A stretch of DNA of 64,000 nt, taken from NCBI RefSeq assembly GCF_000189755.2, contig NZ_KI912183.1:1924257-1988256 (forward strand), written 5' to 3'. Source of the stretch: Desulfotomaculum nigrificans DSM 574 (lineage in GTDB: Bacteria > Bacillota > Desulfotomaculia > Desulfotomaculales > Desulfotomaculaceae). Made by a program: the position numbers and the translations under genes. Below the pieces are notes generated by a model, which was given only the letters and a program-made list of their open reading frames with translations, made no database searches and was not told the origin of the DNA. Positions 1-64,000 of this stretch are shown in pieces (position 1 is the stretch's first letter; each line of letters starts with the position of its first letter).

Positions 1-798
1 AGCCTTAACACAATCCAGGGCATGTACAATTCCCCCGGAGGCAATTAAATGACCCGGTGATTCCACCGCCAGCCCCTCTAACAAGCTAATAGCTGTGGGA
101 ATACCCCAGGCCCATCGGGTTTGTCGCCCAGAACGGTTGTTCTCAATGGCTATAAAGTCTGTGCCCCCGGCCCCGCCCACATCAATATAGGCTGCCCCGG
201 CGGCCCGGAGTCGACTGATAGTTTCCCGGGACATACCAAAGCCAACTTCTTTTACCACCACCGGTGTGGTCAATTGTTTGGTTAAAAGTTCAATGTTCTG
301 TAAAATACCCCGGAAGTCCCGGTCACCCTCAGCCATGGCCAATTCCTGGGGTACGTTCAGATGCAGTTGCAGACCATCGGCCTTAATCATTTTAATTGCT
401 TCCCTGGCTTCATTTAAGGTGCAGTCCGCCCCCAGGTTGGCCAGAATAACCCCATCCGGGTTAGCATCCCGCACCACGCTAAAGCTGGACCGGACGGCAT
501 GGTCCTCTAAAGCTGCCCGTTGGGAACCCACTGCCATGGCTACACCGACGGTATAGGCAGCCTTGGCCAGACTAAAGTTAATGCTTTCCAGCTCAGGGTG
601 ACCACCGGTCATGGCATTAATTAGCAGGGGACCTTGCAAGACCTTACCTAAAAAAGTACAGGAAGTGTCCACATCCGCCAGGTTAAGTTGCGGCAGGGAG
701 TTATGTACCAGTGTAATATCGTCAAATCCCGTGGACACGGCACTTTCCTTTTGCCGTAAGGATAACTCAATATGCTCCAGTTTACGATTTAAGCGCAA
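1..798 (-). CDS. fni: Type 2 isopentenyl-diphosphate delta-isomerase, FMN-dependent (C-terminus cut by window edge)
   Basis: Interconverts isopentenyl and dimethylallyl diphosphate using reduced FMN, in cytosolic isoprenoid synthesis. The reading frame enters from the left edge, so 266 codons of an enzyme that is usually about 340-350 residues are visible and the C-terminal part is missing. Recognisable stretches are the N-terminal RKLEHIELSL, the INAMTGG segment, the NLGAD strand, and near the edge DVGGAGGTDF followed by ENNR and WGIPTA, which are typical of the FMN barrel of this family. I place the start at a TTG because a GGGGGGA ribosome site lies about 6 bases upstream. The in-frame codons further upstream have no such site and no ATG. 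It lies downstream of typA on the same strand, behind a hairpin. Confidence 0.93.
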   Translation of the reverse strand, partial: MRLNRKLEHIELSLRQKESAVSTGFDDITLVHNSLPQLNLADVDTSCTFLGKVLQGPLLINAMTGGHPELESINFSLAKAAYTVGVAMAVGSQRAALEDHAVRSSFSVVRDANPDGVILANLGADCTLNEAREAIKMIKADGLQLHLNVPQELAMAEGDRDFRGILQNIELLTKQLTTPVVVKEVGFGMSRETISRLRAAGAAYIDVGGAGGTDFIAIENNRSGRQTRWAWGIPTAISLLEGLAVESPGHLIASGGIVHALDCVKA

Positions 799-949
799 AA
801 TTAGTCCCCCCTGAGTAAAACTGACTAAAAATTGTGGGAACGGATCGTTGGAAATACCGGGCTGCCAAAAAAGTACTAATGTTGTTATTTGTCGATTATT
901 ATATTCTCCCGCCAACAGTAAATTCCCTTTTAGATCCGGCAGATTTAAC

Positions 950-983
950 AAACGGACGGTTCCCTTGAGGAAACCGCCCGTTT
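950..983 (-). terminator. Hairpin after typA
   Basis: A 12-bp stem (AAACGGGCGGTT against AACCGTCCGTTT, one G-U pair) with a 10-base loop follows the typA stop codon directly. The T-run is weak on the minus strand, so read-through into fni is possible. Confidence 0.6.
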
Positions 984-986
984 TGG

Positions 987-2813
987 CTAGGACACGTTGG
1001 CCACTTTTTTGGCCTTACTTCTCTCGTGTTTATCCAATATTTTTTTCCTAATTCTCAGGCTCTTGGGGGTCACTTCCAGCAGTTCATCATCATTTAAATA
1101 CTCCAGAGACTCTTCCAAGCTCATAATGCGGGGTTCCTCCAGTTTAACCGTTGCTTCAGCTGTGCTGGCTCGGTGGTTGGTCAATTGCTTTTTCTTACAT
1201 ACGTTAACCTCAATATCCTGTTCCCTGACATGTTCCCCTACCACCATACCTTCATACACCTTGGTGCCCGGTGTAATGAACAGGGTACCCCTGTCCTGCA
1301 CCGAGTTTAACCCGTAAAAGGTGGCTTCCCCTGATTCAAAGGCAATCAGTACACCCTGATAACGGCGTTTAATCTCCCCTTTAAAAGGTTCATAACCAAG
1401 AAAGGTATGGTTCATCACCGCATGGCCCCTGGTTTCGGTCAGCAGTTGGGAGCGGAAACCGATCAAGCCCCGGGCCGGCACTTTAAATTCCAGCCGCAGC
1501 TGACCCGGCCCGTTGGGCCCCATATTAATCATTTCTCCCTTTCTGCTGCCCAGTATCTCCATCACCGGGCCCATTTTGTCCTCGGGAATATCTACCAGCA
1601 ACAGTTCCATGGGCTCCATTAATTGGCCGTTTTCCCTTTTATAGATAACCTCTGGTTTAGATACCTGCAGCTCAAAACCTTCCCGGCGCATGGTCTCAAT
1701 TAAAATAGAAAGGTGCAGCTCGCCGCGGCCGGCCACCTTAAACATATCCGGTGAATCAGTATCCTGAACCCGTAAACTTACGTTCTTTTCCATTTCCTTG
1801 TACAACCTGGCCCTTAATTTGCGGGAAGTTAAATGTTCGCCTTCCTGGCCGGCAAAGGGGCTGTCGTTAACCATAAAGGTCATTTCCAGAGTGGGCTCGT
1901 CCACTGTGATGGCCGGCAGCGCCACTGGATTATCCTTATCGGCAATGGTTTCACCTATCTTAATATCATCCAGGCCTGAAACTACCACGATCTCGCCGCA
2001 GGCAGCGGATGGTACCTCCACCCGCTCCAAACCTTCAAAAGTATAAACCCGGCCGATGCGGTAATTTTTAATATTGCCATCATGGTCAATTACCGCCACC
2101 TGCTGCCCCCCGGCAATGGTGCCCTGGTAAATTCTACCGACTGCAATCCGGCCAATATAGGAATCGTACTCGGTATTGTTCACCAACATTTGCAGCGGGG
2201 CATCCGGATCCCCCTGGGGGGCCGGGAAATGGTTAATTATGGTTTCAAACAGCGGTTGTAAATCTTTCCCTGGTTCATCCGGATCCATGGTGGCGACTCC
2301 CTGCCGGGCTATGGCATAAACAACCGGGAATTCTAATTGCTCATCACTGGCTCCCAGTTCAAAGAACAACTCGTACACTTCGTCCACAACCTCATTAATC
2401 CGGGCATCCGGACGGTCAATTTTGTTTACTACCACCACCGGCACCAGATTTAGCTCCAGGGCCTTCCGTAATACAAATCTGGTTTGCGGCATAGGCCCTT
2501 CGGCTGCATCCACCAGCAACAATACGCCATCCACCATTTTTAATACCCGCTCCACTTCACCGCCAAAGTCGGAGTGTCCGGGTGTATCAACAATATTAAT
2601 TTTAATTCCTTTATAATTAACCGAAGTGTTTTTAGCCAGAATGGTAATGCCCCGTTCCCTTTCTAAATCATTGGAGTCCATTACCCTTTCTTCCACCACC
2701 TGATTTTCCCGGAAAATACCGCTTTGCTTTAACATACCGTCAACCAGGGTGGTTTTACCATGGTCTACGTGGGCAATTATAGCAATGTTTCTTATGTCCT
2801 TAACGGGTATCAC
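987..2813 (-). CDS. typA: Translational GTPase TypA/BipA
   Basis: Ribosome-binding GTPase of the EF-G-like class that acts in the cytosol in stress adaptation and large-subunit assembly. The 608-residue length is normal. The GTPase motifs are in order: [10 protein letters not shown] (residues 14-23, P-loop), DTPGHSD (about 76), and NKID (about 130). They are followed by the beta-barrel domain 2, an EF-G-like domain III/V region and the TypA-specific C-terminal domain ([15 protein letters not shown], then [16 protein letters not shown]). The start codon is GTG (GTG ATA CCC), chosen because AAGGAGGGG lies 6 bases upstream. It appears monocistronic or followed weakly by fni. Confidence 0.97.
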
Positions 2814-2831
2814 GGTTCCCCTCCTTAGAAA

Positions 2832-3062
2832 CTAGCATAACAATTTTACCAACCAGATTATTATATAACACATTGTTGTACTTAGGAAAATATTTAAGCC
2901 AAATATACCTTGTAAAAGCTTGCCGCCAGTTCTGTGACCTCCCAATAGCAGAAGATAAATAGCAGATAATAGGCTACAAATAAAAACAGCCCAGGTAGGC
3001 TGTTTTAGCGTAACGAATTTTGGTAGGGATAGTTGCCCCGGCGGCGTTCCCAGGGACGACAC
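2832..3062 (-). CDS. Possible small hydrophobic protein, 76 residues
   Basis: An open frame with two hydrophobic stretches (about residues 24-41 and 50-72). It would start at a GTG with no visible ribosome site and overlaps the end of the better supported 58-codon frame at 3005-3181 in another frame. It could be translated by coupling, could be the remnant of a longer frameshifted gene, or could be chance. I do not recognise it. Confidence 0.25.
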   Translation of the reverse strand: MSSLGTPPGQLSLPKFVTLKQPTWAVFICSLLSAIYLLLLGGHRTGGKLLQGIFGLNIFLSTTMCYIIIWLVKLLC

Positions 3063-3181
3063 ATTTCAATAAATATACCTTCTTTTTTGTCTTCATCGTA
3101 AAGTAGATGGAGTATACCTTTGCCCAGGTAGTTAAAACCCAAGAAAAGGGCTCCTATTAAAGGGAAAATTACCCGTTTCAT
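3005..3181 (-). CDS. Small protein of 58 residues with an N-terminal hydrophobic segment
   Basis: ATG start with GGGGGAG 8 bases upstream. Residues 4-19 form a hydrophobic segment (VIFPLIGALFLGF), followed by an acidic-basic linker (YDEDKKEG) and an arginine-rich tail (CRPWERRRG). It looks like a single-pass membrane protein with a short cytoplasmic tail. No family is recognised. Support comes only from the ribosome site and the coherent layout. Confidence 0.45.
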   Translation of the reverse strand: MKRVIFPLIGALFLGFNYLGKGILHLLYDEDKKEGIFIEMCRPWERRRGNYPYQNSLR

Positions 3182-3596
3182 AGCTTACACTCCCCCAAGC
3201 TCTTTCCATCTACCTTCTTTCGCCACCGGATTCCAAATTCCTTCATTTCCTCCAAAAATTTGGCAACTTTTTCACAAAAATCAGTTATCAATCTGCATGG
3301 CCTGGGCTACAATAAACTCTTCGGATCCGGGCTTTTTCACAGCCAGTTCATCCAGCGACCGGTTGTTCCGAAACAGCTTAATCCTGGACTCACCCACAAT
3401 TCTATAAAAAACGGTAAATTCCTTCTTTTGCTGTTAAACTCTCCCCATTATTAACCACCTTGTTACTATTATAACACTGTGTGGTTAATAATGATTATGA
3501 TTATGTTTATGTTTAATTGATTTTACATAAGTCTTTGCAAGCTGTTTTTTAACCTATCTTTTTATTTATGTATACAATGTTATTTTTTTAAAACAC

Positions 3597-3626
3597 TAGA
3601 CTTTTGTTAAACACCTGCCTTATAAT
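3597..3626 (+). promoter_or_regulatory. Putative sigma-A promoter upstream of a strong hairpin
   Basis: TATAAT at 3621-3626 with TAGACT 18 bases upstream (3597-3602). Transcription would begin near 3633 and run into the hairpin at 3674-3713, giving a short RNA or an attenuated leader for agcS. Confidence 0.4.
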
Positions 3627-3673
3627 GTGTACAATAAAAAATTAATTGAGCAAAGGAGCTCTCCAAAGCAGAG

Positions 3674-3713
3674 AAGCTTTCAGAAAGATATCTAAATATC
3701 TTTCTGAAAGCTT
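3674..3713 (+). terminator. Perfect 18-bp hairpin (intrinsic terminator or attenuator)
   Basis: AAGCTTTCAGAAAGATAT, a 4-base loop, and the exact reverse complement, followed by TTTATTTT. It lies about 220 bases before agcS and no plus-strand gene precedes it, so it would end a short RNA starting near 3633. Confidence 0.6.
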
Positions 3714-3855
3714 TTTATTTTACCCTTATTGTTTATTTGAAAACATTTATTTATTGGTAGCTGTATATTGTGTTTGAATAGATCATTGATTTATGTGAAT
3801 TTTTGATTCCCATAAAGAAGAATATTGGGCATATACAGTTACCCGAGGAGGTGAT

Positions 3856-3888
3856 GTGAAGGAAAACACCGTAAACCCCTGTAGCTAA
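3856..3888 (+). CDS. Possible 10-codon leader peptide before agcS
   Basis: GTG start 4 bases after GAGGAGG (3845-3851), encoding MKENTVNPCS and then TAA. An overlapping ATG-TGA start-stop pair sits at 3854. The strong ribosome site has no other gene to serve. This may be a regulatory upstream frame or chance. Confidence 0.25.
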   Translation: MKENTVNPCS

Positions 3889-3933
3889 CTATAAAGGCTG
3901 CAATCAGAACTTAAATGCAGGAGGTATAATATT

Positions 3934-5331
3934 ATGGAAGCATTTCATGAGTTTGTCAAATGGATTGACGGTTACCTCTGGGGACCACCTATGCTGGTTC
4001 TGCTTTTCGGTACGCACTTATTCTTAACATTCCGCACCAGATTCATTCAAAAATATATCTTTAAAGCTATTAAACTCTCTGTTACTAAAGATAGATCCGC
4101 TGAAGGGGATGTTAGTCAGTTTGGCGCTCTAACCACTGCCATGGCTGCCACTATTGGTACCGGTAATATTGTCGGGGTTGCCACCGCTGTAGCCCTGGGG
4201 GGGCCCGGTGCCGTGCTATGGTGCTGGCTGACAGGCGTATTCGGTATTGCCACCAAGTACTCCGAAGCATTATTGTCCGTTAAATATCGGGTTAAAACCT
4301 CTGATGGTACAATGCTTGGCGGTCCTATGTATGCACTGGAAAACGGTCTTGGTCAAAAGTGGCTGGCCGTATTATTCTGTATTTTTACTTCCTTTGCTGC
4401 TTTTGGTATTGGCAACACGGTACAGGCCAACTCTATTTCCAGCATGGTCAAGGAAACATTTAATATCTCTCCGTATATCACAGGTATTATCCTGGCCATC
4501 TTGACCGGTATCGTAATTCTCGGTGGGGTTAAATCCATTGCCAGGGTATGTGAAAAGCTTGTTCCCTTTATGGCTATCTTTTATGTACTGGGCTGTATCA
4601 TTATCTTAGTTATGAACGCTAAGTATGTTGGCCCCTCCATCGCTTTAATTGTGAAACATGCCTTTACACCGCAAGCAGCCGGAGGCGGTTTTGCCGGTGC
4701 AACGGTAATGATGGCGGCCCGCTACGGGATTGCCCGCGGTCTGTTCTCCAACGAATCCGGCTTGGGATCTGCTCCCATTGTTGCGGCAGCCGCCCAAACC
4801 AGAAACCCTGTCCGCCAGGCCCTGGTATCTTCCACCGGAACATTCTGGGATACCGTTGTTGTTTGTGCCATGACCGGTTTGGTATTAGTAAGCAGCATGC
4901 TTGAAAATCCTGCAGCTGTTCAGGGTTTACAGGGAGCCGCCCTAACCAAAGTTGCTTTTGAGCAAATTCCTATTATTGGACCTATTGTCTTGACCGTTGG
5001 ACTCTTAACATTTGTATTCTCCACCATTCTCGGATGGTCTTATTATGGTGAAAGAGCCATTGAATACCTGTTTGGTAAAGCTGCTATCAAACCTTACCGG
5101 ATTGTCTGGGTTATATCCGTCTTTTTAGGTTCTGTTATGACTTTGCCGTTGGTTTGGGATTTGGCCGATGCCATGAATGCCATGATGGCCATCCCGAACT
5201 TGATTTCCTTACTCCTCTTAAGCGGGGTGATTGTAGCAGAGACCAGAAAGTATCTCTGGGAAGGCAGCTTGGATGAGGTTTCCAATGAACCCATCCGCCT
5301 TTACGGTGAACAAAAGCAGGTCAGTATTTAA
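3934..5331 (+). CDS. Alanine/glycine:cation symporter (AgcS family)
   Basis: Sodium- or proton-coupled uptake of alanine or glycine across the cytoplasmic membrane. The 465-residue length is normal for the family. The signature segments are IGTGNIVGVATAVALGGPGA (about residues 75-94), GGPMYALENGLG (about 129), the long helix with ARYGIARGLFSNESGLGSAP (about 264-283), and multiple hydrophobic helices throughout. The ATG start is preceded by GCAGGAGG at good spacing. The gene stands alone, ended by a hairpin at 5361-5381, and follows a long leader region with possible attenuation. The substrate cannot be decided from sequence. Confidence 0.93.
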   Translation: MEAFHEFVKWIDGYLWGPPMLVLLFGTHLFLTFRTRFIQKYIFKAIKLSVTKDRSAEGDVSQFGALTTAMAATIGTGNIVGVATAVALGGPGAVLWCWLTGVFGIATKYSEALLSVKYRVKTSDGTMLGGPMYALENGLGQKWLAVLFCIFTSFAAFGIGNTVQANSISSMVKETFNISPYITGIILAILTGIVILGGVKSIARVCEKLVPFMAIFYVLGCIIILVMNAKYVGPSIALIVKHAFTPQAAGGGFAGATVMMAARYGIARGLFSNESGLGSAPIVAAAAQTRNPVRQALVSSTGTFWDTVVVCAMTGLVLVSSMLENPAAVQGLQGAALTKVAFEQIPIIGPIVLTVGLLTFVFSTILGWSYYGERAIEYLFGKAAIKPYRIVWVISVFLGSVMTLPLVWDLADAMNAMMAIPNLISLLLLSGVIVAETRKYLWEGSLDEVSNEPIRLYGEQKQVSI

Positions 5332-5360
5332 GACTAATAATACTATATGGAAATAAAGAT

Positions 5361-5381
5361 GAGGGTAGAGATTCTACCCTC
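5361..5381 (+). terminator. Terminator of agcS
   Basis: GAGGGTAGA / TCTACCCTC stem with a 3-base loop and a following TTTT. Confidence 0.85.
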
Positions 5382-5511
5382 TTTTCATACTGAACCTAAA
5401 TTATATATAGTTCCAATAATTACACCTGGTTTCTAAAGCCTTATTATTAATTAATTATTTTGAGACAGTTTTTAAACCTTTCTTTGAAGCGCCGGGGATC
5501 GAATTTGGAAA

Positions 5512-5721
5512 TTAACTACAGGTTCCCTTTCTAAACTCCTTGATGGTTAACTGTACATTGGGGTTGTTTAATATCACCCGAAAAATAGAAACTATATCAT
5601 AATCTTCATTTAATACTGTTTGCTCAGCATACTCTAATGCGGCTTCTTCGGTATCAAAGGTGGAAATTTCATCACACTGGCCGTGTAAGATCTTTACTAC
5701 CGGATAGATGTTGGTGTTCAT
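5512..5721 (-). CDS. Conserved-looking small protein, 69 residues
   Basis: Soluble small protein with one cysteine near the N-terminus and one near the end, and an acidic helical middle (FDTEEAALEYAEQTVLNEDYD). AAGGAG precedes the ATG at 7 bases. It starts 1 base after the stop of the gene at 5723-5914, so the two are translationally coupled. I do not recognise a family. The DTEEAALEYAE pattern resembles small regulatory or antitoxin-like domains only superficially. Confidence 0.65.
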   Translation of the reverse strand: MNTNIYPVVKILHGQCDEISTFDTEEAALEYAEQTVLNEDYDIVSIFRVILNNPNVQLTIKEFRKGTCS

Positions 5722-5722
5722 T

Positions 5723-5914
5723 TTAATTGTCTCCTTCCTGTATGATTTCGTAGTCCGGACAGTCCTTCACGTACTCCCGGAAAGAATTAAGTGCCATTTC
5801 TAAACCGTCGGCAAATCCACTATTATATTCACTGGATGACATTCCTTTAATATAATGAAGATAAATAGTAGTATTCTTTTCCCAATTTTTTAAGCATTCA
5901 GCTAAATAAGTCAA
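5723..5914 (-). CDS. Small protein, 63 residues, first of a two-gene unit
   Basis: The frame begins at a TTG preceded by AAAGGA (4 bases) and GGGGGG further upstream. The composition is acidic and aromatic (NWEKNTTIYLHYIKG, then SGFADGLEMALNSFREYVKDCPDYE). No membrane segment and no recognised family. Tight coupling to the 69-residue gene downstream suggests that the two products act together. Confidence 0.6.
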   Translation of the reverse strand: MTYLAECLKNWEKNTTIYLHYIKGMSSSEYNSGFADGLEMALNSFREYVKDCPDYEIIQEGDN

Positions 5915-6046
5915 AGGTCCTTTACCCCCCTACATTAAACAATGGCTAAACTACCAAAATTATTGTTTCTATTTAATTTATAATTATCCTGCCAATTGAC
6001 AGGAAAAGCCTGAACAAACTATGATTAACCCCAGGGGGTGACATAA

Positions 6047-6382
6047 ATGAATTGGTTGCTGAGGTTATTATTAAACAGTTTAGCATTAGTTATAGCCGGT
6101 TACCTAATTTCCGGTATCCATATTAACGGTCTTTTGCCTGCCATAATAGCAGTGCTGCTGTTGGGGTTTGTCAACACCTTTATTAAGCCTGTACTGGTAT
6201 TCTTTACTTTTCCTATTACAGTGTTTACACTGGGTTTCTTTATTCTCATTATTAACGCCATCACCTTCGGATTGGTGGCCTGGTTGGTGCCTGGTTTTGT
6301 AGTTGACAGTTTCGGTGCGGCTTTCATGGGGGCAATAATCACGTCAGTTGTGGGCTGGTTGTTGAATGTTATTTTTAACTGA
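6047..6382 (+). CDS. Phage-holin-4-like membrane protein (PF04020 type)
   Basis: Small integral membrane protein of 111 residues with four hydrophobic helices (about residues 5-25, 28-50, 56-80, 87-109) and the characteristic NTFIKPVL...FPITVFTLGFFILIINA arrangement. The family is named after a holin, but most chromosomal members are housekeeping membrane proteins of unknown role. There are no phage genes around it here. GGGGGG-TGAC precedes the ATG, and a hairpin at 6387-6423 ends the unit. Confidence 0.88.
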   Translation: MNWLLRLLLNSLALVIAGYLISGIHINGLLPAIIAVLLLGFVNTFIKPVLVFFTFPITVFTLGFFILIINAITFGLVAWLVPGFVVDSFGAAFMGAIITSVVGWLLNVIFN

Positions 6383-6386
6383 AATT

Positions 6387-6423
6387 AAAAGGCGCGCAAT
6401 TTCCACAAGTCTGCGCGTCTTTT
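6387..6423 (+). terminator. Terminator after the holin-like gene
   Basis: AAAAGGCGCGCA / TGCGCGTCTTTT stem (one G-U pair) with a U-rich 3' end. Confidence 0.8.
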
Positions 6424-6599
6424 AATTTACTCTTTTTCCACATTCAGCAACACAAAACATATACTAAATATAAACTAATATCAATAAAATTAAACAGATT
6501 GTCAAACAAAACACAATCATAAGACAAACATGGATAAAGTACCAATATATTCTTATGGTAGCATAACCTAAAACTATATCAACTGTCATAATTTATCTC

Positions 6600-6628
6600 G
6601 TATTTAAAAAGTCTCTTTGATCATAATA
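6600..6628 (+). promoter_or_regulatory. Putative sigma-G (forespore) promoter of the SASP gene
   Basis: GTATT at 6600-6604 and CATAATA at 6622-6628 with a 17-base spacer match the known sigma-G pattern (GHATR-17/18-CATNNTA). The gene start lies 47 bases downstream. Confidence 0.55.
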
Positions 6629-6674
6629 AAGATAGGCCCACAAAATAAACAAAAATTCAAGGAGGTAATTTTCA

Positions 6675-6935
6675 ATGGCACGTAATAACAACCAATCTGT
6701 GACCCCTGGTGCTCAAAGCGCTCTGGATCAATTAAAGTATGAGATCGCCGGTGAACTTGGTATCACTAACTACCAGCAAATGGACAAAGGCGCTCTGCCT
6801 AGCCGGGTAAACGGTTATGTTGGTGGTAACATGACTAAGAAAATGGTTGCTTTCGCTGAGCAGGCTCTGGCCAGTGGTGGCACCGCTCAAATCGCTAACG
6901 CTGCTCCTACCGAGCAAATTGGCCAAAGATCCTAA
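6675..6935 (+). CDS. Alpha/beta-type small acid-soluble spore protein (SASP)
   Basis: DNA-coating protein of the forespore that protects spore DNA and is degraded by the GPR protease at germination. The 86 residues contain the two family blocks: LDQLKYEIAGELGI (residues about 18-31, which includes the EIA-type GPR cleavage region) and PSRVNGYVGGNMTKKMV (about 42-58). The C-terminal tail is longer than in the short Bacillus forms. AAGGAGG lies 8 bases before the ATG. The single-gene unit has a sigma-G-like promoter and a terminator at 7003-7028. Its presence shows that the organism forms spores. Confidence 0.96.
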   Translation: MARNNNQSVTPGAQSALDQLKYEIAGELGITNYQQMDKGALPSRVNGYVGGNMTKKMVAFAEQALASGGTAQIANAAPTEQIGQRS

Positions 6936-7002
6936 TTAAAATTAAGAACGGCAGGGCAACCGTCACATCGACCAGACCAGGTGTCGGTTGAGCCCTCACC
7001 GC

Positions 7003-7028
7003 AGCGGGAGAGCAAATACTCTCCCGCT
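7003..7028. terminator. Shared terminator between the SASP gene and the HtrA-like gene
   Basis: AGCGGGAGAG / CTCTCCCGCT perfect 10-bp stem with a T-rich stretch on the plus side. It lies between convergent genes and may serve both. Confidence 0.8.
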
Positions 7029-7037
7029 GTTTTTGTT

Positions 7038-8552
7038 TTATGATTCTTTATTAGCTTGCTCGGTGGTTCCGGCTTCACTGGCCGTGGCCGCTGTATTGAC
7101 CGTTGCATCGCTGGGTGCATCGACCGTTGTACCGGCCTCTGCATTTACCCTTTGCTGTGCCTGTTTTTTCTTAAGCACCACTATAAAAATCACACCACCA
7201 ATAATTATCACGGCCACCGCGGGTAAACCAAATATTACCCATTCCGGGATGGATTTGTCCTTACCTTCACTGATGGCTATGGTACAATCGGCAATAAAAC
7301 TTTGTACATAAGCATGACCGGGACACAAGGCGGATACTTCCTGGAATTTTTTCAGGGCCTTTTTGTAGTATTGCTTATAATACAGGTCAAGGGCTTCGCT
7401 GTAGGTTTTGGAGACCAGGCTTTCCGTTGGTTTAACATTACCTCTGTCCAGGAATTCCTTCACCACAGACATAGGTACCACAAAGTTCATCCCGGCAATT
7501 TCTTGGCCGGTGTTTTGATCCACCGAGCCAAAGGTGGCCAGGCCAATAACCTCACCCTTCTCGTTAAATACCGGGCCACCACTGTTACCATGGGTCATAT
7601 CGGCGTTGGTTTGGAATACACTCCAGCCGCCTTCCATGGTTTTCTGGGCACTGATAATACCTTCAGTGAGACTGGGCTGGGCCTGGCTGGCCTCAGAAAG
7701 CAACGGGTGGAAGGTGGCTACCCCGGGGTAACCCATGACGTAAATTTTATTGCCGGTCTGCAAGGTGGTAGAATCACCAATAGGAATGGTAGGCAAATTA
7801 TTTTGCCCTTCCATCTTTAAAATAGCCACATCCTTCTCGGGTACCGCGCCACCGGCCTGCACTACTTCCGCTTTAAGCCCCTTTTGGAACAAAGGTACTC
7901 CGGGCACTTGAACGCCCATACCTATATCATAGGTCTTCTTTAAATTTAATACTTTAACATTTTCTTCATAGTAAGTAATAACCATACCGGTGATAGCCTT
8001 AACCACATATTCCCTGGTGCTGGCAGGGATGCTGCTGGATTCTTGAATTATTTGGGACATAAATTCTTTTACCGATTTTTCTAAAATGGGACCGCTAAGT
8101 TGTTGCTTCAATAATTCATCATCAGGTGCCACCACATGGGCATTGGTTACCACATAGCCGTCCGGCGTAACTATAAAGCCACTTCCTAACGCCCGATAAC
8201 CATTATGGAATACTTCCTTTTGACCGCTCTTTTGTAAAAACTCCAGCGGCTTAGCCGCCATTTCATCTGCCAATGCCTTCCACATGGCTGCTTCATCCGC
8301 CGGCAAAGCACCACTCATAACTTGTTGAATAATATTGTTTAAGGCATAGTCCAGTTTTGATTGATCTAAGTATGGATAAGCAACCTCCACATCCCCCTCA
8401 AAAGTTGCCTGAACTAATACTACAGCCGGTTCAGCATTTTTAGCTATTTTAGTAACATCCGGAGTACTGACTTCAGCCAGGCAAATCCCAGAGGTAATAA
8501 ATACCGCCAATAATGTCGTTAAAAAAAATATAAGCCCTTTTTTTCTAAACAA
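7038..8552 (-). CDS. Membrane-anchored HtrA-like trypsin-fold serine protease
   Basis: Extracytoplasmic protease or stress sensor of the DegP/HtrA class. An N-terminal signal segment (FFLTTLLAVFITSGICLA, about residues 9-26) is followed by the protease domain with the catalytic triad His in VVTNAHVV (about 138), Asp in KDVAILKM (about 242) and Ser in HGNSGGPV (about 322). A helical repeat-like segment (about 380-425, SEALDLYYKQYYKKALKKFQEV) resembles a TPR. Then comes a transmembrane helix (about 440-463) and a short cytoplasmic tail rich in Ala, Thr and Glu. No PDZ domain is evident, and an unusual helical insert of about 80 residues precedes the His loop. The single gene is convergent with the SASP gene. 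Confidence 0.88.
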   Translation of the reverse strand: MFRKKGLIFFLTTLLAVFITSGICLAEVSTPDVTKIAKNAEPAVVLVQATFEGDVEVAYPYLDQSKLDYALNNIIQQVMSGALPADEAAMWKALADEMAAKPLEFLQKSGQKEVFHNGYRALGSGFIVTPDGYVVTNAHVVAPDDELLKQQLSGPILEKSVKEFMSQIIQESSSIPASTREYVVKAITGMVITYYEENVKVLNLKKTYDIGMGVQVPGVPLFQKGLKAEVVQAGGAVPEKDVAILKMEGQNNLPTIPIGDSTTLQTGNKIYVMGYPGVATFHPLLSEASQAQPSLTEGIISAQKTMEGGWSVFQTNADMTHGNSGGPVFNEKGEVIGLATFGSVDQNTGQEIAGMNFVVPMSVVKEFLDRGNVKPTESLVSKTYSEALDLYYKQYYKKALKKFQEVSALCPGHAYVQSFIADCTIAISEGKDKSIPEWVIFGLPAVAVIIIGGVIFIVVLKKKQAQQRVNAEAGTTVDAPSDATVNTAATASEAGTTEQANKES

Positions 8553-8723
8553 AATATTTCACCCCACTTTCTCTTTAAAAAAAAATCTTGATCCCCCCTT
8601 TGCCGGTACCGTAATATAACATGCTGGTAGAATTTATGCTTTTTCCAACAAAATAGTCATAATTTTAGGTGGAAATTAACCCCTATTTTCCCTTAATGCA
8701 ACTAATCAGTCACTAAACTGCTA

Positions 8724-8752
8724 TTGAACATACTGCATAAGCAATCTATAAT
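8724..8752 (+). promoter_or_regulatory. Sigma-A-type promoter of the ferredoxin gene
   Basis: TTGAAC (8724-8729), a 17-base spacer and TATAAT (8747-8752), about 65 bases before the ferredoxin start. Confidence 0.7.
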
Positions 8753-8818
8753 TAACTTGTATTCAACAATAACTATAGCTTTTATCAACTAAACATTTGG
8801 ACAAGGGGGGAATTGCTC

Positions 8819-9007
8819 ATGTTTATGGTTACTATCAATCAGGACAAATGTGTAGGTTGCGCTTCTTGCGTAGATGCCTGCCCCGCTAAAATTCTCGGCA
8901 TGGTAGATGATAAGGCCGATGTAATCGGTGACGCTGCTGACTGCATGGGTTGCGAAACCTGCGTAGGCCTGTGCCCTAATGAATGCTTTACTATTATGGA
9001 ACTGTAA
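8819..9007 (+). CDS. 2[4Fe-4S] ferredoxin
   Basis: Small cytosolic electron carrier of 62 residues. Two complete cluster motifs are visible: CVGCASCVDACP and CMGCETCVGLCP, each CxxCxxCxxxC followed by Pro. I prefer the ATG at 8819 because the GGGGGGA site at 8805-8811 is 7 bases away, while the in-frame TTG at 8813 is too close. It has its own promoter and terminator, so it is a stand-alone ferredoxin. Possible partners in the window are the aldehyde ferredoxin oxidoreductase and other ferredoxin enzymes, but this is not shown by position. Confidence 0.95.
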   Translation: MFMVTINQDKCVGCASCVDACPAKILGMVDDKADVIGDAADCMGCETCVGLCPNECFTIMEL

Positions 9008-9018
9008 AACAACAAATT

Positions 9019-9045
9019 AAGGGGACGTCCTCATGGCGTCCCCTT
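9019..9045 (+). terminator. Terminator of the ferredoxin gene
   Basis: AAGGGGACG / CGTCCCCTT stem followed by GTTTTTG. Confidence 0.88.
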
Positions 9046-9204
9046 GTTTTTGTAATATTATCTTGTGGTGCCAATGATAATTAGTACCACAGGAAGCAAT
9101 AGCCAGAAAAAATCTTAACATGATCATTATTTAGCAGATTTAATTGGAGGAATAACTTACTATTCGACGAATCATATTAATAAATAAGCCCAGGAGGGTT
9201 GACT

Positions 9205-9453
9205 ATGTTGAAAAAGTTTTTATTATTTATACAGGCCTTACTTAATCCCGCTGTCCCCTCCCGGCTTAAATATGAAATAGGTATATGTGTGCTTTACTTT
9301 ATTAGTCCCATTGATTTTGTGCCAGATTTTATCCCTTTTTCGGGCCGGGCTGACGACCTGGTGGTGCTGCTTTGGGGCATTAAACGCATTTATGATGTGA
9401 TTAAGCTCCACCGACAGCATATGCAAGCTAAGAAAGCAGCAAGCACCCCTTAA
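9205..9453 (+). CDS. DUF1232 (YkvA-type) small membrane protein
   Basis: 82 residues with the DUF1232 core: a central hydrophobic helix with VLYFISPIDFVPDFIPFSGRADDLVVL (quoted in two parts: VLYFISPIDFVPDFIP and then the GRADDL turn). The family is widespread, of unknown function and probably membrane associated. I choose the ATG at 9205 because AGGAGGG is 7 bases upstream. The frame also has a TTG six bases earlier. A hairpin overlapping the stop codon ends it. Confidence 0.87.
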   Translation: MLKKFLLFIQALLNPAVPSRLKYEIGICVLYFISPIDFVPDFIPFSGRADDLVVLLWGIKRIYDVIKLHRQHMQAKKAASTP

Positions 9454-9464
9454 AGGGGGTGCTT
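9441..9464 (+). terminator. Terminator of the DUF1232 gene
   Basis: AAGCACCCC / GGGGGTGCTT stem that overlaps the stop codon, then TTAATTTTT. Confidence 0.8.
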
Positions 9465-9470
9465 TAATTT

Positions 9471-9695
9471 TTACATTAAGTTTTTAATGACGTAAGCCAC
9501 CACACATAAGCCGATAAAAATTCCTACATTTTTGACCACTTTTTGCCGCACCTGGGCATTTCGTCTTTGCTTCCCCCGCAGCTTTCTCCGTTCCTTCTGT
9601 ACGGGATCCTCATATTTAACCATTTTAAGTCTGGATTTTCTCCGGGGGTCAAATTCAATAACTTTTCCTTTGGTTCCACCCTTTCCGGCCATCAT
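9471..9695 (-). CDS. Small basic protein with a C-terminal membrane helix
   Basis: 74 residues. The first 50 are very basic (about 20 Lys/Arg), with the segment DPVQKERRKLRGKQRRNAQV, and the last 18 form a hydrophobic helix (VGIFIGLCVVAYVIKNL). This is a tail-anchored layout with a positively charged cytosolic part that could touch nucleic acid or phospholipid heads. GTAGGTG precedes tandem ATG codons. It lies 27 bases after the gene at 9723-10319 on the same strand, so the two likely share a transcript. No family is recognised. Confidence 0.6.
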   Translation of the reverse strand: MMAGKGGTKGKVIEFDPRRKSRLKMVKYEDPVQKERRKLRGKQRRNAQVRQKVVKNVGIFIGLCVVAYVIKNLM

Positions 9696-9722
9696 AACAC
9701 CTACTTCCGAATTCTTTCGGAT

Positions 9723-10319
9723 TTACTCCAGGTCTTCTTTACCAATGGCAAAACCTAAGCTAAAAATGTCCTTCAATAGATTATGTAACAAAATCTCTGC
9801 CCACTGCACCACCTTAGGATTAGGCTTACTTTTATAAATGCGGGCTAACTCACTGGAAACTTCGGCAATCATCTCTTTAATGTCATATTTCTCTTCAAAT
9901 TCCTCCGAGCAAAAAATCTCGGCCCCTTCCTCTATGGAGGCATTAAACTGTTTTTCTAACCCACTGAAATATGTCACTATATCGTTTAATTCGCCCAGCA
10001 CACCTTGTAAAGCTGTCTCCATACAATAATCAAATAATTTCTTTTGTTCCCCATCCGACAAATCATCTATCAGATGCCGACCTTCTTTGTAATAATGTAC
10101 CTGGCAGGTAGCTACGTTTCCTCTTTCAAAACCTGTTCCTTCAAAAAAATCCCGTAACCGTTTTTGACCCAAAGAAGCAACCGTGCTGTCTTTGTTGATT
10201 TGGGAGATAAGCTGCGGCTGCCCCAGTTCACATTTTATTCTTAAAACCTTTATGCCATTTAAATAAAAAATATAATACTCGCCATACTTGCGAGACGTTA
10301 TTTGATCCGGTTTAATCAT
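9723..10319 (-). CDS. Conserved-looking protein of unknown function, 198 residues
   Basis: Soluble, mixed-charge protein with no membrane segment. The N-terminal third looks like beta structure (KYGEYYIFYLNGIKVLRIKC), and the remainder is helical and acidic (SIEEGAEIFCSEEFEEKYDIKE). I choose the ATG at 10319 because AAAGGGGGC lies 6 bases upstream. The frame remains open for 14 more codons but without a ribosome site. It is followed by the small basic membrane protein gene. I cannot name a family. Confidence 0.6.
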   Translation of the reverse strand: MIKPDQITSRKYGEYYIFYLNGIKVLRIKCELGQPQLISQINKDSTVASLGQKRLRDFFEGTGFERGNVATCQVHYYKEGRHLIDDLSDGEQKKLFDYCMETALQGVLGELNDIVTYFSGLEKQFNASIEEGAEIFCSEEFEEKYDIKEMIAEVSSELARIYKSKPNPKVVQWAEILLHNLLKDIFSLGFAIGKEDLE

Positions 10320-10809
10320 TGACGCCCCCTTTAATACGTACTGCAAACCCACTGCCGCCAATGCAGTTGGGAGCTTTTCTCCTAAAATGAAATTCCTCGC
10401 TTTAGATCAAAATCCTTCAAATGTTTGAAAATATCCAAGGCCAAATATTACAATGGTTTATCCCTCTAAATATACTATTATTTACCATTGAAGAAAAAGT
10501 ATTACTAATTTTTATAGATTATTTCTGTATTGTTAAATATTTCACTAACCCTAAAATACAACACAGATTTTCGACATTTTTTTCATTAGTTTTTACTAAT
10601 ATATAGGTAAACTTTAAAAAATCACTACACAAAAAACTTATTATGATCTCTTTTTTCTTTTGAGCTTAGATAAAAGTTGCATTTAGTAACTAAATAATAT
10701 TTTAAATATTTATTATTAACTTAATAAACTATCTATTACCTTTACTAATAATTTTTTTGTCATTCTTTCATACTAACTTTTTTTACCGAAAAAAGAGGTT
10801 TTTATAAAA
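10320..10809. other. AT-rich intergenic region before the hydrogenase operon
   Basis: About 490 bases, very AT-rich, with no credible gene. The 61-codon frame at 10421-10606 has no ribosome site and low-complexity composition. It contains the palindrome ATTAGT-tttt-ACTAAT at 10585-10600 and several smaller inverted repeats. Confidence 0.6.
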
Positions 10810-10827
10810 TTGTGACAAATAAAACAA
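10810..10827 (+). promoter_or_regulatory. Possible Rex (NADH-sensing repressor) site before hydA
   Basis: TTGTGACAAATAAAACAA has the TTGT-N10-ACAA spacing of Rex operators and one perfect TTGTGA half. The second half is degenerate. Rex control of hydrogenases is known in clostridia, but a single imperfect site is weak evidence. Confidence 0.25.
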
Positions 10828-10858
10828 TATGGAAAAAGTGTCGAACAATAGGCAATTA

Positions 10859-10902
10859 ACTAACTACTCTGTAGTTATATTTTTTACAGCGGAGTAGTTA
10901 GT
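10859..10902 (+). promoter_or_regulatory. 11-bp perfect inverted repeat in the hydA leader
   Basis: ACTAACTACTC (10859-10869) and GAGTAGTTAGT (10892-10902) flank 22 bases that carry a further GTA/TAC pairing. It ends 39 bases before the chosen hydA start and has no T-run, so it is more likely an operator or mRNA 5' stem than a terminator. Confidence 0.5.
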
Positions 10903-10941
10903 ATGCAAATGCATAAATTTTTCAAGCAAAGGGGGACAACC

Positions 10942-12492
10942 ATGCAGAACCAAGCGGACAAACAAAAGCAAATGACCCGGCGGGGCTTCCTCAAAATGAT
11001 GGGAGGAATTGGTCTGGCAGGCATCACTGCCAGTATTGCTGGCTGCAGCACCGACCCTGCCGGTGGTAAGGGCTGGATGCCGCAGCAGTACCAGGTAGCC
11101 AGCTCCTGGCCCATCCAGGTTAAGGGGCGCGTTCCCATCGACCCGAATAACCCATCCATTGTACGGGACGACCAAAAGTGCATCTTGTGTGGCCAGTGTG
11201 TGGAGGTTTGTGAAAAGGTACAAACTGTTTTCGGTTATTACGAACTTCCCATCAAGGACGATATTACCTGCGTCAACTGTGGCCAGTGCACCCTGTGGTG
11301 CCCCACCGCCGCTATCACCGAACGGGACGATACAGCCCGGGTATTGGCGGCCCTGAAGGACAAAAACATGCATGTGGTGGTACAAACCGCTCCGGCCACC
11401 AGAGTTGGCTTAGGGGAAGAATTTGGTATGGCACCCGGTACCTTCGTGGAAGGTAAACAGGTGGCCGCGCTGAAGAAACTGGGATTTGACGCTGTATTTG
11501 ATACCAACTTCAGTGCCGACCTGACCATTTTTGAAGAAGGCACCGAATTAATCAGACGGATTACCGGCGATCTCAAAGAACCGCTGCCCCAGTTTACTTC
11601 CTGCAGCCCCGGCTGGGTGAAGTTTTGTGAATACTACTATCCCGATTTGTTACCGCATATGTCCAGTTGCAAGTCACCCCAACAAATGCTGGGGGCCTTA
11701 ATTAAAACCTACTATGCCAAAGAAAAGGGCATTGACCCGGAAAAGATTTTCTCAGTTTCCATCATGCCCTGCACCGCCAAGAAGTTTGAATGCCAGCGAC
11801 CGGAAATGAACAGTGCCGGTAAGCATGTCGGCAAACCTGCTTTAAGGGACGTTGATGCGGTACTAACCACCAGGGAACTGGCCCGTCTCTTAAAGAGTCA
11901 GGGTATTGATATTAATAACTTACCTGATGCCAAGTATGATTCATTGATGGGTGAAAGCTCCGGTGCCGGCCTTATCTTCGGTGCAACCGGTGGCGTGATG
12001 GAAGCCGCCATTCGCTCCGCTTACTTCCTGATTACCAAACAAGACCCACCGGCAGCCTTCTTAAATCTGACGCCCATTCGCGGGCTTAAAGGCTGCAAGG
12101 AAGCAGCCGTGGATATTCCAGGTGTTGGTACATTAAAAGTAGCGGTGGTACACGGTTTAAGCAACGCCCGTCCTGTTTTGGAAGCCGTCCGCAAAAAAGA
12201 AGCGCCCTGGCACTTTATTGAATTCATGTGCTGCCCCGGCGGTTGCATCAGTGGTGGCGGACAGCCCCGTACATCCTTACCGCCGTCTGACACAGTGCGC
12301 CAGGCCCGTATTAACAGCCTGTACAATGCAGACGCCAATATTTATAAAGAACGCAAGAGCTATGAGAACAAAGAAGTGCTGGCCCTGTATGAAAAATTCC
12401 TGGAAAATCCCAACAGCCACCTGGCCCATGAACTGCTACACACCGAGTATGTAGACCGCGGCAAGAAATTGACCGCTAAAAAGACCGTTTAA
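10942..12492 (+). CDS. Exported [FeFe]-hydrogenase catalytic subunit with Tat signal and lipobox
   Basis: Reversible H2 oxidation at an H-cluster, on the outer face of the membrane. The N-terminus has the twin-arginine motif TRRGFLKMM (Arg 13-14), a hydrophobic run and IAGC (Cys 35), a good lipobox. Two [4Fe-4S] motifs follow (CILCGQCVEVCEK about 80, CVNCGQCTLWCP about 110). Then come the H-cluster motifs TSCSPGW (about 219), MPCTAKKFE (about 275) and CCPGGCISGGGQP (about 430), all with their cysteines, and the small C-terminal domain. I choose the ATG at 10942 (AAAGGGGG 6 bases upstream) over the in-frame ATG at 10903. It is the first gene of a three-gene operon. No maturation genes (hydEFG) are nearby. 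Confidence 0.96.
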   Translation: MQNQADKQKQMTRRGFLKMMGGIGLAGITASIAGCSTDPAGGKGWMPQQYQVASSWPIQVKGRVPIDPNNPSIVRDDQKCILCGQCVEVCEKVQTVFGYYELPIKDDITCVNCGQCTLWCPTAAITERDDTARVLAALKDKNMHVVVQTAPATRVGLGEEFGMAPGTFVEGKQVAALKKLGFDAVFDTNFSADLTIFEEGTELIRRITGDLKEPLPQFTSCSPGWVKFCEYYYPDLLPHMSSCKSPQQMLGALIKTYYAKEKGIDPEKIFSVSIMPCTAKKFECQRPEMNSAGKHVGKPALRDVDAVLTTRELARLLKSQGIDINNLPDAKYDSLMGESSGAGLIFGATGGVMEAAIRSAYFLITKQDPPAAFLNLTPIRGLKGCKEAAVDIPGVGTLKVAVVHGLSNARPVLEAVRKKEAPWHFIEFMCCPGGCISGGGQPRTSLPPSDTVRQARINSLYNADANIYKERKSYENKEVLALYEKFLENPNSHLAHELLHTEYVDRGKKLTAKKTV

Positions 12493-12519
12493 ATTGCCTA
12501 TCTCTAGGAGGTGACAAGT

Positions 12520-13305
12520 ATGGCCAAAGGTGTTTTAGTTGATTTAACCAAGTGTGTAGGTTGCGGCAGTTGTACGGTAGCCTGCAAACTTTGGAACGAT
12601 CTTAAATGGGATCCCCAAAACCCCACTGTGGGAGATAAGGTTAAGCTTAATGATAAAAACTGGACGGTAGTTGGCCGTCATGAAGTCAAGGATAAAGACG
12701 GGACACCGGTTTGGCGTTTTGTTAAGCAACAATGCTTCCACTGCAAAGAGCCTGCCTGTGCTTCGGCCTGCTTTGCTAAAGCCTTTCAAAAGACTAAGGA
12801 GGGGCCGGTTATTTACTACCCTCACCTGTGTGTTGGCTGCCGCTATTGCATGGTGGCCTGCCCCTTTAACATTCCTAAATATCAATGGGAAAAAACCTTC
12901 CCGCTGGTAACTAAGTGCCAGATGTGTTCTACCAGGGTGGCCAAAGGTGAAGCCCCGGCCTGCGTATCCGTTTGCCCCGCCGGTGTATTTAAGTATGGCG
13001 ATCGGGAAGCATTGCTGAAAGAAGCCAAGTCCATCGTGGCCAAGGATCCCAAATACGTTAACCATATTTTCGGTGAACAAGAAGTGGGGGGGACTTCCTG
13101 GCTATATCTGTCTGACATACCCTTTGAGCAACTGGGCTTCAAAACCAATGTCACTCACCGGCCGCTGCCCAGCTTTACCGAAAAATATATGCAAGCCACT
13201 CCTTATGTAGCTATTACCTGGGGTGCTATTTTAACCGGCCTGTACCATTATACCAAGCGCCGCAATCAAATCGCCAAGGAAAATAATAAGAATATCAAGG
13301 CCTAA
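12520..13305 (+). CDS. Iron-sulfur electron-transfer subunit of the hydrogenase
   Basis: DmsB/HybA-like protein of 262 residues that carries electrons from the catalytic subunit to the membrane subunit. The cysteine groups are CVGCGSCTVACK (about residue 11), CFHCKEPACASAC (about 72), CVGCRYCMVACPF (about 106) and CQMC...CVSVCP (about 132-152), enough for four [4Fe-4S] clusters. A hydrophobic stretch near the C-terminus (ATPYVAITWGAILTGLY) suggests a membrane anchor. No Tat signal is present, so it probably leaves the cell bound to the Tat-bearing catalytic subunit. The ATG at 12520 follows TAGGAGG by 8 bases. The gap to hydA is 27 bases. Confidence 0.93.
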   Translation: MAKGVLVDLTKCVGCGSCTVACKLWNDLKWDPQNPTVGDKVKLNDKNWTVVGRHEVKDKDGTPVWRFVKQQCFHCKEPACASACFAKAFQKTKEGPVIYYPHLCVGCRYCMVACPFNIPKYQWEKTFPLVTKCQMCSTRVAKGEAPACVSVCPAGVFKYGDREALLKEAKSIVAKDPKYVNHIFGEQEVGGTSWLYLSDIPFEQLGFKTNVTHRPLPSFTEKYMQATPYVAITWGAILTGLYHYTKRRNQIAKENNKNIKA

Positions 13306-13339
13306 TGATTGGGCAGCAAACTATTAGGGGGGATACAAA

Positions 13340-14476
13340 ATGGCGGCTAACGCCCAAAAGTGGAGCTTTAGAATAACTCCTATCCGTATTTTCTTAATGC
13401 TATTGTCTTTGTTATGTGTCGGCGTAATTGTTTTCCGCCTGGTAACCGGCCTGGGCATGGTTACTAACTTGAGTGATGAATGGCCCTGGGGCCTGTGGAT
13501 TGGCTTTGACGTATTGTGCGGAGTGGCTCTGGCCGGCGGTGGTTATGGTACAGCCTTAATCGTGCATGTATTGCACAAGGAATACTTTAGCCCCATTGCC
13601 CGCAGTGCTATGCTTACCTCTCTGCTGGGCTATTTACTGGTAATGGCCGGCCTCTTCCTTGACATCGGCCAATGGTTTAATTTCTGGCGTCCCTTTGTAT
13701 CCTGGGGTCACACCTCAGTACTGTTTGAAGTTTTCTGGTGTGTATCCTGCTATACCACTGTACAGATATTGGAATTTACCGAGATCCTAACTGAGCGGGT
13801 TGGTACCAAGTATCATGCCCTGGCCGTAAAAGCCCTGCCGGTACTGATGATTATCGGTATTATCTTCCCCACCCTGCACCAGTCTTCTCTGGGTGGTCTG
13901 TACCTGCTGATGGTTGACAAGCTGTACCCGCTGTGGTGGTCGCCTATTATTTTCTTCTTCTTCTTGTTGTCGTCCTTCTTTGTAGGACCGGCGATGATTT
14001 GCGTTGAGACAACCTTGGCCGGTAAAGCCTACGACCATTGGATACCCATCCCCGTATTGCGCAAGTTAATCAGAATTTCCGGTTATGCTATGATCGTGTA
14101 TCTGGTACTGAAAGTATTTGACTTGGTTAACCGCGGTGTGTTTAACCTGATGTTCAAGGGTAACCTGGAAGGAAACATGTTCCTAATTGAACTGGTTTTA
14201 GGTATCATTGTTCCCATCATTATCTGCTTCTCTGGTTTCAGCAACAGCCGGGCCGGATTGTTTACCTTTGGTTTACTGGTGAGCGGCGGCGTGGTTTTAA
14301 ACCGAATGAACGTGGTAATTACCGGTATGATCCGCTCCACCGGCGTTTCCTATGTCCCGTCCCTGTGGGAGTTTGCCGTTAGTGCCGGTTTAGTGGCTAT
14401 GGGCATTCTGGCCTACTGCTTCATCGTGGAAAACTTTAAAATTCTGGACCATGATGGGCATGGTCACGCGGCCTAA
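13340..14476 (+). CDS. NrfD/HybB-like membrane subunit of the hydrogenase
   Basis: Polytopic membrane protein of 378 residues with about ten hydrophobic helices. It is related to NrfD/HybB/PsrC subunits that pass electrons to or from menaquinone. Conserved-looking features are EWPWGLWIGFDVLCGVALAGGGY near the start (split: EWPWGLWIGF, then GVALAGGGYG) and the HTSVLFEVFWCV segment. It starts 34 bases after the iron-sulfur subunit behind a GGGGGG site. A terminator at 14500-14533 closes the operon. With the two upstream genes it forms a membrane-bound, outward-facing H2:quinone module, a layout known in Desulfotomaculum-type sulfate reducers. Confidence 0.92.
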   Translation: MAANAQKWSFRITPIRIFLMLLSLLCVGVIVFRLVTGLGMVTNLSDEWPWGLWIGFDVLCGVALAGGGYGTALIVHVLHKEYFSPIARSAMLTSLLGYLLVMAGLFLDIGQWFNFWRPFVSWGHTSVLFEVFWCVSCYTTVQILEFTEILTERVGTKYHALAVKALPVLMIIGIIFPTLHQSSLGGLYLLMVDKLYPLWWSPIIFFFFLLSSFFVGPAMICVETTLAGKAYDHWIPIPVLRKLIRISGYAMIVYLVLKVFDLVNRGVFNLMFKGNLEGNMFLIELVLGIIVPIIICFSGFSNSRAGLFTFGLLVSGGVVLNRMNVVITGMIRSTGVSYVPSLWEFAVSAGLVAMGILAYCFIVENFKILDHDGHGHAA

Positions 14477-14499
14477 CTGTGCTAATTTGACCTGAAGGT

Positions 14500-14533
14500 A
14501 GAAAGGCGGCATATATTGGCTCGCCGCCTTTCT
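14500..14533 (+). terminator. Terminator of the hydrogenase operon
   Basis: AGAAAGGCGGC / GCCGCCTTTCT stem followed by TTTAAT. Confidence 0.88.
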
Positions 14534-14686
14534 TTTAATAATATGTTATAATTTAAGTATCGCGCCTGCATTTTTCTTATGTAACCCGATATCTGGTCGG
14601 GTTCTCTTTTTGCCTGTTATCTTCAATTTTATTTGTTTGGGTTGAACCTGACTATGATTTTTATCACACCGGTAACTCCGAACAAA

Positions 14687-14724
14687 AAGCCCCTGTACCC
14701 TTTTGACACGGGATACAGGGGTTT
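14687..14724 (-). terminator. Terminator after the 14730-15011 gene
   Basis: AAACCCCTGTA / TACAGGGGCTT stem on the minus strand followed by TTTTTG, directly after the stop codon. Confidence 0.85.
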
Positions 14725-14729
14725 GGCGC

Positions 14730-15011
14730 TTAGGAAGCAGATGACATAAAATTCTTGGGATCTTCCAGGAAGTAAATGACATATGCCCTGTTAGGATCTT
14801 TCCGAATCTCCTCCATAATGGAGGAACCCACGGATACCTCACCGATCAAATTGAAATCGGCATTAATATCAAATTCTTCGTCCTCCAGGGGTTTAAGTAC
14901 TTCAATACCCGGATTGGGGTCCTTGGTCTTAATGCCCAGGGCCAGGTATTTTTGTTTGGCCTCTTCGGGGGAGTCGGCAAAAATGATTCTGGTGTTGGTG
15001 GGATGCTGCAT
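14730..15011 (-). CDS. Conserved-looking acidic protein, 93 residues
   Basis: Soluble and acidic. It contains DSPEEAKQKYLALGIKTKDPN and ends with RAYVIYFLEDPKNFMSSAS. GGAGGTG lies 7 bases before the ATG. It lies 24 bases downstream of the 72-residue membrane protein gene, forming a two-gene unit convergent with the hydrogenase operon. No family is recognised. The overlapping 98-codon frame at 14546-14842 is rejected. Confidence 0.65.
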   Translation of the reverse strand: MQHPTNTRIIFADSPEEAKQKYLALGIKTKDPNPGIEVLKPLEDEEFDINADFNLIGEVSVGSSIMEEIRKDPNRAYVIYFLEDPKNFMSSAS

Positions 15012-15035
15012 AATATAACACCTCCAAAAATAATG

Positions 15036-15254
15036 TTATTTCTTCTTTTCAACCCAAGCCTGGGTGAATTTATTAACTGCCACTAACCCCAGGCCCAGCA
15101 AGACTAGTAACCCCAGGGAAAGGGCTAAATGTGTCCATGGATTAAGCTGCAAAGTTACTAAATAACCTCGGGCAGCCTTCATAATGGAACTGGCTATCAT
15201 CACATAAACTATTAAGACCATAAAAACAAAGTATTTGGCGGAATTATTCTGCAT
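15036..15254 (-). CDS. Small two-helix membrane protein, 72 residues
   Basis: Two hydrophobic helices (about residues 8-28 and 42-62) and a basic end (WVEKKK). The start ATG follows AAAGGAATAG. It is the first gene of the pair with 14730-15011. No family is recognised. The layout is that of a small membrane anchor for its soluble neighbour, which is inference. Confidence 0.6.
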   Translation of the reverse strand: MQNNSAKYFVFMVLIVYVMIASSIMKAARGYLVTLQLNPWTHLALSLGLLVLLGLGLVAVNKFTQAWVEKKK

Positions 15255-15370
15255 TCAATCTATTCCTTTCCACAGAATAGTAGCAGTAGTTTTATAAGCT
15301 AACCTTTCGCTTGATACCCATATTATTTTACTATAATTTTGAAGATTATTGTAGCCTGTATTACCAGGGT

Positions 15371-15967
15371 TTAACTAAATACCCTTAAAATATCTGCGGA
15401 TCTTAATCTAAATTCCACGTTGTCCTTTTCAAACACCTTAAGTCCTTTAGCCCGCTGGTCCTTCTCCAGGGACTGCACACTATCCACAAAGCAAAGGGGT
15501 GGGAATAATACACACCACCAGTTTTTGCCTTTACCCTCACCTATGACCACTCGCACTGCATGGTAATTGCCGGCTGGCAGGGTTAAATTGCCATAGGTTT
15601 TGGTCGGAAAATCATAATCACCCATCATAACGGCCACCCGATAGTTCTTTCCTTCCCGGTGGATTTGCTCTTCGGCAATCCTTTGCATATCCGGCATACT
15701 CTTTTTGACAATGGTCTCGGCCTCGGCCCGGCTGTTGGCTTGACTGAAGCGCTTTTTCATTTCATTTACGATAACATCCCTGACGTGTAACTTTAATGCC
15801 TGATCTGCATAGCTGTCACTATTGGCAATCACATGAAATCTAATCAACTCCCCGGCAAACTCATGTTGCACATAGTTCTTATATGAGAAAAAGGCACCAG
15901 TGCACAGTAACAGTCCACATACAGCGGCTAAAAGTAATTTATGCCTAACCTTAAACATTAACCTCAC
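15371..15967 (-). CDS. spoIIR: Stage II sporulation protein R (SpoIIR)
   Basis: Forespore-made signalling protein that is secreted into the space between the two membranes and triggers SpoIIGA to process pro-sigma-E in the mother cell. The 198-residue frame has an N-terminal signal segment (about residues 11-28), the family core RFHVIANSDSYADQALKLHVRD (in two parts: RFHVIANSDS and QALKLHVRD, about 43-64) and the block RVVIGEGKGKNWWCVLFPPL (about 138-157). The first possible start is a GTG at 15967. An ATG at 15958 has GAGG closely in front and is equally possible. A forespore-type promoter lies just upstream. Confidence 0.96.
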   Translation of the reverse strand: MRLMFKVRHKLLLAAVCGLLLCTGAFFSYKNYVQHEFAGELIRFHVIANSDSYADQALKLHVRDVIVNEMKKRFSQANSRAEAETIVKKSMPDMQRIAEEQIHREGKNYRVAVMMGDYDFPTKTYGNLTLPAGNYHAVRVVIGEGKGKNWWCVLFPPLCFVDSVQSLEKDQRAKGLKVFEKDNVEFRLRSADILRVFS

Positions 15968-15995
15968 ATCCCATATACATTAGTTAACTACTAAG

Positions 15996-16025
15996 TAGTA
16001 TGGGAAATATAAGTTAAATTTATAC
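15996..16025 (-). promoter_or_regulatory. Putative sigma-F/sigma-G promoter of spoIIR
   Basis: On the minus strand GTATA (16025-16021) and CATACTA (16002-15996) are 18 bases apart, the same pattern as before the SASP gene. It lies 29 bases from the start codon and fits forespore expression known for spoIIR. Confidence 0.5.
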
Positions 16026-16056
16026 ATAAAAACAAACTAAATTACACATAAAAACA

Positions 16057-16079
16057 AGGCTAACACAAAAGGTTAGCCT
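16057..16079 (-). terminator. Terminator downstream of the 16167-16532 gene
   Basis: AGGCTAAC / GTTAGCCT stem followed on the minus strand by TGTTTTTATG. Confidence 0.75.
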
Positions 16080-16084
16080 CCTAT

Positions 16085-16108
16085 AGTTAGGTTTGCAGTT
16101 AGGTTTGC
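16085..16108. repeat. Perfect tandem duplication of 12 bases
   Basis: AGTTAGGTTTGC occurs twice head to tail at 16085-16096 and 16097-16108, adjoining the dispersed repeat copy A. Confidence 0.8.
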
Positions 16109-16158
16109 TCATCTAGCCGCAGAGACTTCTGTTATCCGCCGTTTACCCGCGATCTCAC
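16103..16158 (-). repeat. Dispersed repeat, copy A (56 bp)
   Basis: About 80% identical to 33955-34010, sharing the blocks ATCTAGCCGCAG, ACTTCTGTTAT and ACCCGCGATCTCAC. Both copies sit directly after the stop of a minus-strand gene and in the same orientation relative to it. The nature of the element is unknown. Confidence 0.6.
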
Positions 16159-16166
16159 CTCTCAAT

Positions 16167-16532
16167 TTAGTGGCTGTGGTGATCTGTACATTGTCCTTCT
16201 AATTCAATATAATTCTCGAACTGGTCACGCAAAAATAAGTCTACCAGAGGGCGCCGACTGTTCACGGTTTCCCAGTGCACCAGCATACCCATTTCATCAT
16301 TCTTAATTACCTTCCCCCTGGTACCCGGCAACACTTCACCCAATTGGACTTTAGCCCGCACAAACACATCACCCCGGCTGTTATGTACGGCCAGCATTTG
16401 TCTGGCCATCTCCAAGGTATGCATAAAGCCGTTGATGGTTTCCTGGACTTTCCCCTGGGATAACAGTTCAATACCTTCGGTACAGAGCTTTATTACCGTA
16501 TCAACTTTCACCTTGGGGACTTCTCTTTCCAT
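16167..16532 (-). CDS. Conserved-looking protein of unknown function, 121 residues
   Basis: Soluble protein. The first 60 residues are helical (VIKLCTEGIELLSQGKVQE, a TPR-like helical pair), and the second half looks like a small beta domain (VLPGTRGKVIKNDEMGMLVHW). It ends in a His-containing tail. TAGGAGG precedes the ATG. It is downstream of the cysteine-rich mini-gene with a 36-base gap, so they probably share a transcript. No family is recognised. Confidence 0.65.
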   Translation of the reverse strand: MEREVPKVKVDTVIKLCTEGIELLSQGKVQETINGFMHTLEMARQMLAVHNSRGDVFVRAKVQLGEVLPGTRGKVIKNDEMGMLVHWETVNSRRPLVDLFLRDQFENYIELEGQCTDHHSH

Positions 16533-16568
16533 CTTAAACCTCCTACTTCACCGGTTACCGAATCACGC

Positions 16569-16682
16569 TTAATAATGAGGCGGTTTTTGCTTGACCGGAC
16601 AGTTAACACAGTAGCATTCTTCGCAATCGTCCTGACATGAGGTATTGCATTTGCAGGGCATGTCCTCATAGATACATTTCAT
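16569..16682 (-). CDS. Cysteine-rich mini-protein, 37 residues
   Basis: Very short frame with eight cysteines (positions 3, 10, 12, 16, 20, 23, 25, 28) spaced as CxC, CxxxC, CxxCxC and CxxC, with several acidic residues. The ATG has GGAGGG 7 bases upstream. The composition suggests metal binding (metallothionein-like) or a small Zn or Fe-S site, but no known family is recognised. It is the first gene of a unit with the 121-residue protein. Confidence 0.6.
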   Translation of the reverse strand: MKCIYEDMPCKCNTSCQDDCEECYCVNCPVKQKPPHY

Positions 16683-16776
16683 ACTCTGCCCTCCGTTTAA
16701 TAATCTCAGTAACTACTTTATTGCTATATTCACCATGAAAATGGTTTTTCCTTTGTCCCTGTTACCTTGTTTTAAT

Positions 16777-16803
16777 GAATGCCTCTAATCACCAGGGGCA
16801 TTC
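16777..16803 (-). terminator. Terminator of the opuA operon
   Basis: GAATGCCCC / GAGGCATTC stem (one mismatch) shortly after the opuAC stop, followed by ATTAAAAC. Confidence 0.6.
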
Positions 16804-16811
16804 TATCATAC

Positions 16812-17708
16812 TTACTTCAAATCCTCAATCGAATCTATTTCCATGTATTTAGGTACCACAAGACCCAATTTAGTCCCCTCCAGATTGGGGCCAAGATCCT
16901 CAAATTTCCCCTCAAACTTTTTATAGTAGTCAGCGTGGGTGGTTGGCAACCAGGCAGCCACCATGCCATCAACATCCCCACCGGCTACACCTGCCCACAT
17001 GGGACCTGCCTCCACCTGGCTAAGTTCTACTTGGTAGCCAAGCTTTTGTTCTAATACATTTGCTACCACGTAGGTACTGGCAATTTCAGAATCCCAGGCC
17101 ACATAGGCTAAAGTTATTTTCTTATTGTTGACAGGTTTAATCCCCTCAACCCATTTAGCTACCTTTGCTTCATTTTTTGCTACCCATTCAGCCGCTGCCC
17201 GGGCCGGTTCTTTACCCTCGGCAACGGCCATCATCACAGATTCCATATCAGAGGGCTCCCAATAAAACTTATCCAGGAAGGCATAGGCACTTGGCTGATC
17301 ATTTTTTAAACCCTTCCGGACAACAGTGTGAATAGCTTCAGCTTCGCCGAAAATTCCCTTAGGATCTTTGAGATACTTCAAATCAAACTTAGCAAACATC
17401 CAGTGGGGGGTCCAGCCGGTAACAATGATTGGTTCTTTTTTATCATAGGCCTTCTTTAACGCCGCGGTCATGGCCGCACTGGAGCCTTCCACCAGTTCCC
17501 AATCCTTTAATTCATACTCCTGTAAAGCCTTATCCGTTGCCTTCATTAAACCGGCGCCAGGATCGATGCCAATTATTTTATAGTTTACCTGTTCCCCTAC
17601 TTTTCCTGTACCCTTACCTTCCTGCTTCCCTGTCTGTTCACCGCAGCCTGTCAGCAATAATGCTGTTACCAGCGCCAGCAGCAATAAATAAAGTCCCTTT
17701 TTACGCAA
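16812..17708 (-). CDS. opuAC: Glycine betaine-binding lipoprotein of the OpuA transporter
   Basis: Substrate-binding protein on the outer face of the membrane. A lipoprotein signal (LLALVTALLLTGCGEQ, Cys about 22) is followed by the OpuAC/ProX-type domain. Aromatic residues typical of the betaine cage appear in VTGWTPHWMFAKFDL (about 99-113) and in YVAWDSE (about 203). The length of 298 residues is normal. The start is TTG behind AAGGAGGAG. It is the last gene of opuAA-AB-AC, with a 12-base gap to the permease gene, and a terminator follows. Confidence 0.94.
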   Translation of the reverse strand: MRKKGLYLLLLALVTALLLTGCGEQTGKQEGKGTGKVGEQVNYKIIGIDPGAGLMKATDKALQEYELKDWELVEGSSAAMTAALKKAYDKKEPIIVTGWTPHWMFAKFDLKYLKDPKGIFGEAEAIHTVVRKGLKNDQPSAYAFLDKFYWEPSDMESVMMAVAEGKEPARAAAEWVAKNEAKVAKWVEGIKPVNNKKITLAYVAWDSEIASTYVVANVLEQKLGYQVELSQVEAGPMWAGVAGGDVDGMVAAWLPTTHADYYKKFEGKFEDLGPNLEGTKLGLVVPKYMEIDSIEDLK

Positions 17709-17720
17709 ACTTTCTCCTCC

Positions 17721-18560
17721 TTAGATCCTTTTTATTTTGCCTATATTTTGAGTCATCCGGTCCAACATGATGGCCAGGATAACAATGGCCAAACCTGCTT
17801 CAAACCCCTCGCCTATTTTGATTTGGGTGACTGCCCGGTACACATCCGCCCCCAGACCTTTAGCTCCAATCATAGAGGCAATGACCACCATTGACAGGGC
17901 CAGCATGATACATTGATTTATGCCTGCCATAATGGTTGGCTTGGCTAAAGGGAGCTGTACCTTTAAAAGCTTCTGGGCGGGTGTAGACCCGAAAGCATCA
18001 GCCGCTTCCACCAGTTCCGCCGGTACTTGGCGAATTCCCAGATTTGTTAGGCGAATAGTGGGTGGCATGGCAAAGATAACAGAAGCAATTACCCCTGGTA
18101 CCTTGCCCAAGCCAAAGAAAAAGATGGCTGGAATTAGATAAACAAAGGCTGGCATGGTTTGCATAAAATCAAGCGCTGGCGTAACCAGGTTGCAAACCGA
18201 GTTTTTTCTGGCGCACAAAATACCTGTAGGAATACCGATAAAGATCGAGATGGCCGCTGCAGTAAGAACCAACGCCAGTGTCTCCATGGTATTTTCCCAA
18301 TAGCCCATATTGAGGATCAAAAATAATCCGCCACAGGTGAACAGGGCAATCGGAAGCCTCCCCAATCTCCAGGCTATCAGGGTAAACAAAAGGATTAAGG
18401 ACCAGGACGGCAGGCCGGTGAAAACCGCCCCAAAGAGATCTACCATACTATTAATTAATAAAGAGATGCCGTCAAATAGCCCTCCCAGGTGAATGCCCAG
18501 GTAATTCACCAGGGCTTCCACCCACTGATCCAGGGGTATCTTAGGAAATGAGTTGACCAA
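17721..18560 (-). CDS. opuAB: Glycine betaine ABC transporter permease
   Basis: Integral membrane subunit of 279 residues with about six helices, of the OpuAB/ProW family. The EAA-type loop is visible ([32 protein letters not shown], core [14 protein letters not shown] about 184-197), followed by [20 protein letters not shown] start with GGGGGGAGAAAAG in front. It overlaps the end of opuAA by 20 bases, indicating coupled translation. Confidence 0.95.
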
Positions 18561-19776
18561 CTTTTCTCCCCCCTTCTGTCAAATCAAAATTAACCTGGTC
18601 ATTTACTTTGCCAGCTAAACCACCTAATACCGCACCCTTAACTACTACGCCCAATAATCGCCGGTTATCTGAGACAACGGCCAGTGGTACAGGAGAAAAG
18701 GCCACCAGGTCAAACAGATCATGCAGACGGGTATCAGGGGCCACTGCCGGAACATTTCTCTCCATAACCGCCTCCAGGGACTGTCCTGCCGCTTTGGCTT
18801 GGGATACCGCCTCGGCTGTTACCACTCCCAACAGTGATTTTTTCTTGTCCACCACATACAAGGTGGATAATCCACTGTCTTTCATTAGTTGTAAAGCAAC
18901 TCTTGGCCCTTTATCCAAGGTGATGGTTTCCGGGCGTTTCATTACATGCTCGGCGGTAAGAACTTTGGACATATCTACATCTTCCACAAACTTTTCTACA
19001 TATTGATCAGCCGGGTTGGTTAAAATCTCTTCCGGTGTGCCGATTTGGACAATGGAGCCGTCCTTCATAAGAGCAATGCGATCCCCAATTTTTAAGGCCT
19101 CATCCAGGTCGTGGGTAATAAAGATAATTGTTTTTTGCATGGTTGACTGCAGTTCCAACAGCTCATCCTGCATATCTTTGCGAATTAACGGGTCCAAAGC
19201 ACTGAAGGCTTCATCCATTAAAAGAACATCCGGGTCATTGGCCAATGCCCGGGCCAGGCCCACCCTTTGCTGCATACCACCACTTAATTGATCGGGGTAG
19301 CTTTTTTCCCAGCCACCAAGTCCAACCAGCTCCAGACTCCGTTGCGCCTTAAGCCTGCGTTCTTCTCTGGCCACCCCCTGGATTTCCAGGCCATATTCCA
19401 CATTTTCCAGCACCGTGCGGTGAGGGAAAAGCGCAAAACGCTGAAAAACCATACTTAATTTTTTTCTTCTTACCTGACGCAATTGTGCTTGATCCATGTT
19501 GACGATATCTTGCCCGTCAATTTCAATTTTTCCTGCTGTTGGCTCAACTAACCGGTTTAATAACCTGACCAGAGTTGATTTACCACTGCCGGACAAACCC
19601 ATGATGACAAATATTTCACCGGTTTTAACCTCAAAGCTTACCCGGTTTACTCCTACGGTAAGTCCGGTCTCTTGCAAGATCTTTTGCTTACTCCAACCCT
19701 TATCTAAAAATTCCAATGCTTTATCCGGATTATTTCCAAAAATTTTTGTTAGATTCTCCACCTTAATCTTGGTCAT
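18541..19776 (-). CDS. opuAA: Glycine betaine ABC transporter ATP-binding protein with CBS pair
   Basis: Cytosolic ATPase that drives glycine betaine import under osmotic stress. Domains in order: ProV-type ABC domain with Walker [10 protein letters not shown] (about residue 60), Q-loop region [10 protein letters not shown], signature [15 protein letters not shown] (about 164) and Walker [13 protein letters not shown] (about 187), then two CBS motifs (about 280-400) that in this family sense ionic strength or c-di-AMP. The 411-residue length fits. It is the first gene of the operon, divergent from the GbsR-type regulator, and has a promoter overlapped by a palindrome. Confidence 0.96.
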
Positions 19777-19813
19777 GAATTCACCCCAGTTCTTTTGAGA
19801 TAACCTCTACATC

Positions 19814-19842
19814 ATTTTATATTTTGACATTTATTTAGACAA
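19814..19842 (-). promoter_or_regulatory. opuA promoter
   Basis: On the minus strand TTGTCT (19842-19837), a 17-base spacer and TAAAAT (19819-19814). The -35 box lies inside the palindrome at 19834-19849. Confidence 0.6.
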
Positions 19843-19849
19843 ATCTAAA
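19834..19849. promoter_or_regulatory. Palindrome over the opuA -35 box, candidate GbsR operator
   Basis: TTTAGA-caaa-TCTAAA, a perfect 6+6 inverted repeat, placed to block the opuA promoter. A GbsR-type repressor is encoded divergently. Confidence 0.45.
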
Positions 19850-19930
19850 ATTAAGTATTTATTGTTTATTATTTATGTACAGTTTATACTTTACAAACTT
19901 ATAGTACCGTATCCTCAAAATTATGCTAAT

Positions 19931-19947
19931 AAACTCTAAATTAGTTT
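19931..19947. promoter_or_regulatory. Palindrome before the regulator promoter
   Basis: AAACTCTAAATTAGTTT (5-bp arms AAACT/AGTTT) directly upstream of the -35 box of the regulator gene. It shares the CTAAA core with the palindrome at opuA. Confidence 0.35.
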
Positions 19948-19948
19948 C

Positions 19949-19976
19949 TTTACATTTTTAAATAATGTAGTAAAAT
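19949..19976 (+). promoter_or_regulatory. Promoter of the GbsR-type regulator gene
   Basis: TTTACA, 16-base spacer, TAAAAT, ending 38 bases before the start codon. Confidence 0.5.
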
Positions 19977-20014
19977 GAATTCAGCAAACAAGCCTAGGAG
20001 GTTATTACTCCAAA

Positions 20015-20575
20015 ATGAAGGAACAACTGCCGCAACCGGAAACAAATTCTGAGTATGAGCGTATCTTGAACAAAGCCAGGCAGCGAGTGATCGAATCCAT
20101 TGCCAAGAATATGGATTTATACGGTATTAGTCTGTCGGTGGGCCATTTGTACGGCACCCTGCTGTTCCAAAACAAGCCCATGACCCTGGATGAAATGGGT
20201 GCAGCCCTGGGTATGAGTAAAACAAGCATGAGTACCGGTGTTCGTAACCTTATTGATTTAAACATGGTGAATAAAGTATGGATGAAAGGCAGCCGGAAAG
20301 ATCACTATGATGTGGAACAAGATTGGTACCAGAATTTTATTGATTATTTCTCCATTAAGTGGCGTAAAGCCATTGATGATAATGTCCAGGCATTGCATAA
20401 ATCAATGCAGGAATTAACACATTTAAGTGAACAGGAGAATCTTCCCGAAACCATCAGGGATTTAGTGCAAATTGATATGGAAAAAATGAAAAATATGCTT
20501 GCTTATTACGATTGGTTGTCCAGATTAATTGATACATTTGAGTCCCATGAAATTTTTAAATATGTACCCAAGTAA
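20015..20575 (+). CDS. GbsR/OpcR-type MarR-fold transcriptional regulator
   Basis: Winged-helix repressor of 186 residues. The DNA-binding part is LYGTLLFQNKPMTLDEMGAALGMSKTSMSTGVRNLIDLNMVNKV (core LDEMGAALGMSKTSMSTGVR, about residues 61-80). It is followed by a beta wing (MKGSRKDHYDVE) and a helical C-terminal dimerisation part. GbsR and OpcR proteins in Bacillus control betaine and choline uptake or synthesis. Its divergent position next to opuA argues that it controls that operon. CTAGGAGG precedes the ATG. It is monocistronic. Confidence 0.88.
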   Translation: MKEQLPQPETNSEYERILNKARQRVIESIAKNMDLYGISLSVGHLYGTLLFQNKPMTLDEMGAALGMSKTSMSTGVRNLIDLNMVNKVWMKGSRKDHYDVEQDWYQNFIDYFSIKWRKAIDDNVQALHKSMQELTHLSEQENLPETIRDLVQIDMEKMKNMLAYYDWLSRLIDTFESHEIFKYVPK

Positions 20576-20603
20576 GAAGGAGCCGCATCGGCGGCTCCTT
20601 CTT
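20574..20603. terminator. Bidirectional terminator between gbsR-type gene and efflux operon
   Basis: AAGAAGGAGCCGC / GCGGCTCCTTCTT perfect 13-bp stem between convergent genes. Confidence 0.85.
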
Positions 20604-20635
20604 AAGTTTATTTCCGTTCAAGTTTATTTTCTTTA

Positions 20636-22213
20636 CTATTTGGCGTACCTGGCCTCTTGTTTTTTTCGCTCTGTCTCCACTCGTTTCTTACCCAGCATAA
20701 ACATAAAGGGGAAGACAAAGGCGATGATCACCGCACTGGTCACAAAGGTGTCGTTTAAGGCGTTCATAAAGGACTGGCGGGCCACCAGACCGGCCAGTAT
20801 GCCCAAGCTGCCTTGATCGGACAGACCGTTGGTTATCAGATGGTGTTTAATTTGTTCCTGGGCCATTTGTACCACCGGCGAGATCACGCTTATGCCCTCG
20901 CTTAATCTGGCTGTATGGTAGGTTTGCTGCTGCAACATCACATAGGTGAGATAGGCAATAGCCATAGAACCGGAGATCTGCCGTACCGTATTATTCAAAG
21001 CCGAGGCCCGGCTAACCAAAAACCTGGGTACCGTATTCATGCCGGCAGTGGTTAAGGGCATACTGGCCATCCCCAGGCCAATGGCCCGGAGGGACAATAT
21101 CAGTTGCAGGTGATGGTAGTCGGTATCCAGTGTTAACGTATGCAGATAATAAGTCAGGCCCGCCACAATGGACATCCCCACCATGCCCAACCAAAAGGCC
21201 CCAAATTTATCGAACAACCTGCCGCTGATGGGCATCATAAGTCCGGTAACCAAAGCCATGGGCATCATCATTAAGCCTGTTTCCATAGGGGTATAGCCCA
21301 ATAAATTCTGGGCATAAATGGGAATAAAAACCACCACGGAAAATAGGCCCACAGTAGCCAAACAGGTGGCCAGTAAACTGGCGGTAAAAACCGGATTTTT
21401 TAACAAGCGAATATCAATCAGCGGGTGCGGGGTGGCAAGCTCCCACAAAGTAAACAGCAACAGGGCAAAGGCAGAAAAAATAAATAAAGTTACGATATAT
21501 TGGGAAGTCCAACCCTGATCCTGACCCTCACTCAGGGCCAATAGCAAAGCAAAACAACCTAAACTGCTTAGCACAACCCCCGGTATATCCGGTTTCAGGT
21601 CCGGTTGCACCGGCGTTTCTACTAAGTAATTAATAGAAAGTAAGATGGCGGCAATACCAATAGGTATATTAATAGTAAATATCCAATGCCAGCTAAAATT
21701 GTCCACCAGGTAACCACCCAGGGTAGGACCCACAGCTGGCGCCATAATCGCGGAGATCCCCCAGATCCCTAGCGCCGTGCCGATTTTTTGCCTGGGTATA
21801 ATGCGATAAATCATGGCCATACTGACAGGTATAATCATACCCCCGCCCAGGGCCTGGATGACCCGAAAGATAGTTAGGGATTCAGTACTCCAGGCCATAC
21901 CGCAGAGGGCGGAACCAACGGTAAAGGCGGCCACGGACAAAATGTACATCCGTTTATTACCAAAGCGATCCCCCAGGTAACCAGTGATAGGTACCACTAC
22001 TCCGGAGGTCAGCATATAGCCGGTCAATATCCATTGTATCTCATCAGCGGACGAGCCAAAAATGGCCATAAACCGGGGTAAAGCCACATTAACAATACTG
22101 CTGTCCAAAATGGCCATAAAGGCCCCGATCACCAGTATTAACAGGGCTCCCCAGGGAATATCCGCCCGGGGCTGGTTTACGGAAGGGGTTTTGGGGTTTT
22201 CCAGTTTGACCAC
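20636..22213 (-). CDS. DHA2-family (EmrB/QacA-type) drug:proton antiporter
   Basis: Fourteen-helix MFS efflux pump of 525 residues. Family features: LDSSIVNVALPRF (motif D1, about residue 37), GYLGDRFGNKRMYI (motif A, about 78), the FRVIQALGGGMIIPVSMAMIY helix (motif C region: ALGGGMIIPVSMA) and IWGISAIMAPAVGPTLGGYL (motif C, about 149-168). GTG start. The adaptor gene lies 23 bases upstream, and the two together resemble EmrAB. The substrate is unknown. Confidence 0.92.
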   Translation of the reverse strand: MVKLENPKTPSVNQPRADIPWGALLILVIGAFMAILDSSIVNVALPRFMAIFGSSADEIQWILTGYMLTSGVVVPITGYLGDRFGNKRMYILSVAAFTVGSALCGMAWSTESLTIFRVIQALGGGMIIPVSMAMIYRIIPRQKIGTALGIWGISAIMAPAVGPTLGGYLVDNFSWHWIFTINIPIGIAAILLSINYLVETPVQPDLKPDIPGVVLSSLGCFALLLALSEGQDQGWTSQYIVTLFIFSAFALLLFTLWELATPHPLIDIRLLKNPVFTASLLATCLATVGLFSVVVFIPIYAQNLLGYTPMETGLMMMPMALVTGLMMPISGRLFDKFGAFWLGMVGMSIVAGLTYYLHTLTLDTDYHHLQLILSLRAIGLGMASMPLTTAGMNTVPRFLVSRASALNNTVRQISGSMAIAYLTYVMLQQQTYHTARLSEGISVISPVVQMAQEQIKHHLITNGLSDQGSLGILAGLVARQSFMNALNDTFVTSAVIIAFVFPFMFMLGKKRVETERKKQEARYAK

Positions 22214-22236
22214 ACCCTGTTCCTAAAAAATTAACT

Positions 22237-22890
22237 CTAGTTTTTAAGGTGAATTTTAACCACCGCACTCATGCCCGGTAGCAGGCGTAAATTATGATAA
22301 TCGTCAATGCTGATTTTTACGGGAATCCGCTGGGTAATCTTGGTGAAAGAGTTACCGGTTTGCTGGGGCAGCAGTGAAAAAACCGAATTTGCTGCCTCAC
22401 CAATGGAAATAACTCTACCGGTAAATTTTTGTTTAGGGAAACTATCAATGGTGTATTCAACGAATTGACCAACTTTTATCTTATTTAACTTGTTCTCTTC
22501 AATATTGGCGGTGATATAAAGATTATTCAGGTCAGCCATCATCACCACCGGGCTGCCCGGCGTGGCTATTTCACCCTCATGGCCAATCTTTTTGATAATA
22601 GTACCGCTGATGGGGGCTTTGATCATGGTCAGATCAAAGTTACTGCCCGGCGCCAAAGTAACATCTGATAATCTACCTATCAGGTCGTCTTGTTTTAAAT
22701 ATTGGTTTTCTTCCACCGGTAACTCAACAATTTTACCGGAAACCTGGGGACTGACCTTAACTATGTTGCCATCAACCTTAGCATCTTCTGTGCTAATATA
22801 ATGGGTATTTTGGTACCAATAATAAAAGCTTACCCCCCCCATGGTCAATACCATCGCTATAAGTACCAGGTATATACTCTTCTTTTTCAT
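22237..22890 (-). CDS. EmrA/HlyD-type adaptor, short form without coiled-coil hairpin
   Basis: Membrane-anchored adaptor of 217 residues with an N-terminal helix (about 6-24), a biotinyl-lipoyl-like half (EDAKVDGNIVKVSPQVSGKI, about 36-55), directly the second half (TMIKAPISGTIIKKIGHEGE, about 88-107) and a beta-barrel domain. The usual 80-150-residue helical hairpin between the lipoyl halves is absent, consistent with a monoderm that has no outer-membrane channel to reach. It works with the downstream MFS pump. GGAGG precedes the ATG. Confidence 0.88.
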   Translation of the reverse strand: MKKKSIYLVLIAMVLTMGGVSFYYWYQNTHYISTEDAKVDGNIVKVSPQVSGKIVELPVEENQYLKQDDLIGRLSDVTLAPGSNFDLTMIKAPISGTIIKKIGHEGEIATPGSPVVMMADLNNLYITANIEENKLNKIKVGQFVEYTIDSFPKQKFTGRVISIGEAANSVFSLLPQQTGNSFTKITQRIPVKISIDDYHNLRLLPGMSAVVKIHLKN

Positions 22891-22917
22891 ACTAACCTCC
22901 GTAACTCTAACTTTCCT

Positions 22918-24075
22918 TTACTTTCCCTTTACATATACCTTTTGGCCTTCTTTAAGTGATGCCTGGCCGCTGCTGACAACCTCTTCCCCTTCTTTTAAAC
23001 CTGAGGAAATTAATACATTTTTGTCGTCAGCCAGTTTTACTTCTACCATCCGTTTCTTGGCTACCCCGTTTTCCACCACAAACACGAAATGGTTTTCCTT
23101 TTCCGGAATTACAGCCTGGCGGGGAACAATTAACCCCTGATCCTGGCTGTCATTTACCATCACTTCAGCAAACATGCCCGGTTTCAACAGGTGCTGGGGG
23201 TTGTCCAATTGCACCTTAACGGTGTAAGCCTTGGTCTGTGGATCGGCCGCCAGGGAAATGTTAGTAACCTTGCCTTCCAACGGCTTTTCTGAAACAGCCG
23301 CCACCCTGACCATTACCTTCTCGCCTGTCTTTAACTTGTTCACCTGTTCTTCATTAACACTGGCCTTAACCACCACTTTATCCAGGTTAACAATGGTCAC
23401 CACCGGGCTGGTGGTGGTAGCCATCTCACCGGGGTTAACATTACGAGCGGTAACCACTCCGCTGATGGGAGCGGTCACCAGGCTCTCGTTATAAGCCACC
23501 TGAGCCTTCTGCAACCCGGCCTGGGCTACCGTCACCTGGGACTGGGCACTGTTCAGGGCGGCCTTAGCAGAGGCTAAACCGGTCTGCGCCAGTTTATATG
23601 GTTTCTCATAATTGTTATCGAATTCATATTGGGAGATGGCCTGGGCTTTTACTAATTCCAGCCCCCGGTCGTAGTTTTTCTTAGCCGCATCGTAGGTCAC
23701 CTGGGCTGTTTCGATGGCCGCCCTGGCAGTTTCAACCTGGGCCTGAGCGGCAGCTACACTGGCCTCGGCCTGAGTGACCGCGGCAGCTAAATCCCGGGCA
23801 TCCAAACTCAGCAACAACTGTCCGGCAGTTACCGTACTGCCGATATCAACGGAAATACTGGCCACTTTGCCTGGCACCTTGCACACCACATTGGCCGATT
23901 GCACAGCTTCTATCTTACCTGTTATACCAATAGTACCCTGCAATTTGCCCTGGGTTGCTTTGGCCACTGTCACCGGCAGACCCTCACTGGCCTGGTTGGT
24001 TTCATCCGATGCACCGCAGCCCACCAGCAGGATGGTTAATAACGAAATAACTAGCAATAAAACCCGGTTTCTCAC
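22918..24075 (-). CDS. RND-type efflux periplasmic adaptor (HlyD_D23 class) lipoprotein
   Basis: Adaptor of 385 residues with a lipoprotein signal (LLTILLVGCGAS, Cys about 20), lipoyl half (GKVASISVDIGSTVTAGQLL), a long Ala/Gln-rich coiled coil (about 105-195: AAVTQAEASVAAAQAQVETA and following), second lipoyl half (VTAPISGVVTARNVNPGEMA, about 209-228), beta barrel and membrane-proximal domain. The usual inner-membrane RND or MacB partner is not next to it. Here it precedes an EmrAB-like pair on the same strand with a 27-base gap. GTG start behind GGAGGT. Confidence 0.9.
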   Translation of the reverse strand: MRNRVLLLVISLLTILLVGCGASDETNQASEGLPVTVAKATQGKLQGTIGITGKIEAVQSANVVCKVPGKVASISVDIGSTVTAGQLLLSLDARDLAAAVTQAEASVAAAQAQVETARAAIETAQVTYDAAKKNYDRGLELVKAQAISQYEFDNNYEKPYKLAQTGLASAKAALNSAQSQVTVAQAGLQKAQVAYNESLVTAPISGVVTARNVNPGEMATTTSPVVTIVNLDKVVVKASVNEEQVNKLKTGEKVMVRVAAVSEKPLEGKVTNISLAADPQTKAYTVKVQLDNPQHLLKPGMFAEVMVNDSQDQGLIVPRQAVIPEKENHFVFVVENGVAKKRMVEVKLADDKNVLISSGLKEGEEVVSSGQASLKEGQKVYVKGK

Positions 24076-24189
24076 TGCGAATTAACCTCCATTCAAAACT
24101 CTGTCTTTCTAAATGAATAGGATAATGAATTCTACATATCTTCTGCGCTTCCTTCAGCCCCTAAAAATATTTTGCATTCTAAATAAAAA

Positions 24190-24214
24190 AAGCAACTCGC
24201 TTTACCAGTTGCTT
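24190..24214 (-). terminator. Terminator of the znu operon
   Basis: AAGCAACT / AGTTGCTT stem followed on the minus strand by TTTTT, between the znuB stop and the efflux genes. Confidence 0.85.
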
Positions 24215-24248
24215 ACAAAATGTTCTAACTTACCTTAATTCTCACTTC

Positions 24249-25040
24249 TCACCTCTTATATGCCAGGGTCACCAGCAGCAGTAATACTGAAGTCATAACA
24301 ATGGTGCCACCGGGGGCCAGATTTAAATAAAAAGAAGCAAATAAACCCACGGCAACGGCCACCTCGGCCATAATCACAGCGGTGACTAGGGCCCCGCGAA
24401 AGCTTTTCACCACCCGCATGGCGGTAACCACCGGTAAAATCATTAACGAAGACACCATCAGCAAGCCCACAATGCGAATGGCCATGGCGATGGTGAGGGC
24501 GGTTAAAACAGTAAAACCAACGGTAATGGCCTTAACCGGCAACCCGCTGACAGCCGCCCCCTCTTCATCAAAGGCGATAAAAAATAGTTCCTTTTGCAGT
24601 AATAAAATTAATGTCATGATCAAAAGGCCAATTAAGGTGATGATTTTTAAATCGTTGTTGGTGATGGCCACAATGCTGCCAAAGAGATAGCTCATAAAGT
24701 TGGCGTTATAGCCGTTACCTAATCCCAGTAAAATGGCCCCCAGAGCTACCCCCACCGAGAGGATCACCGCGATGGACAATTCCGAATAGGTACGAAAGGT
24801 ACTCCTCAGCTTTTCAATCAACAGGGCCCCGCCCACCGCAAAGGCGGAGGCCGCCAGAACAGGGTGCACTCCGGTTAACAGACCCGCTGCCACCCCGGAC
24901 AAGCATACATGGGATAAGGCATCTGAAATCATAGACATACGTCTTAAAGTGACAAAAAGCCCCACCGCAGGACAAATGATCCCCACCACCAGTCCCGCCA
25001 GGAAAGCCCTTTGCATAAATTCATACTGAAAAATTTCCAT
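24249..25040 (-). CDS. znuB: Zinc/manganese ABC transporter permease
   Basis: Membrane subunit of 263 residues of the ABC-3 family (ZnuB/MntB/AdcB), with about eight helices and the typical SDALSHVCLSGVAAG (about residue 35-49) and IVGLLMVSSLMILPVVTAM (about 188-206) segments. It is the last gene of the operon znuA-znuC-znuB, 12 bases after znuC. Whether Zn or Mn is carried cannot be read from this subunit. Confidence 0.93.
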   Translation of the reverse strand: MEIFQYEFMQRAFLAGLVVGIICPAVGLFVTLRRMSMISDALSHVCLSGVAAGLLTGVHPVLAASAFAVGGALLIEKLRSTFRTYSELSIAVILSVGVALGAILLGLGNGYNANFMSYLFGSIVAITNNDLKIITLIGLLIMTLILLLQKELFFIAFDEEGAAVSGLPVKAITVGFTVLTALTIAMAIRIVGLLMVSSLMILPVVTAMRVVKSFRGALVTAVIMAEVAVAVGLFASFYLNLAPGGTIVMTSVLLLLVTLAYKR

Positions 25041-25052
25041 ATTATATCCCCT

Positions 25053-25799
25053 TTATTTGGCATACTGCCAGGCCGTGCGCCGGCTGCAATGACTCAGTTG
25101 AGCCTCTAACGAAGGATAGGCATGGCATCGGCAAGTACAGATATGCTTATCCAGGCAAACCTGCCTGGTTACCACCGAGGCCAGACCCGCCAATTCATGG
25201 GAAACAATCAGCATGGTAATGTGCCGCTCCTGATTTAGCTGCCGCAGCAGTTGGTACAACGAGGCCTGGGCCATGGCGTCAATACCGGTGGTGGGCTCAT
25301 CTAAAATCAACAAATCCGGCTGTGACACCAGAGCTCTGGCAATAAACACCCTTTGCTGCTGTCCCCCGGATAAAGCACCCACCGGCTGCTGGCGAAAATC
25401 AGTCAACCCCACCAGCTCCAGGGTCTCATCAACTAAGTGATAATCCTGGGCCAGCAGTGGGCGGAACAGACCCCGCCGGGACACTCGACCCGAGGCCACC
25501 ACTTCCCTGACCGTAGCCGGAAATTGGCTGTTAAAGTGGGTGGCCCGCTGGGCCACGTAACCCAGGCGGTACCTGTCCTTTAACTGGCTGACATCCTGGC
25601 CAAAGATTTTTATGCTACCGGCACTGGCTTTTAATTGGCCCAGCACCAGTTTTAACAAGGTGGTTTTGCCCGCTCCGTTGGGTCCGGTAATTACCACGGC
25701 ATCTCCGGGATAAATATTCAGGTTAACCTTCTCCAATACGGGATGACACCCGTAAGTGAAGCTTACATCTTTCAATTCTACAATAGGTTGCTCGTTCAT
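25053..25799 (-). CDS. znuC: Zinc/manganese ABC transporter ATP-binding protein
   Basis: ATPase of 248 residues with Walker A GPNGAGKTTL (about residue 38), signature LSGGQQQRVFIARAL (about 142) and Walker B LLILDEPTTGID (about 162). The C-terminal tail is unusual in metal-ligand content: DKHICTCRCHAYPSLEAQ and then SHCSRR, that is four cysteines and three histidines in about 25 residues. It overlaps the end of znuA by 4 bases (ATGA). Confidence 0.93.
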   Translation of the reverse strand: MNEQPIVELKDVSFTYGCHPVLEKVNLNIYPGDAVVITGPNGAGKTTLLKLVLGQLKASAGSIKIFGQDVSQLKDRYRLGYVAQRATHFNSQFPATVREVVASGRVSRRGLFRPLLAQDYHLVDETLELVGLTDFRQQPVGALSGGQQQRVFIARALVSQPDLLILDEPTTGIDAMAQASLYQLLRQLNQERHITMLIVSHELAGLASVVTRQVCLDKHICTCRCHAYPSLEAQLSHCSRRTAWQYAK

Positions 25800-26728
25800 G
25801 AGTTTGCTCCTAAAGCCAACTTAAGATTTTTCAGGTTTTGCCGCATAATATAAAGATACCCGTGACCTTCCTTGATATCCTGCTCAGTCATACCACCCAT
25901 GGGGTCAAGTAGCAGGGTTTGCGCTTTCAGCTCATTGGCGATGGTCTGGGATACCTTGGGACTAACCAGTTTTTCAAAGAAAATGTATTTAATATTCTTT
26001 TCCCGAGCCAGTTTAACCACCGCTGCCATATCGGCGGGACTCGGTTCTATTTCCGGCGACAATCCCCGGACGGCTACCTGTTTTAGTCCGTATCTCTTAG
26101 CCAAATAACCAAAGGCGGCATGGGAAGTAATAAATTCCTTGATCTGCACCTGCTTAAGGCCGGTCCGGTATTCACTGTGCAATTTATCCAATTCTTTTTG
26201 GTAATTTGCCGCATTGGCCTGATAAAAATCTTTGTTTTGGGGATCAGCCTTAATTAGACCGGCAGTTATATTATCGACAATAATTTTAGCATTTAACGGG
26301 TCTAACCAGATATGGGGGTCAGTGGCAGAACCGGTATGTTCATCATTTGGCTTTTGGCCCTGAATTAATGGTACCCCCTGACTTGCGTCCACTACGATTA
26401 CCCTGGATTTATCTATGGTATCAAGCACCTTGTCACGCCAGGATTCCATACCCGCTCCACTAAAAATTAAAACATCCGCTTTACTTATTTCTGCGATGTC
26501 CCTGGGGGTAGGCTCCCATTCGTGGGGTTCACCACCGGGAGGCACGATGTTTTTAATTTCTATTCTATCGCGGCCTACTTGGCTGGCAAAATCATACATC
26601 GGGTAGATGCTGGTGTATACGCGGATTTTTTTTCCACCAGTCTGGGCCGTGGGCTTGGCTGCGCCGCAACCGCTGATTAGGCCGGCGGTAATTAAAAGAG
26701 TTGCCAGTATAAAGGCCAGCTTGCGCAT
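25796..26728 (-). CDS. znuA: Zinc/manganese-binding lipoprotein (cluster A-I)
   Basis: Metal-capturing protein outside the membrane. Lipoprotein signal with SGCGAAK (Cys about 21). Metal ligands typical of the family appear in GGEPHEWEPTP (His about 66), DPHIWLDP (His about 132) and ITSHAAFGYL (His about 198), with a Glu/Asp ligand likely in LLLDPMGG (about 271). The usual His-rich loop of zinc binders is very short here (NDEHTGSATD), so manganese is not excluded. I choose the ATG at 26728 since GAGGAGG lies 8 bases upstream. The frame extends 13 codons more. Confidence 0.93.
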   Translation of the reverse strand: MRKLAFILATLLITAGLISGCGAAKPTAQTGGKKIRVYTSIYPMYDFASQVGRDRIEIKNIVPPGGEPHEWEPTPRDIAEISKADVLIFSGAGMESWRDKVLDTIDKSRVIVVDASQGVPLIQGQKPNDEHTGSATDPHIWLDPLNAKIIVDNITAGLIKADPQNKDFYQANAANYQKELDKLHSEYRTGLKQVQIKEFITSHAAFGYLAKRYGLKQVAVRGLSPEIEPSPADMAAVVKLAREKNIKYIFFEKLVSPKVSQTIANELKAQTLLLDPMGGMTEQDIKEGHGYLYIMRQNLKNLKLALGANS

Positions 26729-27049
26729 GTGCAAAACCTCCTCGATCATTTTTATATCTATATCCAAAATTTAACATTATGTAACATATTATATACTTTT
26801 TAAAATATCAACTATAAACTCCAATTTAAGGAAACCGTGTGTTAATATTCCTAAATCGGAATTATTCCTATCTAGTAAATTATACTATAAGCTTAGTCAA
26901 CTTATGTCAATAATGATAAAATCACGGCCGAATTAGCGCATGATAATGAAAATTATTTAAATATTTTAGTTGCAGGAATTAATCTGATTTGTTAGCTTGG
27001 TAGCAAATTACCCGGAGAAATAAATACCATTAGTCAAGGAGGTATATCT
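26729..27049. other. Intergenic region between znuA and the RDD gene
   Basis: About 320 AT-rich bases. On the minus strand TTGACA (26910-26905) followed at 17 bases by TAGTAT may be the znu promoter. TGATAATGAAAATTATT at 26941-26957 resembles a Fur/Zur-family box (7-1-7 type, imperfect). Confidence 0.35.
26941..26957. promoter_or_regulatory. Possible Fur-family (Zur/Mur) box
   Basis: ATAAT-gaaa-ATTAT is an AT-rich palindrome like the core of Fur-family sites, upstream of the putative znu promoter. AT-richness makes chance matches likely. Confidence 0.25.
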
Positions 27050-27517
27050 GTGAGCGATTTAAAATTTGCCACTCCCTTTGAACGCCTGATAGCCAGAATT
27101 ATTGACAAAGTGGTCATTACACTGCCGGTCTATCTGTGGTTTGGCAGCGGTAATAACCAGCAGTATGTGGAGGCCATCGGCGGCGGGGTCTTGCTGGTTT
27201 GTGCAGTACTGCTCAACTGTTTGTGGGACGGTCAAACGGTGGGCAAAAGGGTGATGAAAATTAGAATTACCTCAGCCACCGGTAACAAACTAACAGTTCT
27301 CCATTATCTATGTCGCGAGTTCATCCTGACTCTTTACCCGGTATATCTATTAACCCATCCGGTGGTGCGTACTCTCTGGATGTTTTGGATGCTGTCTACC
27401 ATTTTGCTGGTGATGGTCTATGGCCGGGGTATTCATGATTTTGGGGTTAAAACCATCGTGGTTAAGGCTGTATCCACCGACCAAGCGCAAATTCCGGCAA
27501 CCCGGAATTTATCCTAA
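27050..27517 (+). CDS. RDD-family membrane protein
   Basis: 155 residues. It begins with the family motif form FERLIARIIDKVVI (the Arg-Asp pair at about 14-17), has hydrophobic helices at about 18-34 and 42-62, a DGQTVGKRVMKIRI segment (about 63-76), and C-terminal helices. The role is unknown; some members are linked to ion or osmotic stress. GTG start with AAGGAGG 8 bases upstream. Confidence 0.85.
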   Translation: MSDLKFATPFERLIARIIDKVVITLPVYLWFGSGNNQQYVEAIGGGVLLVCAVLLNCLWDGQTVGKRVMKIRITSATGNKLTVLHYLCREFILTLYPVYLLTHPVVRTLWMFWMLSTILLVMVYGRGIHDFGVKTIVVKAVSTDQAQIPATRNLS

Positions 27518-27526
27518 GATATCAAA

Positions 27527-27556
27527 AGACCTCCCCTGTTTCCCAGGAGGAGGTCT
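27527..27556. terminator. Terminator between the RDD gene and glpC (convergent)
   Basis: AGACCTCC / GGAGGTCT stem with a 14-base loop. Confidence 0.65.
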
Positions 27557-27597
27557 CACTGTTCATGCCCAGTCTGTCCCTCTGATTGAGGGGTTAC

Positions 27598-28800
27598 CTA
27601 TTTAGCTGTCCCGTAAGCCAGGGCCAACAGTTGGATGGGGTGATAAACCGCCACACCGGTACCGTGGTGAATTTGTAACTGGCACATGCCACATTCGGTT
27701 ATCACTTGTTTAACACCCATTTGTTCCACCGCCCGGAATACGTTACTACCGATTTCCATACTAATGGGGTATTTTTCTGCCTTAAAACCATAACTACCGG
27801 ACAAGCCGCAGCAACCGGCATCCAAGCCTAGCACCTGCAGGCCGGGAATGCGGTCCATAATTTCTTTGGAAGGTACACCACACCCGGCTGCCTTAAGGTG
27901 GCAGGGCTGATGATAACCCACCCGCAAGTCTAAGGGGTTTAGAGGTTCTACTAATTCCCCCTGCCGGGCCAATTCATTCAGATACTCAAACACATCCATT
28001 ATGTGGTCATTTAGACTATCGGTATCTAAATCAAACAACTCATGATATTCCCGCCGCAAAGTCAGGTTACAGCTGGGGCAAGAGGTAATAATCCGGTAAC
28101 CCTGGTCAGCATATTTTTGCAACTGTTGGACATTGCCTCGGGCTGCCTGCCGCGCGTCTGCCAGCAGGCCGTTGGCAATTAAGGGCAATCCGCAGCAATT
28201 AAATTCTTCCACCAACACCTGAACCCCCTGCTTGGCCAACACTTCCACCACCGCCAGGCCCACTTCGGGAGTATTGTAGGTGACATAGCAGCCGGGAAAG
28301 TATACCACCTTGCGCCGACCGGGGGCGAACTTTTGCTGCCGCATCAACTGGTAAAAGGTCTTGCCGGCATATTGGGGTAAGGTCATATCTTTACTTACCC
28401 CAAACAGTTTCTCACCCAGCCAGCGGAAAAGTTTGACCCTGCCTCCCCAGTTAACCAGGGCCGGGGCCAGGTGACAAACCCGACCCATTAAGCCCACCCG
28501 GGCCAGCAGCTGATCCCGCAGTGGTGCCCCGTGGCGGGCTACAAATTCTCCCTTGGCTTTACTATTCATGGTGGCGATGCTGACCCCGGAGGGACAGGCC
28601 ACATCGCAGTTCTTGCAATTGGAACAATACCCGATGGAGGGGTGTACCGCGGCAGGTTCCTCCAGCCGGAAGCGCTCCAAATCCGGTCCGTTTTGTTTGG
28701 GGCCGGCAAATTTATCGGTGACCCGGGTCACCGGACAGTTGGTGACACAAATAGAGCACTTAATGCAGTTGTCCAGGGCTAAATTATCGTATTGCCGCAC
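27598..28800 (-). CDS. glpC: Anaerobic glycerol-3-phosphate dehydrogenase subunit C
   Basis: Membrane-associated iron-sulfur subunit that passes electrons from GlpAB to the quinone pool. Two [4Fe-4S] motifs near the N-terminus (CIKCSICVTNCPV about residue 12, CSNCKNCDVACPSG about 59) are followed by two CCG domains (FNCCGLPL about 203, DAGCCGLSGSYG about 312). 400 residues is normal. It overlaps glpB by 17 bases and is the last gene of the operon. Confidence 0.95.
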   Translation of the reverse strand: MRQYDNLALDNCIKCSICVTNCPVTRVTDKFAGPKQNGPDLERFRLEEPAAVHPSIGYCSNCKNCDVACPSGVSIATMNSKAKGEFVARHGAPLRDQLLARVGLMGRVCHLAPALVNWGGRVKLFRWLGEKLFGVSKDMTLPQYAGKTFYQLMRQQKFAPGRRKVVYFPGCYVTYNTPEVGLAVVEVLAKQGVQVLVEEFNCCGLPLIANGLLADARQAARGNVQQLQKYADQGYRIITSCPSCNLTLRREYHELFDLDTDSLNDHIMDVFEYLNELARQGELVEPLNPLDLRVGYHQPCHLKAAGCGVPSKEIMDRIPGLQVLGLDAGCCGLSGSYGFKAEKYPISMEIGSNVFRAVEQMGVKQVITECGMCQLQIHHGTGVAVYHPIQLLALAYGTAK

Positions 28801-30061
28801 TGCTTACACCCCCTGACAACTTACCAGCCTTATACCCGGTGGCCAGGGCCACCCCGTTGCCGCATTTTTCCACCGGATAGTTACAACCGGCCAGGTTAGC
28901 CCCGGTGATTAGTACATTCTCCAACACAACCCGGCCCTGGCCATCCACCGGCTGTAAATTGTCGTTAACGGTTAAGCCAAATTTATTAAAGGGTTGTCCG
29001 GATAAAGCCAGAAAGTCCCGGTCAGACCATTCCCCGGCACAAGTTTTAACCGGCAGGTCAAAAATACTTTCCTTAATTAACCCCATGCCAGCCTTAAGCC
29101 CCCCACCCAGGAAGGAACCGGTGGCCAGGATGACGGTGCCCGCCGTAATTTGCATGGTTTTACCGTTTCCTACGGCGGTTACGCCGGTGCAGGCGGTACC
29201 GGTAACCCGGGCGGCAGTAACAGTGCAGCCCATGATTACTTCCACCCCTTGGTGCTTAAGGAACCGCAATAAAACCTGCTGCAGCCGCTGGCCGGGCAGC
29301 GCCGGTGGAATATTGGTCACCTCGTACACCGGACAACCCAGGCCCGCAGCCAAATCGGCCGCCACGGTGGAATCTGCCCGCTCACCCAGCACCGGTGGAA
29401 AGAAAACCAGGGTGCCGGCGGATAAGGCCGGTTTTACTTGTTTTATGATCTCATTGAGCACGGCCGGTCGTTCCAGCCGGTGGGCCAGGGTGTTGGGGTT
29501 TAGATCGCCGCCGACGCTCACCATTAGAGTATTTATCCGGCAATCGGCAGCTAATTCAGCATTCTTTTTCAGGTTACCGGCCAGCACCTCGGGGTAGAAA
29601 TCCTTAAGTTCCCGGAAGCCCACCACCAGTATGGACTTGGCTTCCCCCAGGGAATCCACGGCCATAGTGACGGGGGCCAGATAAGTGGGACGCACGGTGC
29701 CCAGGGCAGTGGGCAACAGCCAGTTGCCCCCGGGGCTGGTCACGTAGGGGTAACCGCTGGCCGCACAAATATCGCTAAAATAAGCCAGGCTTTCGGTCAA
29801 TACATCCTGCACCCGAGCATAGGGGTGCTCCGGGTTAACCTCCACTAACCGGACAATCTCCTGCAGGGGATCATCACAAACCTGCTCCGGTTGATCCAGA
29901 CGGTAACCCCAAAGATCAATACAGCCGGAAGAAAGCCCCAGGGCTCCTGACCCCTTGGCCACCACCAGCACTTGCTTACCTTGTTCTGCTGCTTGGGCCG
30001 CAGCCATTAGTCCGGAGAGACCGGCGCCAATTACCAATACGTCTGTTTTTTTCTGCATCAT
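28784..30061 (-). CDS. glpB: Anaerobic glycerol-3-phosphate dehydrogenase subunit B
   Basis: Flavoprotein subunit of 425 residues with an N-terminal dinucleotide-binding fold (VLVIGAGLSGLMAAAQAAEQG, core GAGLSGLMAAAQAA about 12-25) and the C-terminal FAD-contacting block (LENVLITGANLAGCNYPVEK, about 388-407). It mediates electron transfer from GlpA. It overlaps glpA by 4 bases (ATGA). Confidence 0.94.
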   Translation of the reverse strand: MMQKKTDVLVIGAGLSGLMAAAQAAEQGKQVLVVAKGSGALGLSSGCIDLWGYRLDQPEQVCDDPLQEIVRLVEVNPEHPYARVQDVLTESLAYFSDICAASGYPYVTSPGGNWLLPTALGTVRPTYLAPVTMAVDSLGEAKSILVVGFRELKDFYPEVLAGNLKKNAELAADCRINTLMVSVGGDLNPNTLAHRLERPAVLNEIIKQVKPALSAGTLVFFPPVLGERADSTVAADLAAGLGCPVYEVTNIPPALPGQRLQQVLLRFLKHQGVEVIMGCTVTAARVTGTACTGVTAVGNGKTMQITAGTVILATGSFLGGGLKAGMGLIKESIFDLPVKTCAGEWSDRDFLALSGQPFNKFGLTVNDNLQPVDGQGRVVLENVLITGANLAGCNYPVEKCGNGVALATGYKAGKLSGGVSSAAIR

Positions 30062-31662
30062 TTCATTCTCTCCATCCCAAATAGTGAGCTATAAATGGCC
30101 GTTGATAATTGTGCTTCCCGCAATTGCTGTCCCCATAAAACCGGCCTGATACCCTTCCACCGTTTCTGCAAGAAATTGCTTAAATAAGCCCGGTGATTGC
30201 CGGCAAATCGGTCATATTTGGCCAGGGCCCCCAGGGTACGGTAGCTGCAAAAGGTCCCCTGGCAAGTGCCCATGCCCATTCTGGTCTTACGGCGGATATC
30301 ACCCAGGGCAAAACATGTTTCATCCTGGGCCACGTGACTAATTTCCGCCAGGCTGACCAGTTCACACTCACAGAACATTTTTTGTAGCTCGGGTTTTTGC
30401 TCCGCCTGTTCCACCACCTTGGCAAAGTCGTCCCCCAGTCGCTCGGCGGCCTTTTGCGCCCCGGGTATTCCAAAGACCTTTTTCCCCCGCTGCAATAATT
30501 CATCGGCCACGGGGGCGGTCAAGGGTTCTTCCGCTGTCCGACAGGGTTTATTGACCCCCAGCCGGGCGGCCACCAAATCCACCGTTTTTTCAGCCATCAG
30601 ACGGAAGGTGGTAAACTTACCGCCGACAATGCTGACAAAACCGGTTAAACCGTCCAACTGTTGGTGATCCAGTAAAGCAAAGTTACGGGTGACAGCCCGC
30701 CCCTCAGCGGCATTACCCGGCTGGTATAGAGGCCGCACCCCGGCGAAGGCCCGAATCATCCGATAATTCTCTAACTCCGGCACCAGCTCGCGGCCAATTT
30801 GCAACAGCCTGAGCACTTCACTTTGTTCCGGTTGGCTGCAAGCCGGGTTATCAACGGTCATGGAGGTGGTACCCAGGATAGTAATGGTGCCGTGGGGAAC
30901 AAAAATATCCCCGTCCCCCGGCGGCCGCAGTCGGTTAACTACCCGGTTCATCAGCCTGTGATTAAAGGCCACCAACGTACCCTTATCCTTAATCACCTTT
31001 AGTTCCAGGCCAGCCAGGGCGGCTATTTCACCGGCCCAGGCACCGGCGGCGTTAATCACCGTCTCACACTCAATGAACTGTTTTGCCCCGGTCAGTTGAT
31101 TGGTTACCTCTACCCCGGTAACCCGACCGTTACTTTGGTGGATGGCAGTGACCCTGGTATAGGTCATGATTTTGGCCCCGTAACGCCGGGCCGAATTAAC
31201 ATTTCCCCAAAGCACCCGAAAACCGTCCACCGCCGCATCCGGTACTTTAAAGGCCCTGGTGATATTGGTCCCCAAAACAGGGTTAGCCTGTAACAGTTCC
31301 TGTACATCTATTTCCTCAGGATCAATACCCGCATCTTGACAGGCGGCAACCCACCGGTCAACATAAGCCGGGTCATCTCCGGGTGCCTGTACAAAAAGTC
31401 CGCCAATGGGTTCCACACAGTTGGCCGCAATCCGGCGCAAAATTTTATTCTCCTCCAGGCACTCCCGGGCCGCTGCTTGATCCTTCACCGCATAACGGGC
31501 CCCGCTATGGAGCAGCCCGTGGAAGCGAGAACTGGTCCCGTGGGCCAGGTCCCCCTGTTCTACCAGTATCCCGGATATACCCCGGAGGGCCAGGTCACGG
31601 AGAATACCGGTTCCGGTGGCCCCGCCACCTATTACCACCACCTGAGTTTTATCCGTTTTCAT
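30058..31662 (-). CDS. glpA: Anaerobic glycerol-3-phosphate dehydrogenase subunit A
   Basis: Catalytic FAD subunit that oxidises sn-glycerol-3-phosphate to dihydroxyacetone phosphate. N-terminal GGGATGTGILRDLALRG (about residues 12-28) and TSSRFHGLLHSGARYA (about 43-58). The C-terminal BFD-like domain holds a cysteine set CECEL...CFALGDIRRKTRMGMGTCQGTFC (cysteines about 434, 436, 452, 470, 475) for an Fe-S centre. 534 residues. TTAAGGAGG precedes the ATG directly after the leader terminator. Confidence 0.95.
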   Translation of the reverse strand: MKTDKTQVVVIGGGATGTGILRDLALRGISGILVEQGDLAHGTSSRFHGLLHSGARYAVKDQAAARECLEENKILRRIAANCVEPIGGLFVQAPGDDPAYVDRWVAACQDAGIDPEEIDVQELLQANPVLGTNITRAFKVPDAAVDGFRVLWGNVNSARRYGAKIMTYTRVTAIHQSNGRVTGVEVTNQLTGAKQFIECETVINAAGAWAGEIAALAGLELKVIKDKGTLVAFNHRLMNRVVNRLRPPGDGDIFVPHGTITILGTTSMTVDNPACSQPEQSEVLRLLQIGRELVPELENYRMIRAFAGVRPLYQPGNAAEGRAVTRNFALLDHQQLDGLTGFVSIVGGKFTTFRLMAEKTVDLVAARLGVNKPCRTAEEPLTAPVADELLQRGKKVFGIPGAQKAAERLGDDFAKVVEQAEQKPELQKMFCECELVSLAEISHVAQDETCFALGDIRRKTRMGMGTCQGTFCSYRTLGALAKYDRFAGNHRAYLSNFLQKRWKGIRPVLWGQQLREAQLSTAIYSSLFGMERMK

Positions 31663-31686
31663 AGTTAGACCTCCTTAAAAAAGAAA

Positions 31687-31729
31687 ACGGCTCCATGCAC
31701 ATTCCTGCCGGAATGTCCATATGAGCCGT
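31687..31729 (-). terminator. Second leader terminator before glpA
   Basis: On the minus strand ACGGCTC...GGACATTCC-ggca-GGAATGT...GAGCCGT, a long two-part stem (outer 7 bp, inner 7 bp), followed by TTTCTTTTTT and then the glpA ribosome site. Its position fits GlpP-controlled antitermination. Confidence 0.75.
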
Positions 31730-31767
31730 CTCCTCATCTCCTGGCCTGAATAGCAGCTAATAAAAAA

Positions 31768-31807
31768 CCCCAAATGAGCAATTCTAAAAAATTGCTTACC
31801 ATGGGGG
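31768..31807 (-). terminator. First leader terminator, between glpP and glpA
   Basis: On the minus strand CCCC...AGCAATT-loop-AATTGCT...GGGG followed by TTTTTTATT. It lies about 150 bases after the glpP stop and 105 bases before glpA. Confidence 0.75.
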
Positions 31808-31955
31808 CTTATCTCTGTTACTCCTTACCTGCTATCAAATTGTCTGGTATAAAACAAAATATTCTTGCTAACCTTTTATTTAAATGTTCTTTATATTTTA
31901 TAACTTATTATTCTACATATTTCAACTCTTCCCTGCTGGAAAGTTACAAATTTTT

Positions 31956-32528
31956 TTAAAAAGTTATATTCCAGAGGTGCCTAAGACTGGTGGAAATGGC
32001 ATCCATACCTTTGCTAAGAGCTTCTCTTACATCATCTTCGGTTTTTAGCAGCCCCCCGCCCAGTACAGGTAAGGCCAGGGCATTTTTTATTTCCTTAATA
32101 ATGCGGGCAGGTACGATGGCCGGTAGAATTTCTACCGCCGTGGGTTTAACATGGCCAGCCACCCGGATGGCTGTTTTAATAGATTCCGAGTCTACGATAA
32201 ACAGTCTTTGGATGACAAAGACCTCTTCTTCATTAGCATACTTTACTAAACTTGACTTGGTGGTAACAATGCCGCTCACACCTATTCTTTTAAGCAGGTG
32301 AATACCTGACCTATCCTTACCGATCCCTTCCATGAGGTCAATATGAACTAACAAAGGCTTATCGGCTGCCCGCACCCTTTTAACCATCTGAGGCAAGTAA
32401 TTAATATCACCGTTTAAAAGAAATATAACTTTGATATTGGGGTGGCGGATGGCCTCCTCCAGATCTTCAGGCCGGCGAATGGCGGCACCAATTTTTTTCT
32501 CCAGTATTACGTCCCGTAAAGATTCCAT
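31956..32528 (-). CDS. glpP: Glycerol-3-phosphate-responsive antiterminator
   Basis: RNA-binding regulator of 190 residues that, with glycerol-3-phosphate, prevents termination in glp leaders (known in Bacillus glpD). Barrel-type protein with the family segments HPNIKVIFLLNGDINYLPQ (about 29-47), HIDLMEGIGKD (about 62-72), VEILPAIVP (about 133-141) and PVLGGGLLKTEDDV (about 154-167). I choose the ATG at 32528 because GGAGGTTGTT precedes it. A GTG four codons earlier would lie inside that site. It sits just upstream of glpABC, whose leader holds two terminators. Confidence 0.94.
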   Translation of the reverse strand: MESLRDVILEKKIGAAIRRPEDLEEAIRHPNIKVIFLLNGDINYLPQMVKRVRAADKPLLVHIDLMEGIGKDRSGIHLLKRIGVSGIVTTKSSLVKYANEEEVFVIQRLFIVDSESIKTAIRVAGHVKPTAVEILPAIVPARIIKEIKNALALPVLGGGLLKTEDDVREALSKGMDAISTSLRHLWNITF

Positions 32529-32557
32529 AACAACCTCCACAAATTAAGATGTCCTTC

Positions 32558-32590
32558 TAATAGTTTCCGTCAATTAATAGTTTCCGTCAA
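32558..32590. repeat. Short tandem repeat of 16 bases, period 17
   Basis: TAATAGTTTCCGTCAA occurs at 32558-32573 and 32575-32590, upstream of glpP. Confidence 0.75.
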
Positions 32591-32602
32591 CCACAATAAA
32601 AA

Positions 32603-32622
32603 ATAACCCTTTAAGGGGTTAT
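32603..32622 (-). terminator. Terminator of yaaR
   Basis: ATAACCCC / GGGTTAT stem touching the yaaR stop codon, followed on the minus strand by TTTTTTATT. Confidence 0.78.
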
Positions 32623-33065
32623 CAACTATACACATCCAGAATCAGACCGGTGATTTTATCCACCTCCGCCACAATGTCTATACAGTCCCTTTGCTGTTCC
32701 AGTAACTTTTTGGTTAACTGATCCACTTCTTGATTAATCACTTCCACCCTGGTATAGACAGTACTATAGTTAATACTCCGGTCATGTCTTAGTTTATAAT
32801 AGTTTTTTAGCACAAAGGATAAATAATTTTTAATTGCATCCTTGTATTCCCGAATGGCCGCCTCAGTGGTGCCAGCCTTTAACCTGTTACCGGCGGCTTT
32901 AATTTTATCCACCATCTCACTTAACTGCCTTTGCGTTTGCTCTTTTTCGGCGGTGTCCAGGGTGTTAGAGAAAGTTTGATTAATTTTAGCCCCCTCCCCC
33001 GCGGCGGGAGATTTGGCTACACCGGCGGTGGTTTTATTCTTGTCCAACAAAGTTGCTATTTTCAC
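32622..33065 (-). CDS. yaaR: YaaR family protein (DUF327)
   Basis: 147-residue soluble, mostly helical protein. Its C-terminal part carries the family pattern YKDAIKNYLSFVLKNYYKLR (about residues 78-97) and the ending ...IDIVAEVDKITGLILDVYS. The function is unknown. I choose the GTG at 33065 (AAGGGGTGGGG upstream), which gives almost the same length as Bacillus YaaR. The frame continues 15 codons upstream without a ribosome site. Confidence 0.88.
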   Translation of the reverse strand: MKIATLLDKNKTTAGVAKSPAAGEGAKINQTFSNTLDTAEKEQTQRQLSEMVDKIKAAGNRLKAGTTEAAIREYKDAIKNYLSFVLKNYYKLRHDRSINYSTVYTRVEVINQEVDQLTKKLLEQQRDCIDIVAEVDKITGLILDVYS

Positions 33066-33328
33066 AATGCCCCACCCCTTTTGCTTAAATATCAGTAACC
33101 TATTCGCCATGCCAAGGGCATTTCCTTTATTACTAAGGGCCGGGAAATAACGTTAAAAATACTGATTTATGCTGATAAGACGTTATTCCCCTTGTTTATG
33201 CCAACCTTTTAGTTTAAAACCCTGCGGAACCTGGAAAAAACTTATATGATGTAGTGAAAAACTTATGTGGACTTTAATCTAATTATCTGGTAAATTAGTT
33301 ATTAATAATTGAAAAAGGAGGGGAGACA

Positions 33329-33874
33329 GTGCCACAGATTGTTCCGGTTAATACAAGAGAAGACATCTTTTCACAGTACCTTGACACTCCAATTGGTGAT
33401 TTAATTGAGTATCACAACTTTGGTAAACCCTTTGAGAAAAAATATGTCCATGCCGATATCTTAATTGGCATGTGCATGGATAACCGTAAGCACCTTAATA
33501 TTCCTGAAAAATTTGCCTATATTATAAGAACCGGGGGAGGAAATATGCGCCTCTCCGAGTTCAAAGTATCCTATGCAGTTGCTGTAGGTGGCGTAAGGGC
33601 CATCGCACTAATCGGACACAATAATTGCGGCATGGTCAATCTCATGTCCAAGGAGCAAAAATTTGTTGATGGTTTAGTGGAAGTGGGCTGGGATAGAAAA
33701 GCGGCCGAAGATCACTTCCGCCACTTCGCTCCTATGTTTGAAATTGGCAACGAGATAGACTTCCTGTTGGCGGAAACCAACAGAATCAGGCAAAGATACC
33801 CCAAAGTTCTGGTGGCACCACTCTTTTACCAGGTGGAAGACAACCGTTTATACCTGGTACAGGAGGACAAGTAA
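33329..33874 (+). CDS. Beta-class carbonic anhydrase-like protein
   Basis: Cytosolic zinc enzyme that interconverts CO2 and bicarbonate. The metal ligands are present: CMDNR (CxDxR, about residue 50) and GHNNCGM (HxxC, about 97-103), with the RTGGGNMRLSE turn between them. 181 residues is at the short end. It starts at a GTG behind AAGGAGGGG. Some members with this layout are annotated only as carbonic anhydrase-like, so the activity is likely but not certain. It is monocistronic. Confidence 0.85.
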   Translation: MPQIVPVNTREDIFSQYLDTPIGDLIEYHNFGKPFEKKYVHADILIGMCMDNRKHLNIPEKFAYIIRTGGGNMRLSEFKVSYAVAVGGVRAIALIGHNNCGMVNLMSKEQKFVDGLVEVGWDRKAAEDHFRHFAPMFEIGNEIDFLLAETNRIRQRYPKVLVAPLFYQVEDNRLYLVQEDK

Positions 33875-33901
33875 AGAGGCTTAAAAGAAAATAAGGGATA
33901 A

Positions 33902-33944
33902 GAGGGTGACTCAGGTGTATTTAAAGAACTTTTGAGTTACCCTC
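33902..33944 (+). terminator. Terminator of the carbonic anhydrase gene
   Basis: GAGGGTGACTCA / TGAGTTACCCTC stem (one G-U pair) with a 19-base loop. Confidence 0.65.
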
Positions 33945-33954
33945 TTCTAGTTTT

Positions 33955-34010
33955 GTTTGCTTATCTAGCCGCAGGTACTTCTGTTATTCACAGCTCACCC
34001 GCGATCTCAC
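33955..34010 (-). repeat. Dispersed repeat, copy B (56 bp)
   Basis: Second copy of the element at 16103-16158, same orientation, overlapping the last codon of the terC gene. See copy A for the shared blocks. Confidence 0.6.
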
Positions 34011-34684
34011 GCTTTTCCCTCGCCTGCCTTTGCTGAGGCGGCCTTTCTGTTGCCAATTACCAACACCACGATCACCAGCAGGGCCGGCAGCACTAAATCA
34101 AGATACGGCACTATGCCGAACAGATTTTGGTTGATAATTTTATCGTGGGCCATCATACTGCCGGCGGTCCAGGCCAAAACCCCGGCGCCAATTTGTGTGA
34201 CAATGGGGTACCGGTCCATCAACTTTAACACCAGGCTGCTGCCCCAAATAATAATGGGCACACTGACAGCCAATCCGGTAATGACCAGACCAATACTGCC
34301 ATGGGCAGCACCGGCAATGGCCAGTACATTATCAATGCCCATAATTACATCAGCCACAATAATGGTTTGAATTGCTTCACGTAAAGAGCCACCCGCTTTC
34401 ACCTTAACCTCAGAGTGGTTATCTCTGAGCAGTTTGAAGGCAATCCACACCAAAAGCAAGCCACCGGCGAACTGCAACAGAGGTATCTTTAAAAGTTGTA
34501 AGGCAATTATGGTTAACAGAGCTCTAACAATCACCGCCCCCAAAGTACCCCAAATAATAGCCTTTTTGCGCTGCTCCACCGGCAGGTTTTTACTGGCCAG
34601 GGCAATAATGATGGCATTATCACCACCCAGGACAATATCAATGACCACGATGCTAAAAAGTGCCCCCAAAAATTCCCAAACCAA
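34007..34684 (-). CDS. TerC-family membrane protein, probable manganese exporter
   Basis: 225 residues, seven or so helices. The hallmark acidic membrane motifs are VIDIVLGGDNAIIIALA (about residues 14-30) and VADVIMGIDNVLAIAGAAHG (about 109-128), whose Asp/Asn residues bind metal. TerC proteins such as YkoY and YceF/MeeF move manganese out, supporting metalated exoenzymes. The leader contains a yybP-ykoY riboswitch, which strongly supports a manganese role. It is monocistronic. Confidence 0.92.
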   Translation of the reverse strand: MVWEFLGALFSIVVIDIVLGGDNAIIIALASKNLPVEQRKKAIIWGTLGAVIVRALLTIIALQLLKIPLLQFAGGLLLVWIAFKLLRDNHSEVKVKAGGSLREAIQTIIVADVIMGIDNVLAIAGAAHGSIGLVITGLAVSVPIIIWGSSLVLKLMDRYPIVTQIGAGVLAWTAGSMMAHDKIINQNLFGIVPYLDLVLPALLVIVVLVIGNRKAASAKAGEGKA

Positions 34685-34734
34685 GTCAATTCCCCCTTTT
34701 ACCTACGTTAATATATTGCTCTAAAAAATAAAAA

Positions 34735-34845
34735 CCTTGCCAATGAATTTTCATTGGCAAGGTCTGGCTAACTGTACGTCCTCAAAGGCCGAGGGCAACA
34801 CCCTGGATTGACGACCTTGAGGTTAAAGCTACTCCCCTTGTACCA
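34735..34845 (-). ncRNA. yybP-ykoY manganese riboswitch before the TerC gene
   Basis: Minus-strand RNA. It starts with AAGGGGAGTAGC (34841-34830), has the conserved CCTCAAGGTCGTCAAT block (34823-34808), a GAGGGCAACACCCTGG hairpin seen on the plus strand, and the returning CTTTGAGGAC. The expression platform is the perfect terminator CCTTGCCAATGAA / TTCATTGGCAAGG (34735-34762) with TTTTTATTTTTT after it. Mn2+ binding is known to favour antitermination in this class. Confidence 0.9.
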
Positions 34846-34850
34846 GTAAT

Positions 34851-34880
34851 ATTATACTATACCTAATCAATTTTATTCAA
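34851..34880 (-). promoter_or_regulatory. Promoter of the riboswitch-terC transcript
   Basis: Minus strand: TTGAAT (34880-34875), 18-base spacer, TATAAT (34856-34851), just before the riboswitch. Confidence 0.7.
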
Positions 34881-35026
34881 CTATCCAGTCAATCAAAAAT
34901 GATAAATATAACCGCACAGGTTTGCATATGGAGGAATTAAAATTTTTACCACGCATGAAGAACTTTAAAATCTGAAAACCTAAAAACAGGCTCTTAATTA
35001 GTAATAAAAATTGGGGAGGTATAAGC

Positions 35027-35464
35027 ATGGCTAAAACCCTTAAAGACATCATGACCAAAACTGTTGCTACCGTTAGTCCCCAGCAGTCCGTACAAGAAGC
35101 AGCCCAACTCATGAGCCAAAATAATGTGGGAGCCATCCCGGTGGTGGAAAACAGCAAATGTGTGGGTATCGTCACTGACCGGGATATCGCTTTACGTGCC
35201 GTATCCCAGGGGCAGAACCCGCAATCTACCACTGTTCAATCCGTCATGAGTACCGGTCTGGTAACCGGAACTCCGGAAATGGGTGTGCACGAAGCCGCCA
35301 ATTTGATGGCTGAAAAACAAGTTCGCCGTTTACCGGTGGTGGAAAACGGTCAATTGACCGGTATTGTGGCCCTGGGCGACCTGGCAACCACTGATATTTA
35401 TCAAAATGAGGCCGGTGAGGCCCTGGCCAGCATTTCCCAACCTTCTGCTCCCACCATGTCCTAA
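35027..35464 (+). CDS. CBS-domain pair protein
   Basis: 145 residues made of two CBS motifs (about 8-60 and 72-125) and a short tail. Typical turns are VGAIPVVENSKCVGIVTDRDIALRA (core GIVTDRDIALRA) and VRRLPVVENGQLTGIVALGDLA (core PVVENGQLTGIVALGDL). It resembles stand-alone CBS proteins such as YhcV that bind adenine nucleotides. The partner is unknown. GGGGAGG precedes the ATG. Confidence 0.9.
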   Translation: MAKTLKDIMTKTVATVSPQQSVQEAAQLMSQNNVGAIPVVENSKCVGIVTDRDIALRAVSQGQNPQSTTVQSVMSTGLVTGTPEMGVHEAANLMAEKQVRRLPVVENGQLTGIVALGDLATTDIYQNEAGEALASISQPSAPTMS

Positions 35465-35478
35465 TATGTTCCCCACCA

Positions 35479-35508
35479 AAACTCCTCTGCCGACCGGCAG
35501 GGGAGTTT
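35479..35508 (+). terminator. Terminator of the CBS gene
   Basis: AAACTCCTCTGCC / GGCAGGGGAGTTT stem with a 4-base loop. Confidence 0.85.
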
Positions 35509-35598
35509 GTACTTATACATATAATTGCCATGATAATTTTTTATTGCTATAATGACACATATATTTGGAAAATAAAAAGGAAATATAAAGGACTGTCC

Positions 35599-36381
35599 AT
35601 GGTGAAATTACTGAAAAAGATAGTTGTGCACTCTATTTCCCGCAGGTCTGTAGTCAAAATCCTGGATGTTGCCTGTAGCAGTAAAATGAGCCGGGTTTTA
35701 ATTAAGCCATACATCCGGTTATATAAAGTAAACCAGCAGGAAATTCAGCACCCAAAATATTATCAAAGTTTAAAGGATTTTTTTGTGCGTGATATTTCCC
35801 CCACCCTGAGGCCGATTGACCAGGGGGCTGATGTGGTGGTTAGCCCGGTGGACGGAACCATTGCTGACCTGGGCTTTGCCAGTCAGGATAGAATCATTCT
35901 GGCCAAAAATAATACCTACTCCATTGCCGAGTTATTGTGTAACCAAACAACCGGAGAATTTAACGGTGGTTTTTATTTAAACATTTATTTAAGCCCCAAA
36001 AACTACCACCGTATTCATATGCCTTTTGGAGCCAGGGCGATCAAGCATAAATACGTACCGGGTAAAGTTTTTCCGGTTAACAACCTCGGGGTATCCACCA
36101 TTAAAGACTTATTTGTCAAAAACAAACGGACATGTACTATTTTTGAAACCCAGGCGGGCTTTAAATTTGCCCTGGTTAAGGTGGGTGCCCTGGGTGTAGG
36201 CAAGATTGTATCTAACTACCAGGAGGGCGAGTGGCTGCCAAAAGGGGCCGAGATAGGCAGGTTTGAGTTTGGTTCCACGGTAATTCTGTTATTCCAAAAA
36301 GGTATGTTTATACCGGAGGAAACTTTGCAGCCTAACATGGAAATTAAAATGGGCCAGCGCATTGGCAAATTTAAGGGATAG
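35599..36381 (+). CDS. psd: Phosphatidylserine decarboxylase
   Basis: Membrane-bound enzyme that turns phosphatidylserine into phosphatidylethanolamine. 260 residues. Seen: SPVDGTIADLG (about 85-95), the active-site region NYHRIHMPFGA (His about 138), and the self-cleavage site FGSTVILLF (Ser about 230) that creates the pyruvoyl group. I choose the ATG at 35599 because AAAGGA lies 7 bases upstream. The frame extends 23 codons further. The partner pssA is not adjacent. Confidence 0.94.
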   Translation: MVKLLKKIVVHSISRRSVVKILDVACSSKMSRVLIKPYIRLYKVNQQEIQHPKYYQSLKDFFVRDISPTLRPIDQGADVVVSPVDGTIADLGFASQDRIILAKNNTYSIAELLCNQTTGEFNGGFYLNIYLSPKNYHRIHMPFGARAIKHKYVPGKVFPVNNLGVSTIKDLFVKNKRTCTIFETQAGFKFALVKVGALGVGKIVSNYQEGEWLPKGAEIGRFEFGSTVILLFQKGMFIPEETLQPNMEIKMGQRIGKFKG

Positions 36382-36400
36382 GCTTTCACCTATCCCTTAA
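36371..36400. terminator. Terminator after psd
   Basis: TTAAGGGATAGG / CCTATCCCTTAA perfect 12-bp stem overlapping the psd stop. It can also serve the convergent gene. Confidence 0.8.
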
Positions 36401-36404
36401 TTAT

Positions 36405-36749
36405 TTAAACCGCATCATGCAATTCCTTTTCGGCCTGAATAATTTGTTGTTTGGTCATACCCCGCTTCAGCAGCTGGTAGGTCAAAGCCTCCGCCCAGAA
36501 GTTACTTTTTTCGGCGATTTTTCTATATTTCTTGCTTAGGGGCTTATATTTTTTGGCCCGCTCCTGGCTGTTAGAAACCAGAATGGAAAGAATGAACCGG
36601 GCTTTCATGGTTTCATCATTGCTTAGATGCTGATAATTATCATTTAAAAAAGCAATTACTTGGGAATAGTAATCGTTAAACTCCTCATAAGATATTTCCG
36701 AGTCCATGTTTAGATACTCTTTCATTTTTTCAAAATACTTTTCCATCAT
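36405..36749 (-). CDS. Protein of unknown function, 114-115 residues
   Basis: Helical, charged soluble protein (MKEYLNMDSEISYEEFNDYY, then LLKRGMTKQQIIQAEKELHD). Three ATG codons in a row follow AAAGGAG. I use the middle one, and the exact start is uncertain by one codon. No family is recognised. It is convergent with psd. Confidence 0.65.
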   Translation of the reverse strand: MMEKYFEKMKEYLNMDSEISYEEFNDYYSQVIAFLNDNYQHLSNDETMKARFILSILVSNSQERAKKYKPLSKKYRKIAEKSNFWAEALTYQLLKRGMTKQQIIQAEKELHDAV

Positions 36750-36844
36750 CATTCTCCTTTGACACCAAAATCTTGCGGGAGCCAAGTTTTATTTTATTAT
36801 ATCCCAAGCCTATTGACCACCTAAATTTTATTATAAAGTAAAAA

Positions 36845-36864
36845 AGGAGGCCACAGAGCCTCCT
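36845..36864 (-). terminator. Terminator of the APC permease gene
   Basis: AGGAGGC / GCCTCCT stem followed on the minus strand by TTTTTTAC, just after the stop. Confidence 0.82.
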
Positions 36865-36875
36865 GCCTGAGTTCT

Positions 36876-38291
36876 TTAAACTTCCAAAGTAGAGGTGACA
36901 CCCTTTTGCTCCTGGGCCAGTAAGCTGTGACTGCGGCCATAGAGGAAGTAAACAACAAAACCAATAACCAACCAAACAGTAAACAGCTTCCAGGTTATAG
37001 ACGGTAGGCTATACATTAAATAACCACAGAACAGCACCGATAAAATTGGTATCCAGGGCACGGCCGGGCACCTAAAGGATCTCTTCATATCGGGGTGGGT
37101 TTTACGTAATACCAGAACCGATATGGATACCAGCATAAAAGCCGCCAGCGTTCCAATATTCACCAGGTGCGCCAGGGTATCCAGAGGTACCAGGGAAGCA
37201 ACGGTGGCACAGGCTAAACCGGTAACCCAGGTACTGGTATAAGGGGTTTTGAGTTTGGGGTGAACTTTAGAAAACACCGTGGGAATTAAACCATCCCGAC
37301 TCATGGCAAAAAACAGGCGGATTTGCGCGTAAAGCATAACCAGCAGCACAGTGGTGATACCGCAAATGGCACCTACGGAAATCAAACCGGCAAACCAGTT
37401 TTGACCGATAAAGTTCATGGCAAAGGCCACCGGAGCGGCCACGTTCAACTTAGAATAAGGCACAATACCGGTCAGAATGGCCGACACAGTGATGTACAGC
37501 ACTGTACAAATAGATAAGGAGGCAATGATACCAATGGGCAAGTCCCGCTTGGGATTCTTAACTTCTTCAGCCGCTGTGGATACCGCGTCAAAACCAAGGT
37601 AAGCAAAAAAAATAGTGGCTGCCCCGGTCATTACACCACTAAAACCAAATGGCATAAATGGTGTCCAGTTGGCGGGTTTAACATACCATACACCGACAGC
37701 AATAAAGATAAGTACCACAGTCACCTTAACCCCAACCATAATGTTGTTAACCCTGGCGCTTTCTTTGATACCGCGGGACAATAACCAGGTAATAACAAAA
37801 ATAATAGCGAAGGCGGGAAAGTTAAAAAAGGCTCCGGGGGCAGTGCCAATGGCTCCGGTTAAAGCCACCGGTAACTTGACACCAAAGCCGCCCAACAGGT
37901 TTTGGAAATATCCCGACCAACCAACGGCAACCGCAGAAACTGCCAAACCATATTCCAAAATCAAATCCCAACCAATTAACCAGGCAATAATTTCACCCAG
38001 GGTAAAGTAGCTATAGGAATAGACGCTTCCGGCAATAGGCACGGTAGAGGAAAATTCGGCGTAACACAAAGCAGCAAATACACAGGCCAAACCGGCAATA
38101 ACAAAGGATAATATAAGGGCCGGACCGGCGTGCTGGGCTGCTGCCACACCTGTCAGCACAAAGATACCCGTACCAATGACTGCCCCGATACCCAACAGGG
38201 TTAAGTCAAAGGCCCCTAAAACTCTGTTCAACGACTGTTTCTTTGACGAGTTCAACAGCTCATCCAACGATTTTTTGCGAAAAAAATTCAT
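36876..38291 (-). CDS. APC-superfamily amino acid permease (cationic-type, YfnA-like)
   Basis: 471 residues with about 12-14 helices. Near the N-terminus is the fold signature LTLLGIGAVIGTGIFVLTG (about residues 29-47), followed by GPALILSFVIAGLACVFAAL, and FFAYLGFDAVSTAAEEVKNP (about 228-247) with the conserved Glu-Glu pair. The family imports basic or branched amino acids, so the substrate is not certain. I choose the ATG at 38291 because GGGAGG is 6 bases upstream. It is monocistronic, preceded by a run of hairpins at 38473-38587. Confidence 0.9.
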   Translation of the reverse strand: MNFFRKKSLDELLNSSKKQSLNRVLGAFDLTLLGIGAVIGTGIFVLTGVAAAQHAGPALILSFVIAGLACVFAALCYAEFSSTVPIAGSVYSYSYFTLGEIIAWLIGWDLILEYGLAVSAVAVGWSGYFQNLLGGFGVKLPVALTGAIGTAPGAFFNFPAFAIIFVITWLLSRGIKESARVNNIMVGVKVTVVLIFIAVGVWYVKPANWTPFMPFGFSGVMTGAATIFFAYLGFDAVSTAAEEVKNPKRDLPIGIIASLSICTVLYITVSAILTGIVPYSKLNVAAPVAFAMNFIGQNWFAGLISVGAICGITTVLLVMLYAQIRLFFAMSRDGLIPTVFSKVHPKLKTPYTSTWVTGLACATVASLVPLDTLAHLVNIGTLAAFMLVSISVLVLRKTHPDMKRSFRCPAVPWIPILSVLFCGYLMYSLPSITWKLFTVWLVIGFVVYFLYGRSHSLLAQEQKGVTSTLEV

Positions 38292-38472
38292 GTTCATCCT
38301 CCCTACACGCAAGCGATGCATTTTACACAACTAATTGTACAGCCACTGTACAAAATAGTCAAAACAAATTTTTGCTAAATGACAGTTTTTTATTATAATT
38401 ATGTCATTTAATAGTGTCAGTATATTAAACATTTTTCCAGTATATGGATGCATCTGTTTGCCTGTATTGATC

Positions 38473-38511
38473 ATCAAGAAACCCTGCTGCCCGACAGCAG
38501 AGTTTCTTGAT
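38473..38511. repeat. Hairpin 1 of three
   Basis: ATCAAGAAAC-c-CTGCTG / CAGCAG-a-GTTTCTTGAT, 16 paired bases with one internal mismatch and a 5-base loop. Confidence 0.75.
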
Positions 38512-38512
38512 G

Positions 38513-38544
38513 GCATATCGGAAAGTATAAACTTTCCGATATGC
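38513..38544. repeat. Hairpin 2 of three
   Basis: GCATATCGGAAAGT-ataa-ACTTTCCGATATGC, perfect 14-bp stem. Confidence 0.8.
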
Positions 38545-38559
38545 ATAAGGGCAAACTAA

Positions 38560-38587
38560 GGCTGGCGCCAAAGACTTGGCGCCAGCC
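38560..38587. terminator. Hairpin 3 of three, probable terminator
   Basis: GGCTGGCGCCAA-agac-TTGGCGCCAGCC, perfect 12-bp stem. It is followed by TTTTT only on the plus strand although it lies just after the minus-strand glgP stop. Confidence 0.65.
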
Positions 38588-38603
38588 AAGTTTTTCTAAT
38601 TAG

Positions 38604-41147
38604 CTAAATGTGATCCGCCCATTTAACCAACGGTAATTCAAAGTGGCTGACAAAATGCGGATTGTCCGGTCGCACCCGTACGGTATAACCTGAGATGCCT
38701 TGAATTAAGACCAGGTTGCTGGTATATTGGTAAACATTGTCCCCCAGTTCCTGGCTCAAGGTCATGGGCATTAACACGCTGTTATTTAGACCGTGGTCCC
38801 CCACCTGCCCATAGACCACCTCCACTATTACATCCTGAGGCTTTAAAAAGCCCAGGTACAGTTCTGCTTCAATGAAAATCTCATTGCCCACCTTTAATAC
38901 AGCCGGTTCATGCACACGCAGTGAGCGGAAAGAAATTTGCTGCCAGTTATCTCGTAAAAACTGTTTATGTCTTTGAATTTGACTGGCCAATTGGCAGCTA
39001 TTGGCCATAAAAGCAACACCCCGCTGGGCTGCCGGCAAGTAAAATCTCTGGGTATACTCCTTGACCATCCGCTCGGTGCTGAACTTCCAGGGTATGGTGG
39101 CCAGACAATCCTTCATCCGACGCACCCATTCCCGCGGTACCCCGTTCACCCGACGGTAATAATAAGGCACAATAACCTGCTCTAATAGATCATACAAAGA
39201 TTCTGCATCTTCCCGGTCCTGTATTTCTTCGTTGTTATATTCCTTATCCACCCCGATGGCAAAGCCGTTTTCCCCGTTATAGGCCTCGGGCCACCAACCA
39301 TCTAATATGCTGCAGTTGATAACGGCATTAATGGCTGCCTTTTGTCCACTGGTACCGCTGGCCTCCATGGGCCGACGGGGGGTATTCAACCAGACATCCA
39401 CTCCTTGTAATAAGTGCCGGGAAACATTAATATCGTAGTTCTCCACCATTACCACTTTGCCCCTAAACCGCTCATCCTCAGCTAAATCACAAATTTGCTT
39501 GATCAATTCCTGTCCCGGTCTGTCCGCCGGGTGAGCCTTACCGGCGAAAATAATCTGTACCGGTTGCCGGGGGTCATTGACCAATCTGGCTAACCGTTCC
39601 TTATCCCGCAACAATAAATTAGCCCGTTTATAAGTGGCAAACCGCCGGGCAAAACCAATGGTCAGCACATCTTTGCTCAGGTAGCCGGCACTTTCCCGTA
39701 TTAATTCAATGGGCTGAAAGTTGCGTTCCATCCGCTGGCAAAGGTTATGTTGGACAAACTTAATCATTCTCTCTTTTAATATCATGTGGGTTTGCCATAA
39801 TTCCTGGTCTGGAATTTCGTACACCTTTTGCCACTGGGATTGGTCGGAAATATTTTCCCTCCAATCAGGCCCAATATATTTTTCAAATAACAGTTTCATC
39901 TCCCTGGCCGCCCAGGTCTCAGTATGCACCCCATTGGTGATGGAGTAAATAGGGATTTCCTCCAGGGGAATGTCCTTGTACAAATGGCGAAACATCTGCT
40001 TAGTTACCTGACCATGCAGTTTACTGACACCATTGGTGAAGGCAGAGTGATTTAAAGCTAGCCTGGTCATGTTAAAGCCTTGGCGTTCCTGGTCCCAGCC
40101 CAGGGCCATAAACCTATCCCGGTCTATTCCTAGCTGGCCGTACAAATGACCTAGATATTGATCGATCATTTCCGGACTAAATACATCATGCCCGGCAGGT
40201 ACCGGCGTGTGGGTGGTAAAGATGGTGTTAGATCTTACAGCCTCGCAGGCGGTGGGAAAAGCCACACCGGACTGCACCAATTCACGGATACGTTCCACAA
40301 TAATAAAGGCGGCATGCCCTTCATTGATATGCCAGGCCGCCGGGGTTATGCCCAACCGGCGCAGGGCCTTAACCCCGCCAATGCCCAGAATAATCTCCTG
40401 ACTGATGCGGGTGGCCTGATCACCACCATAAAGTTTAGCCGTCAGTAACCTGTCTTCTCTGCTGTTGGCGGTCAAGTCGGCGTCTAAAAAGTAGATGCTC
40501 ACTCGCCCCACCTGTAGTTGCCACACCTTAATAAACAAATCCCGCCCCGGTAAGGGAACGGTGATAATGACTTCCTGCCCGTCCTGACCGCGGGCTGGAA
40601 TCACCGGCATTTCGTTAAAATCCATAAATGAATAATGGGCCTCCTGCCAACCCTCCCGGTTTATTTTTTGGCAAAAGTAACCCTGCTTATAAAGTATCCC
40701 CACCCCCACCAGGGGCAGACCTAAATCACTGGCCGATTTAGAGTGATCCCCGGCCAGTAAGCCCAGGCCACCACTATATACCGGGTTGGACTCATGAATA
40801 CCAAATTCGGCTGAAAAATATGCAACTAATTGGTTAGTGAGGTCCGGGTGAACCTTCTCAAACCAGGTTTCCCTGTGCATATATTCATCCAAAAGATTCA
40901 TGACCATATCATAGTGGGCCAGGTAATCCGGGTCAGCGGCAGCATGTTTTAATTTGTTTCCGTCTACATGCAGCAGGAACTTAACCGGATTGTGGTTTAC
41001 CTTTTCCCATAACACTCTATCCACCCGACTAAATAACTCCTGGGACCGGAGACACCAGCTAAACCAAAGGTTACGGGCCAGTTCGCTCAACCGGGCAATT
41101 CTTTCTGGTAGCTCCGGCATAACCGAAACGGTACGAAAAGGATACAT
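38604..41147 (-). CDS. glgP: Alpha-glucan (maltodextrin/glycogen) phosphorylase
   Basis: Releases glucose-1-phosphate from storage glucan with PLP. 847 residues, of the archaeal/bacterial long-chain class with an N-terminal domain beginning NLWFSWCLRSQELF. Conserved parts are FSAEFGIHESNPVYSGGLGLLAGDH (about 112-136, e.g. SAEFGIHES), HINEGHAAF (about 271), TTHTPVPAGHD (about 306), and the PLP region EASGTSGQKAAINA (about 595-608). It is monocistronic. No other glycogen genes are in the window. Confidence 0.94.
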   Translation of the reverse strand: MYPFRTVSVMPELPERIARLSELARNLWFSWCLRSQELFSRVDRVLWEKVNHNPVKFLLHVDGNKLKHAAADPDYLAHYDMVMNLLDEYMHRETWFEKVHPDLTNQLVAYFSAEFGIHESNPVYSGGLGLLAGDHSKSASDLGLPLVGVGILYKQGYFCQKINREGWQEAHYSFMDFNEMPVIPARGQDGQEVIITVPLPGRDLFIKVWQLQVGRVSIYFLDADLTANSREDRLLTAKLYGGDQATRISQEIILGIGGVKALRRLGITPAAWHINEGHAAFIIVERIRELVQSGVAFPTACEAVRSNTIFTTHTPVPAGHDVFSPEMIDQYLGHLYGQLGIDRDRFMALGWDQERQGFNMTRLALNHSAFTNGVSKLHGQVTKQMFRHLYKDIPLEEIPIYSITNGVHTETWAAREMKLLFEKYIGPDWRENISDQSQWQKVYEIPDQELWQTHMILKERMIKFVQHNLCQRMERNFQPIELIRESAGYLSKDVLTIGFARRFATYKRANLLLRDKERLARLVNDPRQPVQIIFAGKAHPADRPGQELIKQICDLAEDERFRGKVVMVENYDINVSRHLLQGVDVWLNTPRRPMEASGTSGQKAAINAVINCSILDGWWPEAYNGENGFAIGVDKEYNNEEIQDREDAESLYDLLEQVIVPYYYRRVNGVPREWVRRMKDCLATIPWKFSTERMVKEYTQRFYLPAAQRGVAFMANSCQLASQIQRHKQFLRDNWQQISFRSLRVHEPAVLKVGNEIFIEAELYLGFLKPQDVIVEVVYGQVGDHGLNNSVLMPMTLSQELGDNVYQYTSNLVLIQGISGYTVRVRPDNPHFVSHFELPLVKWADHI

Positions 41148-41285
41148 TTTTTACCTCCCCAACATAACCAAAAATCAAATCCTTACCATGATATGACTTT
41201 GCCCGGTATTATAGCACTTTTATTTAATTTGTGGACCCTAAAATTTAAAAAATGTTATGTGAATTTCAAAATTTTGCAAGATTAT

Positions 41286-42197
41286 TTAACTATATTTTTC
41301 ACTTACTTCGGTGTTTTTTTCACCCTCGGCCGGTTTCCTGGCTGAAACCACCAGTATGGCTCCCAGCAACACCGCCATCCCCCCCATACCTTGTAGGAGG
41401 GTAAGTCTTTCGTGTAACAGGATAGCGGAGCATAAAATGGTCACCACCGGTTCCATGGTACTCAAAATGGAGGCTTTGCCGGCCCCGATTAACTCCATGC
41501 CCGCGAAGTAAGTTAACAGGGCCACAATAGTGGAAAAGAAGGAAATACCCAGCACTGCCAACCAGACCGACCAGGAAAAATTATAATTTATGCCCCCTTG
41601 CACCAACCCGATGACTGAAAAAGAAACAGAAGCAAATAAACAAACAAAGGCCGTGGCCACAACGGGGGGCAGTTGTTTTACCACCCGGTTGCCTAAAATA
41701 TTGTAGAGGGAATATACCAGGGCGGCGGCAAAGGCAAGTAACACTCCCGGCCACCTGATTTCGCCCAGGGAAGTGCCCAGTACCATAATCAAACCTGAAA
41801 TACACAAGATAATTGAAGCCAGAGTTTGTTTGGTAAGCCTTTCCTTTTCAATTAAAAAGGATAAGATCACCACCAAAATGGGGTAGGTATAAAATATTAA
41901 AACCGCCAGGGATGGCTGAATAAACTTCACCGAGGAAAAATAGGTGGATGACTGCAGGGTGTAAAGAACACCGCCCAGTAAAAACAAAGAAAATAAGTTG
42001 TTGCGGGTTAAGTTAAATCGTTTACACACAACCAGCAGATACGCAAAAAATATCAAAGCAGCCAAGACAAAACGCCAAAATAGGAGGGTCGGCACACTGA
42101 CTCCCCCGGCGTAGGCGGTCAAAGCCAGCAGGGGCATAATGCCAAAACAAGCAGCGGATATAATCACCAGCAGGGCTCCCAGATAAAACTTATTCAT
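41286..42197 (-). CDS. EamA/DMT-family transporter
   Basis: 303 residues with ten hydrophobic helices arranged as two EamA repeats (about 1-140 and 150-290). The second repeat ends in EPVVTILCSAILLHERLT, the typical final motif. The substrate is unknown. It starts 6 bases after the recQ stop, with its AAAGGATG site inside the recQ end, so it is co-transcribed with recQ. A functional link is not implied. Confidence 0.9.
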   Translation of the reverse strand: MNKFYLGALLVIISAACFGIMPLLALTAYAGGVSVPTLLFWRFVLAALIFFAYLLVVCKRFNLTRNNLFSLFLLGGVLYTLQSSTYFSSVKFIQPSLAVLIFYTYPILVVILSFLIEKERLTKQTLASIILCISGLIMVLGTSLGEIRWPGVLLAFAAALVYSLYNILGNRVVKQLPPVVATAFVCLFASVSFSVIGLVQGGINYNFSWSVWLAVLGISFFSTIVALLTYFAGMELIGAGKASILSTMEPVVTILCSAILLHERLTLLQGMGGMAVLLGAILVVSARKPAEGEKNTEVSEKYS

Positions 42198-42203
42198 CTA
42201 TTT

Positions 42204-44261
42204 TCATCCTTTAACTAAGTTATTTTTCCTGATCAGATCCAGCAAATCTTGACCGAACCGAGCCAATTTTTGAGGTCCAATGCCGGGGATTTGGCCTAAA
42301 GCGGCCAGGGAATCAGGTTTTTGCCGGGCGATTTCCTCTAACACCCGGTCATGAAAAAAGATAAAGGCCGGTTTATTGTTTTGGCGGGCTAAACCACTGC
42401 GATATTCCTTGAGGGCCGCCAGCAACACTTCATCGAGCCGCTGATTTATATGGTTAGCGGGTTTGGGCGGGCTTTGTTCTACCTCCGGCGGTACCGGTAA
42501 GGGGTTGCCCAGTGAGATGGCTTCCCATCCTTTGGGGGTGAGTTCTAACACCGGGTACTGGTCGCCGCTGGCCATGAGGTAACCGTCACCCAGCAGTCGG
42601 TCAATCATGGCTAACACCGCCGTACCGGTCAGATGTTTAAGCTTGCCGTAATGAGGCAGTAGGTGGTAATCCCTTTCGATAATATCCTTTTCCTTGGCTC
42701 CCCGCAAAATGGCGGCCATTTTTTTACGCCCCACTCCCCGGGGTAACTGCTGTAGACAACGCAGCACCTCCAATGGTTCGAAGGAATATTCTTCCTCCCC
42801 ACTGCTGTTGGCAGTGCAATTATCACAGCAGCGCCCGGCAGGTTGCTTAACCCTTTCGCCAAAATACTCTAAGAGCACCCGGCGGCGGCAGCTGCCGGTG
42901 TGAATCCAATTAACCAGGGCTTGCAGTTTGGTACGCCGGTCAAACTGATGTCGCTCGGACTGCCGTAAGATGGCCCGGGCGATTTTAGCATCCATCTCCC
43001 GGGGCCCGCTTTCTATTTCCAGATACTCAGCATTGCGTTCCACCAGGGAAATAACACCATGGCGTTCCAGTCCCACCGCCACTAACCGCAGCCGGTTTTC
43101 ATCCAGCCCGGCGGCGGCTAATTCATTAATATCCAAAATTGACCTACCGTTACGCCAGCCCCTTTGATAAGCTTTCCAAAAGATAACCAGGTGTTCCCTG
43201 GTTAAAGCATCATTATTAATCATCCAATCCTGCAGGGCCCGATCCCGGGGGGTATAAAGCAGGGTACAGGTGGCCGGTTGCCCGTCCCGGCCCGCCCGGC
43301 CCACCTCCTGGTAGTAGGCCTCAATGCTGGCGGGCATGCTGTAATGGATAACAAACCGGATATCCTGCTTATCAATGCCCATACCGAAGGCGTTGGTGGC
43401 CACCACCACCGGGTATTCCCCGTTAATGAAAGACTCCTGCACGGCGGCCCGCTGCTCCGGAGTCATACCGGCATGATAGGGAGCTGCAGGTAATTTCAGC
43501 TGGGAAATTAAAAAAGCCGCCACCTCTTCAGTTTCCTTACGGGTGGCGGTGTAAATAATGCCGCTGCCGCTTAACCCGGCCAAAACCAAGGTCAAGGCTT
43601 GAAGTTTGGCCTGTCCGCTGGCTAACCGCCGGGCTGCCAGATATAAGTTGGGCCGGTCACTGCCCGCCACCACCTTGACCGCCTGTTCAATACCCAACTG
43701 CTGCAAGATATCCTGTTGGACCCTGGGCGTAGCAGTGGCGGTAAGGGCTAAAACCCTGGGCCGCCTGGCCAGGCCCTGGATAAATTCCCGTAGATATAAA
43801 TAGTCCGGGCGGAAATCATGGCCCCATTGGGAAATACAGTGGGCTTCATCCACCACCAGCAGGTCCAAAGGCATATCCGAAATAAGTGCACTAAAGCTGC
43901 GGGTGCGCAGCCGTTCCGGGGCCACATAAATGAGCTTGTATTTGCCCTGTCTGATGCCGGCTAACCGTTGACGGTGTTCTTCCGGGGTTAGTTGACTATT
44001 TAAAAAGGTGGCCTGGTGTAGTTTGCGGGTATGCAGACTGTCCACCTGATCCTTCATCAGGGCCACCAGCGGGGATATCACCAGGGTTATTCCCGGCAGC
44101 ATGAACCCGGGCAATTGATAACACAGAGATTTCCCCTGCCCGGTGGGCATGATGGCCAGCACATCCTGCCCGGCCATCACCTGCTCCACCACCTCCCGCT
44201 GACCGGGACGAAAGTCCGTAAAACCAAAGTATTTATTTAAAGCGGCCAGTAACTGAGCCAA
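42204..44261 (-). CDS. recQ: ATP-dependent DNA helicase RecQ
   Basis: 3'-5' DNA helicase for recombination and fork repair. 685 residues in the order: helicase domain with AIMPTGQGKSLCYQLP (Walker A, about 36-51), VVDEAHCISQWGHDFRP (about 137-153), TATATPRVQQDI, and FGMGIDKQDIRFVIHY (motif V) with EVGRAGRDGQPA (motif VI). Then the zinc-binding cluster CRRRVLLEYFGE...CCDNC (about 451-478), RQC winged helix and an HRDC domain at the C-terminus. It starts at a TTG behind AAGGAGAG. Confidence 0.96.
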   Translation of the reverse strand: MAQLLAALNKYFGFTDFRPGQREVVEQVMAGQDVLAIMPTGQGKSLCYQLPGFMLPGITLVISPLVALMKDQVDSLHTRKLHQATFLNSQLTPEEHRQRLAGIRQGKYKLIYVAPERLRTRSFSALISDMPLDLLVVDEAHCISQWGHDFRPDYLYLREFIQGLARRPRVLALTATATPRVQQDILQQLGIEQAVKVVAGSDRPNLYLAARRLASGQAKLQALTLVLAGLSGSGIIYTATRKETEEVAAFLISQLKLPAAPYHAGMTPEQRAAVQESFINGEYPVVVATNAFGMGIDKQDIRFVIHYSMPASIEAYYQEVGRAGRDGQPATCTLLYTPRDRALQDWMINNDALTREHLVIFWKAYQRGWRNGRSILDINELAAAGLDENRLRLVAVGLERHGVISLVERNAEYLEIESGPREMDAKIARAILRQSERHQFDRRTKLQALVNWIHTGSCRRRVLLEYFGERVKQPAGRCCDNCTANSSGEEEYSFEPLEVLRCLQQLPRGVGRKKMAAILRGAKEKDIIERDYHLLPHYGKLKHLTGTAVLAMIDRLLGDGYLMASGDQYPVLELTPKGWEAISLGNPLPVPPEVEQSPPKPANHINQRLDEVLLAALKEYRSGLARQNNKPAFIFFHDRVLEEIARQKPDSLAALGQIPGIGPQKLARFGQDLLDLIRKNNLVKG

Positions 44262-44390
44262 GTAAAACTCTCCTTACCTTATGTCATCATGTGTTTTTAA
44301 TATTATAGCTTCGCCTCCCAGGGCTAATCATCCTGCTTTTTTCTGACAAAAGTGCCAATACCCACTCCGCCGCCCTTAAACGGGAAGAAA

Positions 44391-44413
44391 ATAGCCCGGA
44401 TTACCCGGGCTAT
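44391..44413 (-). terminator. Terminator of the gntP-type operon
   Basis: ATAGCCCGG / CCGGGCTAT perfect 9-bp stem followed on the minus strand by TTTTCTT. Confidence 0.85.
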
Positions 44414-44420
44414 ACGATAC

Positions 44421-45809
44421 TTAACCAAATATAGCGTTAGCAACCAGCAGAGTGACCAAAGAGGTGGCCCAGGCAATGGTGGTGGGTACCGACCAAACCA
44501 TCATCTGTTCTTTAACGTCATCAATCCCCATCATGCGGTTGACTACCCAGAATAAACTATCGTTAAAATAGGAGAATACCATCGCCCCCATGGCCGCCGA
44601 CTGGGCGGCAAAAACCGGGTTGACATTCAAGGTAGTCAAAATGGGAGCAGTAATGGAAGCGGCGGTAATCATGGACACGGTACCACTACCTTGAATCAGC
44701 CGTACCAGGGTAGCCACAGCAAAGGGCAGTAAAATAGCTGGTAAATGGGTCCCGGCAATCACTTTGGCTAAATAGTCACCGGCCCCACTGTCACGTAAGA
44801 CTTGCCCCAGAGCACCGCCGGCCCCGGTTACCAGCAGGATGATACCGGCGGAGGTAACCCCTTCTTCCATTCTTTTGAGAACTGTCTTCCGGTCATCCCG
44901 GCCAGCCAAACCGTAAATAGCTACAATCAGTCCGATGCCGGTGGCAATAACCGGGTTGCCCAGGAAAATAAAGGTGCTGGCCAGCGTTCCCTTAGCCTTT
45001 AAAGCAGAGAAAACGGTATTCAATAAGATTAAAATTACCGGTACCACAATGGGGGCAAAGGATAACCAGGCGGAGGGCAGGTCTTTACGCTCCTGTTCAT
45101 TTACCCAATGCTCATAGACCTCTTTAGCGCTTTTAGTCTCGGTACGCACCCAGCCCATCCCTTCATCATCCGGCAGCTGGTAGATGCGCTTGCCCAGCCA
45201 TTTGGCATATAATACACCGGTTATAATTACAGGAATAGCAAACACCATGCCCCAAAGAATCATGGCCCCCAGGTCAGCTTTAAATATACCGGCCACCCCT
45301 AAAGGACCGGGGGTGGGTGGTACCAGATGGTGAGTAGCCACCAAACCAACGGCCAGGGCTACCCCCAGAGCAATGGCAGATTTCTTGGTCTTTTTGGAAA
45401 TGGCCTTGACCAGGGGAGTTAAAATAACAAATCCGGAGTCCACAAAAATAGGGATGGACACCACATAACCCGTCATGGCCAGAGCCCATTCTTCCTTTTT
45501 CTTGCCCAGATATTTAATAAAGGTATAGGCCATTCTCTCGGCGGCCCCGGAAACTTCCAGGATGCGTCCCATCATCACCCCAAAGCCAATCACAATACCA
45601 ATGCTACCCAGAGTGGAGCCAAAGCCGGTGGTAATGGACTTGGCCACACTGGGCGGCGTCATGCCCCCCACAATACCTGTTACAGAGGCGGCAATAATCA
45701 AAGCTAAAAAAGCGTGAATCTTGGTGCGGAGTACCAGGAAGATCAGGAGAAAGACTCCGATACCAAGTCCAATTAGCATTTGGGAACCGGAAACTGCAGT
45801 CTGTTGCAC
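44421..45809 (-). CDS. GntP-family sugar-acid permease
   Basis: 462-residue proton-coupled symporter of the gluconate permease family. Typical elements are GFGSTLGSIGIVIGFGVMMGRILE (about 63-86, e.g. GFGVMMGRILEVSGAAERMA), PIFVDSGFVILTPLVKAISK (about 116-135), LVPPTPGPLGVAGI (about 157-170) and the C-terminal SYFNDSLFWVVNRMMGI. It starts at a GTG behind AAGGAGG. It is the last gene of the four-gene unit with PdxA2 and the DUF1537 kinase, so its cargo is probably D-threonate, D-erythronate or a related four-carbon acid. Confidence 0.92.
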   Translation of the reverse strand: MQQTAVSGSQMLIGLGIGVFLLIFLVLRTKIHAFLALIIAASVTGIVGGMTPPSVAKSITTGFGSTLGSIGIVIGFGVMMGRILEVSGAAERMAYTFIKYLGKKKEEWALAMTGYVVSIPIFVDSGFVILTPLVKAISKKTKKSAIALGVALAVGLVATHHLVPPTPGPLGVAGIFKADLGAMILWGMVFAIPVIITGVLYAKWLGKRIYQLPDDEGMGWVRTETKSAKEVYEHWVNEQERKDLPSAWLSFAPIVVPVILILLNTVFSALKAKGTLASTFIFLGNPVIATGIGLIVAIYGLAGRDDRKTVLKRMEEGVTSAGIILLVTGAGGALGQVLRDSGAGDYLAKVIAGTHLPAILLPFAVATLVRLIQGSGTVSMITAASITAPILTTLNVNPVFAAQSAAMGAMVFSYFNDSLFWVVNRMMGIDDVKEQMMVWSVPTTIAWATSLVTLLVANAIFG

Positions 45810-45846
45810 AATTTTTTCCTCCTTACAGCAAACTTTGCCATATTAA

Positions 45847-46848
45847 TTAGGCTTTACGAAAATTAGGAGCATAACGTACAGCCAGTTTAATAGCCTCTTC
45901 CATACTGACAGAACTGGCTTTGCCGGTACCGGCAATATCAAAGGCGGTACCATGATCCACCGAGGTGCGTAAAAAGGGTAACCCATTGGTAACTGATACT
46001 GTGCGTTCAAAATCCACCATTTTAGTAGCGATATGGCCCTGATCGTGATAAAGGGATAAAACCGCGTCATAGGCACCCTTTAACCCAAAGTAAAAAACAG
46101 CATCGGCCGGTACCGGGCCAACCACATTGAGGCCCCTGGCCCGGGCTTCGTTAATGGCCGGCACGATATGCTTTTCCTCTTCATCGCCAAATAGACCGTG
46201 TTCCCCGCTATGGGGGTTTAAGCCCGCCACGGCAAACTTGGGGTTATTAATACCTAAGCGGGCCAGGGCCTCGGTACAGCGAATCAGGTAATCCAACACC
46301 CTTTCCTTGGTCACCAAATCACAGGCCTGGCGTAAAGATACGTGACGGGTCAGGAAGAATACCCGTAAATCAAACACCTGGAACATAGTTAACGGGTCAT
46401 GGCTGCCGGATAAATCTCCCAATATCTCGGTATGGCCAATATAATTAATGCCGGCCGCCTTTAATGCTTCTTTATTAATAGGGGTGGTGGCCATGGCATC
46501 AATGCTGCCGTTCATGGCCAGTTCCACCGTTTTCTTAATATAATCAAAGGCTGCTTGTCCGGCCATGGCCTGCACCTTACCCAGTTGCAACTTGTTCAGG
46601 TCTACGTTGGCCAGATCAATCAAGTCGATGGTACCAAACTGATAAGTTCCCTGGGCAGGCTGGTCAATAGCATTAATACCTAGATTTAGTCCGCAAAATT
46701 TCATGGCCTGCTGCACGGTGCCCTGATCACCTATCACCACCGGGCGGCAGACTTGGTAAATCTCTTCATTGGCCATGGCCTTCACCACTATTTCCGGTCC
46801 CACCCCGGCCGGGTCCCCCAAAGGTATACCAATCACAGGTCTGTTCAC
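45847..46848 (-). CDS. pdxA2: PdxA2-type 4-phospho-erythronate/threonate dehydrogenase
   Basis: 333 residues of the PdxA family (NAD-dependent oxidative decarboxylation). Conserved parts are [14 protein letters not shown] (about 6-19), [13 protein letters not shown] (about 120-132), GHTEIL (about 138), [17 protein letters not shown] (about 208-224) and [11 protein letters not shown] (about 268). The neighbouring DUF1537 kinase marks it as the catabolic PdxA2 rather than the vitamin B6 enzyme. It would yield dihydroxyacetone phosphate and CO2. GTG start behind AAGGAGG. Confidence 0.9.
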
Positions 46849-46883
46849 AATTACTTCCTCCTTTGACGTGATGCCATATATGT

Positions 46884-48200
46884 TTAGATTTCTACTACAT
46901 TGGTAGATACCTTAGTTAGCAAATACTCAATACACTGGCCAATGGCGGTCTGATCCCCCACCAATCCCCCTTTGGTCACAATGGGAGTGTTATGATAAGC
47001 ACCTCCAATGAGCCGACCATAGGCAGCCAAAGGCAGCACTTCATCTTTAACCTGCACACCCAGGGCATCCAATTCCTTACAAACAGCCACTGTAACATCA
47101 CCGCCGCTGGTATAAAGTGCCCCCAGGGCACCGCTACTTTGCTCCAGAACTTTTCCGGCAATCCGGGCCAAACCTGCGGCAATTCTCTGGGCCACTTCAT
47201 CCTCGGTAATACCCTGTTGGGATGCAATACCGCTGAGATCTAAAATGTCTCCTTCCTCTTTGATGGTCCGGATACCCAGTACATGGTGTTGGTTAATCTT
47301 CTCCACCAGGGCCCCTGTCACCCGGTTTATCTCGGTTTCAACTGTCTGCGGGTCAATAAGGGCACGGGCATCCGCGTAGACAAAAAACGTATCAAAATGC
47401 AGTTCAACTTCCTTTAACTGTTGTCTGGTTAACGGAGTGACACTACCAACCACCATCAATACCTTTTGGCTGGGATACCTCTTTGGTTCCGGCAGAAAAT
47501 ATTGGGCCAGGGCCTCGGTAAAGGGCCCGGGATCCACCGCCACCACTTTAATTCCCGCCTGGTAAACCCCCCTGGCAATGGCATCCAGGTCGTCCTGGGT
47601 GGCTGCATCAACCACCACTATCCTGTTACCTGCTTGATAATGCTGCAATAGATCAGCCTGGATCGCCTCTGCACCCTGCAGCACAGTACCCAACCCTAAG
47701 TGGCCCACCTGATGCTTGGACTGCCGGGCCACCAGGCGGGAAACCACCGACATATTTACCGGGGTTTTGGGGTCCCGGGCGGCATCGGTTTTTTCCAGGG
47801 GCACCGAATTGACCATCAAGTAGTCACCAATGGTTACCCGTCCGGAATTAGGAAAGGCTGCCACCACTACCGCCATGGTGTCCGCTTCTAAAACATCCAA
47901 CACCGCATCAATTTCCGCCCCCAGGTTACCCCGCAGGGTGCTGTCAATACGTTTGCTAAACAAGCTGACACCCAGCGCGGCCATGGTTTGGGCAGTGTTA
48001 AAGACCCTTTGATAAGCCTCGGCAGCGGGTATGGCCCGGCTGTCCGTGTTAATAGAAATCACTTCGTAATCCTCATATTGTTCCCGCGTTAAGGCTTCCA
48101 GGCGGAGAAAGGTACCGGTGCGGTAACCCTTTCTGGCCAACAATACACCGGTGGCATTGGCTCCGGTGAGGTCATCGGCAATAATCACAACCTTATTCAT
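46884..48200 (-). CDS. Four-carbon acid sugar kinase (DUF1537/OtnK-DtnK family)
   Basis: 438 residues. The N-terminal substrate domain begins [19 protein letters not shown] (about 4-22), and [17 protein letters not shown] (about 78-94) contains the family SKRVDSTLRG motif. The C-terminal nucleotide-binding domain holds [14 protein letters not shown] (about 360). Phosphorylates D-threonate, D-erythronate or similar acids for PdxA2. I choose the ATG at 48200 because AAGGAAGGATG precedes it. It starts 22 bases after the DeoR-type regulator and ends 35 bases before pdxA2. Confidence 0.92.
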
Positions 48201-48222
48201 AACATCCTTCCTTCTTGTAGTG

Positions 48223-48984
48223 TTAAACAACCCGGGTCTGTACTCCTAATTTTATAATTTGCTTCAAAACAGATTGGTCTAATCCCCGGTCGGTAATCAG
48301 CAGATCCACTTCCTCAACCGGAGCAATCTGGGCAAAGGACTTTTTGCCAAATTTAGTGTGGTCCGCCACCAGCACAACCCTGTCCGCGGCAGCCATCATT
48401 TTTTTCTTCATACTTGCTTTATCTAAATTGGGACTGGTCATTCCCCATTTAAGGTCAATGGCGGATGCCCCCAGAAAGGTGATATCCACTCTGATACCGG
48501 CTAGAAAATTCTCCCCGGTAGAACCCAGCATGGCACCCAAGCGGTTTTGTACCAGGCCACCGGTACAAAATACCTTAAAATCGGTGGTTTCGCTAAGCTC
48601 CAGGGCTATTTTTAGGTCATTGGTGATGACGGTCAAATCATTGAGGTTTTTAATCCCCCTGACAATTTCCCTGGTGGTGGTACCGGAATCCAGAATAATC
48701 ACCTGACCATCTTTAATTAAAGTGGCTGCCTCTTGTCCAATCCGGCGCTTCTCTTCAATATGGGAGGTTTCTTTATGTGTGTACGGCACTTCCCCTACCA
48801 ATCCATTATGCAGTACTGCCCCTCCGTGGGTACGATAGGCAACACCCTGCTCCTCTAATATGGCCAGATCCCGCCGAACCGTCATGGGGGAAACACCTAA
48901 TTTTACTGCCAGAGAATCTATCTCGACTTTCCCCTCCTTTCTAAGGATATCCATGATGTAATTTCTGCGCTCTGCCGGCAACAT
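48223..48984 (-). CDS. DeoR/GlpR-family transcriptional regulator
   Basis: 253 residues. N-terminal DeoR helix-turn-helix: AERRNYIMDILRKEGKVEID (about 4-23), then LAVKLGVSPMTVRRDLAILEEQG (about 25-47). C-terminal sugar-isomerase-like sensor domain with LDSGTTTREIVRGI (about 98-111) and DHTKFGKKSFAQIAP (about 208-222). It likely represses this sugar-acid operon and senses a phosphorylated intermediate. It is the first gene of the operon, behind GGAGG. Confidence 0.9.
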   Translation of the reverse strand: MLPAERRNYIMDILRKEGKVEIDSLAVKLGVSPMTVRRDLAILEEQGVAYRTHGGAVLHNGLVGEVPYTHKETSHIEEKRRIGQEAATLIKDGQVIILDSGTTTREIVRGIKNLNDLTVITNDLKIALELSETTDFKVFCTGGLVQNRLGAMLGSTGENFLAGIRVDITFLGASAIDLKWGMTSPNLDKASMKKKMMAAADRVVLVADHTKFGKKSFAQIAPVEEVDLLITDRGLDQSVLKQIIKLGVQTRVV

Positions 48985-49281
48985 CTTAACCTCCGGTATG
49001 TTTATTTTTGTTATCTAAACCTCATTATAATGTTATATTCTGTTCATATATGTTTTTTCCTGCTACTTGATAAAAAATTTTGTCGATTCATAATCTTGGC
49101 AAATAGACCTGTTCTATACACCTCATAAATAAAAACCACGTGGCCAAAAATTAAGGTTATTTTTAAAATTAAAAAATTTATACAACAAGAGGAAAACACC
49201 TAAGAATGTAGAATTTTGGGAATTAATACTTTGTGTGAAAACTTTTGGTAATAGCTTAATGTGAAAGGCGGGGGTGCTCTA

Positions 49282-50880
49282 TTGAAACTAAAAATCGGGG
49301 TCAAAATTGGTCTGGGATTCGGAATTATGTTGGGGTTAATTATTTTGTTAAGCGCCAACTCATTTTTATCGTTGAAAACAGCTAAAGAAAATATTGAAAA
49401 TATGGATTTAGCCAGTCAGCGATTAATCCTGGGTTTAAAAATTAATAATGAATTTACCTCAGCGGTGTCAGCTATCAGGGGCTACATCGCCTACGGTGAC
49501 AATAAATATCTTCAGCAACTTGACAAAGCATCCCAACAAACCATTGATTTAGAAAACCAATTGCTCCGGATAGCCCGGACGGAGAAAAAACAAAATGTGC
49601 AAAACCTTATCAAGGCCACCTCGCAGTGGCGGGATCAAATTCAAGCTTCGCTGGTACCGGTGGTAAAGGAAATGCAGCAGGAAATGGCCGCCGGGAATCA
49701 CGCCAGAGCCGAACAATTGAGGGCAGAGAGCGTTCTTGTTGCCCGCCAGATTATTCCACTGGCTGAGCAGGTTTCATCCATGTCCGGTACGGTGGTTATT
49801 GAAAATGAAGATATTTTTAAGCAAAACCTGAATTCTTCTGAACTAACTGCCAATCAAGTTATGCGGGTTTCTCTCATTATCAGCCTGCTGGCCGTCATCA
49901 TTGGCATAGTTTTAGCAGTGCTAATCACCAGAATGGTACGTAAACCCATTCAACAAATGTTGGCCGGGGCGGTTAAATGTGCAGATGGCAATTTTCAGGA
50001 TAGTATTGAGGTTAGATCAACCGATGAGCTGGGTGAGTTAGCCACCGCCCTTAACCAGATGCAGGCCAACTTCCGGGAGGTCATTCAAAGATTAAAGGAT
50101 TCCTCCGCTCATTTAAAAGATGCCAGTGAACAACTAGCTTCCCAGGCAGAGCAAACATCATCCGGGGCCACCGCCACGGCTGCCACCATGAATGAAATTG
50201 CCACTACGGTGGAAAATATGGCCGAAAATACCCAGGCGGTTTCTGAAAAGGCCAATTTAGCCTCTACTCATGCCGATCAGGGGCAGCAGGGAATTCAGTT
50301 AATTACCGACCAAATGAATGAAATGGCCGCTGCCAGCGGGCAAGTTGGTACTTCAATTAATAATCTTAACGCCGCCCTCGCCAAAATTGGCCAATTTGTA
50401 GAGGTAATTACCACCATCGCGGAACAGACCAATCTATTGGCTCTTAACGCTGCCATTGAAGCAGCCAGAGCCGGCGAAGCAGGCAAGGGCTTTGCCGTAG
50501 TGGCCGAAGAAGTTAGAAAACTGGCTGAACAATCGGCCAAGTCCACCGAGGAAATACGTCAATTGATCGGAGATATAAATCAATATGCCCAGCAGTCAGT
50601 GGATGCTATGAATGCCGGTGCCGAGAAAGTTGCGCAGGGCAATCGCGTTGTAAGTGATGTGGGCCAGAACTTTATCAACATTATCCAGGCGGTGCAGGAA
50701 CTGTCCGGCCAGGTGCAAAGCATGGCAGCCTCGGCCCAGCAAGTAAGTGCCGGGGTACAAAATGTGGCCGCCACCACCGAGGAACAAACCGCAGCCATGG
50801 AAGAAGTGGCTTCAGCCGCCGCCAGTCTTAATCAATTGGCAGATGAGCTTAACAGTTTGGTGGATAAGTTTAAAATATAG
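49282..50880 (+). CDS. Methyl-accepting chemotaxis protein
   Basis: Membrane chemoreceptor of about 532 residues: N-terminal transmembrane helix (about 6-28), four-helix-bundle sensor (about 30-185), second helix (about 195-218, [19 protein letters not shown]), HAMP (about 219-270), and a cytoplasmic signalling domain with the tip [36 protein letters not shown] (core [15 protein letters not shown] about 388-402). The frame opens with GTG at 49261. I prefer the TTG at 49282, 6 bases after a GGCGGGGG site. No CheW-binding pentapeptide tail is evident. It is monocistronic. Confidence 0.93.
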
Positions 50881-50881
50881 T

Positions 50882-50918
50882 CAAACACCCCTGGTCCATT
50901 AGCAGCCAGGGGTGTTTG
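50882..50918 (+). terminator. Terminator of the chemoreceptor gene
   Basis: CAAACACCCCTGG / CCAGGGGTGTTTG perfect 13-bp stem. Confidence 0.88.
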
Positions 50919-50979
50919 TTTATGGCACACCCATCTGCACCAGGGAATATGATGTATAAAAGTCCTGGGAGGTGTTTTT

Positions 50980-51450
50980 ATGGATGCACATAACCAACTG
51001 GTTGCCGGATTAAAGGCAGCCCTGATTGATGAACGGACCACGGCGGTATTCTATGCCCAAATGCGTGATATTTCCAGAAACTATGCCGGTGTCGAAGCCT
51101 TTGCTGAAGCCCGTAAGGATGAATTGGATCATGCCAGGGAAATAACCGAATTACTGGAAGATTTAACCGGAGTTACACCACCGGAGGCAGCACAACCGGT
51201 TACTCCCCCGTCCTTTGGAGATTACTGTCAGGGGCTGGCCAGAGCCATACAAGGAGAGCGCCATGCCTTCATGGAATACTCAAATCTAATCAATATTTCT
51301 CCCTTTGCAAGGGTAAATAAAGCCCTGGATGAGATTAGAAGTGACGAAGAAGTGCACCTGGCTAAGTTTTGTAAATTATATGAAATAATGTGTCAAGCCA
51401 ACTATTATCAAACCCAACAGGTAAATGATCCTGCCGTAGAAAAGAAATAA
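50980..51450 (+). CDS. Ferritin-like/rubrerythrin-type diiron protein
   Basis: 156 residues of four-helix-bundle type. Metal ligands of the ferritin-like class can be seen: DERTTAVFYAQM (Glu about 18), KDELDHAREI (ExxH, about 48-51), GERHAFMEY (Glu about 92) and SDEEVHLAKF (ExxH, about 124-127). No rubredoxin domain. A role in peroxide or iron handling is plausible but not shown. GGGAGG precedes the ATG. It is monocistronic. Confidence 0.85.
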   Translation: MDAHNQLVAGLKAALIDERTTAVFYAQMRDISRNYAGVEAFAEARKDELDHAREITELLEDLTGVTPPEAAQPVTPPSFGDYCQGLARAIQGERHAFMEYSNLINISPFARVNKALDEIRSDEEVHLAKFCKLYEIMCQANYYQTQQVNDPAVEKK

Positions 51451-51462
51451 CTCCTCAGCAAT

Positions 51463-51495
51463 ATAATGGCCGCCGGGAATCCCGGCGGCCATTAT
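51463..51495. terminator. Bidirectional terminator between the ferritin-like gene and the oxidoreductase gene
   Basis: ATAATGGCCGCCGGG-aat-CCCGGCGGCCATTAT, perfect 15-bp stem between convergent genes. Confidence 0.88.
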
Positions 51496-51501
51496 GCCGC
51501 C

Positions 51502-53196
51502 CTACTTATGGACTTGGTCCATTTCTTCATCGCTGACATCAAAAACAGTATTGGTGGCGGGGTTAGGAGTTTCATAGAAATATTCCGGCAGCCGGTCGTC
51601 ATACTTGGTGAAGCCGGCTTGCTGGTTAAACTCTCGCTCCCACTTAACTGTATCTGCCGCCATTTTAAACAGCGTTTCCGGGGTAAAATCCGTCCCTAAC
51701 TGGGCATTAACCAGCTGGCACAACACCTCGGGAGAGGCTCCTATGCCTGCTGAGGTGAACAGGCACAGCCCCAAAGCATCATAGACAGGTACAGTGTACT
51801 GGGATTTAGCAGATAACTCCACCTGCCCTTGGGCCGAATGATGGTCAACCTGGTTCCTGACGGTGTTACCGGCGGTATGATCCGCCCCCATAGGAGAAGT
51901 GGCATAGGTCACGCCCACCCCTTTGATGGCCCGCGGGTCATAGGCAGCCATAGCCTGACCTTTTACCGCCGGAACATTGATAACCCCAAGCACTTTACCG
52001 GCAATTTGGGCACCCATACCTAAGACCCGGCCCAGGATGGTTCCCTTGCCGATTTCATGCACCAAATTAATAGCCCCCTGTTTATCACCAAAGGGGATTA
52101 CTCCACCGGCCATCGCCACCCCCAGGGCAGCACCTGTTTCAATGGTATCCAGTCCGTAATCGTTACACAAATAGTTAAGTCGGGCAATGGCATCCAAGTC
52201 ATGAATGTCCAGGTTGGAACCCATCAGGGCAATGGTTTCGTATTCCAGGGGTGATACAATTTCCTTCCCTGCGGCATCTACATAAACATTAGAACAACCA
52301 ATTAAACAACCCGGCATACAGTTGTGCCTGGTCTTTCCCTGACGTGACAGGATGGTTTCCCTCAGGGCCTCCCCACTGATTTTTTCTGCTCCTTCAAAAT
52401 GGCCTGTGGTAAAGTTACGGGTGGGTAACCCGCCTATGGCATTGGTAACCTGCACCATAGCGGCGGTTCCATAGTCTGTATAAGTTTTTATGACCGGGGA
52501 CTCTTTTAAGATCCGGCTGTATTGCTGCAGGGCTTCTTTATATTGCTCGGGATTGGCCGGTTCCCCCGCTCCGCTGTTGCTATCATCAATAATTACGGCC
52601 TTGATCCCCTTGGCCCCCATGACAGCCCCCAGGCCGCCACGCCCGCTGTAACGACTGGGCACACCATTGGTATCGGTATTGGCGATGCCGGCAGCCGCCA
52701 GTTTCTTTTCCCCGGCCGGACCGATGCAAGAAACAGCCACCTTGTCCCCAAATTGCTGTCTTAAAAGGGCTGCTGTTTGGTACACACCCAGCCCCCAATA
52801 TTCTCCGGCGGGAATCAGCTCTGCTCCATCGGCGGTGATTTTTAACAGATACTTTTCTTCGTTCCGGGGAATTTCTTCAATTATAACGGCCTTATACCCC
52901 AAGCGGCCCAGTTTTAGGCCCACCACTCCCCCGCCGTTACTTTCTTTAATACCTCCGGTGAGCGGGCTTTTCCCGCCAATAGAAATTCTGCCGGAACTTG
53001 GCACTTTGCTCCCCCCCAGTAAGCCGGGGGCAAAAATTAACTTGTTATGCCGGCCCAGGGGTTCACAAGCAGGTTTTACTTCGTCTAACAGAAGTCTGGC
53101 AATCAGGGCCCGGCCGCCAAGAAATTGGTATTCTTTCCTGGTTGGTTCCGCTTTCACAGTTAGTTCCTTCATATTGACACGTAAGATTTTGTTCAT
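51502..53196 (-). CDS. Aldehyde ferredoxin oxidoreductase (tungsten-pterin family)
   Basis: Oxidises aldehydes to acids, or the reverse, with ferredoxin as partner; tungstopterin and a [4Fe-4S] cluster. 564 residues. The N-terminal domain has LGGRALIARLLLDEV (about 26-40) and SGRISIGGKSPLTGGIKESN (about 67-86). The cluster cysteines begin in NCMPGCLIGCSNV (about 292-304), and one more Cys is expected in LGLCLFTSAG (about 483). The substrate is uncertain. It lies 45 bases after the FAH-family gene on the same strand. Confidence 0.93.
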   Translation of the reverse strand: MNKILRVNMKELTVKAEPTRKEYQFLGGRALIARLLLDEVKPACEPLGRHNKLIFAPGLLGGSKVPSSGRISIGGKSPLTGGIKESNGGGVVGLKLGRLGYKAVIIEEIPRNEEKYLLKITADGAELIPAGEYWGLGVYQTAALLRQQFGDKVAVSCIGPAGEKKLAAAGIANTDTNGVPSRYSGRGGLGAVMGAKGIKAVIIDDSNSGAGEPANPEQYKEALQQYSRILKESPVIKTYTDYGTAAMVQVTNAIGGLPTRNFTTGHFEGAEKISGEALRETILSRQGKTRHNCMPGCLIGCSNVYVDAAGKEIVSPLEYETIALMGSNLDIHDLDAIARLNYLCNDYGLDTIETGAALGVAMAGGVIPFGDKQGAINLVHEIGKGTILGRVLGMGAQIAGKVLGVINVPAVKGQAMAAYDPRAIKGVGVTYATSPMGADHTAGNTVRNQVDHHSAQGQVELSAKSQYTVPVYDALGLCLFTSAGIGASPEVLCQLVNAQLGTDFTPETLFKMAADTVKWEREFNQQAGFTKYDDRLPEYFYETPNPATNTVFDVSDEEMDQVHK

Positions 53197-53241
53197 ATTA
53201 AGCCCCCAATCAAATTAACCGTGGATTGGTTTATTGGCAAC

Positions 53242-54126
53242 TTACTGCAATTTATTAATCAGAGTACCAATATTTTCGATGGAAATTACAACTTCATCCC
53301 CTGATTTTAACCATTCTTGTTGTGATTCAGGATATCCCATGATAACCCCGTCCGGAGTACCGGTGAAGATGATATCACCGGGTTTTAGCGTCATATGGTG
53401 AGAAACATAACTGATAATGGTGGCACAATTAAAGATCATGTCTCTGGTGTTAGCCGATTGCCGCAATACGCCGTTAACTTTACACTTAATATCTAAGTTT
53501 TGGGGATCCGGCAGTTCATCGGCGGTTACAATGTACGGACCCACCGGGGCAAACTGGTCACAGGTTTTACCCAGCAACCATTGTCCGGTACGGAATTGCA
53601 GATCCCGGGCAGACAAATCATTGCCCACAGTATAGCCAAAGACATAGGACAAGGCTTCCGCCGGGCTTACATTTTGGGCCGTTTTACCAATTACCACCAC
53701 CAGTTCGGCCTCATAGTCAAACTTTTGGGCAGCAACCGGCAGGTGAACCACATCTTTGTGTCCGGCCAGAGCATTGTTAAATTTACTAAACAAAATGGGT
53801 ACCTTAGGAACGTCCATCTTAGATTCTGCTGCATGGTTAATATAATTAAGGCCAACGCAGATAATTTTTTCCGGATTACTGACACAGGGTGCATATTCAA
53901 TGGCGTCTTCATTAAGAAAGTACTTGGCTTCTCCCATACCTTGAACCTTATCCACCAGAATCTCCAGCGCCCGCAGGGCATCTTCTCCGCTTTGGATAAC
54001 TTTATCTATAGTTATGGGTGTTTGTTGCTTTAATTCTGCAGCAGCCTTTGCCACATCCAAAACCCCATTTATTGTCTTGACACCCAGGCGTAATTGATCA
54101 GCCACTTTAAACTGTAGTAATTTCAT
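53242..54126 (-). CDS. Fumarylacetoacetate hydrolase (FAH) family protein
   Basis: 294-residue cytosolic metal-dependent hydrolase or decarboxylase. The C-terminal FAH fold shows KIICVGLNYINHAAE (about 88-102), PILFSKFNNALAGH (about 110), DYEAELVVVIGK (metal-binding Glu pair region, about 140-151), GYTVGNDLSARDLQ (about 166-179), PGDIIFTGTPDGV (about 251-263). The family covers acylpyruvate hydrolases and oxaloacetate decarboxylases, and the substrate is unknown. Probably co-transcribed with the oxidoreductase gene. Confidence 0.9.
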   Translation of the reverse strand: MKLLQFKVADQLRLGVKTINGVLDVAKAAAELKQQTPITIDKVIQSGEDALRALEILVDKVQGMGEAKYFLNEDAIEYAPCVSNPEKIICVGLNYINHAAESKMDVPKVPILFSKFNNALAGHKDVVHLPVAAQKFDYEAELVVVIGKTAQNVSPAEALSYVFGYTVGNDLSARDLQFRTGQWLLGKTCDQFAPVGPYIVTADELPDPQNLDIKCKVNGVLRQSANTRDMIFNCATIISYVSHHMTLKPGDIIFTGTPDGVIMGYPESQQEWLKSGDEVVISIENIGTLINKLQ

Positions 54127-54236
54127 GGTTCACTTCTCCTTTGGTCGTTACTAAAACATTATACTTCTAAACTAGGGCTTTTATCAATTTTAAAAACAAA
54201 TTATGATAGGGGCGGAGAAAGCCGGCATACAACAAA

Positions 54237-54265
54237 AATCGAGGGTCGGAAACTGACCCTCGATT
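54237..54265 (-). terminator. Terminator of pdxS
   Basis: AATCGAGGGTC / GACCCTCGATT perfect 11-bp stem followed on the minus strand by TTTGTTG. Confidence 0.85.
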
Positions 54266-54338
54266 CATACTGCTAATTTTTTAACGGCCTGCTCAATTCC
54301 GGTTTTGCCCCTGCTGCCTGTTATTCCCATATATTATA

Positions 54339-55223
54339 CTACCAACCACGCTCTTGCATTCTGTCAGTGGCAGCGATGGTGCTGATTTCCAGGCCGGGCA
54401 TGGCTTCCCCCAGATCCCGGGAAATTTCCGCCAGGATTTGGGCGTCCATGTAGTGGGTGGTGGCAGCCACAATGGCTTTAGCCCGGGCAGCCGGGTCAGC
54501 AGACTTAAAAATGCCGGAACCCACAAAAACACCGTCACAGCCCAGCTGCATCATTAGCGCGGCATCGGCCGGAGTGGCAATACCGCCGGCCGCAAAATTA
54601 ACCACCGGCAGGCGGCCCAGCTCGGCCACCTGCAGTACCAGTTCATAGGGAGCCTGCATTTCCTTGGCCGCAGTCATTAGTTCTTCCTTGGGCAGATTTT
54701 GCAGTCTGCGAATTTCGCTCATTACTTTGCGCATGTGGCGAACTGCTTCCACCACATTGCCGGTACCCGGTTCACCCTTGGTTCTAATCATGGCTGCCCC
54801 TTCCCCAATGCGGCGCAGGGCCTCCCCCAAGCTGCGGGCCCCACAAACAAAGGGTACGGTGAATTCATGCTTATTAATATGAAACTGATCATCTGCCGGT
54901 GTCAGCACTTCACTTTCATCAATATAATCAACACCCAGGGCCTGCAGAATTTGGGCCTCCACGAAATGCCCGATACGGGCCTTGGCCATTACCGGAATGG
55001 TGACGGCATCTTGAATTCTTTTGATAATGGTGGGGTCAGCCATCCGGGCCACCCCGCCGGCTGCCCTGATATCCGCCGGCACCCGCTCCAGGGCCATGAC
55101 TGCACAGGCCCCTGCTGCCTCCGCAATTTTAGCCTGTTCCGGAGTAGTAACATCCATAATTACTCCTCCCTTAAGCATCTCAGCCAGACCCTTTTTTAAA
55201 GTCCATGTTCCTTTTTCTACCAC
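54339..55223 (-). CDS. pdxS: Pyridoxal 5'-phosphate synthase subunit PdxS
   Basis: Makes PLP from ribose-5-phosphate, glyceraldehyde-3-phosphate and ammonia supplied by the glutaminase PdxT. Exactly 294 residues from the chosen GTG (GGAGG 8 bases upstream), the normal family length. The raw frame is 26 codons longer. Seen: [22 protein letters not shown] (Asp in VIMDV about 24), [14 protein letters not shown] (Lys about 81), [21 protein letters not shown] (Lys about 116-149 region) and [20 protein letters not shown] terminator follows it and no pdxT is adjacent, unlike most Firmicutes. Confidence 0.96.
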
Positions 55224-55273
55224 AGTAAATTCCTCCAAAATTTTGATTATTTCCCCTGCAAAGTCAGGATAAA

Positions 55274-55294
55274 GGCCCTGCTTTAAGCAGAGCC
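55274..55294 (-). terminator. Terminator of the dicarboxylate symporter gene
   Basis: GGCTCTGCTT / AGCAGGGCC stem (one mismatch) followed on the minus strand by TTTATCC. Confidence 0.65.
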
Positions 55295-55307
55295 TTGGCA
55301 AACACTA

Positions 55308-56552
55308 TTAAGAAGCAACAGAGGCTTTTTCAACAGTCATATTAGCATTGTGCTTAAATTCGCCTTCCCAGTTAGCTATTACTACAGTGGCCAGAGAGTT
55401 ACCAATTACGTTCAGGGCAGTACGTCCCATATCTACGAAGAAATCTACTGCCATCAGCAGTGCCACACCTTCCGGGGGCAAACCCATTTCGGTGGCAGTG
55501 GCTAACAGTACCACCAGCACTGCGGAGGGAACGCCGGCCAAACCTTTGGTCATTACCATCAGCATAAAGATAATGGTAAAAATCTGAGCATTACTTAATG
55601 GCACATTAAAGGCATGGGATATAAAGATTACGGCTACACTGGCATAAATACTAGCACCGTCCAGGTTGAATGAATAACCAGTGGGCAGCACGAAAGAAGT
55701 AATGGATCGGTTAGCGCCAAATTTTTCCAAACGGTCAACCAGCAAGGGCAGAGCCACTTCAGAACTACGGGTGGTGAAGGAGAGCAGTATCAAATCCCAA
55801 GTGTTTTTCATCAGAGATCTGTAAGGAACTTTAAAGATTAAGGCAATGATTGGCATTAGAACTAACGCCACTACGAGGAAGGACAGGTAAGCCACCAGTA
55901 CAAACTGGCCCAGAGCCATTAAGCTCTTCACGCCGTACTTGGCCACACTGAAGGCCACAAAACCAAATACACCAATGGGAGCAAAGGAAACGGCATACCC
56001 AATTACTTTAAACATAGCCTGGGTCCAGGATTCAAAGAGGTGAATTACGGGCTTGCCCTTTTCACCGATGGCCACCAGGGCCAGACCAACAAAGATACCA
56101 AAGAAGATTACCGGCAGCAGCTTGCCGTCAGCCATGGACTGGATAATGTTTTTAGGAATGATTTCTAACAGAAAATTCTGCATGTCGATACCCTTTTGGA
56201 GCTTATCCAAACCGGCGGTATCAGCAGCCATATGACCAAAGCCGGCACCTACATTGGTGATCTTAGCTACTAAAACACCAATTACGATGATGATTGTTGT
56301 CACAACCTCAAAATAAACCAGGGTTTTAACAGCCACCCGGCCCAGTTTTTTGGTGTCGTGCATCCCGGCAACACCAAGCACAATCAACGGGAACACCAGG
56401 GGTACAATAACCATTTGAATCATACGGATAAATGCTTTACCAAGGATCTCTAACTTTAGACCCAGAGATTGACTTACATAACCTACGATGAGACCGAGGA
56501 TTAACCCAATAATAACTTTAAGCCCCAGACTCATTTTCTTTTTCTCAGCCAT
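55308..56552 (-). CDS. Dicarboxylate/amino acid:cation symporter (DAACS, GltP type)
   Basis: 414-residue sodium- or proton-coupled importer of glutamate, aspartate or C4-dicarboxylates. Eight helices plus re-entrant loops. Signature parts are LLSFTTRSSEVALPLLVDRLE (serine-rich loop, about 269-288), VLPTGYSFNLDGASIYAS (about 302-319) and AVDFFVDMGRTALNVIGNS (about 372-390). I choose the ATG at 56552 because GAAGGAGGAAGG precedes it. The frame extends 28 codons more. It lies downstream of the threonine-synthase-like operon, separated by a hairpin, and may carry its substrate. Confidence 0.92.
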   Translation of the reverse strand: MAEKKKMSLGLKVIIGLILGLIVGYVSQSLGLKLEILGKAFIRMIQMVIVPLVFPLIVLGVAGMHDTKKLGRVAVKTLVYFEVVTTIIIVIGVLVAKITNVGAGFGHMAADTAGLDKLQKGIDMQNFLLEIIPKNIIQSMADGKLLPVIFFGIFVGLALVAIGEKGKPVIHLFESWTQAMFKVIGYAVSFAPIGVFGFVAFSVAKYGVKSLMALGQFVLVAYLSFLVVALVLMPIIALIFKVPYRSLMKNTWDLILLSFTTRSSEVALPLLVDRLEKFGANRSITSFVLPTGYSFNLDGASIYASVAVIFISHAFNVPLSNAQIFTIIFMLMVMTKGLAGVPSAVLVVLLATATEMGLPPEGVALLMAVDFFVDMGRTALNVIGNSLATVVIANWEGEFKHNANMTVEKASVAS

Positions 56553-56663
56553 TACACCTTCCTCCTTCTCAACGTCATGCTCGGATAGAATTGTTGAATA
56601 ACTGACATTGATTACTGGCAAATTTTCTAATATCATAAATATTGGGTTATTAATTTTAATGGC

Positions 56664-56692
56664 GGCCCGGCAGGTTGTTTACTTGCCAGGCC
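56664..56692. terminator. Hairpin after the threonine-synthase-like gene
   Basis: GGCC-c-GGCA / TGCC-a-GGCC stem with one internal mismatch. The T-run is on the plus side, so termination on the minus strand is uncertain. Confidence 0.45.
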
Positions 56693-56704
56693 TTTCTTTT
56701 TGGT

Positions 56705-57913
56705 TTAGGCTTCCGGAATATCATCTTCCGGCTGCAGTAAAGGGACATTTACCTTAACGGTTTCAGGATATTTCAAACCGGTACCGGTGTTAAGCATAAC
56801 TACTTTTTCATCGGCCTTGAGCCAACCTTGCTCTCTCAGTTTCTGAGCCGCGCTGTACAGGGAAGCACCTTCCGGGCAAACGAAGGCGCCTTCTTTAGCG
56901 GCCAGGGTAGCCTGAGCTTTTAACAGATCTTCATCACTGATGGCAATAGCACAGCCATTGGTTTTGTAAACAGCATCTAATACCAGGAAGTCACCCAGGG
57001 CTTTGGGTACGGTGATACCAAAGGCACAGGTATGAGCGTTGTTCCAAAATTCGGACTCAGTTTTCTTCTCGTTGTATGCCTTAACAATGGGGGCGCATCC
57101 TTCTGCTTGGACAGCTACCAAGCGGGGCATTTTTTCACCGATCCACCCGATGGCTTGCAGTTCCCGCAGGGCTTTGTAAATACCGATGATACCTACACCG
57201 CCACCGGTGGGATAAAGGATGACATCGGGAACCTCCCAGTTAAACTGCTCAGCAATTTCCAGCCCCATGGTCTTTTTACCTTCAATCCGGTAGGGCTCTT
57301 TTAAGGTGGAAACATCGAACCAACCGTACTTTTTAACAGCCCGGCCTACGATTTTTCCGGCGTCACTGATTAAACCGTCCACCAGGTAGAGGTCGGCACC
57401 GGCAATAGCACACTCGTTACGGGTAATTTCCGGGGCATCCTTGGGCATCACAATAACCGATTTAATACCGGCTCTGGCACCATAGGTGGCCCAGGCAGCA
57501 CCGGCGTTACCGTTGGTGGGCATAGCCAGCACCTTGATACCAAGCTCTTTCGCCCGGGATACACCCACTGTAGCACCCCTGGATTTAAAGGTTCCGGAAG
57601 GAATGATGCCTTCGTCCTTCAGGTAAAGATTGTTTAAACCAATCTCCGGACCGGCTGCTTCCATTTTAATAATAGGGGTCATACCTTCACCCAGGGAAAC
57701 CATGTTCTTTCTATCCCGCAGGGGAAGCAGTTCCCAGTAACGCCACAGGCTTGGTTCGCGATCTTTTAAATCTTCTTTGCGAAAGTTTTCCTTTACACGT
57801 TCCAAATCGTAGCGAACCAGTAAAGGGCCGCCACACTCACACAGTTGATGAACTTCTTCACTGTTGTAGTGTTTGCCGCATTTGGCGCATTCCAGATGTG
57901 TTACGTAGCTCAT
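56705..57913 (-). CDS. Threonine synthase-like PLP enzyme
   Basis: 402-residue PLP-dependent enzyme of fold type II. An N-terminal zinc-ribbon-like part (CAKCGKHYNSEEVHQLCECGG, cysteines about 9, 12, 27 and 29) precedes the catalytic domain with the PLP lysine in SGTFKSRGATVG (about 106-117), GNAGAAWATYGARAG, and the phosphate loop YPTGGGVGIIG (about 237-247). ThrC turns phosphohomoserine into threonine. However, it sits in an operon with RidA and a DauR-type regulator and no other threonine gene, so a catabolic lyase or dehydratase role is also possible. Confidence 0.85.
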   Translation of the reverse strand: MSYVTHLECAKCGKHYNSEEVHQLCECGGPLLVRYDLERVKENFRKEDLKDREPSLWRYWELLPLRDRKNMVSLGEGMTPIIKMEAAGPEIGLNNLYLKDEGIIPSGTFKSRGATVGVSRAKELGIKVLAMPTNGNAGAAWATYGARAGIKSVIVMPKDAPEITRNECAIAGADLYLVDGLISDAGKIVGRAVKKYGWFDVSTLKEPYRIEGKKTMGLEIAEQFNWEVPDVILYPTGGGVGIIGIYKALRELQAIGWIGEKMPRLVAVQAEGCAPIVKAYNEKKTESEFWNNAHTCAFGITVPKALGDFLVLDAVYKTNGCAIAISDEDLLKAQATLAAKEGAFVCPEGASLYSAAQKLREQGWLKADEKVVMLNTGTGLKYPETVKVNVPLLQPEDDIPEA

Positions 57914-57936
57914 ATTTTATCTCTCCTATCAGTAAA

Positions 57937-58320
57937 CTATTTAACTAAAACGATAGCCTCAATTTCCACCAGCACGTTCTTGGGTAAGCAGGAAACTTCC
58001 ACGCAAGCCCGAGCAGGTGCTTCTTCCTTGAAGAACTCCCCGTAAGTCTCATTAACTTTAGCAAACTGGGCCATGTCCTTTACGAAAACAGTGGTTTTAA
58101 CAACATCTTTAAGTGTGGCGCCGGCTGCTTCGCAAATGGCCTGAAGATTTTTGATGCATTGTTGGGTTTGAGCTTGCACACCTCCTTCCACTACATTACC
58201 GGTGGCAGGGTCAATGGGGATTTGACCTGAGATAAACATTAAATTGCCCACTTTAACTGCCTGGGAATATGGTCCGATGGCTGCAGGAGCCTTATCGGTA
58301 CTGATGATAACCTTTTCCAT
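57937..58320 (-). CDS. ridA: RidA-family enamine/imine deaminase
   Basis: Trimeric cytosolic enzyme that hydrolyses reactive enamines released by PLP enzymes. 127 residues, normal length. Seen: [27 protein letters not shown] (core IGPYSQAV about 16-23), [15 protein letters not shown] (about 83-97) and the catalytic Arg in [13 protein letters not shown] (about 104-116). It lies 23 bases upstream of the threonine-synthase-like gene, which suits it as a partner for that enzyme's intermediate. Confidence 0.95.
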
Positions 58321-58341
58321 TTATTGATGCCTCCTGGTTAG

Positions 58342-59016
58342 TTAAATTATGTTATGAACCCGGTTAGACCGGTCCTCTTCCAGATAGTTGTAGATGGTGT
58401 ACCGGGACACTCCCAACATTACGGCGACTTTATCCACCGCTCCCTTAATCATGAACACACCTTTCAGGTCAAGTTCACGCACCACTTGAATTTTATCCTC
58501 TTTTTGCATCATAGCCACCGGTATGCCTATGTTGTTAATTACCTGGTTAATCATGGCATCTAATACTTCGGTGATATCTGAGGCAAAAAGCTCACTTTCG
58601 TTAGTTGTCTGAAACTCTTCACCAAAGGAGGTAAATTCCTCTATATGGCCTTTGTGAATTAGCAATTCTGTAATATCGTAATTAATACATAAACAGCCAA
58701 TTATTTTTCCATCACTGTCCCGGGTAAAGATAGTTGAAGATTTTAGAAGACGGCCATCCTTGGTCACGTTTTTGTAGCCAATCAGGTCACGACACTCATG
58801 GCCATATTTGCGGATGTTTTCTAAAACAACATTGGTAATGGGCGCACCCTTTTTACGATTAGTGATGCTTCCAGCCACATATATCAGTGATGTTTCTGGA
58901 TTGCGCAAATCATGAACAGCTACCTCACAGTACTTACCAAAGGTTTCCGCAATACCTTTGGCTATGGGGATAAGGCCCTGTAGTTTGGGGTGGATATCTG
59001 CCAAGCCCTCGCTCAT
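58342..59016 (-). CDS. DauR/YheO-type PAS-HTH transcriptional regulator
   Basis: 224 residues. The N-terminal YheO-like PAS domain (about 20-125) contains CEVAVHDLRNPETSLIYVAG (about 33-52) and GCLCINYDIT (about 107). The C-terminal HTH of the DauR type includes VDKVAVMLGVSRYTIYNYLEE (about 192-212). Family members regulate amino acid catabolism (DauR: D-arginine). It is the first gene of the operon with RidA and the threonine-synthase-like enzyme. The palindromes at 59105-59117 and 59150-59221 upstream are possible binding sites. Confidence 0.88.
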   Translation of the reverse strand: MSEGLADIHPKLQGLIPIAKGIAETFGKYCEVAVHDLRNPETSLIYVAGSITNRKKGAPITNVVLENIRKYGHECRDLIGYKNVTKDGRLLKSSTIFTRDSDGKIIGCLCINYDITELLIHKGHIEEFTSFGEEFQTTNESELFASDITEVLDAMINQVINNIGIPVAMMQKEDKIQVVRELDLKGVFMIKGAVDKVAVMLGVSRYTIYNYLEEDRSNRVHNII

Positions 59017-59362
59017 TCTGTATCCATCACCTCCCGCGGGAAATAATCTCTAATAAGTGTCATTCAACATTCGATAATGTTTTCTTATGTGATTCTTTTT
59101 TGTCTTGTAAATTACAATTCTTCGAACTTCAACAAATTCCTTCTGTTCTCTTAAAATTTTTTTGTATCTATTACAAAAAAATTTTAAGTAATCAAGATGA
59201 TTTCTTACAAAAAAATTTTAAAACCGCTACGCATGCAACCCCGGCCATTTCCAACTTCAGGAACAGCTTAAATTCGTTGCCTGGATAAATACATAACAAA
59301 AGGGTTTTTATTAACCAGGTAGAAATATTGTCAAAAATAATATATTTTTGAGGTTTTATTGC
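59017..59362. other. AT-rich divergent spacer between the DauR operon and the Wadjet locus
   Basis: About 345 bases, no gene. It contains AACATT-cgat-AATGTT (59066-59081), TTGTAA-a-TTACAA (59105-59117) and the long inverted/direct repeat set at 59150-59221. It must hold both divergent promoters. Confidence 0.6.
59150..59221. repeat. Perfect 17-bp inverted repeat plus a third arm copy
   Basis: CTTAAAATTTTTTTGTA (59150-59166), 5-base loop, TACAAAAAAATTTTAAG (59172-59188), then TACAAAAAAATTTTAA again at 59206-59221, 34 bases on, about three helical turns. It lies about 140 bases before jetA and 134 bases before the DauR start. Confidence 0.75.
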
Positions 59363-60850
59363 ATGCCTAACAACTTATTGAAACCAATTGTTGAATTAAG
59401 TTATTTAAACGCTCAAAATGTTGACCGTTATCGTTGTATTATGAGATGCTTTTACGAACACCACCAGCGACTACAATATTGGCTGCGGCCGGAAGAAGTA
59501 TACAGAGGCGTCTTATCTTACGGGCTGCTGGAAAATTATACAATGGAACAATGCCAGCAGGACCTCAATCAGTTAGTGGAGTGGAAAAACCTCGTTCCCC
59601 AACACGATGGCGGCCGCTCTACCACTGTGGAAGAATACTTGCGTAAAAAATTTCGTTATATGATGACACCTTACTCCGTGGAAATTGAACGACTGGTAGT
59701 AAACCTGGAGAACATCCGGGGCTACGGTGGCTCGCTGGAACCTTCCCTTTTCGAGAGCATCGCCTTGTCACTGCAGAAAATGAAAGAACTCCCCCCGGAA
59801 ATTACTCCCCAAGAAGCCCTGGCCCTGTGGGAAAATATTTACGAAACCTTTACCAAGCTCACGGAAAACGCTGCCGACTATATTGCCAGCCTGCAGAGCA
59901 GCAAAACCGAAGAACTAATGCAAACGGAAGCCTTTTTAGCCTACAAAAATTCTGTTACCGGATACTTACAGGGTTTTGTCCAGGGCCTGCAGCGCCATGC
60001 CTATCGCATTGAAGGACTCCTCCCCCTGTTCCAGCCGGAATTCCTCAGGGATTTCTTTCATAAAGTACGGGATGCTCTGGCCTCTCGCCCCCAATTGGAT
60101 GAGCCGGTAACCCCGGAAGAATACATGCACCGCTTGCAGACCCAGTGGCACAGCCTGAACCGTTGGTTTCTTGGTGAACCCGGCGAAAAAAGTGACGTTT
60201 ATTATTTGGAGCAAACCACCAAGGATACCATTGCCCGCATTGTGCGGGCCGCCCTGCGGATTCAGGAAAGACGCCGTTCCGGCATCAGCCGGCGGCGGGA
60301 ACTGGACTACCTGGGACAGTGGTTTTTCTCCCTGACTTCCATCGAGGAGGCCCACCGACTGGCAGCCTACGCCTTTGGCCTGTACCGCTGCCGCCACTTC
60401 CAGGGAGAGGATGATAAGGATACCGAATCTCCCGATATCTCCATGTGGCAGGCCGGCCCCAACATTCGCGGTTTGCGTTCCCGCAGCCGGAAAAAAGGCC
60501 GTAGCTCCGGCCCGGACCCGGTGAAAAGCCAGCACACCCGACAACAAAGGGCTAGGGCAGAATACCTGGCTCAGCAGCAGCGGCAGGCAGAATTGCTGCA
60601 AAAATTTCTGGCCCAGGGGACTGTAACCATTTCCGACTTAGACACTGTCCCCGCTGCCACCAGGCAAGTGCTGCTTAGCTGGATCGGCCTGTGTCTGGCC
60701 AATAAGTCCAGGCAGATCCGCACACCGGACGGCATCGAAATCAGCCTCCTACTGCCGGATCACCAACAGCGCACCATTTTGCACTGTGAAGATGGGGAGC
60801 TGGATATGCCCGACTATACCCTTTACTTCCGCCCAACCGGCGACCAATAA
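59363..60850 (+). CDS. jetA: Wadjet protein JetA, kleisin-like (TIGR02677/DUF2397)
   Basis: MukF-like kleisin subunit of a plasmid-restricting SMC complex. 495 residues from the ATG at 59363 (TTGAGG upstream at 9 bases). A TTG five codons earlier is the frame edge. The family N-terminus is clear: LSYLNAQNVDRYRCIMRCFYEHHQRLQYWL (core NVDRYRCIMRCFYEHHQRLQ about 19-38), then a winged-helix region with TMEQCQQDLNQLVEWKNL (about 72-89). Long helices follow, with a basic, Gln-rich linker (about 380-420), and a C-terminal winged-helix-like part. It is the first gene of jetABC, 24 bases before jetB. Confidence 0.9.
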   Translation: MPNNLLKPIVELSYLNAQNVDRYRCIMRCFYEHHQRLQYWLRPEEVYRGVLSYGLLENYTMEQCQQDLNQLVEWKNLVPQHDGGRSTTVEEYLRKKFRYMMTPYSVEIERLVVNLENIRGYGGSLEPSLFESIALSLQKMKELPPEITPQEALALWENIYETFTKLTENAADYIASLQSSKTEELMQTEAFLAYKNSVTGYLQGFVQGLQRHAYRIEGLLPLFQPEFLRDFFHKVRDALASRPQLDEPVTPEEYMHRLQTQWHSLNRWFLGEPGEKSDVYYLEQTTKDTIARIVRAALRIQERRRSGISRRRELDYLGQWFFSLTSIEEAHRLAAYAFGLYRCRHFQGEDDKDTESPDISMWQAGPNIRGLRSRSRKKGRSSGPDPVKSQHTRQQRARAEYLAQQQRQAELLQKFLAQGTVTISDLDTVPAATRQVLLSWIGLCLANKSRQIRTPDGIEISLLLPDHQQRTILHCEDGELDMPDYTLYFRPTGDQ

Positions 60851-60874
60851 CCAGCAGTAAAGAGAGGGAAGCAC

Positions 60875-62053
60875 ATGGCCCGTATAGCCCGGAATAACCA
60901 GGAAGAAATAAAGAATTGTTTTATCGCCTTGCTCAACCGCCCCTGGGTGACCAAGGCGGATGACCCGGAATTATACCAGAGCATTCGCAGTCATTACCAG
61001 GAGCTCAGGGACTGGTTTCAAGAATATTGCGGTTTCAGCCTGCTGTTAACCAGGCAACTGGCCAGGCTGGAGAAATTTCCCGGCCAGGCCCATGCCTGGA
61101 TGGGATTGGAATTATTCAGTGACCCCTTGGACTACGCCCTTTTTACCTATTGTCTCTGGTACCTGGAAGGTAAGAATGAAACAGACCAATTTTTGCTCAC
61201 CGAAATGATCGAAGAAATCAAAAACCATTTGATCGGCTCCCAGGTATCGCTGGATTTTACCATGTACCACCACCGTCAGTCCATGTATCGGGCCCTCAAA
61301 CAGTTAAAGGCACTTAAGGTACTGGTGGCGGTGGACGGGGATGAAGCGGAATGGGCCCGGGTAGGTAACGACAAAAACGTTCTCTACGAGTGCTCCCCTT
61401 TGTCCCGCTATGTACTCCGGCATTTTCCGCAGGATTTGACCACCTATCAAACTCCGGCATCCCTGGGGGAATTAGCTTATCCCGATGACCAGGAAGGACA
61501 AGTTCGCCGACGCCGGCACAGGGTTTACCGCAGGCTGCTGCAGGAGCCGGTGGTGCACGACTGGGAATGGAGCCAGGATGAACGCTATTACGTACTGACC
61601 CAGCGGCATACCATCCTGGAACACCTGTCCGCTCGCTTTGGTCTGGAAGGCCAGCGTTACCGGGAAGGACTGATCTTTTTTTACCCCGACCACTCGGCAG
61701 AAATAGAACTTTTCCCCACCGCCAAAAACATCTCCGATCTGGTTTTACTGCTGGCAGGAGAAATCCGTCGCCTGCTGGACCAGTCGGATACCGGCATTTA
61801 TACGGATGAACGCGGGCGTATCCCGCTGACCCTGGCGGAGTTGGAGGGACTGCTGCTGCGCCTGAGGGAAAGACACAAATCACTATGGAGCCAGCAATTG
61901 CGTCAAGCCAAGAGCAATGAACTGGCCCAGGAAATACTGGCGCACTTAACCGATTGGGGTCTGGCTACGGTAAATTCAGAGCAAATAATTTTACTTAACC
62001 CGGCCCTGGGCCGTTGGAACGGAAATTATCTAACAGATGAGGATGAGGAATGA
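60875..62053 (+). CDS. jetB: Wadjet protein JetB, KITE/MukE-like (TIGR02678/DUF2398)
   Basis: 392-residue protein that in Wadjet complexes bridges the kleisin and the SMC heads. Family features: ARNNQEEIKNCFIALLNRPWV (core EEIKNCFIALLNRPW about 8-22), HYQELRDWFQEYCGFSLLL (about 41-59), DYALFTYCLWYLEG (about 86-99), DFTMYHHRQSMYRALKQLKALKVL (about 127-150, winged helix), and repeated winged-helix segments. AGAGGG precedes the ATG. Its stop codon overlaps the jetC start (ATGA). Confidence 0.9.
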   Translation: MARIARNNQEEIKNCFIALLNRPWVTKADDPELYQSIRSHYQELRDWFQEYCGFSLLLTRQLARLEKFPGQAHAWMGLELFSDPLDYALFTYCLWYLEGKNETDQFLLTEMIEEIKNHLIGSQVSLDFTMYHHRQSMYRALKQLKALKVLVAVDGDEAEWARVGNDKNVLYECSPLSRYVLRHFPQDLTTYQTPASLGELAYPDDQEGQVRRRRHRVYRRLLQEPVVHDWEWSQDERYYVLTQRHTILEHLSARFGLEGQRYREGLIFFYPDHSAEIELFPTAKNISDLVLLLAGEIRRLLDQSDTGIYTDERGRIPLTLAELEGLLLRLRERHKSLWSQQLRQAKSNELAQEILAHLTDWGLATVNSEQIILLNPALGRWNGNYLTDEDEE

Positions 62054-64000
62054 TGCGCAACCGCTGGCAAATGAATCTGGCCGGTATTTTTAATTTCTGG
62101 TATTACACCGATGAAGTTCAGTTTAAGTTAAGCGATGGCCGCCTGGTCCTGCGGGGGGCCAATGGTTCCGGCAAATCCGTAACCATGCAAAGTTTTTTGC
62201 CGCTGGTGCTGGACGGCAATAAACGCCCTTCCCGTCTGGATCCCTTTGGTTCCAAGGATCGCAAGATCGACTATTACCTGCTGCTGGAGCCGGATAGCGG
62301 TATTCAAGACCGGATTGGTTATCTTTATCTGGAATTTTATCACCCGGAACAACAGCGCTACCTTACTATTGGTATTGGGCTGCGGGCCCGCCGCAATGCC
62401 AACACCGGTTTTTGGGGCTTTGCCATCACGGATAACCGTCGCATCGGCAAAGATATTCTGCTTTATGAAAGGGACTACAGCCAAGGACAAGAGCAAAAGA
62501 TCCCTCTCACCCGTTCCCAGTTGGAGGATGTCATCGGCGAAGGCGGACAAGTGGTCACCGAGCAAGGTAAATATATGGAAATGGTCAACAAACTGCTCTT
62601 TGGCTACGGCGATTTACAATCCTTCCAGGAGCTGCTGGACTTGCTGATTCAACTTCGCAGTCCAAAACTGTCCAAGGATTTCAAACCCACCACCATTTAT
62701 GAAATATTAAGTAACGCCCTGCCTCCTCTGCAGGATGATGAACTGCGCCCGCTGTCGGAAGTCATGGAGGATATGGACCAGATTAACGACCGCCTGGAGG
62801 AGGTCTGCCTGCACCGCCGGGAAGCAGAAAAACTCCAGCAGGTGTACAACCGCTACAATAAATACCTGCTCTACCACCAGTCCAGCCAACTGCTGCAGGC
62901 CAAAAGGCAGTGGGACAACCAGCAGAGCAGCACCCAGGAACTGGAGGCTAAACTGCAAGAGATCTCCCGCTCTTTACAGGAACGAAACGAGCGACTAACA
63001 GAACAATCCACCAAACTCCTGGAGGTTAATGCCCGGCACCAAGTGCTTGCTGCCTCGGAGGTGCTGGAAAAACGGCATGAACTAAACCGGCTGCGGGAGG
63101 AAAAAGAGAGAACCAACCGGCAGGCCGAACGGCTGGCCAAAAGCCTGATGTACTGGCAAGGTAAACAAAAGGAATACCGGCGGGATCAAGAGAAGTACAC
63201 CGCCGAAGCGGCGGAATATACCACCAGGCAGCAGGCGACCCTGGCTGATTTAGAAGACATTGCCCGGGAATTTGATTTTTCCCGGCATGATGTGTACCAC
63301 CGCCAGTGGGATCGGGATATGCCCCGGGAATTCAATCAGTGGCACAACTGGCAGCAGGATTTGTCCGAACAGGAGCGGCAAATTAACCAAGCGCTGGAAA
63401 TAGCCCGTCGGGTGGATCACAAAAAGTATGAGCGGGATCTGGCGGAGCGGGAAGTGGGTAATGCCCGTCAGCGGCGGGATACCGCTGAAGAATCCTACCG
63501 CTTTGAAGAAGAAAACTGCGACCTGGTGCAAAAATCCTACCAAGAACAAATCTTTGCCTGGCGCAAAAATTTACTGGAACTTCATCTTAGCGATGAGGAA
63601 CTACAAAAAACTCTGCACCGCCTCTCCCTGTTCCCGGAAGTCTCCTACGAATCCATCAAGGAACCAATGCTGGAGGCCTTCGACCACCGTTATTTGGATT
63701 TGCAAAAACAAAAGGTGGCACTGGAGCAACAAAGAGACCGACACCAGGAAGAACAGAATCAACTCCGGGCAGCCTGGCAGGAATGGAAAAACCATAAGGA
63801 CCCGGAACCGCCCCGTTCCGCCGCCCGGGAGCTGTCCCGCCGCCAGCGCGGCGAAGGTGCCCCCCTCTATGCACTATGCGAGTTTCGCGAAGGGGTTAGC
63901 GAAGAACTTAAAGCCTCCCTGGAAGCGGCCCTGCAGCAAAGCGGGTTACTGGATGCCTGGGTCAGCCCCCAGGGACTGGGTATCCTGGGGACTAATGAAG
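62050..64000 (+). CDS. jetC: Wadjet protein JetC, SMC/MukB-like ATPase (TIGR02680), cut by window edge
   Basis: 650 codons are open to the right edge of an expected 1300-1400. Start ATG-ATG, the first overlapping the jetB stop. The head begins NLAGIFNFWYYTDEVQF, then LRGANGSGKSVTMQSFLPLV (Walker A GANGSGKS, about residues 37-44) and LDGNKRPSRLDPFGSKDRKI. A long coiled coil starts near residue 235 (EVMEDMDQINDRLEEVCLHRREAEKLQQVY onward, rich in Glu/Gln/Arg) and continues through about 600, with a new folded segment (hinge or neck) beginning near 610 (LYALCEFREGVSEELKASLE). The signature motif and Walker B lie beyond the window, as must jetD. Confidence 0.9.
   Translation, partial: MMRNRWQMNLAGIFNFWYYTDEVQFKLSDGRLVLRGANGSGKSVTMQSFLPLVLDGNKRPSRLDPFGSKDRKIDYYLLLEPDSGIQDRIGYLYLEFYHPEQQRYLTIGIGLRARRNANTGFWGFAITDNRRIGKDILLYERDYSQGQEQKIPLTRSQLEDVIGEGGQVVTEQGKYMEMVNKLLFGYGDLQSFQELLDLLIQLRSPKLSKDFKPTTIYEILSNALPPLQDDELRPLSEVMEDMDQINDRLEEVCLHRREAEKLQQVYNRYNKYLLYHQSSQLLQAKRQWDNQQSSTQELEAKLQEISRSLQERNERLTEQSTKLLEVNARHQVLAASEVLEKRHELNRLREEKERTNRQAERLAKSLMYWQGKQKEYRRDQEKYTAEAAEYTTRQQATLADLEDIAREFDFSRHDVYHRQWDRDMPREFNQWHNWQQDLSEQERQINQALEIARRVDHKKYERDLAEREVGNARQRRDTAEESYRFEEENCDLVQKSYQEQIFAWRKNLLELHLSDEELQKTLHRLSLFPEVSYESIKEPMLEAFDHRYLDLQKQKVALEQQRDRHQEEQNQLRAAWQEWKNHKDPEPPRSAARELSRRQRGEGAPLYALCEFREGVSEELKASLEAALQQSGLLDAWVSPQGLGILGTNE

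Follow-up and report, generated by a model that had tools for sequence, protein, structure and literature searches.

Wadjet systems of type I and type II share one principle, in which an SMC–kleisin–KITE complex is combined with a Toprim nuclease. In studied relatives of both types, JetABC extrudes DNA and JetD cuts it once the whole of a small circle has passed through the motor (PMC10586767, PMC12647877), and the circles are cut independently of their sequence (PMC10586767). The type II system nvJET, from Neobacillus vireti, cuts naked circular DNA (PMC12647877), and its SMC hinge is reported to have lost its channel. Plasmid transfer is curbed by Wadjet in a native Clostridium (PMC12287153).

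The locus described here contains the same subunits and gene families as nvJET, but its sequence has diverged. The type I systems, represented by Pseudomonas aeruginosa JetD (PDB code 7til), Escherichia coli GF4-3, and an operon in one genome of the same genus (G003), share a JetD fold match with the locus but belong to different A, B, and D families, which in G003 are JetA1 (DUF5716), JetB1 (DUF4194), and JetD1. Furthermore, the nuclease MksG (PDB code 8b7f) of the MksBEFG system of Corynebacterium glutamicum was the best fold match to JetD of the locus, at a sequence identity of about 14%. Among the papers searched, none dealt with both Wadjet and Desulfotomaculum.

Gene organization and assignment to type II

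The window, which is the whole stretch of 64,000 nucleotides analysed, comprised bases 1924257–1988256 of a single-contig genome of 3,052,787 bases, and the missing part of jetC and the jetD gene were read from that genome. Window coordinates equal the L002 coordinates plus 57743, and those above 64000 are extrapolated. The right edge of the window almost certainly falls within a complete type II Wadjet operon of four genes (JetABCD), which is apparently intact as judged from its sequence (Table 1).

Table 1. Features of the predicted JetABCD operon in window coordinates
Feature	Position	Strand	Description
jetA, kleisin subunit	59363..60850	+	495 aa from ATG 59363; DUF2397 / TIGR02677 / PADLOC JetA2; 9qe0 chain E
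jetB, KITE subunit	60875..62053	+	392 aa; DUF2398 / TIGR02678 / PADLOC JetB2; 9qe0 chain D
jetC, SMC-type ATPase	62050..64000, on to extrapolated 66135	+	1361 aa; TIGR02680 / PADLOC JetC2; 9qe0 chain A
jetD, Toprim nuclease subunit	outside window, extrapolated 66128-67417 = L002:8385-9674	+	429 aa; DUF3323+DUF2399 / TIGR02679 / PADLOC JetD2
Left part of 8.3-kb segment common to G004 (98.1% identity)	59288..64000	.	segment end = extrapolated 67593

The jetA, jetB, and jetC frames were all present and unbroken within the window, jetC as far as the edge, and beyond it jetC continued to its end with no frameshift. The start codon of jetA was preceded by GAGGT 8 nt upstream, and an alternative in-frame TTG was located at 59348. 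The genes were closely spaced in the order A-B-C-D, with a gap of 24 nt between jetA and jetB, a 4-nt overlap (ATGA) of the jetB stop and the jetC start at 62050–62053, and an 8-bp overlap of jetC and jetD. The ATG of jetD fell within the region of the jetC stop codon (ATGCTTGA), GGAGGA stood just upstream of it, and a second in-frame ATG was found 21 nt further upstream. This spacing suggests that jetABCD is transcribed as a single unit. The preliminary description had recognized three coupled genes for a DUF2397 kleisin, a DUF2398 KITE-like protein, and a TIGR02680 SMC ATPase, had noted their A-B-C order and the ATGA overlap, and had expected jetD past the edge; all of this was borne out, and a DUF3323/DUF2399 jetD was found directly after jetC in the same genome, both genes being complete and open.

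The protein families were identified by matches far above the respective cut-offs for the first three genes. The TIGR scores of JetA, JetB, and JetC were 336 bits (TIGR02677, cut-off 166), 248 bits (TIGR02678, cut-off 125), and 920 bits (TIGR02680, cut-off 463), respectively, and JetD also exceeded its cut-off with 232 bits (TIGR02679, cut-off 196), so that the profile search proposed earlier was positive for all four proteins. In Pfam, whose cut-offs were likewise exceeded, JetA matched DUF2397 with 560 bits and JetB matched DUF2398 with 397 bits, while JetC and JetD matched SbcC_Walker_B and DUF3323+DUF2399, respectively. The type 2 models of PADLOC were the best match for all four proteins with full-length coverage (JetA2, 4.7e-198; JetB2, 3.5e-136; JetC2, 1577 bits; JetD2, 3.3e-126).

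The sequences of three subunits also matched PDB entry 9qe0, which, together with 9qe1, we take to be the structure of nvJET. JetC aligned with chain A (E=5.9e-216) over residues 3–1359 of 1361, and JetA and JetB aligned over nearly their full length with chain E (E=4.7e-95) and chain D (E=1.1e-51), respectively. The type I families (JetA1, JetB1, and JetD1; DUF5716, DUF4194, and DUF3322+DUF2220) gave no match for JetA or JetB, and JetC and JetD matched the type I models weakly; the operon thus lacks the JetA1, JetB1, and JetD1 families that define type I membership. Since all four proteins match the PADLOC type 2 models best and JetA–JetC match 9qe0, the operon is assigned by sequence to type II, and the earlier statement that the subtype could not be fixed is corrected.

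Modelled JetD fold, active-site motifs, and predicted activity

The AlphaFold model of JetD, calculated with a deep alignment of 49 sequences, had a mean pLDDT of 94.4 and superseded an earlier, poor model from 4 sequences (pLDDT 68). Its only strong matches in the PDB were C. glutamicum MksG (8b7f), P. aeruginosa JetD (7til), topoisomerase VI-A, and Spo11. The global TM-scores to the solved JetD and MksG structures were only 0.3–0.4, perhaps because the two JetD domains are oriented at different angles. When the JetD sequence and profile were compared with the PDB sequences, no true match was found, and the predicted link to solved JetD and MksG is made through the modelled fold and the common motifs.

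Among 76 JetD sequences, residues Glu285, Asn286, Gly310, Ser333–Asp337, and Gly340 were invariant and present in this JetD, and Tyr405-Gln406-Glu407 was nearly invariant, with Glu407 in 99% of the sequences. The 49-row JetD alignment agreed on the Toprim residues. The type I JetD of the same genus carried IEN and GDID motifs that aligned with Glu285 and with Asp335 and Asp337, respectively, in an overall match that was weak (E=8.8e-4, probability 23%). Residues Glu236 and Asp279 of MksG are required for DNA cutting (PMC10123090), and we infer that they correspond to Glu285 and Asp335 of JetD. The intact Glu and Asp residues that the check proposed earlier required of JetD were present as Glu285, Asp335, and Asp337.

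In JetC, the Walker A motif (residues 36–43), read as an intact GANGSGKS in the preliminary description, was present, and its residues Gly36, Asn38, Lys42, and Ser43 were conserved among 68 JetC sequences. The signature SGGEKA (residues 1247–1252) and the Walker B and catalytic residues Asp1281-Glu1282 were likewise conserved in these sequences and present here. A decayed or silent copy is extremely improbable, as the frames were open and the start sites, overlaps, and active-site motifs were intact, and as the twin operon of another species described below was equally intact; the one point in its favour, an indirect one, is that JetD is the fastest-changing of the subunits.

By analogy with the studied relatives, the operon most likely extrudes and cuts small circular DNA. 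JetC dimers, the JetA kleisin, and the JetB KITE subunit would form an SMC motor that extrudes DNA loops driven by ATP, and the motor would stall once a whole small circle had been reeled in. The stalled motor would then bring the JetD Toprim dimer onto the DNA, which would be cut, and the chromosome, being too large to be fully reeled in, would be spared. That the complex of this host extrudes loops, senses and cuts circles, and restricts plasmids is in each case predicted from what those relatives do.

Relatives of the operon and its probable transfer between species

A scan of GTDB genomes gave 80 loci, nearly all from Bacillota, and in 62 of them, including this locus and the copies of the same genus, all four genes were present at good length and nearly always in the order A-B-C-D. 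The closest relatives outside the genus were from Dethiobacter, Thermincola, and a Firmicutes MAG, with JetC identities of 53–57%, followed by Paenibacillus. The anaerobic, spore-forming host suggested previously fits this setting, and relatives of the same, Desulforamulus-like genus matched Desulforamulus putei and ‘uncultured Desulfotomaculum’ records, the JetC and JetD of G005 being identical to those of D. putei. The trees of JetC and JetD placed the operon in the same ten-member clade, which indicates that at least jetC and jetD evolve or travel together. Among the nearest relatives, divergence was greatest in JetD. The Paenibacillus relatives combine similar JetA–JetC with a divergent JetD, which raised the possibility that operons exchange JetD; this was rejected because the two trees agree on the clade, and JetD is simply faster-evolving.

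Within the genus, the closest copy was found in genome G004 (locus L009), where the operon segment was 98.1% identical at the DNA level over 8306 bases (L002:1545-9850). The similarity started about 75 bp before jetA and stopped about 175 bp beyond the end of jetD, shortly after a hairpin, so that the common segment holds the operon alone. The neighbours of the two operons differ, as the G004 copy is accompanied by a McrB-like AAA-ATPase gene and a partner gene upstream and by ssrA downstream. The ssrA-smpB segments of the two genomes were only 83% identical, and for those genes on the left side of the operon that have a counterpart in G004 the identity was about 75%. The operon is not intrinsically slow-changing, because a more distant copy in genome G008 was 76% identical. 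The difference between 98.1% and 83% identity therefore points to a recent transfer, by which two species of the genus probably came to share the operon in nearly the same form. Within the 8.3-kb segment no recombinase gene was found, and terminal repeats were not evident at its ends. Most codon differences between the two copies of jetA–jetC were synonymous, in line with selection for function. For the jetD pair (L002:8385-9674 and L009:15794-17083), in contrast, the 23 amino-acid-changing codon differences slightly outnumbered the 21 synonymous ones, a point against the reading as an intact Wadjet operon.

The distribution of the operon also bears on whether JetABC could be a MukBEF- or MksBEF-like condensin that organizes the chromosome of the host and to which JetD would be accessory. 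JetABC has the same SMC–kleisin–KITE make-up as such condensins, and JetB gave a weak match to MksE below the cut-off. However, jetC is followed by jetD in most of the relatives by far, with all four genes present at 62 loci, and the operon has a patchy distribution within the genus: of the eight other genomes, four had no DUF2399 match, and among those with a match G003 has a type I and G005 a distant type II Wadjet. One would expect a chromosome organizer to belong to the core genome and to be inherited vertically, and this patchiness and the apparent recent transfer count against the condensin reading, which is very unlikely. The type I operon that G003 has instead was located at L012:9308-16061 (-), with transposase-like genes nearby.

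Genomic setting and the ssrA site

The distance from the operon to the 3′ end of ssrA was 0.4–0.5 kb in G004, about 4 kb in G008, and about 9.2 kb in the genome studied here, in which ssrA was located at L002:18889-19238 (-) and the roughly 9 kb between the two was occupied mainly by metabolic genes. Across the genus, the region at the ssrA 3′ end was variable (this locus and L009, L011, and L093–L097). It adjoined large serine recombinases in G001, G003, and G005, and type I restriction and GmrSD genes in G007, which suggests that the ssrA 3′ end is a common integration and defence site in the genus. In one genome, cation-ATPase-like genes were recognized there by eye, and in L096 the end of ssrA recurred as a 14-bp copy beside the recombinase.

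For the operon itself, a flanking duplicate of the ssrA 3′ end was not found in its own locus or in the window, and thus nothing indicates directly that this copy was integrated site-specifically; its placement in the ssrA site is tentative. The wider proposal, that the ssrA 3′ end recurrently serves for integration and defence in the genus and that a compact, recombinase-less type II Wadjet unit of 8.3 kb is passed from species to species into this site or its vicinity, is put forward at slightly less than an even chance.

To the left of the operon, the window (51502–59016, minus strand) contained genes resembling those for aldehyde ferredoxin oxidoreductase, fumarylacetoacetase, PdxS, a dicarboxylate transporter, and threonine synthase, together with RidA and a YheO-type PAS regulator; these genes apparently form an amino-acid breakdown cluster. 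RidA and the YheO-type regulator were checked against Pfam, and the other names came from reading the sequence. A 62-nt repeat with 84% identity was present at 16097–16158 and 33949–34010, perhaps representing the ends of paralogous genes. No Rfam families were found in the window.

The serine-recombinase elements at the ssrA site of the genus would pass through circular forms, and Wadjet cutting of circles is sequence-independent (PMC10586767). These points would fit a Wadjet whose main natural targets are circular elements other than plasmids, for example phage genomes in circular form or integrative elements after excision. What has been published for a native clostridium is, however, an effect on plasmid transfer (PMC12287153), and other circles as the main target are rather unlikely.

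The operon is an ordinary member of a well-described family, to which only the recent interspecies exchange adds anything noteworthy. As a Wadjet acting on plasmids, it would explain plasmid resistance in the genus and would name the gene set to delete when genetic tools are built there. The pair of copies in the two species looks like a clean natural case in which an entire operon for plasmid defence has recently passed between species.
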